From contig NC_091670.1 in assembly GCF_042453785.1 (NCBI RefSeq), positions 37,521,501 to 37,585,500 of the forward strand: 64,000 nucleotides of DNA, read 5' to 3'. Below, piece after piece: positions 1 through 64,000 of this stretch. The DNA comes from Malus domestica. Taxonomy: Eukaryota > Streptophyta > Magnoliopsida > Rosales > Rosaceae. Each line of letters begins with the position of its first letter. The stretch's first letter is position 1. The notes beneath the pieces were generated by a model, which had not been told where the DNA came from, did no database searches, and was given only the letters and a program-made list of their open reading frames with translations. The translations under genes and the position numbers were made by a program.

Positions 1-376
1 TTTCTCGAATGATGATAATCTTTTGCATATGTAGGTTGATTGAAACATTTATATAGTTGGGTCATGGAAATATAAATGTAGAGCTGGGAATATGAAAAGG
101 ATCCCCTATTTCTTATCTAAGAGCGAAACATATGTAAGAGTGTACTTCTTTGTTCTTTATGAGAATTGCTCAACTAGTTGATTTCATGTAGCCTACATAT
201 AACTGCAACATCAAATGGAATTTTGGATGTTTGACATAGACGCAATAGCTTCAGCAGTAAAATTATCTCTTCGTCTTCTGTTTCTGGACAATGTGTAGTC
301 AGCGTCTCATGTCTTATTGATTTTCTCTTTGTTTATTAATTTACCATCTATTTAATTGTTGACGTTGTCTCTGCAG
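1..376. other. Intronic sequence before the first visible mannosidase exon
   Basis: No exon can be recognised here. The stretch ends in a pyrimidine-rich acceptor (ctctgcag) directly before the first readable exon. The exon starts inside a codon, so more 5' exons of the alpha-mannosidase gene must lie to the left of the window. Confidence 0.6.
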
Positions 377-2074
377 CCCTAGAACTGGTGAGTTTAGTGG
401 AGAAAATATAAGACTGGGATCTCGTGGTGACAGCTACTATGAATACCTACTGAAAGTTTGGCTTCAGAAAAATCGGGAAAGTAATTTTACGTATCTCCAT
501 GATATGTACGAGGAAGCAATGAAGGGTGTCAGACACCTTCTTGTTCGGAAATCAATCCCGAATGGATTGGTTTTTGTAGGGGAATTGCCTTTCGGAGCTG
601 ATAGTTCTTTTAGTCCCAAAATGGATCACCTGGTATGTTATACTTCACAAATCTTTGGCATTTAGATAGCTTATAAGTTAACTAGCCTTTTTTATTTTTT
701 GCTATAAGTTCTAAGTCAGAGAAGGAAAAGTTTGACTAGTTGGACATCATGTTGCTCCACATAGGGCGGTGACGTGTAGGTGGCATTGAATATACTTAAT
801 CATGGTTTTGACATCTAGCTTTGTGAATTGATTTGCTTATTGTGTTTAAGGATTCGTGTTGGGATTATATGTGAGAAAGCAATTCAATAACAATCTCTTT
901 GTTTTCTACATTAGGAAACAAGAAGTGATAAATTAATTGCCCATTATTATCAGGAAACAGTCCACTAAAAATTGTGATAGTGAATTCTGTCCTCATCCTG
1001 CTTTGTGAAACCTTCTAACTTATTTAATTTAAACTGACTGTCAATATTTAACTTTATATTCTTTCTAGTTGTAAGTATTTTGCACAACCACAACATACAT
1101 GTATGTTTAGCTTTTTGTGTATCCTGGAAAAGCACTTACCTGTCACTAGAATGATGATCATCATCCTTGCTCTTTCGGAAATGGGTCTTAATGTGACATT
1201 TCGTACTGCCTTTTGCAGGTATGTTTCTTGCCTGGCACTCTTGCACTCGGTGCCACGAAAGGCCTTACCAAGGAAAAAGCAATGAGAAATAATATGCTTA
1301 ACTTTGAGGACCTGGAAAATTTGAAACTCGCGGAAGATCTGGCTAAAACATGCTTTGAAATGTATTCAGTAACCTCTACTGGTCTTGCTCCAGAAATTGC
1401 TTACTTCCATACAGAGGTTAGGTTTGGATCTACTTGAGCTATTAAGATACGTTAGTTTTTTTTTTTTTTTTTGGGTGTTTTTTAGCCTTTTCAACTTTCT
1501 ACTCTCTATGTTCAATGGAGGGACTTGACAATTTCTCTTATTGAAGCAGGAATTTTCTGAAGGAGGTCTTGACGGTGGTAACAAGAGTTCTCAATATATG
1601 AATGACATAATCATCAAACCTGCTGATCGTCATAATCTCTTGCGTCCTGAAACTGTGGAATCATTGTTTGTATTGTACCGCATCACGGAAGATCCAAAGT
1701 ATGCTTTTACTTTCTTTCTTATGCATCCATGAGTTTTATTCCCCCTTAAATAACACACGCATAGGTTGATATCCCCTCTTGGAGCACTTTTCACTTATAT
1801 ACTTGAACATTGCAGATATCGTGAATGGGGTTGGCAGATTTTCGAAGCATTTGAGAAATATACAAGGGTTGACGCTGGTGGATACAGTTCTTTGGATGAT
1901 GTAACTTCAGTTCCTCCTCATAAAAGAGACAAGATGGAGACGTTCTTTTTGGGCGAGACTCTGAAGTACTTGTACTTGCTGTTTGGAGATAGTTCTGTTA
2001 TTCCATTGGATAAATTTGTTTTTAACACAGAAGCTCATCCTATTCCAATTGAAGGCACTGCCAAAAGGGGATAA
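377..2074 (+). CDS. MNS1: Class I alpha-1,2-mannosidase (GH47), 3' part
   Basis: This is the C-terminal part (about 286 codons) of a Golgi/ER mannosyl-oligosaccharide 1,2-alpha-mannosidase, which trims Man9/Man8 N-glycans to Man5 for complex glycan synthesis. Exons read 377-632, 1219-1416, 1550-1698 and 1816-2074, with GT-AG junctions and continuous phase; the stop is TAA at 2072-2074. GH47 hallmarks seen: [26 protein letters not shown] (across the first intron), the catalytic-Glu segment RPETVESLF, and the calcium-binding Thr segment FNTEAHP close to the C-terminus. The N-terminal cytosolic tail, signal anchor and early catalytic residues lie outside the window. It is most like Arabidopsis MNS1/MNS2; I cannot tell which. 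The gene converges on the K+ channel gene; the two stops are about 500 bp apart. Confidence 0.93.
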
Positions 2075-2570
2075 AACTTTGTTGATTAAAGCATCGATTC
2101 AAAGGAAGGAAAGTATGTATGGACAAATTATACGGTAGCAGGCGCAAACGTGCTTTTTCAGACTCACTGGTGTTTCATACTTGTTTATAGAGTATATCTG
2201 ATTCCAGAAGACAGTAAATACCCTGGTTGAAGTCTTAGAGGCGGCTTAGTTCGTTTCTTTTCTTGTGCAACTCATCAGTGATTCTTCTACGTGATAAAGA
2301 TACAAGACCTGGAGAAGAATGAGAAGATTGTAATATGTGTTCTTGCTATTTTACAATTTTGATTAATTACCTGACGGGGTTTACCCATTGAAAGTTTTAA
2401 GGGCCATATTCTGTGGTTCACTTTCTTACTTCTCCAGTAGTATTACTGGCTTCGGGGAACTAAAATGTTCAACTGGTGTAGTCACATCAAAATTTATGTT
2501 CCTATCTTATCATACATTGCCTAAAAGGTACAAGTTATCTTCACATCAATATAGTTGTACTTGAATGATA

Positions 2571-5500
2571 TTAAGCCGCATCAGAATTCATATTATTATT
2601 GTCGTTGTGAAGAAGATACAGGTGATCACCATCTCGAACAACACTTATGTCATCTATTTCCGCATTTTCTTCATTAACGACTTTTGTAGGTTTGTATCCT
2701 CCGAACTTCTCACCTGCAATGTCATAGAGGGAGACCAACTATGCTGTTACGATATGTTTGATTCTGCTCAAGGTATGTGTTTAACATTCAATTTTGGCTT
2801 TAATCTGTTGAATGTTGTCTAATCTATAAGAACTTTAAATTTAGATTTGTCTAAATGTGTCTTTTTAGGTAAGAAAAAGAAAGCTTACCGGCAACTCTGA
2901 GTAGCTCTTCCATCGAATCAGGTAGGATAATTAACTTCGCAAGCTGCCTCTGCGGTGCACTTCCATTTTGAAAATGCATGTGGATAGTTACTCTCCTGTT
3001 GATTGATCTCATCCGTTCTCCATCAGGGATAGAATTGCTCGGGTAGGACTTAATGGGTACTTTTCTCTGGTGAGAGTGGGAAAATTGGGCACCCTCTTGT
3101 CTTTTGGAATTTCCTTTACAATTCCTGGTTATTTCAGATGTTTCCGGTTCAATAAACTCTATTCTATGTTCATCTGTTCTCCTATTCTCATATATTCGTA
3201 AAAGGTCAGTTATGCTCTTGTTTCCTTGCTGTTGTGCTAGATCTTTCGGCGTCCATCCTCTAGCATCTGGTTTGTTTACGTTTGCTCCTCCTTCCACCAA
3301 AATTTTGACCATTTCCATATGTCCCTGACGAACAGCAGTGTGAAGAGCCGTTTGGCCATCCTCAGCCATCATGCTGACATCCATTGCACATCTCGTTGAA
3401 ATATCAGATCTGCCTATTTCGCTCTTTTTTGTAGCCTCTGAACCTGTAAACAAGTCGTTCCTTGCTTCCTCCATTGATGTTTCTTGAGGTGAGTTGTCTT
3501 TGCATCCAGCGCAAGAACAGCATCCTTCGGTATGTGGATATTCACAGCCCAACCCTTCTTGTTCCTTCAGTTTCTGTAAAGTAGAGTACAGAATATCAGT
3601 CTTTGGAAGAGAAGGGTGGTGTGCATGACTGCATGTACATTTTTTCGAAAACAATTTTGTTCGGTACCAGAAAAATGTTGTTCATGATAATTTGCTCGTC
3701 GTCCTTATTTGCTTCTATGGTGGTCATGAGTGAACTTCTGCGGATTCGTAATATCTGGGAAAGTTCGGTTGTCCGAACGGTGAAGGGCTGTGGCCTATGA
3801 CATAATACTCCGATTTCTCCCAAAGTATCCCCCGCAGTTGCCTTTCGTATAAACTGTTTAGAGAAGTCAAGTCAGATATTAACTCCTACCTGTACTCCGA
3901 TTTCACAGAGCATTGAAATGTTTAATAGTAAGAAGCAGGTTCGCATTTGCGGGATGTCAGAGCCAGTCAACCGAGAGTGTATTTTCGGTCAACGGGCCTC
4001 TCACATCCCGCAAAATGGGATCCCGTTTTTGGAAGGGTCTGTTTACGTATATGTATGCGTGACTTACTTGAGCTTGCCCATCAACATTGGACACCAGATC
4101 CTGCAACCATGAATTTTTCCGATTGAACTCCATGTCAGAAAGCGTTTTTAAGAATGTTAGGAGATTATGTAAGAGGTAAGAGTTAAGCCGGCTCACCGCT
4201 GCACCGGAAACCAGTATGTAAAGATCGGTCGGAGCCTCGTTTTGCAGAATTACATCTTCCTTGGGTGGAAAATACTCTGCATCTATTTCTGAAACCTTAA
4301 TAAGAGAATACATAGTTTTAGCATCTTGTGATAAGCCAAAAATGGTCTGAAAAATCTAAATCCTTGTTAAATTGTCATAAGAAACATGATCACTTTATAA
4401 AGGGCATTTTTATCAAACCAACGCTCCACTCAAAGAGGATATTGACAAATTTTTCATTAATGAAGCCTTGTGCTATGAACGCATAAGCAGGTAAAGAGTA
4501 CATGTGTGGGCAAACTTAAAAACCACTTCTATCGATTTTCAATTTTAAGGATCAAAGCAAGTAGTTATACTAATCTCAAGAATCATTGTAACTAAAAAGC
4601 CGATAAACAATAAAATGTGTAGACACACTATTGTCAACAAACTATCTAATACAGGTGAGCCCTATCATCGAGACCCACTTCTATTAGTGAGAGTGTCGGC
4701 AATGTGGTCCGTTTTGTATCTGAATAACGTTACTCAGTGAGAATAATTATAAGTCAATGTGATGATTTTACCAATTGAAAGAGGAAATCATAAGAAACTC
4801 CTTGAAAGAGGTAGATGCTTTGAACGACGGGGAAGAAGAGATGTTGGGCAATGCTGGAACGAAGGGCTTTCGGGAGACCATTTAAGGTCTCTTGCTGTTT
4901 CAGTCCTTCTGTCTTAAACTTGAGGCATATGTGTGACAACATCTGGTCTTGAATCGTTGGGGGCAAGTCGTTTCTTGCTGCAAATTCTGATGCAGCTCTC
5001 ACTGTGTCCCTCTATCAACACCAAAACCAAAGAAAACACAATTAATATAGGTGTATTATGGGTAGAAACTAGTAGCGTTTTGTCTCGGTGCGGAAAGATT
5101 TTGCCTTATCGCTGAGGTTATACGCTCATGCAAGTATCTCACATTCCTTAACAGCTCACCATTGATCCACCAGCCGTCTGGGTTCCACCCGACCGCAGTG
5201 GAGAAGTTTCAGTGAGTTAGGTCCATCAATGAATAGATAACCGATGAGTGGGAAAAGAATTAGATCCCCCTCAAAAGAATAGAGATAGTGAGACACTCAC
5301 ATGGGTGTATATCACGGGTGACACCCAAGATTTTTTCTTTCGGTTTGAGTAATATATGAAAACTAGAGGTGTATATTTGTCCCATGGAGATTGGGGACAT
5401 ATGACTATTAATAACTAATATTTTTTATGATTTAGGTTAGGGTTTGAAGAAACACTTTCAAAACGTGGGGTAGCAAGAGAGGATACAAAGGAAACATTTC

Positions 5501-7014
5501 CAAGTCTTTCTGCAGGCAATATATGGCCATGGGGACCTTTTTCTAGAACTTTGATTGCGACAGGGGGTTTATTTTGGTCCATTCAGAAGTAGAAACCTCC
5601 CCCGGAAGCTACTGATCTATTTATTTGCTGTACTAAAAACTAAAGAACCGAAAGGAGGAGGACTAAAACTTACAAAGATTCTGGTTCTGCTGGTCCAGTG
5701 AACTACAAGATTTGTCATGTTTCCAATGAGGTAAGATGTCAATCCCAAGTTGAAGAGCATGTAGAAAATATCAAACAGCATCTCTCTAGGGTTCTCAGCA
5801 TGCAGATCTCCATAGCCAGTGGTGGTTAGCGTTGTGATTGACCAGTACATTGAAGTAACATATCTGTTCCAGAGACTATCTTGTTTGAAATCCGGGTACA
5901 CAGCGCCGATCCATGTTCTTTTCGGGTCAGGATACCGATCTGCGATCAGATAGTTGAAGCATCCTGCGCAGTGCACTGCGAAAAGGGTAACCTGAAATTT
6001 GACAGGACACAAGTTTTGATGCCACCCAAGTTCGAATTGGTGAAGAGAAAAATGACAAGAATTGTGATACACTTATGGGGTTTTTCGGGGCTTACAGAAA
6101 TAAGCTTCGTGCAGCGAATCCAGAAGTAGTTGAATCGGATGTCCTTCTCCAGTCTGAAGTCGGCAGAAATCGGTTTGTAAGTGTGTGTGTGTGTATTCTG
6201 ATAGTTTTATGACAATTGGAAAGTTTGGACAAAAAACAAAGGCGAAGGAAGATGGACCTTGCAAAGAGGGAGCTGACTCGTCGGAGGCGCCAGAGGCGGA
6301 GCATATTGAGTACTTTAAACTCAAGTTCGCTGCCGTGATTTGTCAAGAGGAGGCTAATAGACTGAAATGGTGCAGTGGAACACACGTCGAAAAGAAACCA
6401 GGTTGATAAGTACCTGTTTGTTTGTATTGTGTGAAATAAAAAAGGGTTATTTCTTGCACAGAAATCAAAACATATATGTTGGATGTTTTGAACCAGAATG
6501 AAGCCTTTTACGCACCTCATTGCGATTTGCTTTGGATTGTCAACAAGAAGGTAAGAGCGGCTGTCGAGATAGGCAACAAAGAAAGTGAGAATGATGTCAA
6601 TGCCAAAGAAGCCGTTGACAATGTTGTCAATGACGAAAAGAGCATCCCGCTTGTAAGGCAGAAATGCAAACTCAAATGGGCAAATCCACGCTGAGTAGAT
6701 GACTAGAAGAACAAGTAGCATCCCCCAAGCCCTGAAAAATGAGGATCACATAAAGGGCATGAATTGATGAGTTGTAGAAGTTTTACTAACAGTTAACCTT
6801 GGAATAGCAGTGTGGCAAGGCAAGATGATCATCACCTGTAACGAGGATTATATGGCGATATAATGTATTTCCTGAGCTTAGTAGACTGGTTGATTCTGGC
6901 TCCAAGGGAAGGCAGAAGATCAGTAGAGAAGAAGCTGCTCTGAGCAACAGTGTCCATTTGGTATTCATCAATACAGAACCTCCGGAAGAAGTTTTTCGTG
7001 CACGAAAACGTCAT
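2571..7014 (-). CDS. KAT1: KAT1/KAT2-type Shaker inward-rectifying K+ channel
   Basis: Eleven exons join to 770 aa: 7014-6836, 6731-6516, 6413-6258, 6153-6096, 5991-5674, 5011-4772, 4295-4197, 4100-4068, 3853-3668, 3573-2889, 2713-2571. All introns are GT-AG and phases agree. The N-terminus ([23 protein letters not shown]) is KAT-like, not AKT-like. S1-S4 span about 60-185, with voltage-sensor arginines in [11 protein letters not shown]. The pore has TTTGYGD (about 259-265), the K+ selectivity filter. A C-linker and cyclic-nucleotide-binding fold follow (about 390-495; [29 protein letters not shown]). The C-terminal KHA domain runs from RRVTIHMHF to DGDHLYLL. Exon 10 also encodes an ankyrin-like segment (about 566-625: [23 protein letters not shown]) that AtKAT1 largely lacks, making this protein about 90 residues longer. 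KAT channels mediate K+ uptake, notably in guard cells; that role is inferred from the family. Confidence 0.95.
3945..4016. repeat. Hairpin in K+ channel intron 8
   Basis: Two arms of about 18-19 bp face each other: atttgcgggatgtcagag at 3945-3962 and ctctcacatcccgcaaaat at 3998-4016, differing by one base in the stem. The loop contains a second short complementary pair (tcaaccga / tcggtcaa). The whole unit lies in the 214-bp intron between exons 8 and 9. It could be a very small foldback element or a structured intronic RNA. Confidence 0.6.
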
Positions 7015-9078
7015 TTTTTTCTTTGTTCGAGAAAAGGGTTTTCGCTAACTAGCTAGCTACAAGATTTTTGAGGTTGGTAAAAGTCTTGTGAGAAAAGAGT
7101 TATTAATAATAGTAAGGACACTTGTCTCTGCAGCTTCCCTTGTTGCTTTTCGGGTAGTTTCGCCGTTCATACTTGTGACTTATCTGCTTTTAAACGAATA
7201 TGCTGGAAGCTTAAGTTGTGCAGGTAGTTACGGATGGAAAAGGGAGTAGGGAACAAAAGGAGAGGTAAAGGATGGAAGAGAGAAACGTGAACACGAAACG
7301 AACAAGTTGAGAGGGGGTTGGGGAAGTGGCAGACATGAGCAGCTTAATTTGTGTAATGCTGCTGCAGCTGCAGATATGTTCTGGAGTGAGTGAGAGAAGC
7401 AGAGAAGATGGTAATGGTGGTTCTTGTTGTATAAAGGTGGGGGTGGTGGGAGCTCCATCATTGATACATGTGAAGTTGTGCTCCAAGAGGATGCTCAGCA
7501 AGGAGCGATTTCATTTGGGTTTTAAGCATGTTATGACATCGGTGCATTTTTGGTTTTCGGTTTTACATTTCAAACTGTTAGAAATGTGAGAAAAGTTTGG
7601 TGAGGTTGTTACTACCACGTGACAATATAAAGTTGTAAAAAAAGTCTAGTTAAAAGATAACATGTGTTTAAGTTTTGTGATATATATTCACTCTACGCTA
7701 TTACTAAAGAATAGTCCCACATAAGTTTTCTTGGGAATGTTTTAACTCAATTCACATATTCCACGTGGACCAATAGGAGATTTTTTTAAGAGGTGGTTAA
7801 ACAATCCAAGAAACAAAAACTCAAATTTTCTTTTTAACTAGATCATGATTTTTCAGCTCCTTTCATATTCAATAGTAAGAGGCTAAGAGTGAGATTGTTT
7901 GTATATGGAACTCAATCAGAACCATAAAAGTGAAATGGATTGGTGCCATATATCCATATTCCTCTATATCTCTCTTTCTTTCTTTCTTCCTTTCTTTCTA
8001 GTCTATACTTTGATTTTGACCCGTTTGTAGTTGCATGGCCCAAATTTTTTTCAGCACTACACGATTTCACCGCCTAATTGTTGCATGGTTTTCTTTAAAA
8101 AGAAAAATTGTTTCATGTTTGTGGTCTGCATGTTGATCATTATACATACAGATGATCATGGCTTAATTAATTGAAAAGGGTTTTATTGGATGGTCAGGAT
8201 CAGTTAATCTAGAATAATGCTAATTTCCCATCTGGAAACCTCCAATCATGCAATGCAGATCTGCTGCCTCCATGAGATCTTAGTGCATGAAATTTGTGCC
8301 CCAGCTGATGCACAATGTGGCATATGGGATGTTGGTTTTGTTTTTATCCTGGAAAGCATGACTGGCTGTCAACAACAAAGTTGAAGAGGCAACATATTTT
8401 TCAATCAAAATTATTCCACGCAATTTACTTGGCTGCAATTATTAATAAACTGCTACTGCTAATATGCTTAATTAGCCTTATCTTTTCTCCAAAAAGCTTA
8501 GTTACAGAATCGATCTACAAAAAGAAAGTCCGCACATATAGTAAAATAACAGTCTGGAGCAATAACAATCAGTATACATGGGTTATTTTTCTTTAAAATG
8601 GGGATTTAACTGTTTTAGGTGTATGTAGGATTTCGGTCTTTTGCAAAGAGTATGTGCGAAGAACCCTAATTTTTTGGATCAAAATAACTATAGAATTGAA
8701 TATGCAAGATGGGGATGTTTCTCATTTTCAATGAGTTTTGTCATCAGCTTTAGCAGATAAGTAAGCAATAATTAGACGAATACAAAACGAGTATAATCCG
8801 TGTCATTGGTTTAGTGATGATGTGATTAATAATTTAATAGGCATGAAAGCCCACCTGGTGTGTTTGCAGTACTAAGCCAACCTTGTAGTTGAAAGGCCAA
8901 CATCAACATTAAGGCACGTGCACCACGTGCGTGCTTGGGTATGATTAGGCAGAAACCCTAACACTCTTCCATTGTTAGTGACTATGTCGAGCAATTTACT
9001 TATATATGCAATTATAGGACTCTCTCTCCTGATTGGACATCCTTATTTCTTGGGAAGGCCTCCATGAAAAGGACTATG
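7015..9078. other. Upstream region of the K+ channel, no gene seen
   Basis: This AT-rich stretch lies 5' of the channel start codon and should hold its 5' UTR and promoter on the minus strand. Visible features are a CTG/CAG-rich patch near 7360-7375 and a TTTC/TTCC microsatellite at about 7970-8000. No ORF with recognisable protein features was found, and I could not place a TATA box with confidence. Confidence 0.5.
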
Positions 9079-10826
9079 TGTGTTTGTATGTGTGTGTGTG
9101 TGTGTGTGTGTATGCTTCTTTCCTCATTGAACCTCCTTAATTATTAGGTGGACTGTGCCAAAAATTTCAAAACACCATGTGAGGTATGATGGAGTTAAGG
9201 AAGACAATCCTTAACACCCAAATATCATTATATGTTAGATTAAGCTCTAGGGTTAGCTCAAATGAGGGTCGTCAGAAGAAAATAAGTTAGGATCTGGCTA
9301 GATTAAGGGTTCATTTTTCTTTCATTGTTGAAGATTTCCACCATATATGAATATGAGTGGTTGTATATGCATGTGAAATGAAAGCTAAAAAGTGTCATGT
9401 GACCATATCACATAACAAGTTTGAACATTTTTTTGTACCACTCATGCGCTTCATGGACCATGAAGCACAAATCATAGCGTTGGAAAAAAACTGGAGGAAA
9501 TAAATAAAAAGAAAGCAAAAGGAGAGAAAGAAGTTGGTTCTTCCCGTGATGGTTAGGAGGCCACGGGCAATGGCCAAAATGGTGGGCAAATTCAGGTGGT
9601 CCAATGCATATGTAAAAAGGATGGGTCATCATAAGATTGCTAATACTTCTCCATCATGTGGTCCTTGAAAAAGTAGTGTTATGGGACTTTCCAGCATTAT
9701 ACCCGATTAAGCGCCTAATATACAAACTAATGGTGTTGAATGTTGATTATGATGTTTACACATACATATATGTTGTTTTGCAAGAGTATTGTCTTACAAT
9801 CTACACATTTTATGTCTTAAGATTTCAGAGAGATACGTGGGCACAATAGTTAAATTCCACATCAATTATTTAAGTAGCACGTGAATACCACGTATTGAAA
9901 AACTAAATAGACCCAGTAATTAGAGTTCATGTAAACAACTTGTTCTAACACCATTCCTGTTCATATTTTAGGAAGGGACCATCAGCCCACTACTATTCAC
10001 ATCAATATTTCATGTTCATATTGTAGAAAGTGACCATCAGTCCACTTACTGTTCACTATTTCATGTTCATATTAATCATTCAACTAGTTAACTAAAATCT
10101 TAAACCCTAAACCGTAAACTCCAGATTATTTTAATTTTATGATCTCCCCGGCCTTGAAGTTGCTGTGTTTGGATCGTCCAAATCATTAATTAGGAGCTAG
10201 CCGCCATCATCATCTACAATAATAGAGAATCTAAGTCTTCAATTTCTGCAGATTGTGGATATGATGATTGCAGTCTTGGAAATGGTCATGCATGTTGACT
10301 AGAACACCAATGTTGATTGAATCAAATACCTAAATGTTTGGAACTTATGAAAGATTCTTTGAAAGGAATATTTGCTGGTTTAGTTTGCATGCATAGAGTT
10401 GAAATCGTAAAGTTGTCCAGATTAAATTAATTAATTAGGTTAAGATGCCTACGGAATGGATCAAGTTCCTTTCCTAATTAGGCACTTTAAACAAAAGATC
10501 ATTCAGATAAAAAAATAAAAAAAATAAAAACAAAAACAAAAGATCATAGCTAGCTTTTTGCCTTAGTTTAGAGAATAAAAGAGAGATCCTAAAACCTAAC
10601 TTGCTTAATTCGTAGAGCACACGAGTTTCCAAATGTGGGTCAAATATCATGCACTCCCTATTAGAAGTTGATAATACCTCTCCCATCCCCAATTTAGTAA
10701 TTTTTTGGTGTACCAAACCTTAGTCATTAGACTCATTATAGTATCCACCTTCCCCAACGAGACCAAAGGTCAAACCATATTTCTCCTCTTTCAACCTAAT
10801 TAACTCGTGATCTTTCCATCTTAATA
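9079..10826. other. Gene-free stretch with a TG repeat and a tandem duplication
   Basis: A TG microsatellite lies at about 9080-9112. Around 9950-10080 a unit of about 65 bp (containing catgttcatatt and gaccatcag.ccac) is tandemly repeated about twice with divergence. The rest shows no coding signal and no element I recognise. Confidence 0.5.
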
Positions 10827-10845
10827 TTATATATATATATATATA

Positions 10846-10916
<71 letters not shown>

Positions 10917-10917
10917 G
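10827..10917. repeat. Compound (AT)n-(AC)n-(AT)n microsatellite
   Basis: A run of AT dinucleotides, then about 26 AC dinucleotides, then a second AT run. The two AT arms are self-complementary. The tract is long enough to be polymorphic. Confidence 0.95.
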
Positions 10918-10939
10918 TATGTCCTCCATTATTATTTTT

Positions 10940-11400
10940 TAAGCTCATATACAGAGATGAATTCAACTACAAATTTAAAAGAGTTTATAAATTCATATGT
11001 ATTCAATTAAGATTTTAAATGAATTCATGGAAGGTCATGGTATTCAATCAAGATTTTAAAAATTAATATTTTAAAAGAGCCTATAAAACTTTATGGAAAT
11101 CTGAGTGTATTCATTCCGAGTTTTAAAGTAATTCATAAAACTTCATATGTATTCAATTACGATTGGATTTTGAAGTATTTAAAATTTGAAGGATTTTAAT
11201 GGATTTAGAAAGATTTAATAGTGTTTTTTAGGCTTTAAGAAATCAAGCCCCAACCCTTACGATTTCTAATGATTTCACCCAAAATTTATATGAAGTGTAT
11301 GGAACTCCATTAAACTCCATAAATTTACGAATCTTCCACAATCTCATTTGAATACAAATTATTCAACCCCCTAAAAGTATGACTTTCATTTTTTTAATTC
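10940..11400. repeat. AT-rich block with short imperfect repeats
   Basis: The motif atgtattcaattaagatt and close variants recur near 10998, 11039 and 11148, within a block rich in ttttaaa and aaatttgaa words. It looks like a decayed AT-rich transposable element, but I cannot define its ends or family. Confidence 0.4.
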
Positions 11401-12838
11401 CAAACATGTGTTTTTTTTATAGGTCTCTTGATATTAAGGACTATTAATTCAATTTCAAACAGTTAACAACATTTAATTCTGCACTTGAAATTATGTGTTA
11501 AATTCCACTCTTTCCCTTATTCGCTTGTCAACTTCATTGAATTCACCGCATTGATCACATTAGCTTTATCGTGCAGTCACCTAACTTGGTGATGGGATAA
11601 AGTTGTACATAGATGATTGCTATATCCCAAAAGATTAGTTGCAACATTATATATATGTAGGTGATTCATTATGTATGTAGGTGTAAGATTAAGCCAAACA
11701 ATGAGCATAAGAATACGAACATTCACATACATTTGTATAATCATGTTTATGTTTGCGCATGCGCACATACACACCATATTTATAATATTGTATGAATGTA
11801 TGCATGCATGCATAAGTTAAGAGTTGTAGAGTTTGTTGGCAGCTACTTGCATCTTGTAGATGTAGTGAAAATGATATAGAAATGTTCCTCACCACTTAAA
11901 GTGATTGACCAGCGTATCCCATTAACTAGTTTATTATCAGGACGTACGCTATCGGGGACCAAACAGAAGCAAACTGATCACACTGCCGTGAAGCAGCAGA
12001 GCAGAGCAGAGCATGCATGATGGATGATGCTTCAACTTCTAAAAGTTTATGCAAACTCATCGATCACGGACAGTTCTTTTAAATGTGGCTTCTTTGTTAC
12101 TCAACTAGATTGATCTCCTCTGTGAGAACCTATCATTTCATGGTCCACATTTTGGTTATTAATGGTTGAGATTTCGTACTTATCTACTTATCCCTTTACT
12201 ATAGGAGTAGGATATGTATCATCAGTGTATATAAATGGACTAGTTACAGTGGATTATATATATATATATATATTCGATTCCCAGAACCCTAATGGAATAT
12301 GGAATAGTGCCAAATGTACATGATTAGGAAGCTCAACAGATGTTTAGAAGGGAAGAGAATGGCATGTTTGAGGTTGATATGTGTATTAAAAGGGAATGTT
12401 TTTGGTAGCATGGACAGATTGGAATGGCAATTTTGAGTTTGAGCTGTTGAAATTGGGTTTTTTTTTACTTTGGAAACCATGCATGTATATATATATGCAT
12501 GCTTTTGTTAACAAATGAATTGAAGTTGACATATTATATACAGAATAGATGCTTTGGCGCAGTTGTTGTATAGTTGAGTAAGCCAGTTTGCCAGCATGTG
12601 TGTGTACACAAAACAAACAAACAAAAACAAAGCAATCAACTATTTGGCATCTCAATTTCTTCACTAAATTGCTATCTTTGATTAAGATGGATTGGGGAAA
12701 GCTGAGTGGTCTCACTCACCGAGCAAAAGCAATTTATCATTGGATGTGGTACTTTTAATTAATCACATCATTTCAATTTATTATATATGCACCTTTAAGG
12801 TAATGCATGGGTGGGACCTATTTATTCTTGATAGACTA
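11401..12838. other. Gene-free stretch
   Basis: No coding region, RNA gene or bounded repeat could be supported. Short AT microsatellites (about 12256-12272) and a GCAGA-rich run near 11995-12012 are the only simple-sequence features. Confidence 0.5.
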
Positions 12839-13142
12839 ATAGGATTTGGATTTCATGCAGATCCTCTTTGTGAGGATCTTAGGAATTTTCATATCTTGTT
12901 CGTTCTTCATATATCATATGATCATAAATTAGGCTGATTTTTTATTTAAAATTAAACACAAATAGTACATAATGATTTATGACCACACGATGTAATCATG
13001 TTGAATTTTTTTTTTAAATTAAACATAAATAGTGCCTAATGATTTTTTACCGCACGATGTATGATAAACGGATAGAATGTGAGGATCTCTAAAATTCTCA
13101 CAAGGATCTCACAAATAAAATCCGGAGAGGATCCTCATCCTA
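12839..13142. mobile_element. Foldback MITE with GGATCCTC-type ends (copy 1)
   Basis: The left end (taggatttgg, then agatcctctttgtgagga) is the imperfect reverse complement of the right end (ggagaggatcctcatccta). Internally, the words accgcacgatgta and attaaacataaatagt also occur on both arms in related form. No coding capacity. The same family recurs at 45351-45570, and a partial relative is near 25890-26010. Confidence 0.7.
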
Positions 13143-13511
13143 CTGATTATTCTTTTTGTAATAGTCAGTATCATAATGAAGCTTAACAATTGGCATCTTC
13201 TGTGCAGTACTACTAAATGGCCACGGGTTTAACCATTTGGTATGTATACTCAGTTTTCTATAAGTGGCGCTGCTGCTATAAGACTATATATTATATTACC
13301 ATGCATTTGTTTCTGTGTTCGTTTGCAGAGAATAATGCATGCAAGCGTTGCTAATTTGTTAAAATTACACTAGAGAACTGGCTTGAAACTGATCATATAT
13401 ACACACACACACACATTAAGGCACTACTTCTTGATCATAATTACATAAAATTAATTAATTAACCAAAAAACTTAATCAGTGAGTTGAGTTTGAGTTCATG
13501 CTCATGTGTGG

Positions 13512-13513
<2 letters not shown>

Positions 13514-13556
<43 letters not shown>
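13514..13556. repeat. (GA)n microsatellite
   Basis: About 21 uninterrupted GA/AG dinucleotides. Shorter AC tracts flank it at about 13401-13416 and 13582-13596. Confidence 0.95.
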
Positions 13557-13561
<5 letters not shown>

Positions 13562-13945
13562 CGCACTATTCCCCTATATATACACACACACACACATATG
13601 TATCATGGACCAAATTAAGAGGGGATAACACAATAGATGACCGTTACAATAGATGACCGTTTGTATAAAAAAATAAGAACGACCATTTGGGCTAGTAGAA
13701 TCGAGTCTCTAATTAGTTGAATTATGCCCTAAATTCAAATCTCATGTGACAGTTGTTAATGGAAAAAAAAATATAAAGGGGGACAAATACTAGATTGAAA
13801 ATGTTAGAGAGACAATATTTTTAGACCACATGATGTGGTCTAAAAAATATGGTTATTGGTTGGCCCCTCTAGCATCACCAATAGTAGATATATATACACA
13901 CAAAGATAACTCATTACATTTCTTGGTCATATAAAGGGACGAATT

Positions 13946-14117
13946 GGGTAATGCAAAGAAGACTAAATGTGTAGATTAAATTTTGTAAACTAAAAGATTT
14001 GGAAGTTGATGATTAAATTATTACTGAAATTTTGATTAACGTGTTTTTTTTTATTATTCACTCATCAGTTAGTTTGCAAATTTAATAAATAAATTTAGTC
14101 TTTTTAACATTGCTCGG
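13946..14117. mobile_element. Small foldback MITE (copy 1 of a pair)
   Basis: The left end (gggtaatgcaaagaagacta) is the imperfect reverse complement of the right end (tagtctttttaacattgctc). The interior includes gatttggaagttgatga. A related element with the same organisation is at 15071-15238 (aagttgatga, catttagtttgtaaatttag shared). Non-coding. Confidence 0.6.
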
Positions 14118-15070
14118 TATGAATTTATTCAAAGAATAAATCATAAACCTTTTGTATGTTTCCATTAATGTCAAGTAACAGCAATTATCCGGACTTGCTA
14201 ATTTTGACGATGCACAGAAAAGAATAATACGGAATTGCTTATGCACCTGCTCCAGATACATACATATATGCTGTAAATATGTGTGTGTGTAAGTAATAAG
14301 TATATGTGCACTAATCCATCGAATTGGTTGAGAGCAAACTAGCACCTTTGTTAGTGCCTGAAGGATTAATCCAATATCTGTCATATCTGTCATATTCCTT
14401 TGATGATGCGTATGATTAGACGTATATATTAATCCCTTGTTACATTTGATTATACATATATAACAATCATCAGTCATTTTACTAACGAAAACCCTAGATA
14501 GCTGTTGACTAAAACAACCCAAAAGCGTTTCGAAAAGGAAAAACCACCCTAAAGAATGCATTCCTAACCCTAAACCTTATTTACCAAACAAAGAGAAAAA
14601 TCCTAAACCCTAGTTGGAAGGTGGCTACATCCACATGTGCTTCATCATCGTGTCTATGCGTCATGCATCCACATGTGCTTCATTGCTATAGTGGGTTTCC
14701 ATCGTGTCTATGCGTCATGAAAAAAACGCAGTCACTTGTCACTTATACGAAGCATGCGTGCCGTACCTGATGGAGGTCGAGCATGCTCGAGTCGATGCAA
14801 ATCCTTTTTCTTTTTTTTTTCTTTTCTTTTTTTCTGTCAGAAATTAACAATAATGCCAAACCTTCCAAAAAACTCATGGAGAATAACAATATCGATGACG
14901 TACGTGAAGATAATGGAAATAATCACGTGCAATGTATTTTATGTTTCCTGCATATTCTTCGACGTAAAATGCCAAGGAAATCAAAATTTTAAACTATATT
15001 TTGTATATGACATGATGTTCCAACCATCAATCGTCAAATCATGTAGTTTACAAAAAATGATTTAAATTTT
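14118..15070. other. Spacer with a local direct duplication
   Basis: The words atccacatgtgcttcat and atcgtgtctatgcgtcatg each occur twice between 14628 and 14720, so a segment of about 45-60 bp has been duplicated in tandem. ORFs here have no recognisable features. Confidence 0.5.
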
Positions 15071-15238
15071 GGATAATACTAGGAAGATTAAATTTGTAGA
15101 AAAAAATTTTAGAAACTAAATTACATGAAAGTTGATGACTTATTTACTACTTAAGCGTTGATTATGCGCTCATTTTTATTGGTGACACATCATTTAGTTT
15201 GTAAATTTAGTCTCCAAATTTAATCTTCAGCATTACCC
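15071..15238. mobile_element. Small foldback MITE (copy 2 of a pair)
   Basis: Left end gataatactaggaagattaa and right end ttaatcttcagcattaccc are imperfect inverted repeats around an AT-rich core. It shares its internal order of words with the element at 13946-14117. Confidence 0.6.
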
Positions 15239-15599
15239 TTAAAATTTTGATCTCTCTAGAATCATCATTCTTCAACACTACTACTCACTATATTTAATGT
15301 CACTAAGTCGCATGCATCTTTTCGCACTCTGCTAACTTGCAAACGAACAAATAAAATGGATATTAAACCCAAAGCTATGATATCACGTTGAATATATACC
15401 GATTTAAAACATTGAATTGCCAGGAAATATGTTTACAATGTATATTAAGTGATTTACAGATGTTTCTCGACGAGCATCGATAACAAAAAAGACTGAAATG
15501 CTTGAGGCTTGAGCACCGATCTTGAAAATTAATGTTGCAAAGATTTGCAGAGTGTGGATGCAAATTTCTTCCTCCTCGATCTTGGACGATTTTGCACCT

Positions 15600-16310
15600 A
15601 CAAAACAATTAACATCTTAGGTTAAGGCCAAGAGCCTCACGCGCCCACGATGAATGGGGGGGGGCTTTGGCCGAAGAACCTCCGATGCCAAAGTTAGAAT
15701 TTAGAGAGAAATAGTGTTTAGAGAATTTTGGGATTTTTGCCAAAGTGTTGGAATCTCCTTTTTGGTGAGAATGAGAGTATATTTATAGAAATAGAAGGTG
15801 GCTAGGGTTTTTTGGGTTTAATTTAGGTTTAAGATGATTTTGGGAGTTATGTGATTAATTGACTAATTAATTTGGCAAAATAAAATTATTACCAAATGAA
15901 TTAGCTAATTAATGGGATGAAATGGGCAAATATCAAGAGATAAACAAAACATGGCCAATTCCTTTTCTAATAATAGGTGGCCGGCCCTTCACTTGTTTTT
16001 GGGGTTGAATGGATGTTTTAATTGACAATTAAGGAATTGATTAGGAATTAATCCCTTAATTAGTCAATTATTATGATTTTAAAGGAAGATTTTAGGAAAT
16101 ATGAAAAAATATATTATTTAGCTAATTGATTAGCTAAATGGAATAAATTAGGTTTTGGGAATTACCTTAAATGAGGATGGATGAGATAATTTGGAATTGG
16201 TTACCTTTTTGGAGCATTTTTTACTTGGTTAAGGATGATGGCCAGCTACTTGAGCGTAGGAATCCCGTTATACCTCAAGGGTATTTTTGTCCTCTTTTAC
16301 CCCAAAAACC
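15600..16310. mobile_element. Possible LTR remnant
   Basis: The segment around 15640-15840 (cctccgatgccaaagttag, tagtgtttagagaatttt, tatttatagaaatagaaggt) resembles promoter-proximal LTR sequence of plant copia-like elements as I remember it. No second LTR, primer-binding site or polyprotein was found nearby, so at most it is a solo or broken LTR. The ends are not defined. Confidence 0.3.
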
Positions 16311-19000
16311 ACGTGTCGCCTTGTGATTATTTTTGGCTCCACACAGAGCACATCCAAAGTGAATGTGTGCGCGTGAGAGAGAGAATTTTTGTACTCTATA
16401 TTTTAAGGTAACCCTATTCACATAAAAAACGTGAGGGTTCACTATTTGATTGGGAAGTGTGGATCCAATATCTGAAGAAATCATATCTTTTGCTTTCTTA
16501 TTATCTTCCGTATGTCTTGATTTTTTTTCAACCTCTCCAATAGGGATGTACAAATTTCAATGTTGGGTATGATCAACTGTCATCATACTAATTTGTTTGG
16601 GTTCTGGACTATGTGCATGAATGAACATGGAGGTTGGGGGAGGTCCAGACGTACCCTTTAGATTGCCATTAAACTTGAGCATGATAGAAGATGGCCAATT
16701 CTGTTATCTTGAATGTGATCATTGTGGCATGGAAACTATGTACATTGCCTCCATTCTTGCTTGTTTTTCTATTTGGTTATTGAAACTTCTAAAAAGTCAT
16801 AATACACTCTTGCATTATCCGAGTCTACCATCTAATGACTTGTTTTCTAATTAACCTTCACGCACAGCTAGCGCCGACACATTTTTCAAAGATCTAGAAA
16901 TGCTATACACAATTCAAGGTATAAATTCTGAAATTGCGCATCGGTTAATAAAACTTGAATAAAAGAATTTAAAACAAGAGATTAGTGCAGAATGACTTTT
17001 GAGGTGAAGAAGTCCGTCGTCATTAAAAAAAAAAAAGTGGTTCTCAGAAACTTATTTCAACAAGTCCCCCATGGCATTTCCTTTTTCCTCTTTGCTCTTA
17101 AGTAACTAATCCTTCGCCTTTGCAACTAGGTTTGAGATGATTTCTTAAAAAAGAAACCCCCTTCAATGCACTCTTTCTCAACATGCTTTATGACAAGACT
17201 CCAATCCCATGAAAATGTTAAAAAGCTAGAACCCATGATTAATTTGGGAGTATGATTCTCCCCTCCAGTCCTCTCTTCTCTCACTATCCTTTTTTTTTTC
17301 TTCTCTCTTTTGATAAAGAAGTCAACATTAGATGTTAACGTGACTTAATTGTAACCGTTTAAGTGCAAGGTTTTTCTTTTTCTCTTTATAAAGAAGTCAA
17401 CACTAAATACTGACGTAACTTAATCGTGATCCTTCAAATAGAAGATAACTGAAAATTGGAGAATCCTATTCCAAGTACTAGATCGATAGATTTATTTTTT
17501 GGTCGAAGATAGATAGATAGTGTCTCTTGTCCTCTAGAATTAGATATGGCTAGTCTTGTCTTCTTGAATCAATTAAGATAACAGAAGTGACTGGCCCTAG
17601 TCTTAATTTCATTTGATTGAGACTTCTTCTGCGGGATAAATTACATCAATCAGAGGCAATCAGCTGCTCCTCCGCTAGTGCTACTGTGATGTGACGAAAC
17701 CCTATTTCAAAGCAAGATTTTCCACCCCAAGAATCTCTCCATAAGCTAAATTGATGACGATATATATGAAATAATTGACGTCTAATTTACAAACAAGTGT
17801 AAACGCCGTTTGATAATAATTTTATTTTTAATTTTCAGTTTTTATTTTATTTTTCGTACTTTTTGGAAAACTGAAAATTAAAAATAATTACCCAACAAAT
17901 TTTCAATTAACAAATTCTTATTTCAACGTGTAGTTCCGATCCACGGTATACCAAAACCCTAAACGCTAAACCAAGATCCTAGCGATGACCTCATCTTGTT
18001 AGGCTTGTTTTATGAAGGCACTAATCGTATTACGATGATGCAGCAGCAGAAATCATTTTGGATATAACTGAAACAGAACGTTTATAAGCGGACCTCATCC
18101 TTAAATTGCACAGTTGTAAAAGTGATCTTGTTGCTGCAGTTTGTATTACTGCAAGTAACGGCCATTATGGTTAGTATAAATAAAGTCACAAAGCCGAGGC
18201 AACATTAATCAAGCTACAACGGTTGGGCCCCTTTTCTCCATCTCTCTCTGCCGTCCCTCTCTCTCCTATCTCTCAAATATTATTTACAACGACACTTCTC
18301 AATCAGAAATTGTTGTATTTTTCATTCCTTCGTACGTTTATGGTCATACCGAAGGAAAAACTAAATCCCCAGTGTACATCTGGCGGATGGACTTAAGGAG
18401 CAAGGTGGTTAGCTGACCTCGTAATAATAATCATTTTAGGCCATATAATAATAAAAAAAAAACACCAACAGCCAAAAAAGTAATAATAATCATGTGTATT
18501 TGCTAATTACATTGTTTTAGTTTTACCGGTTGATACTGCTTCAGTGAAGAAAGCCATTTCCACTATGAATATTGTGAAGGGTCCATTGCATAACCGAATG
18601 AGAGATCAATAATTGAGTAATAACATAGTGATTTATATTGAGAGCAATGTTTTTCTTCTGTTGATAATGAAGCTATGATGGAGCGTTTTCAAAATATGAA
18701 AACGCGTCCTTGACCATTGTAAACTGTATTGTCATTTGTTCTATAAGTTATGAATAATTGAACTATGGTTTAATTTTTAAGATTACTATGTGTCTAAGAA
18801 ATGTTTGTGGACTTTTACATGTGACCCCTGGATCCGCCACTGCATCCATACATGTGTATGACACAGGAAAGCCAATTGAGAACAAACAAGAGCGAAAAAG
18901 CGTTTATGATTGGCACTGTATCTTTGAACAAACAGGAACGAAACATCAACAGAAACTCATAGAATACATCTGACGAACGAAACCCAACTACGACAATAGA
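16311..19000. other. Gene-free stretch
   Basis: No protein-coding or RNA gene could be supported. There are CT-rich tracts near 17270-17310 and 18236-18275, and A/T-rich low-complexity sequence near 18440-18490. The right end abuts the 3' end of the prefoldin gene. Confidence 0.5.
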
Positions 19001-21420
19001 TTATGCCTTTCCTTTTCCAGCCTGGAGTGCTTGAGCCCTCTGCTGTAATTTAAAAATCTGCAAGATAGAAGGTATTATGGAAGCAAGTAATGTTGAATTA
19101 CGGATAGGATATAGTGATACGATACGACATGTATACTATGAAGCACGGATAGGATACAGTGATACGATACAACATAGTGATACAAAATAAAAATATATGC
19201 TTTAAAAAACATATTTAACACAGAAATATATAAATTCAAGTTCATTTGATTTGTTGGGCAGGAAAAGTTGGAAATCCAGTCCTCTTTACATACAAAGAAG
19301 AAGCGTGAGAGTTATATTCATTGTTCAATTGGCACTCTTTGTATTCATCAAATTTTAACGAAGGCTTTGTTTCCTATTAATTTTCTCATCTTAATTTATC
19401 ATGTGAAGGTGTAAAGGGATTCTAAAAGCCGGATACTTGTATTCCAAATGTGGGATACGCCTATCCATTAAGTCAAAGCCATATCAGTTGACCATGATAG
19501 GTATCCGAGAGTATCCGACAAGTATCGGATACGCGATAAGCGACCAAACTAAAGTATTTGTGCTTCATAGGCGTATAGCTCTAATAAATTCCTCAAATGC
19601 TATAGATATATTATCACGACTGAATCGAAGCCAGAGACCATATGAACAACTCCGGCACTATAAAAGAGCAGTTAAGGTGCCGAGAAAAAGGAAAAATACG
19701 AACCGTTTCCTTCTTGCTATTTTGCTTCTCTTCCAAATCTTGAAGAGTAGCATCCAGCCGTTTCCTGTTGCGCAGAATAAATATAGTTATGCCCGAAGTT
19801 AAACAAGAGTCCGATCAGTATAAAAACAATGGTAGGAAGAAAAGGGAGAAACTAGACATAATTTTCATATAAGCACCCAAATGTAAAAGTTGGGAAACCA
19901 TCTATCCAACCCACACATATATCGCTACAAGGTCAATCCCAAACCGGAAAATGTAGTGGACAACTGGTGTAAGATTCATTTAATAGCTCCCACAAAAAAG
20001 GTTTCTCATGATAAGCCTAGGCACATAATGCACAGCATCAGATAACATTATTCATTCCTCTCCCCTTTTTTGGGTTCCCAAAAACTCACGTTCCTTCAGT
20101 TACAACTTAGGCGTAGAGTTACTCGTATGAAGGCAATGAGCATGAAGACATTGAACAACATTCTCATTATATAATGCACGTCCTTCCCAAGAATTTGGAT
20201 ATCACTTGTCCCAATGGACACAGACTTCATTTTGTGAAAACTAGGCATCCTGTTTTATAGTGAGCCTTTCAGCATCCAGGAAACCGATTTTTTTTTATTG
20301 AACCCCAGGTCCTTCCCCATCTAGTGGGGAGAAAATTACCCTTATAGAAATTTGTTTGTTGATGGTTTGGAATTTAGACTAACAATCATAAACCACATAT
20401 AACCAAACATGGGAAACTCAGAAACATATTCATTTTCCAAAAAGAAAAGGCTTAGGTTAGGTTCATTAGCTTCCATTTCAAAATACCGCTTTCCAGCATT
20501 GCGATCAACGATCAAGACCTATCATTCAAAATATAATAGTTGGAATTTTAAATCTAATACCAAAACAGAACCAATTGATTTGACCAAATTCTAACATTCA
20601 ACCCAAACTCTCCCCCTTTATCATAAAATTCTGAAATCGTTCACAAAACCTATGTTAAATCACATTTTGTGCATTTGATCTTACAAGTTTTCTCGAAATG
20701 ATTGATTTTGGGGATTATCTAAGAAACCTTACACGAACTTTAAAATCCGAAATGATATCCTAAACTGTGAAAAAAATTGCGATGATAGAACACAAACCAT
20801 AATACAAATACATAAATAAATGAAACAGATCGAGAAGCATACAGTTCCGCTGAGATGTATTCGATTCTCTTTCGCACATTGGCCCTAGCCTCTGCCAAAT
20901 CCTGCTTCACAAGAACCGGACCTATCAACTTGAAAACATTGGCGTCTTCGCTGAGGAGATCCAATTCCTACAAACACAAGCAATCACATTACCATCACAA
21001 CAAAAACTCAATCGTTAACCGATAACCGCGAGCTCAGGAAAACCACAACAAAGCCAATTTGCTTCCAACTAGGCAAAAGTTTACATTTTTCAGATATTGG
21101 TAGTCAACAGCGTTAGCTGAACTCGTTTTCCCGGTAACCAAACAGAAAATAGAGAAAACGCAATCGAGAAAGAAGAAGACCTTGAGGACGAGCTCGTTCT
21201 CGCCGAGCTGTATAGTGTACTTCTTCCTCACTTGGTGGTTCTTTGAAATATCTGAAGGAGCAAAAATGCCACGCTAGGGTTTTACAGGTTCAAGTGAACT
21301 GTATATACATATACATAGATATATATAAGTATACGACTTGCCTTTTTGGATTTTGCTGAGATCGTTAGCTTTGGCCTCCAATTCGCGCTGAAGCTCCCGA
21401 ATAGCTGACGACGACGCCAT
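19001..21420 (-). CDS. PFD6: Prefoldin subunit 6
   Basis: Five exons (21420-21342, 21251-21181, 20967-20843, 19764-19704, 19057-19001) give 130 aa, the usual length for PFD6. The product is a beta-type subunit of the hexameric prefoldin co-chaperone, which hands nascent actin and tubulin to the chaperonin CCT in the cytosol. N- and C-terminal coiled-coil helices (RELQRELEAKANDLSKIQK; RLDATLQDLEEKQNSKK) flank a central hairpin region (YTIQLGENELVLKELDLL, FKLIGPVLVKQDL). The first intron uses a GC donor (AAAAAG/gcaagt); family conservation of QKDISKNHQVRKKY across the junction supports it. The last intron (19058-19703) holds an inverted-repeat element. Several TGGGCC/T motifs lie just upstream. 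Confidence 0.95.
19080..19590. repeat. Repeat-rich inverted-repeat insertion in PFD6 intron 4
   Basis: A unit containing cggatagga and gatacgatac is directly repeated (about 19101-19130 and 19146-19170). The word tatgaagcac near 19137 faces its complement gtgcttcata near 19560. GTATCC/GGATAC words recur throughout. I read it as a decayed foldback element; the exact ends are unclear. Confidence 0.5.
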
Positions 21421-21528
21421 TGATTTTGCTGCTATGGCTTTCTTCTTTTTCTTCTTCTTCAGCGCATGAGGTTTTGTCTCTCGCTTTTCCTTCCGGTTTT
21501 TTGGTTTTAGATCCGGTTTAGTGTGATA

Positions 21529-21649
21529 TGGGCCTGTGAATTATATTGGGCCATATTTCAATATTTTTTGTAACAAACTTTGGGCCTTTTGGGTCAATAA
21601 ATGAACTTTGAGCTTGGGCTATTTACCATTGCCGGATACAATAGGCCCA
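21529..21649. promoter_or_regulatory. Cluster of site II-type TGGGCY motifs upstream of PFD6
   Basis: Five TGGGCC/T motifs (either strand) occur at 21529-21534, 21547-21552, 21581-21586, 21615-21620 and 21644-21649, starting 109 bp upstream of the PFD6 start codon. Site II elements bind TCP-type factors and are typical of plant housekeeping and translation-related promoters. That function is inferred here. Confidence 0.6.
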
Positions 21650-21759
21650 ATTGGGAGCATGGTAGCTGAACCAGATAGGCTAGGCTTTTTTTTTTTTTTT
21701 TTTTTTGAGTATTTCGATATTTTTACACTAGAGAGAAGGAGTTCGGTTAATCAAAGGAA

Positions 21760-21910
21760 AACTAATGAAAATGGCTTGAAAACTTTGAGTTTTAATGATA
21801 AGGACAAAATAAAGGGTAAAGTGAATAGTATCAGGATTGACTTTTTAGTGTAAAAATGTGGTTTTTCATTAAAGTGAACAGTACTTGGTGCTTTTCGTTA
21901 AAGTTCATTT
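21760..21910 (+). mobile_element. AT-rich dispersed element, family A copy 1
   Basis: A non-coding element of about 150 bp with the ordered words aactttgagttttaa, aaataaagggtaaagtgaat, tgactttttagtgtaaaaat and cttttcgttaaagttc. Other copies are at 24421, 25369 (minus), 37702 (partial), 41730 and 62308 (diverged). Confidence 0.75.
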
Positions 21911-22276
21911 TAATCAATATATTTTAGAATTTAAGATAAAACTCTCTTTATCCCCGATGGTCATAGATAATAGGATTAAAGTCAATGTTAGTGTACCTTA
22001 GGAAGAAAATGAGAAACAAACTCCAAATTTGCAATAGTAAAACAAGAAATAAAACTTTGTACGATTTGTGTGTACATAGTACATACTGAATAGTTCATAT
22101 CAGTTTTTAATTTTGCGTTGGGAGGACAAACAAATAAATAAAATCACGAGTGCTTTGAGCACTGTCAAAACATGAAACGGCGCAAGTTCTCGGGGGCCCG
22201 CCGCAAAGACCACGATTCTCAAAACACGGCATTATGTTTTAAAAGTTGATGTTTTAGTTTTATTTTTTAAGAAACG

Positions 22277-22440
22277 ATATCTAAAGAGTTGTGATATCCA
22301 CACATCCCATTTTACTTCTCACATATTTTTTTAATTTTTAACCATCGAATCGGATGAATTGAAGAAGATCAACGGACATAAATTATTAAGGGGTGTGTGA
22401 GAAGTAAAATGTGGTGTGTGGACAGCACACCCCTATCTAA
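22277..22440. mobile_element. Foldback MITE, family B copy 1
   Basis: The element is nearly palindromic. The left arm (tgatatccacacatccca, ttttacttctcacata) is the reverse complement, with few differences, of the right arm (tgtgtgagaagtaaaatg, tggtgtgtggacagca). The middle contains aattgaagaagatcaacgg. Related copies lie at 38265 and 47564, with decayed relatives near 23098 and 25198. Confidence 0.8.
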
Positions 22441-23473
22441 ATTAATAGAAAGAGAATGTGCTTAGCCTCAGAATGAGATAGTAATAATGTGATTCAAATT
22501 CATATTTGGCGATAATTGAAACTAAGATCTCTCTCCATAAAAAAGAATCTAAGATCTCTTACTTACGGGCAACCGTCCAGGATCCAAAAAAAATTGGGGA
22601 CACCAAAATTATTAAGGTGGTATATTTATATATGTTTTTATACAAGTATAAATTTATAAAATTTGGTTTAGTGACAAAGAAATTTAACTAAAATTGGTGG
22701 CTTATCTACTTGTAAGCCCGAAGTTTTTTTGTTTCCTTATCTCGATAAAAAATAAATTAGTTATTATGTGTTTCTAAATTATTGAGTTTGAAGTGTTTTT
22801 CTAAGTATAATTTTATCGATGTCTTATGTGTGAAAACAAATAATTTTTTTTTATCTGAAGTGAGGGCACATTTTTTGGCATCGCCTTAGGCCTCAAAAAT
22901 CTTTGGACCGGCCCTGTTTACAAATAAAGAGAAATATGTGACAAAAGTTGATGTTATTTGCACCATTTTGAACTCATTTGAAAGTGCTTCCTACTTTAAA
23001 TGTTTTTATGGGATCCACTTGAATTTTTATTAAGAATTGATTTTAAATTTTTTTTATTTATTAAAAGCGTTTTTAGTCATTTTAATAACATTTCTAAACG
23101 AGCACTTTATCGTTTGACACTCTTCTTTATTTTTTATCATCAAATTAAATGAATTGAACAAAATTAATAAATAAAAAATAAAAGGATTCGGTGTGTGTGA
23201 ATAGTAGTATCTTATAAAAAATTGAAAAACAAATTCAATTGTGGGAACAGCAGGAAGACTTTAGTTTTTGTATTTTCTTTTTATTTTCCCGAAAATTCTG
23301 AAACAAAAGAAAGTCGAGGACTGCTGCCGCTTTTGTCAAATAAATGATATTAAAGTGCAAAACTTTGATTAAAAAAAGTAAATCCTACTTACGAACTAAA
23401 GAATAAAGACGACTGAAGTCGAATCTTTTGGATAAAAGGACGCTCTCTGAGTCTCTCCCTCCTCACTGCTTAC
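22441..23473. other. Spacer upstream of the DUF642 gene
   Basis: AT-rich sequence with a decayed family B-like element near 23098-23215 and no gene. Its right end forms the promoter of the DUF642 gene. Confidence 0.45.
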
Positions 23474-23479
23474 TATAAA
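23474..23479 (+). promoter_or_regulatory. TATA box of the DUF642 gene
   Basis: TATAAA lies 63 bp upstream of the start codon, followed by a GA-rich leader (about 23507-23522). The spacing allows a short 5' UTR. Confidence 0.6.
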
Positions 23480-23536
23480 CTCACTCAGCAACGCGTTGCA
23501 GAAGACAGAGAGAGAGAGAGAGTCCAGAGAGAAAAG

Positions 23537-26500
23537 ATGGGTCGGAGCTCCACACTACCCAAATGGGTCTTACCGACTCTGCTTCTTCTCGGTCATTTGG
23601 CAGCTCAAATCTCGGCGGAAGACGGTACGTGTTCTGGTTTCTCTCTGTTTCTCGTTTCCTCTCTTAATTTTTCGAAGCATTTTGCAGTTTTCGTTTTTTT
23701 TTCCGACTCCTGAGATGTAATGACGGACTGTTTAGTATTATTTAGGCTATAAAATTTCATGGGTTTGTCATGAATCATTGAGTTGCATTTAGTTTAGTTA
23801 ATGTCGGACTGTTTAGTTTGGTTAATCACCGCTCTTGATTAGAACTTTGAGATGCTGTTTCACTTTTCCGGTTATCTCAGAGCAAATCGAACTCCGGTAC
23901 TAATCCGAGCTCATTTTTCACTGCTCTGGCTCACCAAAATCACTTTAATTTTCACAAAGTATGACCAATTAGTGTAACTCCCCCGATGCTTCCCGCCAGG
24001 AGAAGTAGAGTGAACTCCGGTCACGAAGGTTTTCACCCCCAAAGGTTCTTAGCTTAACTTTTTTCTCAGTTTCTGCTTTTTGCCTGTATTTTCTTTGATG
24101 CTTTTCCAAAGTTCAAATCTCCGTTGGCTTATTAGTCTAAATGGTCCGGAGTAGAACTCCTCACTTTTAGTTATGTCAATGAAAATCGATAAAATAGTCT
24201 TTGATTTTGTTCACGTAAATTATTTTGATATTTTCGTAAAGTAAATTATTATTGACACTCTAAAAATTTCAATTAGCAGCATTTCAAACTTTCTATAATT
24301 AGAAAGCTTGTTAAAAGTGTAGAATTAGATTTTTGGAGTCCTATTAACAATTCAGCTATATCAATATTCTTATTTAAGTGTGACATGAACAATCATATGA
24401 TAATTTTTATTTAGAAAAATTAATAAAAGTAACTTGAAAACATTAAGTTTTAATGATAAAGATAAAATAAAGGGTAAAATAAATAGTATCAAGATTGGTT
24501 TTTTAATATAAAAATGTGATTTTTCTTTAAAATGAATAATATCGTTAACTTTTCGTTAAAATTCTTTATTTTTTAGTAATATTTTTGTCCAACTAACTTC
24601 TTAACTTAACAAAGATGTTAACATATTTTCACAAAACGATCAGAATGATTATAAATTAAATGATCACTTCTATTAGTTTTTTAAAGATTTAAAGAAAAAA
24701 AATTATGTTAATTTTAAAAACCATTTTAATCAAAAAGCTAATCTCTATTTAAATGTGGTAATGTAGTGTTATTTTTTTATTATATATTTTTGGGTACAGA
24801 TTGCATTTGGTAATTTACAAGGAAGACAGCTATATTTTGCATCAAAACTTTAGGCCTTGTGAAGATTGGTTAAATTAGTAAAATTACTAGGAGGCTAGTT
24901 ACGTTTGCTCTACAGCTGGCTACGTTTTTACCCATTTGTCCGTCACGGAGTAGTTGAAAATGTCTAAATTAACCTTAGTAAACCCGGATCCGCGCCCAAT
25001 TTCTGGCGCATTTTTCCCGTATTTATACAAGGGGACAAAGTGCCTTTCCGTAAAGGTAACTGGCGCTATAAACGAAGTATAGCTGTCCCTTCAGATCACC
25101 ATCCCAAATCGCCACCACCCCACATGGTGTTTGGTGTCAGTAAAAAGAAGGCCCTTTTGTAGGGTCCACGCGCTCAACCCAAAGTTTTTTCCTTTTTCCC
25201 ACATTTTTTTTTAAAATATGCTATCGACGTATTTTTATTTTTCATTCTTATTGTTAATTTTTATTATTTGATTTTTTTTAGTTCATCTGATCTGATGGAT
25301 AAAAGTTTAAAAGTGTTTAAAAAGTAAAAAATAGTGTGCATAGATAGTATACTTTTTTTTAGGAATTTTAACGAAAAGTTCCTGATACTGTGAACTTTAA
25401 TGAAAAGCTATATTTTTACATTAAAAGTTAATTCTGGTACTATTTATTTTACTCTTTATTTAGTTCTTATCGTTTAAATTCAAAATTTTTAACCTATTTT
25501 CATTGGTTTTGTTTTGTTTTGTTTTTTTTTCTTAACCTACGTTTATCCTCATTTATAAAGAAAATTATGTTATTGTGGGCTTCCCCACGTTTGAGGCCCA
25601 TGTATGGATAAAGCAATCCAGAGTAGTCGCTCAATTGAATTGGGAAATTGTAGCAACACAAAAATTGAAGACAGAAAAGCCTTCAAAAAAACATCAATTT
25701 ATTTCCGAAAACAATTTAAAGGTTATTGGAATTGAAAACTACACCTTGAGACCGACATATTTTCTCTAAGTTGTGAAATTATTATTTTCTTTTAGTTTTG
25801 TCTTGGAGATGGCAGGTTCCTTGCTGTCATGTCACGATAGTACAAAATCTCACTGTTTTTTTGTTGTATTTTGGTTTCACATTTGAGAGTCAGGATTTCG
25901 TCGGATCTTCTTTGTAAGAGATTCGTGAATAGTATTGATTTATCGTATATCATGCGATCATAAATTATTTTAAATATTTTTATTTAAAAATAAATATAAA
26001 AATTAATTTTGGGGCAAAGACATACTTGGCTTCTTTATTTAACCCAAGATTAGTGTGATCAACACTTTCTTGTAGTGGTTTGAGGTTTAGGGTTTAGGAT
26101 TTAGGGAAGGAAAATCAATCGATTTAAGGGTCGGATTTCTTATATGGAAAGCACTTTTGTGTGCCTTCTTTAGAAAACCTTATCATTAGAAAACTTTATC
26201 ACTTGAAGTGCTTCATAAACCAGAAAGCACCCAAAAATGGCATTAAAAATCGAGATTTGCTTTGCTTGTAGTTATTTCTATCAACGTTACTTATGTTGCC
26301 TAAATTTGTAGGACATGTCACATGCCTACACTTGGGACGTTACCTGGAGTTGAATCTCAAACTATAAAAATGTTAGCGTCAGTTGTTTGCGTAGTTATGC
26401 ATAATTCACATTGGCAATCAATTAGCCTCAGTGAGCATATCCATGCATAATTCACATGGTTGATGAATATAGCCTACATTTCTAAATCAACGTCGTTTAT

Positions 26501-28118
26501 TGCAGGGCCAGTGCCAAACGGAGATTTTGAACTGACCCCATTAGGCGGCTTTTCAAACGAGGGCATAGTAGACGGACCCGCCGGCATCCCCAACTGGAAA
26601 GCAAACGGCACCGTTGAGCTGGTGGAGTCCGGGCAGAAACAGGGTGGGATGATCCTCATCGTACCGCAAGGTAGACACGCGGTGAGGCTCGGAAACGACG
26701 CCGAAATAAGCCAGCAGGTGAAGGTGGAGAAGGGGTCGATATACTCGGTGACTTTCAGCGCGGCTCGCACGTGCGCACAGCTGGAGTCGCTGAACGTGTC
26801 CGTGCCACCTGCATCGCAGACGATAGACCTGCAGACCTTGTACAACGTGCAGGGGTGGGACCCCTACGCATGGGCCTTCGCGGCGGAGGAGGACAATGCG
26901 ATGTTGGTCTTCAGGAATCCCGGCATGGAGGATGACCCCACCTGTGGGCCCATCATTGATGACGTTGCTATCAAGAAGCTCTTTACCCCTGATAGACCCA
27001 AAGGTATGAATCTTCCCTCCAAAACCGCTTTATTCTTCAACCCTATTGGCCCACATCATAGGATCCGCTTTGTGGGGGCCTGTTTGATGACTTTCAAAGC
27101 TCACGATCCAAAGTTTGACCTAGGTGACAAATCCAAATTTTTTTTTTTTTTTTTTTTTGTAAATTAAGTGAGGGTGGGTTGAACTTAAATAATAGATGCA
27201 GCGAGATGATACTGTGACGGTATCTTATATTAATTATGAATTGTCTTGAAATATAACTTTAATTGATTTCTTACTCTGTTGTAGTACGTATTTTTTATTT
27301 TTTCTTGTTCATCGCATGATTTGTCACGCGACGAGAAAATAACAGGTAAACAAATTTGATCATGTATGATTGATGGGCCCGAGGTTTGTGTTTGAATAGG
27401 GGATTGGGTTAGCGGATGATCATTTGAATGCGTCGTTTAGATTGACAGTCAGAACAATAAATTGCAGTGTGATTCCATCTTACTAAATTAGTGGTCACTA
27501 TTTGCCATATTTTGTGCAGACAATGCAGTGATCAATGGTGATTTTGAGGAAGGACCATGGATGTTCCCAAACATCTCACTCGGAGTCCTGCTCCCCACCA
27601 ACCTCGACGAAGAAACTTCGTCCCTACCTGGTTGGATCGTCGAGTCCAACCGGGCTGTTAGGTACATAGACTCGTACCATTACGCAGTGCCACAAGGAAA
27701 ACGAGCAATTGAATTGCTGTCTGGAAAAGAGGGCATCATTTCCCAAATGGTTGAAACTGCACCAAACAAGCCCTACACCTTGACCTTCTCATTAGGCCAT
27801 GCTAATGACAAATGCAAGCAGCCTCTTGCCGTCATGGCATTCGCCGGCGACCAAGCGCAAAATGTCCATTACGCCCCTAATTCCAACAGTACATTCCAAG
27901 CCGCCGGCGTGAATTTCACGGCCAAGGCTGAGAGGACAAGGATTGCTTTCTACAGTGTGTACTACAATACCAGGACTGATGACATGAGCTCACTTTGTGG
28001 GCCTGTGGTGGATGATGTTCGGGTTTGGTTTTCTGGGTCATGGAGAAATGGGTTTGGCGGGTCGGGCCGGCTGGCGGTTGGGCTTGCTTTCTGGTTGTTT
28101 GTGTGGGTTTTGGTTTAG
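23537..28118 (+). CDS. DUF642 cell-wall protein, GPI-anchored type
   Basis: Three exons (23537-23624, 26506-27003, 27520-28118) give 394 aa. Exon 1 encodes a signal peptide (hydrophobic core LPTLLLLGHLAAQ). Two galactose-binding-like DUF642 domains follow: the first begins at VPNGDFELTP and ends at CGPIIDDVAIKKLF; the second begins at VINGDFEEGPW and ends at CGPVVDDVRVWF. The C-terminal tail is hydrophobic (LAVGLAFWLFVWVLV), as expected for a GPI-anchor signal. Among Arabidopsis DUF642 proteins this fits the At1g29980/At2g34510 pair (from memory). DUF642 proteins are extracellular and have been linked to pectin and pectin methylesterase activity; the exact ligand here is unknown. Intron 1 is about 2.9 kb and carries several small elements. 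Confidence 0.93.
24421..24568 (+). mobile_element. AT-rich dispersed element, family A copy 2
   Basis: Same ordered words as the copy at 21760 with more substitutions (aagttttaatgataaagata, aaataaagggtaaaataaat, aacttttcgttaaaattc). It lies in intron 1 of the DUF642 gene. Confidence 0.65.
25198..25362. mobile_element. Decayed family B-like foldback
   Basis: The outer words (gctatcgacgtatttttat left; aaaaaatagtgtgcatagat right) are imperfect inverted repeats, and the middle (agttcatctgatctgatgga) resembles the centre of the family B elements. Low confidence because of divergence. Confidence 0.4.
25369..25510 (-). mobile_element. AT-rich dispersed element, family A copy 3
   Basis: Reverse-complement copy (ttaacgaaaagttcctgata, atgaaaagctatatttttac) directly following the family B-like foldback in DUF642 intron 1. 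Confidence 0.6.
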
Positions 28119-28462
28119 TTAGGGTTAGGGTTTGGCAAGATAAGTTTTATCATATGTAACGTTTTGGTTTTAGTACGTCTACCGTGGGAGGGATTTTTGC
28201 AAACAATAGTCCCACGTACTAAGTTTACTCTATAGTTTTGTTATTATGAATGTGAAATGTATCTTCCATTATCCAATTTCCGTAATTTCGACCGCATAAG
28301 CTTATAGTTTCAGTGGTAGAACACTAGCACTGCTTCGTCTCCGGTCCCTATCGAAACATAAGTTACGAATTCATTCAGTGAATGCAATCAAGTTTAATAT
28401 AAGAGTGTGCGTAATATTGGGCATAACCTCCAGTTCGTATGAACCATAAGTTACGAATTCAT
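28119..28462. other. 3' flank of the DUF642 gene
   Basis: Presumed 3' UTR and spacer. A segment containing cataagttacgaattcatt and tgaatgcaatcaagtt, ending in a conserved tattggg word, occurs once at about 28360-28422. It occurs again around 28446-28772, interrupted there by the element at 28463-28731. Confidence 0.5.
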
Positions 28463-28731
28463 TGAGGTACTGTTTGGTACGTGGGACGGGACGGAACGGA
28501 GTGGGACGAGACATTTCGTCTCACATTTGGTGCGCCTAAAACGGATGGAAAGCGTTGTTTCAAGGGACGAATTTTTTGTGAATTTTCGTTCCACCTCATC
28601 CTCTGGAACAACTCGTTCCAACAAAATTATAACCTCTCCGTCTCCTTATTCTTCCTCCTTGTTTCCATCCGAAGACATCTTTACTCCCTCTCCGTTCCGT
28701 CTCGTCCCGTCTGCATACCAAACGATACCTG
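28463..28731. mobile_element. Terminal-inverted-repeat element, about 270 bp
   Basis: The left end gaggtactgtttggtacgtg, continuing into gggacggaacgga, matches the reverse complement of the right end (tccgttccgtctcgtcccgt, then accaaacgatacctg). It sits in the second copy of a duplicated flank (gaattcatt before, attgaatgcaatcaag after), giving a short target duplication of ATT or ATTGA. No transposase; family not assigned. Confidence 0.75.
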
Positions 28732-29082
28732 ATTGAATGCAATCAAGTTCAAAGTACGCATGCGTACTATTGGGTCGATATCTTGTCTCCAAAGTTGACG
28801 ACGCTTTGCCACTTTTTGTAATCGCACTTCACGGAGGTTACTTTGAATATATGAGATGTGATATGTATCTTAAGTTTTACCTTTATTCTTGAAGATGAGG
28901 TATAATGTTGTGGAATACAAGTTTTTAAGGTTCCTTGAGAAGCTCATGGTTGGTTTCTTCAAAATCAAATCGTATGTGATCACGTAGTTTCAAAATGAGT
29001 CGAAGATTTTAATTTTCTCACATTGTTGTTTAAGATTTTTAAATTATATCAATTTGTACCTTTTGTCTAGTATGTTATTTGA

Positions 29083-29628
29083 ATTTTTATTTGGCATATT
29101 TGTTGATTTGTCCTCTAAACTTTTATAGAGCTGCCAATTCCCTTCATGAACTTTAATTTTAACTGATTACCCCTTGAACTTTTATAATTAGCTATTTCCA
29201 CCTTGAACTTTAATTTTAGCTGATTACCCCCTTGAATTTTTATAATTAGCCAATTTCCACTTTGAACTTTAATTTTAGCCGATTACCCCCTTGAACTTTT
29301 ATAAATAGCCAAGTTCCCTCCTGCGTTAGATTTTAAAAGTTTACATTCAATTTTCCATCCATCTTGATCACGGAAACAACACATGAGAACTATATGAGAG
29401 CAAAAATGATGAAAAATTGGATGAATGAAAAATCGAATGAAAGTTTTTAAAATTTAATGCCAATGGGGGAATTGGCTATTTATAAAAGTTCAGATGAGTA
29501 ATTAACTAAAATAAAAGTTCAAGAGGAAATTGACTAATTTAAAAAGTTTAAGGGGGTAATCAGCTAAAATTAAAATTTAGGAGGAATTGGCATACAAGTT
29601 CAAGGGGCAAATAAAAAAATACCTCTTT
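29083..29628. mobile_element. Foldback element with tandem-repeat arms
   Basis: The left arm (to about 29325) holds about three and a half copies of a unit of roughly 58 bp that includes gattacccccttgaa, ttttataattagcca and ttgaactttaattttagc. The right arm (from about 29455) carries the same unit inverted, about two and a half copies (ggctatttataaaagttca, gggggtaatcagctaaaat). The ends match as inverted repeats (tttttatttg / caaataaaaa). A unique centre of about 130 bp lies between. No ORF. Confidence 0.75.
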
Positions 29629-29789
29629 TTATTTAATTAAGGACATATTGAACATGAAACTTGTAGAACTACAAGTACTATTTTTGCCCATTGACCCAAA
29701 CAAACCATAAGAACAAATGAAAACAAAGGAGGGGATGAAATGACGTTAATGCCCCCGTCACAAGTCATGCGTAGTACTTACGGTGGGTC

Positions 29790-29797
29790 TATATAAA
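29790..29797 (+). promoter_or_regulatory. TATA box of the LARP6 gene
   Basis: TATATAAA lies 124 bp upstream of the LARP6 start codon. Confidence 0.6.
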
Positions 29798-29920
29798 TGT
29801 GGAATGGAGAAGAAACTGGAATTTGGAGAAGAAAGAGCGGGGGCCTTCCGTCACATTTGAAACTTTTGAGAGGTTCGCCCCCTCCTCTCTCTCCTCCCCT
29901 CCTCCTTCTGCTTTCCCTAA

Positions 29921-30212
29921 ATGGAAGGCGAAGAGGGTCCCACCGTGACCACCGCCGCAACCGCAACCGCCGCGACCGCCACCGACGCAACCGCTACCGC
30001 CACCACCACCATCCCCACTGTCACCACATGCGGCACCGATTCCCCCCCACCATCCCCGCCGCACGATTCTGATGTCTCACCCGTTGGATCTCCCGATCGC
30101 GCCTCCTCTGAGATTCAACCACAGCCGTCTGATGATGACCCTGATCAATCGTCTGGGGCTGGCGTTCTCTCTGAGGATCTCAAACAGAAGATTATTAAAC
30201 AGGCAAAAACCC

Positions 30213-30250
<38 letters not shown>

Positions 30251-33200
30251 GTATATGTATATATCTCTCTATCTCTTTTTTTGGCATGTGGAAAAGTGAA
30301 CCCTAGGAGCTTATATCTGTTTGATTTTTAAAAGGAATATGATTTGTAGCTGATAATTAGATATTGCATAGACCTTGCAATATGTGTTGTATTGATTATG
30401 AACCCTAGAATCGCATATATCATCCCGATTGTTTGAGTAGCTTTACGATTTTTGATATTATGCTCTTAATTCGTACTTGTTGCGGCATAAATTTCAGTAA
30501 CAACTAAAAAATTGGTAAAATAAATGCAATAAAATTGTTCATAGATTCGATGATTTGATTTCCGTTTTTGGGATATATTATGCATAGGATAAGTTAATTT
30601 GAATTGAGTGCGTATTTGGAACCACATTTTGAAGCCACATTAGTGTAGACCATAATGTACTAATTTCTGTGCCCACTTTGCTGACCGTAACCAAATTTTA
30701 GTTTCACTGAAGTCGAAATTTTGACTCACATCGAGATTTAATCAAATAGCGAAAATGAAATGTAGATATTTCACGTAGTAACTGTTTTGCCATACTAATT
30801 CTAAGTTCTCATGTAAGGATCGTTTGTCAATTCTTTGTGGATTTGCAGGTGGAGTATTATTTCAGCGATGAAAACTTGCCCACTGACAAGTATATGTCGA
30901 GTATGATTAAAAAGAACAAAGAAGGTTATGGTGAGTGTTTAGTGTTATTTTTTTATTCAACTTAGTTTTAGGAGTTGAATGCGTTTTTCTACCGAACTGA
31001 AACTTGCATATCTTTTCATCTGATTTGATTCACATTAGCCAAATGTCTTTCCCCTGTTGTACCACATATGGCTTCTTATTTCTTCTTCTGTGATTGATTT
31101 GCAAATTTGCAATGGCACTTTTTTTAAGACAAATGCAGGAAGAGTCATTCTAAACAAAATCTTATCGTATTATGCTATAGGTGTCTATGAACTTTGTTCA
31201 CCCGTTGGTTTAATCACTTTACCCATGTAATAGGCTAATAAAACTTGGGACGGGCATTAATTTTTTTCCAAGTGTTTTATTAGAGTAATGACTTTCATAA
31301 GGATTCGACGTGATCATGGAGTGCCGGCTGTCGACTACCTGACGCCCTCCCCCTCCTCCTTTATCCGGGCTTGGGACCGGCCATGTAAGACATAGGCGGA
31401 GTTATTAGAGTAATGACTCCATTAAGAAAATAAGATAAAGGTTCGTGTGAAGAAACTCATCCTCAATCATCCAAAGTAGAATTAATCTTATGCAGATTCC
31501 TCCATTTGGCAATAGAGTATTGAAATTACCAAGTGACAAATTGATTTGCAATTTGTTTGACTACCACGGCTTCATGTGGTTGGATGTGGATCTAAACCAA
31601 TTTATTCCAAGGTGTTTTATTTGTCATTTTCTAGTACATGCTTTAGGGGTGCTGAAAGTTTATAATGTTAATTATGTTTAGAGGAGATGAAGGTGATGAG
31701 TAAAGCAGGTACTTCTGACGGCTTCCCTTGCCTGGATGTTTCCTGGTGCAGCCAAATTTGGCTGTGCCGAGCATCTGGGTTGGTGTTGAATGACCATGTA
31801 ACTGACTGCTGACTGATTCCTTCTCTATTCATTAAATTCTATTGCTAAAGCAGTTTTCAGAATTAGAAATTTTTTTTGTTCCTTTTGGTTATTCTTGTTT
31901 CTAGTTAGTGTAATTGCGGTGATATATCACTTCTGGGAAAGGGGGTGATTACTTCTCTAGTGGCAGGAAGATGAGAACTTTTTTAGACTTTGTTATCTCC
32001 TTCTGCTACTTGTGTATATGAGAGTGTTCATCACTAGCTCAAACCCGTGTGGCATTGGTATTTGTTTATACATCAAATTGCTTGCTCTGTGTTGGTAAAA
32101 AAATCTTAGTTGTAACAAAAAGAATATTAACAGTTTTCGCTAACTTTTGGCATATTTTTTTTGCAGTTCCTATTTCAGTTGTTGCTTCTTTTAGAAAAAT
32201 GAAGAAGCTCATTCAAAACAATTCGTCCATAGCGGATGCATTGAGGGAGTCTACCCTCCTTGTAATGTTCTTATTTTGTTATCTTGTGAAAAATTAAGTG
32301 CAAGTTGAATCATGAATATGCTAAAAGACAAGCATAAATCTCCTCTTTGTAGGTTGTGAGTTCGAATGGGAAGAAGGTGAAACGTATTCATCCCCTTCCT
32401 TCAACTGAAAACAGGGACCCAAAGGTAACCTTTCGAACTTGATTTTTATTTTTTATTTTTTTCCCTGATTTTTGATGTATTATTTTTGGAAAACTTCAAG
32501 CATCTAATTTATGTATTATAGTGCACTGTTTTGGTGGAGAACCTACCTGAGGATCATTCAGTGGAGAACCTTAAGACTATATTTGGTGAAGCTGGAAAGT
32601 ATGTTTTTTTCCTTCTTTTTCTCCCCATGCTGTGACATTTTTGTTCTCTTCATTTTTTTATTGTAGCATGCTTTTCAATTTTTCAGAATAAAAGATTTAT
32701 GCATACTTGACCCACATGCATTAGAAGCGTCAACAAAAGGTGGCAAGACCGAGAAGCTAATTAGTAACAAGGTATGGTTACTAAACTTTATGTGCATGAT
32801 TATGCTTGCTAGTTCTCAGAATCTGGTGATTAAGACGAAGCAGTTACTGAGATACACTATCCATGTTCGGGATTTTTTTGGTTGGGGAATGTCTTATGTT
32901 TTTTGTGGTCTGAGGCAAATGCTGCCTTTACGCTTATATTTGAGGTCTTTTTGAAGACAATTTTGAGATATTTGGGCAGCCTTTTGTAATGTGTATTGTT
33001 TTTGGCTGCAGTTGCATGCCCTTGTGGAGTATGATACCGTGGAGGCTGCTGACAAAGCTGTAAGTGTTTGTTCTTTTCCAACATTATCGTCATCAAAATA
33101 ATCATCATTTTTCATTGGGCTCAATAGCCTGGATAATCAATCCTTAGCTTACAGTTTCGTTCCTGGTGGTATGGGTCAGGTCACTACTTTAAGAAATGAG

Positions 33201-33890
33201 GGGGATTGGAGAAATGGCATGCGGGTGAAGCTTCTAAAGCAAGTGGTACTTGATCCTGACTTTTTTCCTTTCTCTTTTTCTATCTTCACTTTTGGCCATA
33301 AGAAAGAGTTAATGTTGGTTTTATTTACATCAGGGGAAGTATGGACAGAGAAAACAACCCTGGAGGGGTTTTGATTCTGAGAAGAGTAGCGGCAACAGAA
33401 GTAATGATCAAACAGGAGACGAGGAGAATCATACTGTAAGTGAGAAACATAATGATGCACGGACAACTGATGAAGAGGTGAGTGGGGGTATTTTCGCCGG
33501 AGTCCTTGATGGATCCAGTTCCATACAAGTCTTTTGTTACACTTGACTGGAATTGAAGTTTTGACCTTTTTCGCTCTGCCATTCTAGGACGGAGAGCGAG
33601 TTCCCAAAGAGAAAACTGGGCATAGAGGTCGAAATAGGGGGCAATCAGGAAGGCAAAAATACCGTGGGACCAATGGATTTGGTATGTCGTTGAACCAATT
33701 TTTTGAATAGGTTCTTTTCCTTTATACTCTATCCCCTTAATCTAACCTAGATGTTTCCCCAGGTCATGGAACTACATCGGCCAATCACGGCATTGAACCC
33801 TCAAAGCCACCACCCGGCCCAAGGATGCCTGATGGAACCAGGGGATTCACAATGGGGCGAGGGCGGACTCCGAGCACCGCCCAGACCTAG
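29921..33890 (+). CDS. LARP6A: La-related protein 6 (LARP6 type)
   Basis: Eleven exons: 29921-30202, 30849-30930, 32167-32261, 32353-32424, 32522-32598, 32687-32771, 33012-33059, 33180-33242, 33334-33477, 33588-33681, 33763-33890. They give 389 aa. The N-terminal 80 residues are a low-complexity Thr/Ala/Pro region. A La motif follows (about 83-165: VEYYFSDENLPTDKYM, SFRKMKKLI), then an RRM-like domain (about 178-268: CTVLVENLPEDHSVENLK, DWRNGMRVKLLKQ). An Arg/Gly-rich stretch leads to a C-terminal SUZ-C-type motif (PPGPRMPDGTRGFTMGRG, about 363-382), diagnostic of plant LARP6. LARP6 proteins bind RNA (oligo-U or structured targets) and act in the cytoplasm and nucleus; the target here is unknown. 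Intron 1 uses a GC donor (AAACAG/gcaaaa), required to join KQ to VEYYFS. Confidence 0.94.
31294..31401 (-). mobile_element. LINE 5'-leader fragment with 17-bp target duplication
   Basis: This 108-bp insertion in LARP6 intron 2 matches, on the minus strand, the 5' leader of the RTE LINE at 58.4-61.7 kb (shared words include ggattcgacgtgatcatgga and tgccggctgtcgactacctg). It stops where the LINE ORF start codon would begin and extends about 30 bp further 5' than the LINE copy in this window. Perfect 17-bp direct repeats, ttattagagtaatgact, flank it at 31277-31293 and 31402-31418. Confidence 0.88.
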
Positions 33891-34279
33891 CAAGTAGTTT
33901 GATCCTTAGTGTTTTTGTGTTTCATAACGTTTCTGTATGTATTGCACCGAGATCTGGTAGATCCGTGGTGTGTGCTCTCATGCTGGCGGACTTGTGTAAA
34001 TATGCATCTATCAACCGTAATCCGAATTTATGTTGAACTTTTGTTGGGTTTGTGAATCACTACTAGTGTTTAACCCCAGGTGGGCACTGCAGTCTGCATT
34101 TCCATGATGGGCGGTGTTATTTGCACCCATTTTTACTTGTTGTATACCTTTCTCAAATTTCAAGCGTCAAACCGAAGATTCATGGTAAAAATTAACAAGG
34201 CTATGTGGGAGGTTTTCGGAGAAACGGATTTGATCATCTTTGATCGATATGTTTACCTAATCGACAGGTGAATTAGGTA

Positions 34280-34354
34280 AAACCTAACACTAGGAAGCAA
34301 CATATCGATCTTTCAGGTGCCACAGAAATTCAACATCTTCCTAGTGTTAGGTTT
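34280..34354. repeat. Perfect 18-bp inverted repeat
   Basis: aaacctaacactaggaag at 34280-34297 and its exact complement at 34337-34354 are separated by 39 bp. A further pair (gatcgatatgtt near 34243, aacatatcgatc near 34300) overlaps it, and a direct repeat (gtggcatagacgttgaat / gtggcaaagacgttgaat) follows to about 34420. It lies between LARP6 and MraY. Confidence 0.75.
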
Positions 34355-34626
34355 CTGAGTGGCATAGACGTTGAATTTCAACATGATCGGTATTGTCAAC
34401 TAACTGAGTGGCAAAGACGTTGAATTTCATTTCTTCACGACAAAAATCAACTAAAAAAAACCCTTCCCAAATCCTTCTTTCAGGTGCCACCTCACCCCAA
34501 ACCAGGACAAACTGCCGTCTCATCCACGCGCGCCATTTGGCGCGTCAAGAACTCGATTAAAAACATGCGGTGCGAGAATTTCAAAGTTTCCTCTTTCGCA
34601 TTCCCTCCGTCTTCTTCCGCCGAGAC

Positions 34627-37600
34627 ATGACGTCGTCATCAGCTTATTCTTTCACTCTCCTCCGCCATCTCTCTCCTCTCCAACTCTCTCGCTCCCGCCA
34701 CTGCTCCTCCTCACTTTGCACACCCGTTCGCCGCCGATCCGTTTCGGCCTTTTCGTTTCGGAGTTCCGGTATCCGATTCGATCTTCAGGTTTGTTTTCTG
34801 GCATCTCCGGTTCGTTTCTTATTTTCTGTTTGGTTGCCGAGAAAGTCAACTGTGACGAAAAGCCCTCTCACAGGCCCGTAGTGAAAGGCTTGTTCTAATT
34901 TGTTCTGATTTCATACGTTATCAATTGCAGTTGATAGGGCGGAGAAATGGGCGCCGCTTTTGCTACAGTTCTGTCGATTTCGGGTCTTTTGATTCGGTAA
35001 GCCTCATAGTTTTTGTTTGGTTCATATAAGGGGGTTTGTAATTTAGCTAGATTTCGGTTCCGAATTTGCTTTGGTGCCCTTCTCAAGTTTTGGGTTTGAA
35101 GTGTTTTGTTCTTATTTCGATTTTTTAAACTGAATTGCTATCAAGGGCGCATATATGAATTGCGTTTTTTTTTTTCCTCAGGAATCAGCTGATATAACAC
35201 CACTTGATAATTGGGGGGCCGGACGTGAAGGGTCTACAGGGTACATGATTTATTCCAGCGGCGAAGATAGTGACGGAGAGTTTGTAGTAACCCCCGTTGC
35301 TGATATCGATTTGCCTGCCATCACCGTATCAGCTGATGATGCTAGGGCTGTCACTGCTCACCGGCTTGCAATGCTTGGACGTCAGCGTAAGAAGCACAGG
35401 CAAGTATGCCATCTGTTTATCGCGCATTGCTCAGAGACTCGAAGGAATATAAACTTTTACATATTTAGCTGAAGCGGTTGTGTTTCATAGTTTGAGAGAT
35501 ACTCAAAATCACTTATTTACGTAATTTTATTTCGCCATGAGTTATGATAGATTTCAACAAGTGATTTTAAACATACAAAATTTTACGCTACGATGAGAAG
35601 TAGGTTGAACTACCAATGTATGTGGGTCTTAGTCTTATTGTCGTTTACACTTAATATTTGCAGGATCAGACATGGAGTATTACTCAACATGGGATTGATA
35701 CTGTTCCTAGTGGTGTTACTTTTATATGTGGATTCATGTGCATGGAGGATTGTTAGACTACCCTTGGCACCGTTTCACTTGACCTGCCCCTTTTTCGTTT
35801 CAGCCATTTTAGCCTCTTGTGCGGGATATGTGTGTGTTCCTCTACTCTATGTCTTGAAGATTCGTCAAATTATCAGAAAAGAAGGGCCTGCAAGGCACTC
35901 CTTGAAGAAAAGAACTCCCACGATGGGTGGACTATTTTTTATACCAATTGGTGTAATTGTTGCGAAATTTATTGCCGGTTTTTCTTCCGTTGAAGTTTCT
36001 GGAGCTGCTGCAGCAACTCTTGCATTTGCTGCAATTGGGCTACTTGATGATATCTTAAGCCTCGTCAAGAAACATAACACGGGTTTATCTGCATGGACAA
36101 AAATAATTTTGGAGGTGAATTTACTAATTAGTTTTTCTTTCTCAAACTTTATTCGTGGATTGCTGTTTAATCTTAAGAGTTGATTCAAAGATCTATCAAA
36201 CTTTCTAGTGATATTTATGTTATGCTTATTTTGCAGGTAGCTGTTGGAACCTGGTTTTCGTATTGGTTGCATACTGCAAGTCTATCATCACCCTATGGCA
36301 TGTATATCTTCTTCTAACTATTTTTCTCATGGTAACTCACATTTCTGTTCTTATGATGTTGAATTTAAAAGAAAATAGCAAGTAGTGTTTGGTTCTTATT
36401 TGTTATCTGTCTTCCACAAAATAGGTCTCTTGTAATTTCTCTCTTTTTTGGTTGTTTTTCTTGTACTGTTAAACCTTCCCGTTTTCCAGGGGTCATATAT
36501 TTGTAGCTAATTCTGGATTAAGGTTTTCCTGAATACCCATTAGTACCTCTTCTCTTCCCATTCCAAAATCATCAACTTTCAGATTGCTGAAATATGTCCG
36601 ACAAGGGCTGTGTGATATTCTTAACTGTGAAAGTTGCACTGAGATTGATACCATACACACTAAATTTAGCTTGTCGATTGTGGGACATTTTTTTTAGTAT
36701 TGTCATTACTAAGTTACACTCCTGCTTCTATGTAATAAATGCTTTACTCATGGTGCTTCTACTCAAGTTGATCTTTTATTTCTCAATGCAGGAAACTGTT
36801 GGTTCCTCTACCTGGACTGGGACTTGTGTTCCTGGGAAAATGTTATCTACTGTTGGCTTCATTCTGTTTCGTATCTATGGGAAATGGGGTTAACTTAACA
36901 GATGGTCTTGATGGTCTGGCTGGAGGGTCAGCTGCATTGGCTTTTGTAGGAATGTCGATTGCAGTTCTTCCAATATGTTCTGGTCAGTGTAATTGTCATT
37001 GTGATGTCAGTTTTATGTTGATGTTTAGCTTTTCCAGTTTCGTTGAACCTGTACTAGCGCAATTTCACCAAGGGGTTGGATATTCTGACTTGAGTACTAA
37101 ATTTTTGACTGCCTTATGAAACAGACCTTGCTATATTTGGAGCATCAATGGCAGGAGCTTGTGTTGGTTTTCTTTTGCACAACCGATACAAGGCATCTGT
37201 ATTCATGGGTGATTCCGGATCCCTGGCACTTGGGGGAGGGTTAGCTGCAATGGCTTGTTGCACAGGGATGTTTTTCCCCTTATTTATTTCATCTGGAATC
37301 TTTGTCATCGAAGCCTCGTCAGTTATTTTGCAGGTTTGTTACCTATGCGAATAAACATGTCATGCATTCCTTTGTTCGTTTGATTATGTTTTGTGATTCA
37401 GGCAAATGGATGGATTTCACTCTCGTAATTGGTTTTAGAGTTCAGTTTTTCTCTGAACTGATATCTTAGAGCTCTTTTAGGTACTATACTTCAAGACAAC
37501 CAATCGTTTACATGGAGCTGGGCGCCGTCTCTTCCGAATGGCACCCTTTCATCACCACCTTGAACTATGTGGATTAAAAGAACCGGTTATTGTTGCTGGT

Positions 37601-37663
37601 GCATACGCTATATCATCCATACTCGCGTTATGTGCAGGCTATCTCGGCCTTATTTCTGCATAG
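34627..37663 (+). CDS. MraY: MraY translocase I homologue, plastid type
   Basis: Eight exons (34627-34788, 34931-34996, 35182-35399, 35664-36114, 36237-36301, 36792-36982, 37125-37333, 37481-37663) give 514 aa. The enzyme family transfers phospho-MurNAc-pentapeptide to a polyprenyl phosphate, making lipid I. Signatures: [12 protein letters not shown], the catalytic Asp pair in [37 protein letters not shown] and the histidine loop [11 protein letters not shown]. About ten hydrophobic segments follow a Ser/Arg-rich N-terminus of about 150 residues that looks like a plastid transit peptide plus a linker. Plants keep MraY as a relic of plastid peptidoglycan synthesis. Intron 3 has a GC donor (CACAG/gcaagt). 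The upstream in-frame Met at 34570 was not chosen because the transit-like sequence begins at 34627. Confidence 0.93.
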
Positions 37664-37701
37664 CATTTCGACGTTGTTACCATTCTTTGTAGCTACTAGC
37701 T

Positions 37702-37780
37702 AGGATTGACTTTTTAGTGTAAAAATGTGGTTTTTCGTTAAAATGAACAGTACCAGAAGCTTTTCGTTAAAGTTCCCTTA
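37702..37780 (+). mobile_element. Family A element, 3' half
   Basis: Only the second half of the family is present (gattgactttttagtgtaaa, ttttcgttaaagttccctta). It begins 39 bp after the MraY stop codon, so it probably lies in the MraY 3' UTR. Confidence 0.65.
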
Positions 37781-38264
37781 CTATAATTAATTTTTGTATG
37801 TTTTTTAGTCTTTATTCTGTAATTGTTGGTTGCTGAGAAAATAGAGTAAATGTACAATTCAAACTTGTGTGCCAAAATTTGCTAACGAAAGTGAAAGTAT
37901 AGAATGGGCCATGCTTTAACGATTTAGCCCACTTAAGCTGGACTTCCAACTTCAACGCTAGTAACACAATACAAATGGTGCGTTGAACATTGCGATCTGA
38001 ATCGTTTATTTTTTCGATTTTCTTACAAAAGATCTTGGATCATCTTACAAATTTTACTAATGCCTGAATTTGTTTGTACACTTTGCAGTTACGAACTTAA
38101 ACGGTTTTTCATTTGGTTGAATTTTTTGAGAGATAATCTTTGAATGAAGACTTGAAAATCTAAGGTTCAAATCTTGAACTTTGTAAAGTAGGATCAAATG
38201 AGTGATTAACACTGTATAACTCACTAACTATCTAGTGTTTGAATGCTACCATATATATATATAT
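37781..38264. other. Spacer between MraY and RPS14, left part
   Basis: No gene. Two GCCCA-type motifs occur (gggccatgc near 37907 and tagcccac near 37926). The rest is unassigned. Confidence 0.45.
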
Positions 38265-38410
38265 GGGGTAGTGTTACATCCGTTTTTACTTTTCACTTAC
38301 TCCTTTTAATTTTCTGTTGTCAGATCGACTGAATTAAAGAAGATCGATGGTCAAAAATTATCTTGGGTGTGCGAGGGGTGGAAATGAGTTTGTGAATAGC
38401 GCTGTCCTAC
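38265..38410. mobile_element. Foldback MITE, family B copy 2
   Basis: Left end ggggtagtgttacatccgtt and right end tttgtgaatagcgctgtcct with the family centre (gaattaaagaagatcgatgg). More decayed than the copy at 22277. Confidence 0.55.
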
Positions 38411-38458
38411 AAATGTGTACAAATTAACTCATTAAATATAAACATTTAAATACTTTAT

Positions 38459-38623
38459 GTTAGCCACTTAGTACTACGGTCTAATAGTATTCCTCTTTAC
38501 TTGTAAGTGAGAGGTTTTAGGTTCAATTCTCGCCAAAGGCGAATTTGAACCATATTATTGCTAGTCCATTGTAAGGCTAAGCCCATCCCCTCCTCTTATT
38601 GTAAATCATATCGTTTGTTAAAA
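38459..38623 (+). mobile_element. tRNA-derived SINE with 11-bp target duplication
   Basis: The body shows a Pol III A-box-like segment near its start (tactacggtctaatagta) and a B-box-like word (ggttcaattct) about 40 bp later. A non-tRNA tail ends in a T/A-rich run. Direct repeats of aaatactttat at 38448-38458 and 38624-38634 flank it. It lies about 310 bp upstream of the RPS14 start. Confidence 0.75.
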
Positions 38624-38795
38624 AAATACTTTATTGCTAAATTCCTAAGAAAAGAAAATTGAAAATGAAGTAAAAGATAAGGGTGGAAGGTTATTAGGAA
38701 AAGCAAAACCCAAAACTGAAGGTGAGTAATCACAATATTTGATAAATCAAGGGACATTTTTGCAAATTCAAAGTCTTTACTCTCATCGCACAAAA

Positions 38796-38912
38796 CCCTA
38801 GTTTGTTCTCTGATATAAAACCGAAAGCGCCTACTCACGCCCCTCAGTCTTCTCTGCTTAGGGTTTTTACAGTCGGCCAAAGCAACCAGCAGCCACCTCC
38901 AAACCCTAGCAC
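38796..38912 (+). promoter_or_regulatory. RPS14 promoter: TATA box and telo-boxes
   Basis: TATAAAA is at 38814-38820. Telo-box motifs (AAACCCTA or its complement) occur near 38794, 38858 and 38902. Telo-boxes close to the start are a hallmark of plant ribosomal-protein and translation genes. Confidence 0.65.
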
Positions 38913-38934
38913 TCAATCTCTCCGTTTCGCAACC

Positions 38935-40796
<1,862 letters not shown>

Positions 40797-41261
40797 GCTT
40801 TGCACCTCTTATCTGGTCAGAACTGCTTGTCAGGGTGGTCGCTGTGCCTCAGTTGGATTATGTTACTTCGAAATTAGGCGCTGTTACTTTCGGTTTCGAA
40901 ACTCTCTAGTTTTTTACTATGTTTTTCGAAAGTTTTATTTCCAATTAATTCGGAAAGAGTTCTGCTACTCTTTTAAGTTTTGTTTTGTTATTTATACTGT
41001 TATTCTGGTCTGCAATGAAGTATCTTTTGGTCTATTTCCTTCTTGCTGTTAGTACAATGTCCTTCTTACTTACTGCTATTCTGGTCCGCAATGGATTCTG
41101 CTAATTTATATTACTATTACTTATGCGACTCATCAAGTGCGAAACGGAGATACATGGGTAACAAGCCTTATACTGCGCTCGGTTTTGCGCTAAATCCTGC
41201 ACGACGTTAACCCGATTTGGTTTTCGTTGCTACGAAATCAACCGCTGTATTATTTTCCTTC

Positions 41262-41269
41262 TATATAAA
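41262..41269 (+). promoter_or_regulatory. TATA box of the S-protein homologue
   Basis: TATATAAA is 64 bp upstream of the start codon at 41326, a good distance for a short 5' UTR. Confidence 0.65.
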
Positions 41270-41325
41270 CATATAAGCAAAGCATCAAATCATATCCAGA
41301 GTGAGAGTAGAAGCTAGCTGACAAG

Positions 41326-41673
41326 ATGAAAGGGGTTACTTTCTGCTATCTTCTGCTACTCGTTGCCTTGGCCATCGGCCAATATCGCACCTGCAGCTCT
41401 GGTTATATTATCGGGACCATGTACATCGTGCGCATTGTCAACAATGGTGACGACAAACCAGTCGACTTCACTTGCAAATCTGAGGATGATGAAATTAGCC
41501 GGAATCTTACTAGTACCGGAACACAGTTTGAATTCGGATTCCGGCTCGATCTCGACCCATATTTCAACTGCAACATACGGTACGACAGTTTTCATGCGGA
41601 CATTCAAGGGATATACTTGTACATGATCAAATTTGATGACTATGTCAAAAAGTATGAGTGGATTAATAATTAA
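41326..41673 (+). CDS. S-protein homologue (plant self-incompatibility S1 family)
   Basis: A single-exon gene for 115 aa with an N-terminal signal peptide (CYLLLLVALAIG). The mature region follows the small secreted S1/SPH pattern: an early strand YIVRIVNNG, the typical FTCKSEDDEI block, GTQFEFGFR and a later FNCN cysteine. S1-family proteins are small secreted proteins; poppy PrsS is the known female determinant of self-incompatibility, but most members in other plants have no known role. The C-terminus (KFDDYVKKYEWINN) lacks the usual CxxCxW-type ending, so the gene may be divergent or shortened. An AT-rich element begins 57 bp after the stop. Confidence 0.82.
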   Translation: MKGVTFCYLLLLVALAIGQYRTCSSGYIIGTMYIVRIVNNGDDKPVDFTCKSEDDEISRNLTSTGTQFEFGFRLDLDPYFNCNIRYDSFHADIQGIYLYMIKFDDYVKKYEWINN

Positions 41674-41729
41674 ATTCAACATGAAAATGACATATTGTTA
41701 CCCAAAAGAAATAATAAAAGAAAAGAAAA

Positions 41730-41880
41730 GCTAATGAAAAGGGTTTGAAAACTTTGAGTTTTAACGATAAGGGCATAATAAAGGGTAAAGTGAATAGTAT
41801 CATGATTGACTTTTTAGTGTAAAAATATAATTTTGTATTAAAATAAATAGTACCGGAAGTTTTTCGTTAAAGTTCTCTAA
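41730..41880 (+). mobile_element. AT-rich dispersed element, family A copy 5
   Basis: A full-length copy in the same word order as 21760 (aactttgagttttaacgata, aaagggtaaagtgaatagta, gactttttagtgtaaaaata, ttttcgttaaagttctct). It lies directly downstream of the S-protein homologue. Confidence 0.75.
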
Positions 41881-42034
41881 AAGAAATTAGTTTTGTGACA
41901 TTGTTGTTAAATTCGTTCCGCTTAGATATGTCAAACTATAATTTACGACAGGAAAAACTCGAACATGGACACAATGGACAATTCCAACTAACTAGTAGCT
42001 ATCACCAAGAGCCAACACTTCCTTGAAATATACT

Positions 42035-42070
42035 TGGGCCCATATGAAGGCCCAAAGGAGAGAAGCCCAA
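42035..42070. promoter_or_regulatory. Site II-type motifs upstream of the L18a-like gene
   Basis: TGGGCCCA, AGGCCCA and AAGCCCA occur within 36 bp, about 160-195 bp upstream of the start codon. Function as TCP-binding site II elements is inferred. Confidence 0.55.
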
Positions 42071-42228
42071 AATAGATAATAAAAATGGACCCCAAGTCTA
42101 GAAAAATTACGATCCCGCCCGGCTGCCAAAGCTGCCAGCTGAGTTAATTCAGAAATGGAAAGCATCAAACCACCGCCCGTTGCTGATCGAAACCATCCAC
42201 CCGAAATTCTCAATTCGGGATCGAAAGA

Positions 42229-44779
42229 ATGAGCGACGACTCCAAGACCAGAGGCCTTTCCGGCGACCAGCAGGGGCAGAGCCAGAGCCAGAGCCAGCAG
42301 CAGTACTACGGCACCTTCCAAGGCGTCGCCAACTACTACCCTCCGCCTCCGCAGCCACCGCCTGAGCCGGTTGTCGGGTTTCCTCAGCCGGTCCCACCTC
42401 CCCGTTCTTCCGGCCGTCCTCCCTTGCCTCCCTTGCCTCCCTTGCCTCCCCATCATCACCACCACCACCACCACCATCACCAACATGGATACCAAACGGT
42501 TACGGGTATGATCGATACCCAATTTCTTTTCCGTGCTCATGAATTTTTTAATTTCCTTCTAATTTTTGTTCGTTTTATTAAATCGGGTTTTTGGGGTTTG
42601 AAGGTTATGCTGTTGTGGAAGGAAGACCTGTAAGGGAACGACGCCTTCCTTGCTGTGGCATCGGCATAGGCTGGTTATTGTAAGTTGATTCATTGCCGTT
42701 CCATCTTTTTTTGAAGTTTTGTTTTACGGTCCTTTGTTTTTGTGTTGTAAGCGTTGAAACCTTCTAAAAACTCATAAATTTCCCACAAAACATATTGGTT
42801 ATGGAAGATTTAGTCAAGAATTAGAATGGAGAGCTACCGGATCGATACAAAACATGTTGGTTTTGTGGGTTGATCATCATTTGTCCTAACATAATTAACT
42901 AATGTATCGAATGAATACCATCGTGGAATTCTTTCCTTTCCCGAACAAACCATGGACTTTTCTACCCGTTAAGTCGCTGCATTCTGTTTTTTAGTTCTGC
43001 TTATGTATCAGTGGCTTCCCATCGTCAGTTGTGGGACAACACCAACCTGTGCCGTCTTGGCTAAGGCAGCTCGATTCTTGCCGCTGGTTAGTAGTTACGT
43101 GGTTGGACCCAGTATGTTCTCACAGGAAGCAGTTTACAATGGGATGATCATTTGTTGGACAAGTTTTGATCTTTAAAATTTAGGGAGTTCTGCTAGTTCC
43201 GGACTTCATTATAGAATCATGATAAGAAAAAGTCTTCTTGATGCTTACCTATGAAATTTTTAAACTTTCGACTAACAAGAATTGTTCCGTTATCATTCTT
43301 CTGGCCGGCTGTTACTAAATACTGACAGATTACACTTTGACCCTTTCTGAAGGTTTATAGCAGGTTTCTTTCTTGGAGGCATCCCCTGGTATGTTGGAAC
43401 TTTCATCTTACTTTGTGTGCAGGTGGACTACAGAGAAAAACCTGGATATGTAGCATGCACAATAGCTGTAAGTGTTCCTTCCTTATGTTTCGTATCATAA
43501 AATCTAGACGTGCAAGTAATTCTTTTTCATTGTAGAACTCCCACAGACATAGTAACAGTTTGAGGATTCACAAAATAGTGATCACTTGATGTTCATAAAA
43601 TCTAGACGTGCAAGTAATTCTTTTCAGACTTGTCTTATTTAGCATATTATTTGAAAGTTGAAATTTTGTATAAGTGCGTGATGTTGGTTATGAACTTTAT
43701 AATGTGACTAATTTGGCAATATTAGTGCTTCAAAAGAATTAGAAAAGTGAAAATCCGAAAGACTCTGATTTCTACAGTTTTAGTTATGCAAGAGCCCCAC
43801 TTTGGAATCTGCAAAAGGTCTTATCGTTATGGATTTCCTTAATGATTTAGAGAATTTGCCTCATCCACCATTAGTTCATGCATCATTGACTTGATAGGTG
43901 ATGGTTGTGGTTGTTACTTTAATTGCTTGTTTGTTAGTCTTATAGCAAGGCCTGCAATCTTGGGTAACCTCGCCTTTGTTATGAGGGGAGGCTGGTTGCC
44001 CCTAGTTAAGTATGTATTAGTGTTGGAGCGGGAAAATTGGGGTGGTCCAATTCTTAAACAAGTAATTGTAACCATGTTGGGAAGCACACATGGCACCATC
44101 TTCGCTTGCCATCACTGAGGGAGGAGGGGGTACCTGCAAAAAACACTCCGACTCCTCAAGTCAGTGTTTGTTCAAATTGCCGTACATTATACCTAATACC
44201 ATTTCTCTCACCTCCCTATGCTGGTGTGATTATTGGCCTTTATAGGCATAAAATGCATGGGCTCCAAGACCTACTTTATAGGCATATGGATCACGTTCCT
44301 TAATTATATCCCCAGTCCCCCAAGTTTATAATTCGTGGGAAGTGGCACATTGCTTGAGCCTTAATTTCTGCACCCAAAGTTAGTAATTTCCTTGCTGCCT
44401 GTCCTAAGTCTACGTACCATTCCACGAATTTAGCGATTGTTTCAAGCCACCATATTCTAATTCTAAGGTGTGGTCCAGTTGTTATAAACATTTTATGCTT
44501 TGAGGACATCGAGTGTTCTTCGTCATTGGGGTAGTGCTGTTTACTTGATGTTCATTCCTGCCATACTTGAGTTCGTTTAGAAAATATAAATAGAAGCTGT
44601 ACCCTTGTGTTTTTTTGGGTTCATTGTTTTGACTGCCTAGTTGATAGAAGCAAGGTATATACATGGCCTTGCTTTCATTTTGAATTATGTTTTTGCATTT
44701 TTTTCAGGCGATTCTTGCTGTGATTGCTATTACTCTGGGCGTAACGAATGGAGCTGAAAACCTGATGAGGTTTAATTAA
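42229..44779 (+). CDS. '60S ribosomal protein L18a-like' membrane protein
   Basis: Four exons (42229-42505, 42604-42679, 43353-43467, 44708-44779) give 179 aa. The N-terminal half is hydrophilic: a Gln/Ser run, PPPPQPPPEP, four PPLPPLPP-like repeats and a run of ten histidines (codons at about 42451-42480). A Cys-containing segment (RRLPCCGIGIGWLL) follows, then two hydrophobic helices (FIAGFFLGGIPWYVG; ILAVIAITLGVTN) with a YREKPGYVAC linker. This is the plant family usually named L18a-like, but no ribosomal-protein domain is present. It is a small, probably endomembrane protein of unknown function. The true L18a gene follows about 1 kb downstream. Confidence 0.88.
43495..43624. repeat. Direct repeat in L18a-like intron 3
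   Basis: A segment of about 31 bp (tcataaaatctagacgtgca, then agtaattcttt) occurs twice, starting at about 43495 and 43598. This is a local duplication inside the intron. Confidence 0.75.
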
Positions 44780-45350
44780 GGACTGCGAACGATGATCTGA
44801 TCCTGCTTCTGTACCTAGCCTTCACTCGAAGGAGCTGTGGGGGGGATGGCTAGTGCCGATGATCCATATGTTGGTTTGTCTTGCACATGTACTTGACCGG
44901 AGAGCAGCGGGTGTTTGTTGTATCTATTCAATATGGTGTTCTACTTTCTCAGAATTTGCAAGCATTCATTACTCAAAACTACATACATACAATTATCTTG
45001 TGATTATATCCAGATGGCCAATGCCGTACACCTTTCTAGATTTCTTTCTCAATGAAAATCCGTTAAAACATGGACTTTGTCGATACAACATACCATTCAA
45101 AAGCGGCATTCGTCGCTCATTAGGCTATGCAAATGGCAATCCATCCATCCAGAAATTGTTCGGCGCGACTCTCAAACTGCCTATTAGTAATATCACGTGA
45201 CAGTATAACTGTTACGTTGCAACTTTTGGTTTCATCGGTCCCATTTGTTGGCATCAAATCCAAGTTTCTTCAATTAGCACCCCTTTCAATTTAGTTTCAG
45301 TCACAATAATTACAACTTTTCTAATTTTTACTTGAAAATCCGATTCATAA
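44780..45350. other. 3' flank of the L18a-like gene
   Basis: Presumed 3' UTR and spacer without further genes. The long ORF near 44853 has no recognisable features. Confidence 0.45.
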
Positions 45351-45570
45351 GAGGATCCTCGTTGGATCCTTTTTGTGAGGTTGCCGGATCCTCTTTGTGA
45401 GGATTCTGAGAATCCTCTAGTCACATCTGTTTATCGTACATCGTGCGGTTAGAAATTATTGTAATTTTTTATTTAAAATTGAATATAATCAATACTTGAC
45501 AAAAAATATGAACGGATGTGATTAGAGGATCTCCAGATCCTCAAAAAAGGGATCCGGCGAGGATCCTCTC
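45351..45570. mobile_element. Foldback MITE with GGATCCTC-type ends (copy 2)
   Basis: Left end gaggatcctcgttggatcct and right end gggatccggcgaggatcctc are inverted repeats. Internal words gtacatcgtgcggttagaaa and tttatttaaaattgaatata match the element at 12839. It lies about 215 bp upstream of the RPL18a start. Confidence 0.72.
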
Positions 45571-45625
45571 TCCAAAACTAGAAAGATTTATTTTTGGGTT
45601 TGCCTAACAAGCCTACTTGTAAAAA

Positions 45626-45720
45626 GCCCAACTGATGGCCTTTAAAAAAAGCTCATATTCATCCCATCAATGGAAGTAGGGTTTCGTCCTGATATATAAA
45701 CAAAACAAAAACCCTAACCT
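45626..45720 (+). promoter_or_regulatory. RPL18a promoter elements
   Basis: TATATAAA is at 45693-45700. Telo-box-like aaaaccctaacc is near 45708, agggttt near 45678 and a site II-type aagcccaact near 45627. This matches the usual plant ribosomal-protein promoter make-up. Confidence 0.65.
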
Positions 45721-45784
45721 GCGCTTCTCACACCAGAGAGGGAGGCCTCAGAGATCGTAGCCGCGTCTTCTCCGATTCTCCGAC

Positions 45785-47227
<1,443 letters not shown>

Positions 47228-47563
47228 TTTGGTCACTCGACCAACAAAGCTTAAACAGGGGTTAGTGTCAGATAAGTCTCTGAATCGTTCTGGTAGAACT
47301 CTCGGTTACTGTTTTTTTTCTTTTTCGGTATTTGTTTTGACTATCTTAGAAAGACAAACAATTGGAGTACCTTTAGGGGTTCTAAATCCCATTTTTGTTC
47401 ACTTCAAAATTTGCAATTGATTATGTTTGTTGCTCGATTTTTACTAATATTGTTGAATGTTACCGTCGATTTTCTATTTGATTTATTTTTCCTTGCTCAA
47501 ATGGTTGTTTGTCTATGAATGTTACGTGCTGTTTTGTACTTTTTTTTTCATTTGCTAATGTCA

Positions 47564-47706
47564 AGGGATTGTGTTATTCACACACTTTTACCTCCTAGGC
47601 TCCTACACACCCTAGTTATTTTGCTTATTGATCTTCAATTCATTCGATCTGACAGTCAAAAGATGTGTGTGAGAAGTAAAAATAAGTGTGTGGATAGCAC
47701 TACCGA
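47564..47706. mobile_element. Foldback MITE, family B copy 3
   Basis: Left arm gggattgtgttattcacaca and right arm gtgtgtggatagcactacc are inverted repeats, with the family centre (attgatcttcaattcattcg). It lies about 340 bp downstream of the RPL18a stop. Confidence 0.7.
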
Positions 47707-47867
47707 TATTAAATCTACCAGGCGTGGCGGATGTGTGTTGAAACATGGTAGTTTTTATGGTTCGTTAAGTTATGATTTAGCAAGTGTAGCTAATGGGATG
47801 TGGAGATTCAATTTTTGTTCAAGACTGTAAATTTTTTAGTTAGTCAGGAATTCAAGTGGGAGATTAA

Positions 47868-48244
47868 GGGCTGGTTTGGTATTGCTGTGCTTTGAAAAAA
47901 AGCTACTGTGAGAAGAAGCGGCTGTGCTGTGAGAATAAGCGGCTGTGAAATAAATCAGCAGAGTGTTTGGTAAACTTTTTTGTAAAAGTGCTTTTGGAAC
48001 AAATAGCAGTCTCATAGTGGGTCTTTTCATTAAAGGAGTATTGTAGTTCCGTGTGCTTTGAAAAAAAGCCAGTTTTCCAAAGCTGCAAATAGCAGCTTCA
48101 ACTTTTTTCTTTGATTTCAGCTTATTCTCATAACAGCTTCCAAAATAAGTTTTTTTTTTTTTTTCAGTTTATCAAACACATAAAACTTTCACAGCTTTTT
48201 TTCATGGGTATTTTTTTTTTATGCACCCACTCCCAAACCATCCC
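47868..48244. mobile_element. Tourist-like MITE with TAA target duplication
   Basis: The element starts gggctggtttgg and ends ccaaaccatccc, imperfect inverted repeats. TAA flanks it at 47865-47867 and 48245-48247, the 3-bp duplication typical of PIF/Harbinger-related MITEs. Internal words such as gtgctttgaaaaaaagc and aataagcggctgtgaa repeat. No ORF. Confidence 0.75.
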
Positions 48245-49516
48245 TAAATACTCACTTTAAACAAAGGGTTTACTCATTACCTAATCAAAATCATTATTAA
48301 CACCTTTGACAAATCATACCAGATATTCCTGCTTTTGATGAGAGATATGACATCCAAATTAGTATGCCATTCATATATTTTGTGCTTGAAATGAAAAAGT
48401 TTAAAGTACTTGTGCGAGTAAGTGCTTTTTTAGAGAACTTGTAATATAATTATAAAAAAATTCAATGTGCTTTAAAGAAGCGCCTTTACTAAACCTTCTT
48501 GGAAGCAAAAGTGCTTCTTGAAGAAACAGTTTCAAACGAACGTGATTACGAAGAAAAAAGCACTTAATATATGCCATTCTCCATAAAATCACTTGGAAAA
48601 TCGCTTTCAGTTACAGCTTTTATCCTGTAGACTTGTTTACTCATATTATCACTTAAGGAAAAAAGCACACATTGACCACCAGCCGACCTTTTTTACCATC
48701 CTTGTTGAGCTCTTACAAAAGGATTTAAAGTTAATAGTAATAATTAAGCACTGAAGAATTACTACTGGGAATAATATGTCATTCTCCACAATGAAAAAGA
48801 AACTATAAAAGGTCAAGAAAAAGCTTGCGTACGCCCGTTTCATGCAACGGGTTGGTACTTTGAATTTAAGTTTATATGTCGCTTACATGATATAACAAAT
48901 ATGAGAGACGCGTCTCACAAAAATATACGCATGAGTTTTTCTCATCTTAAGTTCAAGTAAACCGCAAGAAGATCAAAGGACACACGATACTATATACATG
49001 TGAAGCTAACGAACAAGCTATAAAAATCTAAACTCTCCACCGACCTTAAAGTTTGGCCTTTTTTTCTTTACACCATTTGTGATTTGGCGTTAATCATCAT
49101 TTGTATGTAAGACCAGAAAGCCCGGCAATTTCCTACCCACTTTCAACTTTGATCTGAGTTTTTGAAATTATCCACCTAACATTCATCTCATGACTCTCTC
49201 AAAGACCATCCTTCTTGTTTTTTTCCCCTTAATTCTTTATCTTTATCTTCTCTCTCACACTAACCACCATCCATGAATTGCCCCATGCTACAAAGCCTAT
49301 AGCTGTTATAGCTTAAACGGTAATACTTTTATTTTTGAGTTTTTCATGTCTGTGAATTCGTGATAACGTTATATTTTATAAAACTAACATTCGAGTTTTG
49401 TACTTCAGAAACAAACCATGTTGACAACTAAAAATTATTTAGAACATGACAAGTGATTAGCTTAGAGGTTTTTCTTTTCCAATTCTCTAAAGTTTTAAGG
49501 TGTTTTTCCTTCTGAT
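48245..49516. other. Spacer, possible second degenerate MITE
   Basis: Around 48420-48570 the words agtgcttttt, aagcaaaagtgcttcttgaa and aaaaagcactt suggest another decayed foldback element. No gene seen. Confidence 0.4.
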
Positions 49517-49876
49517 GGGCTAATTTGGGGTTGCTTAATTAATTTTTTTAAAACAGTTTTTAAAAAAGTTGAAGCTAAAATTGTATTTTGTATAAGAAAA
49601 AAAAAGTGTTTTTTTTCTTCTTGAAATTATGGGTCTAAAACAGCGGAAAACAGAAGCAACTAACCATGCTTCTCAAAAACGTGTTTTTTTAATTCTTCAT
49701 GTGAGGCAGGTGAACAATAACTTTTAATGAAACTTTCATGTTGACAATACTATCCCATCTTTTATTTTTGCTAGAAGCACTATAGTTTACCAAACACTTA
49801 CCTTTTTTTCACCAATGTTTATTCTCATAGCAGAAGCAATATACAAACAAAAAATACAGCATCCCAAACCAGCCTT
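49517..49876. mobile_element. Relative of the Tourist-like MITE
   Basis: The left end gggctaatttggggttgctt and the right end acagcatcccaaaccagcct are imperfect inverted repeats and resemble the ends of the element at 47868. The interior differs (aaaacagcggaaaacagaag). Target duplication not resolved. Confidence 0.55.
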
Positions 49877-50068
49877 GAGAAGTTAAAACACATATCCAAC
49901 TTTTCTTTCTCCAAATTATCCCAAAACCCATCCAAATCAGATCAACAGTACTACACATCCTAAAAGTGCTTTCATATATGATGAAAAACTGAAATCAGAG
50001 AGAGAGAGAGAGAGGTAAAGGCTTTGGTTCTTCTCTTCCTTGGAATTGTTTCACTCAGAAATTGAAGA

Positions 50069-51800
50069 ATGCAGACTTCCCTCAAGCTAGCATCTTTCAC
50101 TATTTCTACATATTATCTTCTTCTTCTTCTTCTACCATTAGTTAGTTGCTCATTGCATGCAGATGTCAACCAACACAGCAGTCACGAGAACATAAAAGAA
50201 AATATTCACAAGGTAATGTTCTTAATTAATCGGTTTTGTTTTCCTTTTCCGGCTTTTCGGATGAATTTTTTCTTCTTATTCTCCTTCTCGGCTTGTTATT
50301 TTCGCAGATGAGTCCCCGGATGACGTTTAACGTTACAGTTCATGGGCTCCTCTCATGGTTTTCAATGGGGTTTTTGATGCCCCTTGGAATACTTGTAATT
50401 AGAATGTCTGCTAGAGAGGAACGTGGGGCAACAAGAGCCAAAGTTCTCTTCTATCTCCATATTGTTTTGCAGGCAAGTTCTTAATTTCTTCTCTTTTCTC
50501 CTTCGAATTCGAGTTGTTTTCCGAAATTATCTAATTATAACCAAGAACACTAATTGTCCAATTATCATTAATTGTATTATCCGGATTGATTAAGATTATA
50601 CGTTACACCATCAGTAATCTTTCGAGTTTTGATCTTTCTTCTCAGTAATCATGAGAAGCCACTTTAACTTTAATCATGCTGTCCACTGTTTCTTTTTTGT
50701 TTATAAACCTATCTGCACCCTTATTTAATTATTTTAATGTTGAAAATAATGCAACAATATTTGTCAATAACCATTTAATTACTTGAACATCAAGAAAAAG
50801 CAGGTTTTTTTCTTGTCTTTCTACTTAACTCATGAATTTGTCTCCTCCAACTCACTAAGTTCCTGCACTAATCAATTTTACAAACTAATGTCACCATCAT
50901 TTCAGATCATCACTCTCTGATACACCATGCATATACTGGCATAATTACTCCGTCGCCCCAATAATTCAGGCCTGTTAAATACATCTGTTATCGTATATGA
51001 TGTCATCTGATTAAACTTTAATCTATAACACAGGTGCTGTCGGTGCTTCTTGCCACCGCTGGTGCTGCGATGTCCCTAAGAAACTTTGAGAACTCCTTCA
51101 ACAACAACCACCAAAGATTAGGTCTAGCACTGTATGCTGCCATATGGATACAAACCCTAATAGGATTTTTCAGGCCTCGCAGGTAATCCATATTCAGTGA
51201 CAGTTTGGTCCACGTCTTAAAAATCGACAAAAGCAACCCTAAAGTTATGAACCCTTACACCATTGGCCGGCCCCTCTTCAATCTAAAACTTTTGTTCTCT
51301 AAACGGAAGAAGAAGTCAACAGTGTAACACTTGTAATTCTAAAAGTTGTTTTAGTCAAAATTTAAAAGGCACGCACCAAACTGATTAACCATTGATCCCT
51401 CGTTATTGTCGCATTTGGGATGAGGGTTTTTGTTTCTTGTAGGGGAAAGAAAGAAAGAAGTGTATGGTACTTGGCACATTGGATGCTTGGGACAGTGATA
51501 TCCTTGGTAGGGATAATCAACATCTACACTGGATTAGAAGCCTACCATAAGAGAACACAGAGAAGCTCAGGACTTTGGACTGTTCTTTTCACAGCTGAGG
51601 TTTCCTTCATTGCTGCGTATTATCTCTTCCAAGACAAAAGAGATTATATACAAAAACAAGGAGTGCTTTTAGGCACAACCAGGCAGCAACAGCAAGAAGA
51701 TGAAGAAATTGCTCAAAGGCAGCACCAAAATCAAAAGGAGATGTTGCCAGCTCAGCAGCCTAGTGGCAAAGTCAATGCACTCAAGAACTTGTTTGACTAA
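50069..51800 (+). CDS. Cytochrome b561-domain protein
   Basis: Four exons (50069-50212, 50308-50472, 51034-51182, 51443-51800) give 271 aa. A signal peptide ([11 protein letters not shown]) is followed by a short luminal segment and a five- or six-helix b561 core. Histidines in the four expected places are seen in [46 protein letters not shown] and [15 protein letters not shown]; these would ligate two haems for transmembrane electron transfer. The tail is hydrophilic and Gln-rich. It resembles Arabidopsis At4g18260/At2g30890 (from memory); electron donor and acceptor are unknown. Intron 2 has a GC donor (TTGCAG/gcaagt). The start at 50069 is supported by the signal peptide. Confidence 0.92.
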
Positions 51801-52434
51801 AACAACATGGGTTTTGCTTTTTATTTTTGGCTTTTGTTTGTGTGTGCTCATTTGTTTTTAATTTTTTTTTTATGCATGTACTGTATGCAATTGTGGGTGA
51901 TTTTAACGGCAGAGACAGCGATAGAGTGCATGCATTAAAAAGTGGATGATGGAGAGGGTACTCAATAGTTGTATAGTGCTTTGTATCAGAATGTCAAATA
52001 CATATAATTTGGTTGCATGTTTATTGACACTAATAAGAAGGAAACTCTGTGGATTTTTTAATATAGTGAAAAGTCTTATATAAGTTAAGTCTCTCTATCA
52101 AACGAGATCTCAGAGTAATTTTCAGTGTGATTATAAGTGATGTAGAACTTTCATTTGGTAAAAATTAGTACATTTGAGTCAAAGTTCACAATTCACATCA
52201 TCAATGTTACAACGAATACATTCCCCTAATGGCTTTCCAACAATTCTAAACACTACCTAAGGGTGTTTTGGTGAACTAGATTACTAGTTTATCCTATACT
52301 GTATCGAAAATTTTACTCGGACCCAACATTTCTCATTCTAAACCTACTTTATAATTTTTTATTTTCAAATTCCTGTTTTACCTATACACTAAATGACTTT
52401 AGAAAGAAAATGCCAAAACAAGCCCACTAGTGAA
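51801..52434. other. 3' flank of the b561 gene
   Basis: Presumed 3' UTR and spacer. No gene or bounded element seen before the SINE. Confidence 0.45.
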
Positions 52435-52449
52435 AATATCTCTGATTAA

Positions 52450-52668
52450 CCACGAGCAGGTGGCTCAGTGGTAAATAATGAATTACGAGACTTCCTTAAA
52501 ACTAAAAACTGGAGATCTTGGGTTCGAAACTCGCTGCTGGTGTGGAAGCCAAACTTGTGGCCAAAGGGAGGCTGAAATGCCTTTGTGAGTCTTCTTGGCC
52601 CCCGAAAGATATGGATAATTGTGGCTTGTCACTAGTTGTCCCTCTTTTTAAGAACAAAAAGAAGAGAG
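52450..52668 (+). mobile_element. tRNA-derived SINE with target duplication
   Basis: A Pol III A-box-like segment (agcaggtggctcagtggta, near 52455) and a B-box (ggttcgaaact at 52521-52531) are present. A non-tRNA body ends in cctctttttaagaacaaaaa. Imperfect direct repeats (aatatctctgatta at 52435, aatatctcttatta at 52669) flank it. The A-to-B spacing is larger than in a tRNA because of extra sequence between the boxes. Confidence 0.78.
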
Positions 52669-52683
52669 AATATCTCTTATTAC

Positions 52684-53349
52684 CCACCCCACCCCTCCAC
52701 GAAAACACCATCTCTCTCCAACCTCCGACCGCCGAAACCCTTTGTCATTCACATTGAATGATTTAAATTCACTGAGTTTCAACCTCAAATTGGTTTATCA
52801 CCAAATAGTTGAATTTTTTTGTGAGAAGGAAGAATGAAAAACTAGGAGTCTACATTGGACTAGTTTTTAATGGTTGAGATTAAACAAATTGGTTTAATTA
52901 GATGATATCTCTTAATTGATTTATCATTAGGGTGTTGAAGTATTGCTTCTAAACCATGGTGGGATGAGATTTGAATCTTTGATTGTCGGTGGTAGGGAGG
53001 GTGCATGTGGCATGGGTGGTTGGTTGGTGAGGGGGTGAAGAACATTGGGTGTCTTTAGGTTTTGAGAGGTGGGGATGGATGTCGGAGGTGCCCCACGATG
53101 AGTTTCTTTTTTTTTTTTGGTTTTTTTTTTAAACCCATTTTGTATGTGAGATAAAATAGAATTGTCAAAGTAAAAAAATTATAAGTTTCAATTAGAAAAA
53201 GGAATGAGAATTTTTATTTGGACCCAACTATCCTATCTCTACACCTAATTAAAAAAATTTCTCTACTAAACTTTCAAGTTTGTCCTTAAATAAATAAGAA
53301 TAAGAAAATAAAAGAAAATAAATATTGGTGTTTTTATCTCTATACCCAA
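52684..53349. other. Spacer before the retroelement nest
   Basis: No gene. There is a G/T-rich patch at about 52985-53060 and a T-run at 53107-53130. The right end abuts the CAA-repeat tail of the LINE fragment. Confidence 0.45.
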
Positions 53350-53985
53350 TACAACAACAACAACAACAAAGCCTTTTCCCACTAAGTGGGGTCGGCTATA
53401 TGAATCCTAGAACGCCATTGCGCTCGGTTTTGTGTCATGTCCTCCGTTAGATCCAAGTACTCTACGTCTTTTCTTAGAGTCTCTTCCAAAGTTGTCCTAG
53501 GTCTTCCTCTACCCCTTCGGCCCTGAACCTCTGTCCCGTAGTCACATCTTCGAACCGGAGCGTCAGTCGGCCTTCTTTGCACATGTTCAAAATCACCGGA
53601 GCCGATTTTCTCTCATATTTCCTACAATTTCGGTTACTCCTACTTTACCTCGGATATCCTCATTCCCAATCTTATCCTTTCTCGTGTGCCCACACATCCC
53701 ACGAAGCATCCTCATCTCCGCTACACCCATTTTGTGTACGTGTTGATGTTTCACCACCCAACATTCTGTGCCATACAACATCGCTAGCCTTATTGCCGTC
53801 CTATAAAATTTTCCCTTGAGCTTCAGTGGCCTACGACGGTCACACAACACGCCGGATGCACTCTTTCCATCCAGCTCGTATTCTATGGTTGAGATCTCCA
53901 TCTAATTCTCCGTTCTCTTGCAAGATAGATCCTAGGTAGCGAAAACGATCGCTTTTTGTGAGCTTCGCTAGATTGCTCCGGTCAT
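53350..53985 (-). pseudogene. 5'-truncated RTE-type LINE fragment
   Basis: On the minus strand this reads the last roughly 200 codons of the LINE ORF ([44 protein letters not shown], ending IADPT). It then has a short 3' UTR and a (TTG)n tail, as RTE elements have. The reading frame is broken: a deletion of about 10 bp near 53870 compared with the copy at 58.9 kb, and another shift near 53590. The 5' side stops where the next element begins, near 53985. It cannot encode an active product. Confidence 0.85.
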
Positions 53986-55369
53986 TAGTGTGGATAAGTA
54001 TATAAATGGATAGAGATAGGAAAGCAAACACAAGATGTACGTGGTTCACCCAGATTGGCTACGTCCACGGAATAGAAGAGTTCTCATTAATTGTGAAGGG
54101 TTTACACAAGTACATAGGTTCAAGCTCTCATTTAGTGAGTACAAGTGAATGATTTAGTACAAATGCCATTAGGAAATATTGTGGGAGAATGATCTCGTAA
54201 TCACGAAACTTCTAAGTATCGGAGTGTGGTGTCGTCTTGACTTGCCTTATCTGTCTCATAGGTAGATGTGGCATCTTCTCTGGAAGTACTCTTCCTCCAT
54301 CCAGGGGTGGTATCTTTAACTGGTGGAGATGCACAAGGTAATGTATCAATTTCACTTGAAGCTTACTTGTAGTTTCAGGCTTGGTCAAGCGCGATACAAA
54401 CCAGGTAGTAGGAGTCCCCCAAGTCGCCGAGCTAGGGGGTCTGCTGAAAGAGGTGACAAACAAGGTAAGCAATCAGAGCTCCGACTGATTGTTCACCTTC
54501 TCCCCATCTTGCAGCAGCATGAAGGATAAAGAGAAGAAAAATGAGAAGAGATGATATGAGATACTTTTGCTTTTGAAGAAGTAACTTTCCACAGGCTTAT
54601 TCTTGAACTGAGCTGGAGGGTTTTCTGGTTTCCTCCAGAGTATAAGGCCGACTGAAGAATTTGAGGGTCAAAACAAGTCCATCAAATCTAGAGTACGTTC
54701 CACCCTGCTGATATGGGATACTTTTGCTTTTGACAGAGTAATGAATGTATCGGCACGTGTGCTGTTACGCTTGTCTCCACATGCTTCCTTGTATCCTTCG
54801 CACTTGCCCTATCTGTTCCTCAAGCAGATGCGGAATCTTCCCTGGAAACATAAGATGTTGAAGATGAGTACTCGAGAGCAATGCCAGGTAAGTAATCAGG
54901 TAAGGGGTTCCAGGCAGTCAGTTCCTGGCTGGAAGCTTGATTCCAAGTGCTGACTGATTGCTCTCTTTCTCCTTGTCTTGCAGGTAAAAACAAGGCCAAA
55001 AGAAAAGACAGGGAAAAAGCATGATATGGGATACTCTTGCTTTTAACCCTGATGATATGAGATATTCTTGCTCTAGTATAGCTTGTTTGCAGAGGTATTA
55101 TCGGGGGGAAAGAAAGCTGAATATTTCGAAAGGCTTCGTTGGGAGTGCCCTCTCAGATATGATGAAGGGTTGAGCATTTTTGCAGGTCTGCCTGTCCGTT
55201 GGGGATGGAGGTCGACATATATAGGAGTCTCCCTAACAACAAGTAGTAATGCTATTCCTTTACCCTGCTTGGTCATAGCACGGTAGTGGGAGCTGCCAGT
55301 TTCACATGTTTTAACTCTGTCAGAGCACTTTGAAAAAGTGGTCTGTGGTATCTGGCTCTCGAGATTCGG

Positions 55370-57360
55370 AGAACGATGCCTCTTCGATTTTTGAGAAAGC
55401 AATCATGCTGGGGGTATGACTCTCGAGATTCGGAGAGCAGTGTCTCTTCGATTTTTGAGGAAGTAATCATGTTGGGAGTCTGGCTCTCGAGATTCGGAGG
55501 GCGGTGCCTCTTCGATTTTGGAGCAAGCAATCTTGTTGGGAGTGTTGTCTCGAATGTGAGTAAAGGTTGGGCATGTTTGCTAGTCTACCTTGCCACGAAG
55601 CACAAAGGTTGACACACAGGGACTTTCCAATTATCCAGCAATGGTACTGTTCCTTTACCCTCTCTTCGATTTTGAGAAAGTAGTCATGTTGGGAGTCTGG
55701 CTCTCGAGATTCGGAGGACGGTGCCTCTTCGATTTTGAAGCAAGCAATCTTATTGGGAGTGTTTTCTCGAATGTGAGTAAAGGTTGGGCATGTTTGCTAG
55801 TCTACCTTGCCACGAAGCACAGAGGTTGACACACAGGGACTTTCCAATTATCCAGCAGTGGTACTGTTCCTTTACAGTTGTGGGTAATAATATGGTAGCT
55901 AGACCTTCAAAATTTATGTGTCTAAACTTTTGTTAGTGCTGTTTCTTTGCTATTCTTTTACCTTTCTTGGTCAGAGCGATGTAGTGGGAGCTGCAAGCTT
56001 CACGTGCTCAACTTTGGCAGAGAACTTTGGCAAAGTTATTTGTGGTACCCATGAGCTATTGTTGCGTGTGGGAAGTGGGTGATTGAACAGTAAGATTCAT
56101 GTGCTTTCTACTTCACCAGAAGTCTTCGACAGAATGCCCATAATTTCTGCAAAGCTGAGTGTGCGTGTGACAGGTGCTGACAAGGCTAGAAAAGTAGGTG
56201 CCTCTTCGATTTCTGAGATCGGCCCTCGTGGTCTCTGAGCAGCCCATCTTTTGAGAAAGCGAGCGCCTCTTCGATTGATTCGGAGAACGATGCCTCATCG
56301 ATTTTTGAGAAAGCAATCATGCTGGGGGTCTGGCTCTCGAGATTCGGGGAGCAGTGTCTCTTCGATTTTTGAGAAAGTAATCATGTTGGGAGTCTGGCTC
56401 TCGAGATTCGGAGGGCGGTGCCTCTTCGATTTTGGAGCAAGCAATCTTGTTGGGAGTGTTTTCTCGAATGTGAGTAAAGGTTTGGCATGTTTGCTAGTCT
56501 ACCTTGCCACGAAGCACAGAGGTTGACACACAGGGACTTTCCAATTATCCAGCAATGGTACTGTTCCTTTACCCTCTCTTCGATTTTTAAGAAAGTAGTC
56601 ATGTTGGGAGTCTGGCTCTCGAGATTCGGAGGACGGTGCCTCTTCGATTTTGGAGCAAGCAATCTTATTGGGAGTGTTTTCTCAAATGTGAGTAAAGGTT
56701 GGGCATGTTTGCTAGTCTACCTTGCCACGAAGCACAGAGGTTGACACACAGGGACTTTCCAATTATCCAGCAGTGGTACTGTTCCTTTACCCTTGTGGGT
56801 AATAATATGGTAGCTAGACCTTCAAAATTTATGGGTCTAAACTTTGTTAGTGCTGTTTCTTTGCTATTCTTTTACCCTTCTTGGTCAGAGCGATGTAGTG
56901 GGAGCTGCAAGCTTCACGTGCTCAACTTTGGCAGAGAACTTTGGCAAAGTTATCTGTGGTACCCATGAGCTATTGTTGCGTGTGAGAAGTGGGTGATTGA
57001 ACAGTAAGATTCATGTGTTTTCTACTTCCCCAGAAGTCTTTGACAGAATGCCCATAATTTCCGCAAAACTGAGTGTGCGTGTGACAGGTGCTGACAAGGC
57101 TGGAAAAGGCTGGAAAAGTAGGTGCCTCTTCGATTTCTGAGATCGGCCCTCGTGGTCTCTGGGGAGCCCAGCTTTTGAGAAAGCGAGCGCCTCTTCGATT
57201 TTTGAGATCGGCCTTCGTGGTCTTTGAGCAGCCCAACTTTTGAGAAAGCAAACGCCTCTTCGATTTCTGAGATCAACCCTCGTGATCTCTAAGCTGCCCA
57301 GCTTTTGAGAAAGCAAACGCCTCTTCGATTTCTGAGCAGGCGCCTCTTCGATTTCTGAAG
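55370..57360. repeat. Nested tandem array in the retroelement
   Basis: The motif ctcttcgattt recurs about 17 times at spacings of about 25 to 150 bp, often followed by tgagaaag. Larger units contain gttgggagtctggctctcga, gttgacacacagggactttc and ccaattatccagca. A higher-order unit of about 914 bp is duplicated: gtagtgggagctgcaagctt occurs at 55981 and again at 56895. The array ends about 140 bp upstream of the ORF start. Confidence 0.85.
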
Positions 57361-57497
57361 CTTCGTCGAGTGCAGATTTTTATAGGGGCTGGCATTAAGT
57401 TCCAAAGCACACTTGAATCTCCACCAGTAGAAGCTTCATTCTTGCACTTCTAAGATCTTGATTTGTCCGACCTCTTCTCTCTTCAACACCTTTGAAA

Positions 57498-58172
57498 ATG
57501 TCTGGCCCCTCCGACCGTCGTTTTGACTTGAACCTTGTTGAAGAGGCAGCCCCGCCTTCTCCAGACAACATATGGCGCCCATCCTTCGTCTCCCCTACTG
57601 GTCCTCTTACCGTTGGGGATTCCGTGATGAAGAATGATATGACCGCTGCGGTGGTGGCCAGGAACCTTCTCACTCCCAAAGATAACAGACTACTTTCCAA
57701 ACGGTCTGATGAGTTAGCTGTTAAGGATTCGCTGGCTCTCAGTGTTCAGTGTGCAGGTTCTGTGTCTAATATGGCCCAACGCCTATTTGCTCGAACCCGC
57801 CAAGTTGAATCATTGGCGGCTGAAGTGATGAGTCTCAAACAGGAGATTAGAGGGCTCAAGCATGAGAATAAACAGTTGCACCGGCTCGCACATGACTATG
57901 CTACAAACATGAAGAGGAAGCTTGACCAGATGAAGGAAACTGATGGTCAGGTTTTACTTGATCATCAGAGATTTGTGGGTTTGTTCCAAAGGCATTTATT
58001 GCCTTCGTCTTCTGGGGCTGTACCGCGTAATGAAGCTCCAAATGATCAACCTCTGATGCCTCCTCCTTCTAGGGTTCTGTCCAGTACTGAGGCTCCAAAT
58101 GATCCCCCTCCGGTGCCTTCTCTTTCTGGGGCTCTACCGACTGCTGAGACTTCTCCTAAGCAACCTTTGTGA
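57498..58172 (+). CDS. Element-encoded 224-aa coiled-coil protein
   Basis: An uninterrupted ORF from ATG at 57498 (the preceding in-frame codon TTG is not a start) to TGA. The N-terminus contains RRFDLNLVEE, where DLNL matches the DLN-type EAR repressor motif, possibly by chance. Residues of about 90-148 form a leucine-rich coiled coil (RQVESLAAEVMSLKQEIRGL, HENKQLHRLAHDY). The C-terminus has imperfect Pro-rich repeats (NEAPNDQPLMPPPSRVLSS, TEAPNDPPPVPSLSGALPT). No zinc knuckle, protease or RT is present. I recognise this as a protein common in apple-type repeats, but its function is unknown; a gag-like structural role or a captured host gene are the options. Confidence 0.6.
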   Translation: MSGPSDRRFDLNLVEEAAPPSPDNIWRPSFVSPTGPLTVGDSVMKNDMTAAVVARNLLTPKDNRLLSKRSDELAVKDSLALSVQCAGSVSNMAQRLFARTRQVESLAAEVMSLKQEIRGLKHENKQLHRLAHDYATNMKRKLDQMKETDGQVLLDHQRFVGLFQRHLLPSSSGAVPRNEAPNDQPLMPPPSRVLSSTEAPNDPPPVPSLSGALPTAETSPKQPL

Positions 58173-58432
58173 AGGCTCCCTCTTGTGTGCTTATTTTGAC
58201 TCATGTATATGTACATATTTGTAGCTTATCGGGGATATCAATAAATAAGCTTTCCTTCATTTCAACGTATTGTGTTAAATACACCAAAGCCTTCTTCGCT
58301 AAGTTCTTTGAATTTTCTTTTGTTAAAGCTTGTATGTTGAAGCTTTCTGAGTGGAGCATGTAGGTTGGGGTAGTGTTCCCTTAATTTCCCGAGTGAGGAA
58401 AACTTCTCGGTTGGAGACTTGGAAAATCCAAG

Positions 58433-61400
58433 TCACTGAGTGGGATCGGCTATATAAATCTTAGAACGCCATTGTGCTCGATCCTGTGTCATGTCCTTCG
58501 TTAGATCTAAGTACTCTAAGTCTTTTCTTAGAGTCTCTTCCAAAGTTTTCCTAGGTCTTCCTCTACCCCTTCGGCCCTGAACCTCTGTCCCATAGTCGCA
58601 TCTTCTAATCGGAACGTCAGTAGGCCTTCTTTGCACATGTCCAAACCACCGTAACCGATTTTCTCTCATCTTTCCTTCAATTTCGGCTACTCCTACTTTA
58701 CCCCGGATATCCTCATTCCTAATCTTATCATTTCTCGTGTGCCCACACATCCAACGAAGCATCCTCATCTCCGCTACACTCATTTTGTGTACGTGTTGAT
58801 GTTTCACCGCCCAACATTCTGTGCCATACAGCATCGCCGGCCTTATTGCCGTCCTATAAAATTTTCCCTTGAGCTTCAGTGGCATACGGCGGTCACACAA
58901 CACGCCGGATGCACTCTTCCACTTCATCCATCCAGCTTGTATTCTATGGTTGAGATCTCCATCTAATTCTCCGTTCTTTTGCAAGATAGATCCTAGGTAA
59001 CGAAAACGGTCGCTCTTTGGTATTTCTTGATCTCCGATCCTCACCCCTAACTCGTTTTGGCCTCCATTTGCACTGAACTTGCACTCCATATATTCTGTCT
59101 TTGATCGGCTTAGGCGAAGACCTTTAGATTCCAACACTTCTCTCCAAAGGTTAAGCTTTGCATTTACCCCTTCCTGAGTTTCATCTATCAACACTATATC
59201 GTCTGCGAAAAGCATACACCAAGGAATATCATCTTGAATATGTCGTGTTAACTCATCCATTACCAACGCAAAAAGGTAAGGACTTAAGGATGAGCCTTGA
59301 TGTAATCCTACAGTTATGGGAAAGCTTTCGGTTTGTCCTTCATGAGTTCTTACGGCAGTCTTTGCTCCTTCATACATATCCTTTATAGCTTGGATATATG
59401 CTACTCGTACTCCTTTCTTCTCTAAAATCCTCCAAAGAATGTCTCTTGGGACCCTATCATACGCTTTTTCCAAATCTATAAAGACCATGTGTAAATCCTT
59501 TTTCCCATCTCTATATCTTTCCATCAATCTTCGTAAGAGATAGATTGCCTCCATGGTTGAGCGCCCTGGCATGAACCCAAATTGGTTGTCCGAAACCCGT
59601 GTCTCTTGCCTCAATCTATGCTCAATGACTCTCTCCCAGAGCTTCATTGTATGACTCATTAGCTTAATACCCCTATAGTTCATGCAATTTTGTACGTCGC
59701 CCTTATTCTTGTAGATAGGCACCAAAGTGCTCATTCGCCACTCATTTGGCATCTTCTTCGTTTTCAAAATCCTATTGAAAAGGTCAGTGAGCCATGTTAT
59801 ACCTGTCTCTCCCAAAAGTTTCCACACTTCGATTGGTATATCGTCTGGGCCTATTGCTTTTTTATGCTTCATCTTCTTCAAAGCTACAACCACTTCTTCC
59901 TTCCGGATTCGACGATAAAAAGAGTAGTTTCTACACTCTTCTGAGTTACTCAACTCCCCTAAAGAAGCACTCATTTCATGTCCTTCATTGAAAAGATTAT
60001 GAAAATAACCTCTCCATCTGTCTTTAACCGCGTTCTCTGTAGCAAGAACATTTCCATCCTCATCCTTGATGCACCTCACTTGGTTTAGGTCCCTTGTCTT
60101 CTTTTCCCTTGCTCTAGATAGTTTATAGATATCCAACTCTCCTTCTTTGGTATCTAGTCGTTTATACATATCGTCGTAAGCCGCTAACTTAGCTTCTCTG
60201 ACAGCTTTCTTCGCCTCTTGCTTCGCTTTTCTATACCTTTCACCATTTTCATCAGTCCTCTCCTTGTATAAGGCTTTACAACATTCCTTCTTAGCCTTCA
60301 CCTTTGTTTGTACCTCCTCATTCCACCACCAAGATTCCTTTTGGTGTGGGGCAAAGCCCTTGGACTCTCCTAATACCTCTTTTGCTACTTTTCGGATACA
60401 ACTAGCCATGGAATCCCACATTTGGCTAGCTTCCCCCTCTCTATCCCACACACATTGGGTGATTACCTTCTCTTTGAAAATGGCTTGTTTTTCTTCTTTT
60501 AGATTCCACCATCTAGTCCTTGGGCACTTCCAAGTCTTGTTCTTTTGTCTTACTCTTTTGATATGTACATCCATCACCAACAAGCGATGTTGATTAGCCA
60601 CGCTCTCTCCTGGTATAACTTTGCAATCCTTACAAGTTATACGATCCCCTTTCCTCATTAGAAGAAAATCTATTTGTGTTTTTGACGACCCACTCTTGTA
60701 GGTGATCACATGTTCTTCTCTCTTCTTAAAGAAGGTGTTGGCTAAGAAGAGATCATATGCCATTGCAAAATCCAAGATAGCTTCCCCATCCTCGTTTCTC
60801 TCCCCAAAACCATGGCCACCATGAAAACCTCCATAGTTGCCTGTCTCCCTGCCCACGTGTCCATTTAAATCTCCTCCTATAAATAACTTCTCCGTCTGAG
60901 CAATTCCTTGCACCAAGTCTCCAAGATCTTCCCAAAATTTCTCCTTCGAACTCGTATCCAACCCTACTTGAGGTGCGTACGCACTAATCACATTGATAAG
61001 TTCTTGTCCTATTACAATCTTGATTGCCATGATTCTATCTCCTACCCTCTTGACATCTACAACATCTTGTACCAAGGTCTTGTCCACGATGATGCCAACA
61101 CCGTTTCTCGTTCTATTTGTGCCCGAATACCAAAGTTTAAACCCTGAGTTTTCTAGATCCTTTGCCTTACTACCAACCCACTTAGTTTCTTGTAGGCACA
61201 TAATATTTATCCTTCTCCTCACCATAACTTCCACTACTTCCATAGATTTTCCCGTTAAGGTTCCTATATTCCACGTTCCTAAACGCATTTTGCTCTCTTG
61301 AACTCTACCCTTCTGTCCTAGCTTCTTCACCCTCCCCCGTCTAATAGGATCAAAGTACTTCTTTTGTGTGTCCCGGGTAAAGTTGATAGGAGCATATGCT

Positions 61401-61591
61401 CCCAAACAACTTTGAGTGGAGTCGTTCGAAAAGAAGTTTCTATGGCCCCCTTGCTCATTTAACACTGCATCCGGGTGCCGATGGAGATACAGCGACCCTT
61501 GCTCACTTATCACTGTGCTCAGGCCACACAGCGCGCCACTTACGGGTGACGCCCTAGCTTTAGCGCGATTTTGTTCTGGATTCATTTTCAT
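58433..61591 (-). CDS. LINE ORF: AP-like endonuclease plus reverse transcriptase
   Basis: The 1052-aa ORF has no stop or frameshift. Residues of about 1-100 are a leader region. An endonuclease/exonuclease/phosphatase domain starts at [13 protein letters not shown], with catalytic-type blocks [15 protein letters not shown] and the C-terminal [11 protein letters not shown] linker rich in Lys/Glu follows. The reverse transcriptase shows [60 protein letters not shown] and the catalytic FADDIVLI. The C-terminal part ([28 protein letters not shown]) matches the RTE family. Domain order and the single ORF support RTE, not L1. It may still be competent for target-primed reverse transcription; activity was not tested. 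Confidence 0.92.
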
Positions 61592-61664
61592 AAGGATTCG
61601 ACGTGATCATGGAGTGCCGGCTGTCGACTACCTGACGCCCTCCCCCTCCTCCTTTATCCGGGCT
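58433..61664 (-). mobile_element. RTE-clade LINE, near full length
   Basis: The element has one long ORF and a 5' leader of about 70 bp (61592-61664), which reads agcccggataaaggaggag and ends just before the start codon. The 3' end is unusual: instead of the short UTR with a (TTG)n tail seen in the fragment at 53350, it stops at cccactcagtg and joins the 3' flank of the neighbouring element. The leader is also about 30 bp shorter than the copy in LARP6 intron 2, so the 5' terminus here is slightly truncated. Confidence 0.88.
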
Positions 61665-62543
61665 CCTCCATTATTTCCTGCGAAACACACCCAAATGACA
61701 ACAAAATATGCTCCTAAGTTCATCAACAAGTAAGCTTTCTAGAAACCCGTGTTGCATGAAACCCTTAGCGGCCCTTATTTATAATTTCAGTGGAGAAAAC
61801 TTATTACTAATTCGTTGGACATGAAACAAATTCCTGCAATATGAGACAAAAAGCTTCCATATCAGTGTCTATTTAGAAGAGATAGCAATAAGGGTTTCTA
61901 GCAAGCTGACTTGTTAGTTTTAATAATTTCTGCAAGTAGCCAACTCTCAGATAATGGTTCAAACAAGCAAACATATAAGCCGAAAACCTATGCTGAAATT
62001 ATAAGTGAGGGCTGATAAGGGTTTCTAGCAAGCTAACTCGTTGATGAACTCGAGAGAATATTTTGCTGTTATTTGGGTGGGTTTTGTTGGAAATAATGGA
62101 GAAGTGCATTGGTGTGCCAGTTTTGGAGTTATGGGGTGTAGAGATAAAAACACTAATGTGTATTTTATTTTCTTTTCTTATTCTTATTTATTTAAGGGTA
62201 AACTTGGAAGTTTGGTAAATAAAACTTGTTAGTTGGGTGTAGAGATAAGATAACTGGGAAAAAATAAAATTTTATGAGAGGAATTTTGATTTCAATAAAA
62301 TTTAGAAAAATGAACGAAAAGTCCAAAAAAACTTTAATTTTAATGAAAAATGACAAATAAATAGTATCAAATAAGATAAAAATGTAATTTTTCGTTAGAA
62401 GTAATATTTACTTAAAAGTTAAAACTCCCATAAAATTCCCCAAACTGTGTGTACCCACCCAAACCAACCAGATTCCCCATCCTTTCTCCCTCCTCTCTTG
62501 ACACACAGGGGCACAGTAGAACTTCTGCAGACTGTAGTGATCG
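61665..62543. other. Upstream flank of UreG
   Basis: The direct repeat gataagggtttctagcaagct occurs near 61888 and 62017, with a related word near 61734. A diverged family A element is at 62308-62431. No TATA box could be placed with confidence upstream of the UreG start. Confidence 0.45.
62308..62431 (+). mobile_element. AT-rich dispersed element, family A copy 6 (diverged)
   Basis: Words aatagtatcaaataagataa and tgtaatttttcgttagaagt keep the family order but are eroded. It lies about 110 bp upstream of the UreG start codon. Confidence 0.4.
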
Positions 62544-63770
62544 ATGGCTGACCACCACCATGATCATCATGACCATGACCATGACCATCATCACCACCAT
62601 GATCATGATCATAGCCATGGGAGTTCAGCTGCAACGAATTCATGGGTGGGCGCAGATGGGAAGGTGTACCATAGCCACGATGGGTTGGCGCCACACTCAC
62701 ACGAACCCATATACTCTCCTGGCTACTTCAGCAGAAGAGCTCCACCTCTCCTCTCCAGGAATTTCAATGAAAGGGCTTTCACCATTGGCATTGGTGGACC
62801 TGTTGGTACTGGGTAAGTTGGGTAATTTTTGACATTTTTGAAAATATTTTCACATTCATCAATTGCATCGTTAGATTAAAAAGACTAGAAATGATGTAAA
62901 GATTGGCACTTTGTTTTTAGGGAAGTGAATTCCGCGCTCCCCCTTTCGCCTTTTGCATTTCGCTATGTTTTTCTAGCCATTGGATTGAATAAATTGAAGG
63001 AGAATCTAAATGATAGCACGAAAGGAGGATTGCGGGAGGTGAAAAGGGGAGCGCGGAAATCCCTCTTCGTTGGGGGAAGTGAAGAGTGACACAATTTAAC
63101 TTTGGATAACTTTGTGATACAATCGAAATGATAGAAAATTGTTGCAGCATAACTATTTATAAATTTGTTTGATTTCTTCTGAATGATTTCGGATTTTTTG
63201 TGATTTGCCTGGTTTAGTTTTCGTAGTTTTGAATACCAATTTGCTAGCATAAGTCTTACTGGTTACTGAGAGTTGATGAAATGCTGCTTCACGACATACA
63301 GGAAAACTGCTTTGATGCTCGCTCTGTGTACACTTTTGCGTGACAAGTACAGTCTTGCTGCAGTAAGTAACTTTTCTTGCGACGAACAATTCAAAAGATT
63401 CAATCTTTTGTCTTTATGATGTCCTAAATACTTCAAAAAACTGTTTAGCTTTCTACTAAATTGCGTTGAGCTTCACATAGTAACTGTTAAAGTCTACGAA
63501 AGACCTTTAACACCCGTGTTTCAAGTTGATTGAGGCAAGTCTAAAGATATTAAGCGTAACAATTGCAGGTGACAAATGATATATTCACAAAAGAGGATGG
63601 TGAGTTCTTGGTGAAGCATGGAGCACTTCCTGAAGAAAGAATACGTGCTGTGGAAACTGGGGGCTGCCCACATGCTGCAATTCGTGAAGACATCAGTATT
63701 AACCTTGGCCCTCTTGAGGAGCTTTCTAACTTGTACAAGACCGACATACTGCTTTGTGAATCAGGCGGAG
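62544..63770 (+). CDS. UREG: Urease accessory protein UreG, 5' part
   Basis: Three exons are visible (62544-62812, 63302-63362, 63569-63770), about 177 codons; the gene runs past the right edge. UreG is the SIMIBI-class GTPase that drives nickel insertion into urease with UreD, UreF and (functionally) UreE. The first 26 residues are extremely His-rich ([20 protein letters not shown]), the plant-specific nickel-binding extension that may replace UreE. The P-loop GGPVGTGKTALML is split by intron 1. Further motifs are [13 protein letters not shown], the metal-binding Cys-Pro-His in [13 protein letters not shown], and LLCESGG at the last visible exon edge. The remaining exons (Walker B region onward) are outside the window. 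Confidence 0.95.
62920..63082. mobile_element. Foldback element in UreG intron 1
   Basis: Left arm attccgcgctccccctttcg and right arm aaaaggggagcgcggaaat are inverted repeats about 100 bp apart. The word gggaagtga occurs directly at both outer edges (62920-62928 and 63074-63082), a possible 9-bp target duplication. The inverted repeats do not start exactly at those edges, so the boundaries are tentative. Confidence 0.6.
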
Positions 63771-64000
63771 GTATTTTCTAGAAACAGTTAAATGACTATT
63801 ACAGATGATTGATACTCATGTTGGAATTGCACTTGAGCTTGAATGAATTTATGGAGCCATCTGGAGTTTGGTATTGATTTGAGAAAATGTAGCTTGATCA
63901 ATGGAAAATGTTCAAAATTTTAGTTCGGACGAAAATGCTCATTGTAAAGTTTGCATAAATGGAGGAATTTGTATGTCAATGATAACAAGTGGTTGAATTG
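63771..64000. other. UreG intron 3, incomplete
   Basis: The sequence after the donor at 63771 (gtattttc) has no recognisable UreG exon before the window ends. Confidence 0.6.

Follow-up and report, generated by a model that had tools for sequence, protein, structure and literature searches.

An antisense coiled-coil protein gene carried by a LINE family of apple, and its probable origin in an LTR-retrotransposon-like family

Elements of the Retand lineage of Ty3/gypsy retrotransposons regularly carry antisense open reading frames (ORFs) between pol and the 3' long terminal repeat (LTR), and about half of them have repeat arrays in the same interval (PMC11963269; PMC7264820). Most clusters of these antisense ORFs encode TRP28 and some encode Smc-type domains; a regulatory role has been proposed for them, and the roles of antisense accessory proteins in plant retrotransposons are given there as still undetermined (PMC7264820, PMC11963269). 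Chimeric retrogenes made by LINEs were reported from Magnaporthe in a work whose title names 'double template jumps' (PMC2104539). HODOR (KX869746), an LTR element of 9,716 bp, is present in many copies in apple and pear (PMC13334179, PMC6901071, PMC8558331). Searches of a limited literature collection, read by title or abstract opening, brought up no case of an antisense gene captured by a LINE.

We analysed a stretch of 64,000 nucleotides of the apple genome (the window), in which a gene for a 224-aa protein lies within a repeat. This gene resembles the aORF-3R genes of the Retand lineage, for example gene23 of maize Grande, in probably being antisense to an LTR element (here a presumed one), in having its own promoter-like box and repeat arrays nearby, and in encoding a protein outside gag-pol. 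It differs from them in that it is carried by a LINE and that its protein has no match to the TRP28 domain (PF04195) in Pfam-A. Because of this missing match, we do not class the protein as a Retand-type member, and the likeness is one of layout.

The initial annotation had delimited the repeat as 53986..58432, an element without reverse transcriptase. The conserved unit turned out to be 53351-61664, which includes a reverse transcriptase/endonuclease ORF. Its parts are the following:

53351..61664, minus strand: repeat unit, a LINE whose 3' end, made of AAC repeats as read on the plus strand, is at 53351, delimited by copies fetched from the same genome
58433..61591, minus strand: LINE ORF of 1052 aa with endonuclease and reverse transcriptase (Pfam RVT_1, 1.6e-36; Exo_endo_phos, 2e-9)
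53351..53959, minus strand: second, partial LINE 3' end, made of a C-terminal coding remnant and the 3' tail, with blocks that match 58434-59019 at 91-94% identity
53960..58432, plus strand: module with the gene, presumably captured, antisense to the LINE, delimited by copy alignments

The gene is placed in the 3' part of the LINE, in antisense, between the LINE ORF and the second partial LINE 3' end. The left junction of the module is near 53959/53960, and the right one falls on the sequence CA(C/T)TGAGTGG. For this comparison, 20 regions were fetched, picked from or beside protein-search hits (of 10,271 candidates only the best 150 were scored, all of them 100% identical and stop-free). Each of the 20 regions crosses at least one of the borders 53986 and 58432 into LINE sequence. 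The left end was found at 53350-53354 wherever it was included, with two exceptions: in L028 the similarity begins only at 53639, and L010 is truncated by the limit of the fetched region. Nine copies have their right end at 61664, and in others its position varies (5' truncation). Past 61664, the same 32 extra bases are present in six of the seven full-length copies displayed, the seventh (L013) having a close variant; the window copy is 32 nt shorter at its 5' end than the full-length copies. Both ends were available for 14 copies. Nine of these have clear target-site duplications of 12-23 nt, located at the end or 1 nt from it; those of L013 and L022 are weaker, and L018, L019 and L021 have none. 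The LINE ORF is open in seven of the nine full-length ORFs compared, that of the window being one of the seven. The endonuclease-reverse transcriptase ORF, the fixed 3' end, the variable 5' truncation and the target-site duplications establish that the carrier is a LINE; from the style of its sequence, we take it to belong to the RTE clade. With plant LINEs of this presumed type it shares the endonuclease and reverse transcriptase in one ORF, the fixed short-repeat 3' end, the 5' truncation and the target-site duplications; it differs from them by a 4.5-kb piece of foreign DNA, in which the constrained antisense gene lies, and by an additional partial 3' end.

A genome-wide copy count, proposed in the initial annotation, was carried out with two tags, neither of them restricted to LINEs by design. 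Counting exact matches only, a 40-mer of the left part of the module occurs at 1,792 places in the genome and a 20-mer of the gene 3' UTR at 1,910. The 40-mer sample consisted of 20 of the first 22 listed places on C1 (two already in the set were omitted), and the LINE 3' end is present on the left in 19 of these 20 copies, the exception being L041. The 20-mer sample consisted of the first 40 listed places on C1, of which 36 continue past 58443 into LINE sequence, while L053, L073, L074 and L080 stop before this position. Since the tag must match exactly, such samples lean to younger copies. L073 and L074, which are 41 kb apart, have the same end base (58363) and the same flank, so that a single insertion seems to have been duplicated locally.

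The origin of the module was approached through relatives outside the LINE. A 21-mer at the module left end has 3,538 matches in the genome. Among 100 listed matches, 28 had a listed 40-mer less than 300 bases away, 25 had a listed 20-mer in the arrangement of the gene, and 64 had neither tag. From the first nine places in the list, eight (L090-L097) were fetched; the one omitted, C1:1727489, is near the sampled L049. All eight begin with TGTTGATGCAC or a close variant of it, about 50-60 nt to the left of the LINE junction, and in every one of them the left end is devoid of the LINE 3' end. The segment held in common is the following:

53955..54196, minus strand: module part common to the non-LINE family (full range in seven of the eight loci, shorter in the eighth), probably the 3' end of an LTR

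Further to the left, four of the eight loci have a common sequence which, read on the other strand, gives a putative primer-binding site of a tRNA-matching type (TGGCGCC...); the other four differ. No reverse transcriptase of the donor was seen. L091 and L092 form a pair on the same strand, 8.3 kb apart, with one end of each kind. Two kinds of end and such a pair are as expected of two LTRs, the element running against the gene. An older relative (L041/L089), with no LINE on either side, has a protein region that is 82% identical and contains three stops. Past 58443 it keeps a sequence of its own, and the LINE copies switch at CA(C/T)TGAGTGG, which is common to both. L089 is the one non-LINE relative for which the gene region was read, and part of its left region is repeated after the gene. 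The 4.5-kb module therefore probably came from an LTR-retrotransposon-like family, and the relatives seen are members of such a family; the host origin suggested earlier (a captured host gene) was not borne out. HODOR, as an abundant LTR element of this plant group, is a possible donor. On the reverse strand of L089, the stretch of about 1 kb that follows position 3690, beyond the older gene copy, abounds in GTGAAGCTTTTGTGGGTCAAGC-like repeats.

Segment 53989-58435 reads TG...CA, which would suit a complete non-autonomous LTR-type element (a solo LTR) merely nested in LINEs. However, no 5-nt duplication could be read by eye at the 53989/58435 ends, the breakpoints are crossed into LINE sequence by all 20 protein-hit regions (at least one breakpoint each) and, on the left, by 19 of the 20 tag-sampled copies, and the donor left end lies some 50-60 nt further out. 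Given the LINE-crossing copies and the position of the donor end, this reading was dropped as extremely improbable.

The gene and its protein have the following features:

57498..58172, plus strand: gene of the 224-aa protein, a stop-free ATG ORF
57381..57386, plus strand: TATA-like box (TATAGG), a consensus match only
58240..58245, plus strand: AATAAA, a poly(A)-signal-like hexamer, by sequence match
55363..57330, plus strand: arrays of repeats, both tandem and dispersed, with spacings of 914, 217 and 65 nt, 5' of the gene
57522..57536, plus strand: FDLNL motif, aa 9-13, EAR-like, intact in 37 of 40 sampled copies
57675..57998, plus strand: predicted long helix, aa 60-167, from a single-sequence AlphaFold2 model
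57999..58169, plus strand: Pro-rich repeated tail, aa 168-224, three 57-nt units, with no constraint detected

Most of the earlier description of the gene was confirmed here, namely the intact 224-aa ORF, the promoter-like sequence and poly(A)-signal-like hexamer, the DLN-type motif, long predicted helix and repeated Pro-rich tail, and the repeat-borne character of a coiled-coil-like protein that matches no gag or transposase in Pfam-A. Among 1000 Markov sequences made from the segment, an ATG ORF of at least the 224-aa length was obtained in 1, 17 and 18 cases (order-1, order-2 and order-3, respectively); taken alone, ORF length is suggestive of a real gene. The 3-base periodicity of the ORF was equalled by none of 634 windows of the 64-kb sequence. 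In the arrays 5' of the gene, 55363-57200 consists of two adjacent copies, about 96% identical, of a block of about 914 nt. Breaks in the alignments of L013, L015, L020 and L022 suggest that the number of inner repeats varies between copies.

The EAR consensus is (L/F)DLN(L/F)xP. The FDLNL of the 224-aa protein is without the P of this consensus, and the relative L089 has FDLNF; the motif may recruit TOPLESS. AlphaFold2, run on the single sequence, predicted helices at aa 44-56 and 60-167, with aa 1-43 and the tail devoid of structure (mean pLDDT 70.3 overall; block means of 89-98 at aa 81-160, lower elsewhere). A bZIP domain was considered and rejected: the N-x7-R signature is found, but leucines 106, 113, 120 and 127, in a reading by eye, are out of phase with it. 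The Pfam-A search returned weak matches only, mostly to the coiled-coil part and all under the curated cut-offs, and no gag, capsid, zinc-knuckle or transposase match. Nothing beyond weak matches came from a PDB sequence search, no relative was confirmed in the viral and prokaryote collections searched with the protein, and a 37-base pattern of the module had no match in viral contigs. A coiled-coil-like protein of repeat origin might be an unusual gag. This is very unlikely, considering that the Pfam-A search gave no gag, zinc-knuckle or capsid match and that the gene is antisense to the LINE and, presumably, to the LTR element as well.

Selection on the ORF was examined in the 40 copies of the 20-mer sample, whose tag is non-coding and lies outside the ORF. 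All 40 span the ORF; the first 19 ORF copies, a biased set chosen through protein identity (N = 0), were excluded from the count. A stop or indel is present in seven of the 40 copies and absent from the other 33. Changes private to one copy comprise 94 nonsynonymous (three of them stops) and 30 synonymous, a ratio of 3.1, equal to the neutral site ratio of 509:163 (3.1:1). For changes found in at least two copies, which include likely repeated C-to-T changes among those counted in two, the numbers are 25 nonsynonymous (one stop) and 30 synonymous (Fisher test against private changes, P = 1.3e-4), and for those in at least three copies, 7 and 17 (P = 2e-5). Kinship was handled in the tree count only: with L089 as out-group, internal branches have 16 nonsynonymous and 29 synonymous changes, compared to 116 and 48 on terminal branches (P = 2.4e-5), and the L089 branch itself is near neutral (39:16). 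Variants present in at least three copies, window copy included, number 8, 0 and 16 at codon positions 1, 2 and 3 (224 sites each); outside the ORF there are 19 at 260 sites in the 3' UTR and 7 at 142 in the 5' flank. Constraint is less clear at codon position 1 than at position 2. When only the 36 LINE-side copies were counted, private changes were 92:32 and shared ones 20:25 (P = 4.5e-4). In the same copies, the difference was marked for aa 1-167 (60:23 compared to 6:19, P = 3.4e-5), and constraint was not detected in the Pro-rich tail (32:9 compared to 14:6, P = 0.54).

These counts demonstrate purifying selection on aa 1-167 in the shared, or lineage, changes and neutral decay in the private ones. 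A dN/dS near 1 across copies, which the initial annotation would have read as no selection on the protein, is therefore observed for private changes only, whereas shared changes are constrained. As the private ratio is neutral and the shared ratio low, the protein was constrained during the spread of the LINE family, and single copies decayed afterwards. The LINE ORF, in 14 copies obtained via protein search (window included), is likewise constrained, with 57:62 single and 11:9 shared changes for a neutral ratio of 3.9.

Two other explanations of this pattern were weighed. The gene might be an inert passenger in the 3' part of the LINE, the apparent constraint resulting from a few source copies. 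The neutral private changes (94:30) and the stops or indels in 7 of 40 copies are in keeping with this, but a passenger would give an internal-branch ratio near 3, where 16:29 was found, and codon position 2 has no variant shared by at least three copies at 224 sites, compared to 19 at 260 sites in the 3' UTR. We consider it improbable. The main rival is selection at the host level, on one or a few domesticated copies that act as the LINE source, so that the constraint would belong to a host gene and not to the element. A constrained source locus would indeed confine constraint to the shared changes, as observed. However, no unique host locus was noticed among the copies examined, which did not amount to a systematic search, and the shared variants are spread over several subclades, so that several constrained sources would be needed. 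Selection at the host level is rather unlikely, if less so than an inert passenger.

The explanation that we favour, with moderate confidence, is that an accessory gene of an LTR-retrotransposon-like family was captured and now travels inside an RTE-type LINE. The chimera may have arisen once, if reverse transcription of the LINE 3' end jumped to antisense RNA of the donor element, and then, in a second jump at a microhomology, onto LINE ORF RNA. The order of the parts, LINE ORF, reversed donor piece and LINE 3' end, fits template jumps in LINE reverse transcription. The Magnaporthe chimeras similarly fuse pieces of different origin as such jumps would give; they are called pseudogenes in the title of that work (PMC2104539), whereas the chimera in apple has been amplified into a family and has open ORFs. 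The 224-aa gene would be transcribed from its own putative promoter and translated. Its coiled-coil product would probably be nuclear and could recruit TOPLESS through FDLNL. As a trans-acting regulator or anti-silencing factor, it might maintain the expression of source copies, and amplification would then continue only in lineages whose gene is intact. Several points count against this explanation. Binding in cis to the RNA of its own LINE is impossible for an antisense product, the protein matches no functional domain, and FDLNL is without the P of the EAR consensus. The exact tags favour younger copies, L089 has three stops and a near-neutral branch, and constraint at codon position 1 is the less clear. 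The surprise is precisely that a LINE should retain an antisense gene with no possible cis service to its own RNA.

A bolder reading, which we advance tentatively and hold to be less probable, is that the LINE took over an antisense regulatory gene of an LTR retrotransposon and is now dependent on it, the FDLNL coiled-coil protein influencing host chromatin or silencing in trans, and family-level selection having maintained it. If so, an accessory function was passed by gene transfer between two classes of retroelement, one element having acquired a gene that belonged to another class. An accessory protein that has seemingly moved to an unrelated retroelement and been kept there by selection would have a role separable from gag-pol-specific steps. 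A testable consequence is that whatever the accessory protein does should benefit the LINE too.

Some further elements of the window were noted. Host gene parts are found at 2854-6721 on the minus strand (ion-channel exons with ankyrin repeats and a KHA domain), at 26460-28115 on the plus strand (DUF642 protein) and at 35593-36180 on the plus strand (weak MraY signature match, 2.2e-4). A MITE-like inverted repeat at 61663-62104, with arms of 86 and 39 nt that are 84-85% complementary, adjoins the LINE 5' end at 61664. Inverted arms of 143 nt (53209-53351 and 62130-62272, 83% complementary) flank the LINE and, as they lie on both sides of it, the LINE was probably inserted inside another MITE-like palindrome.
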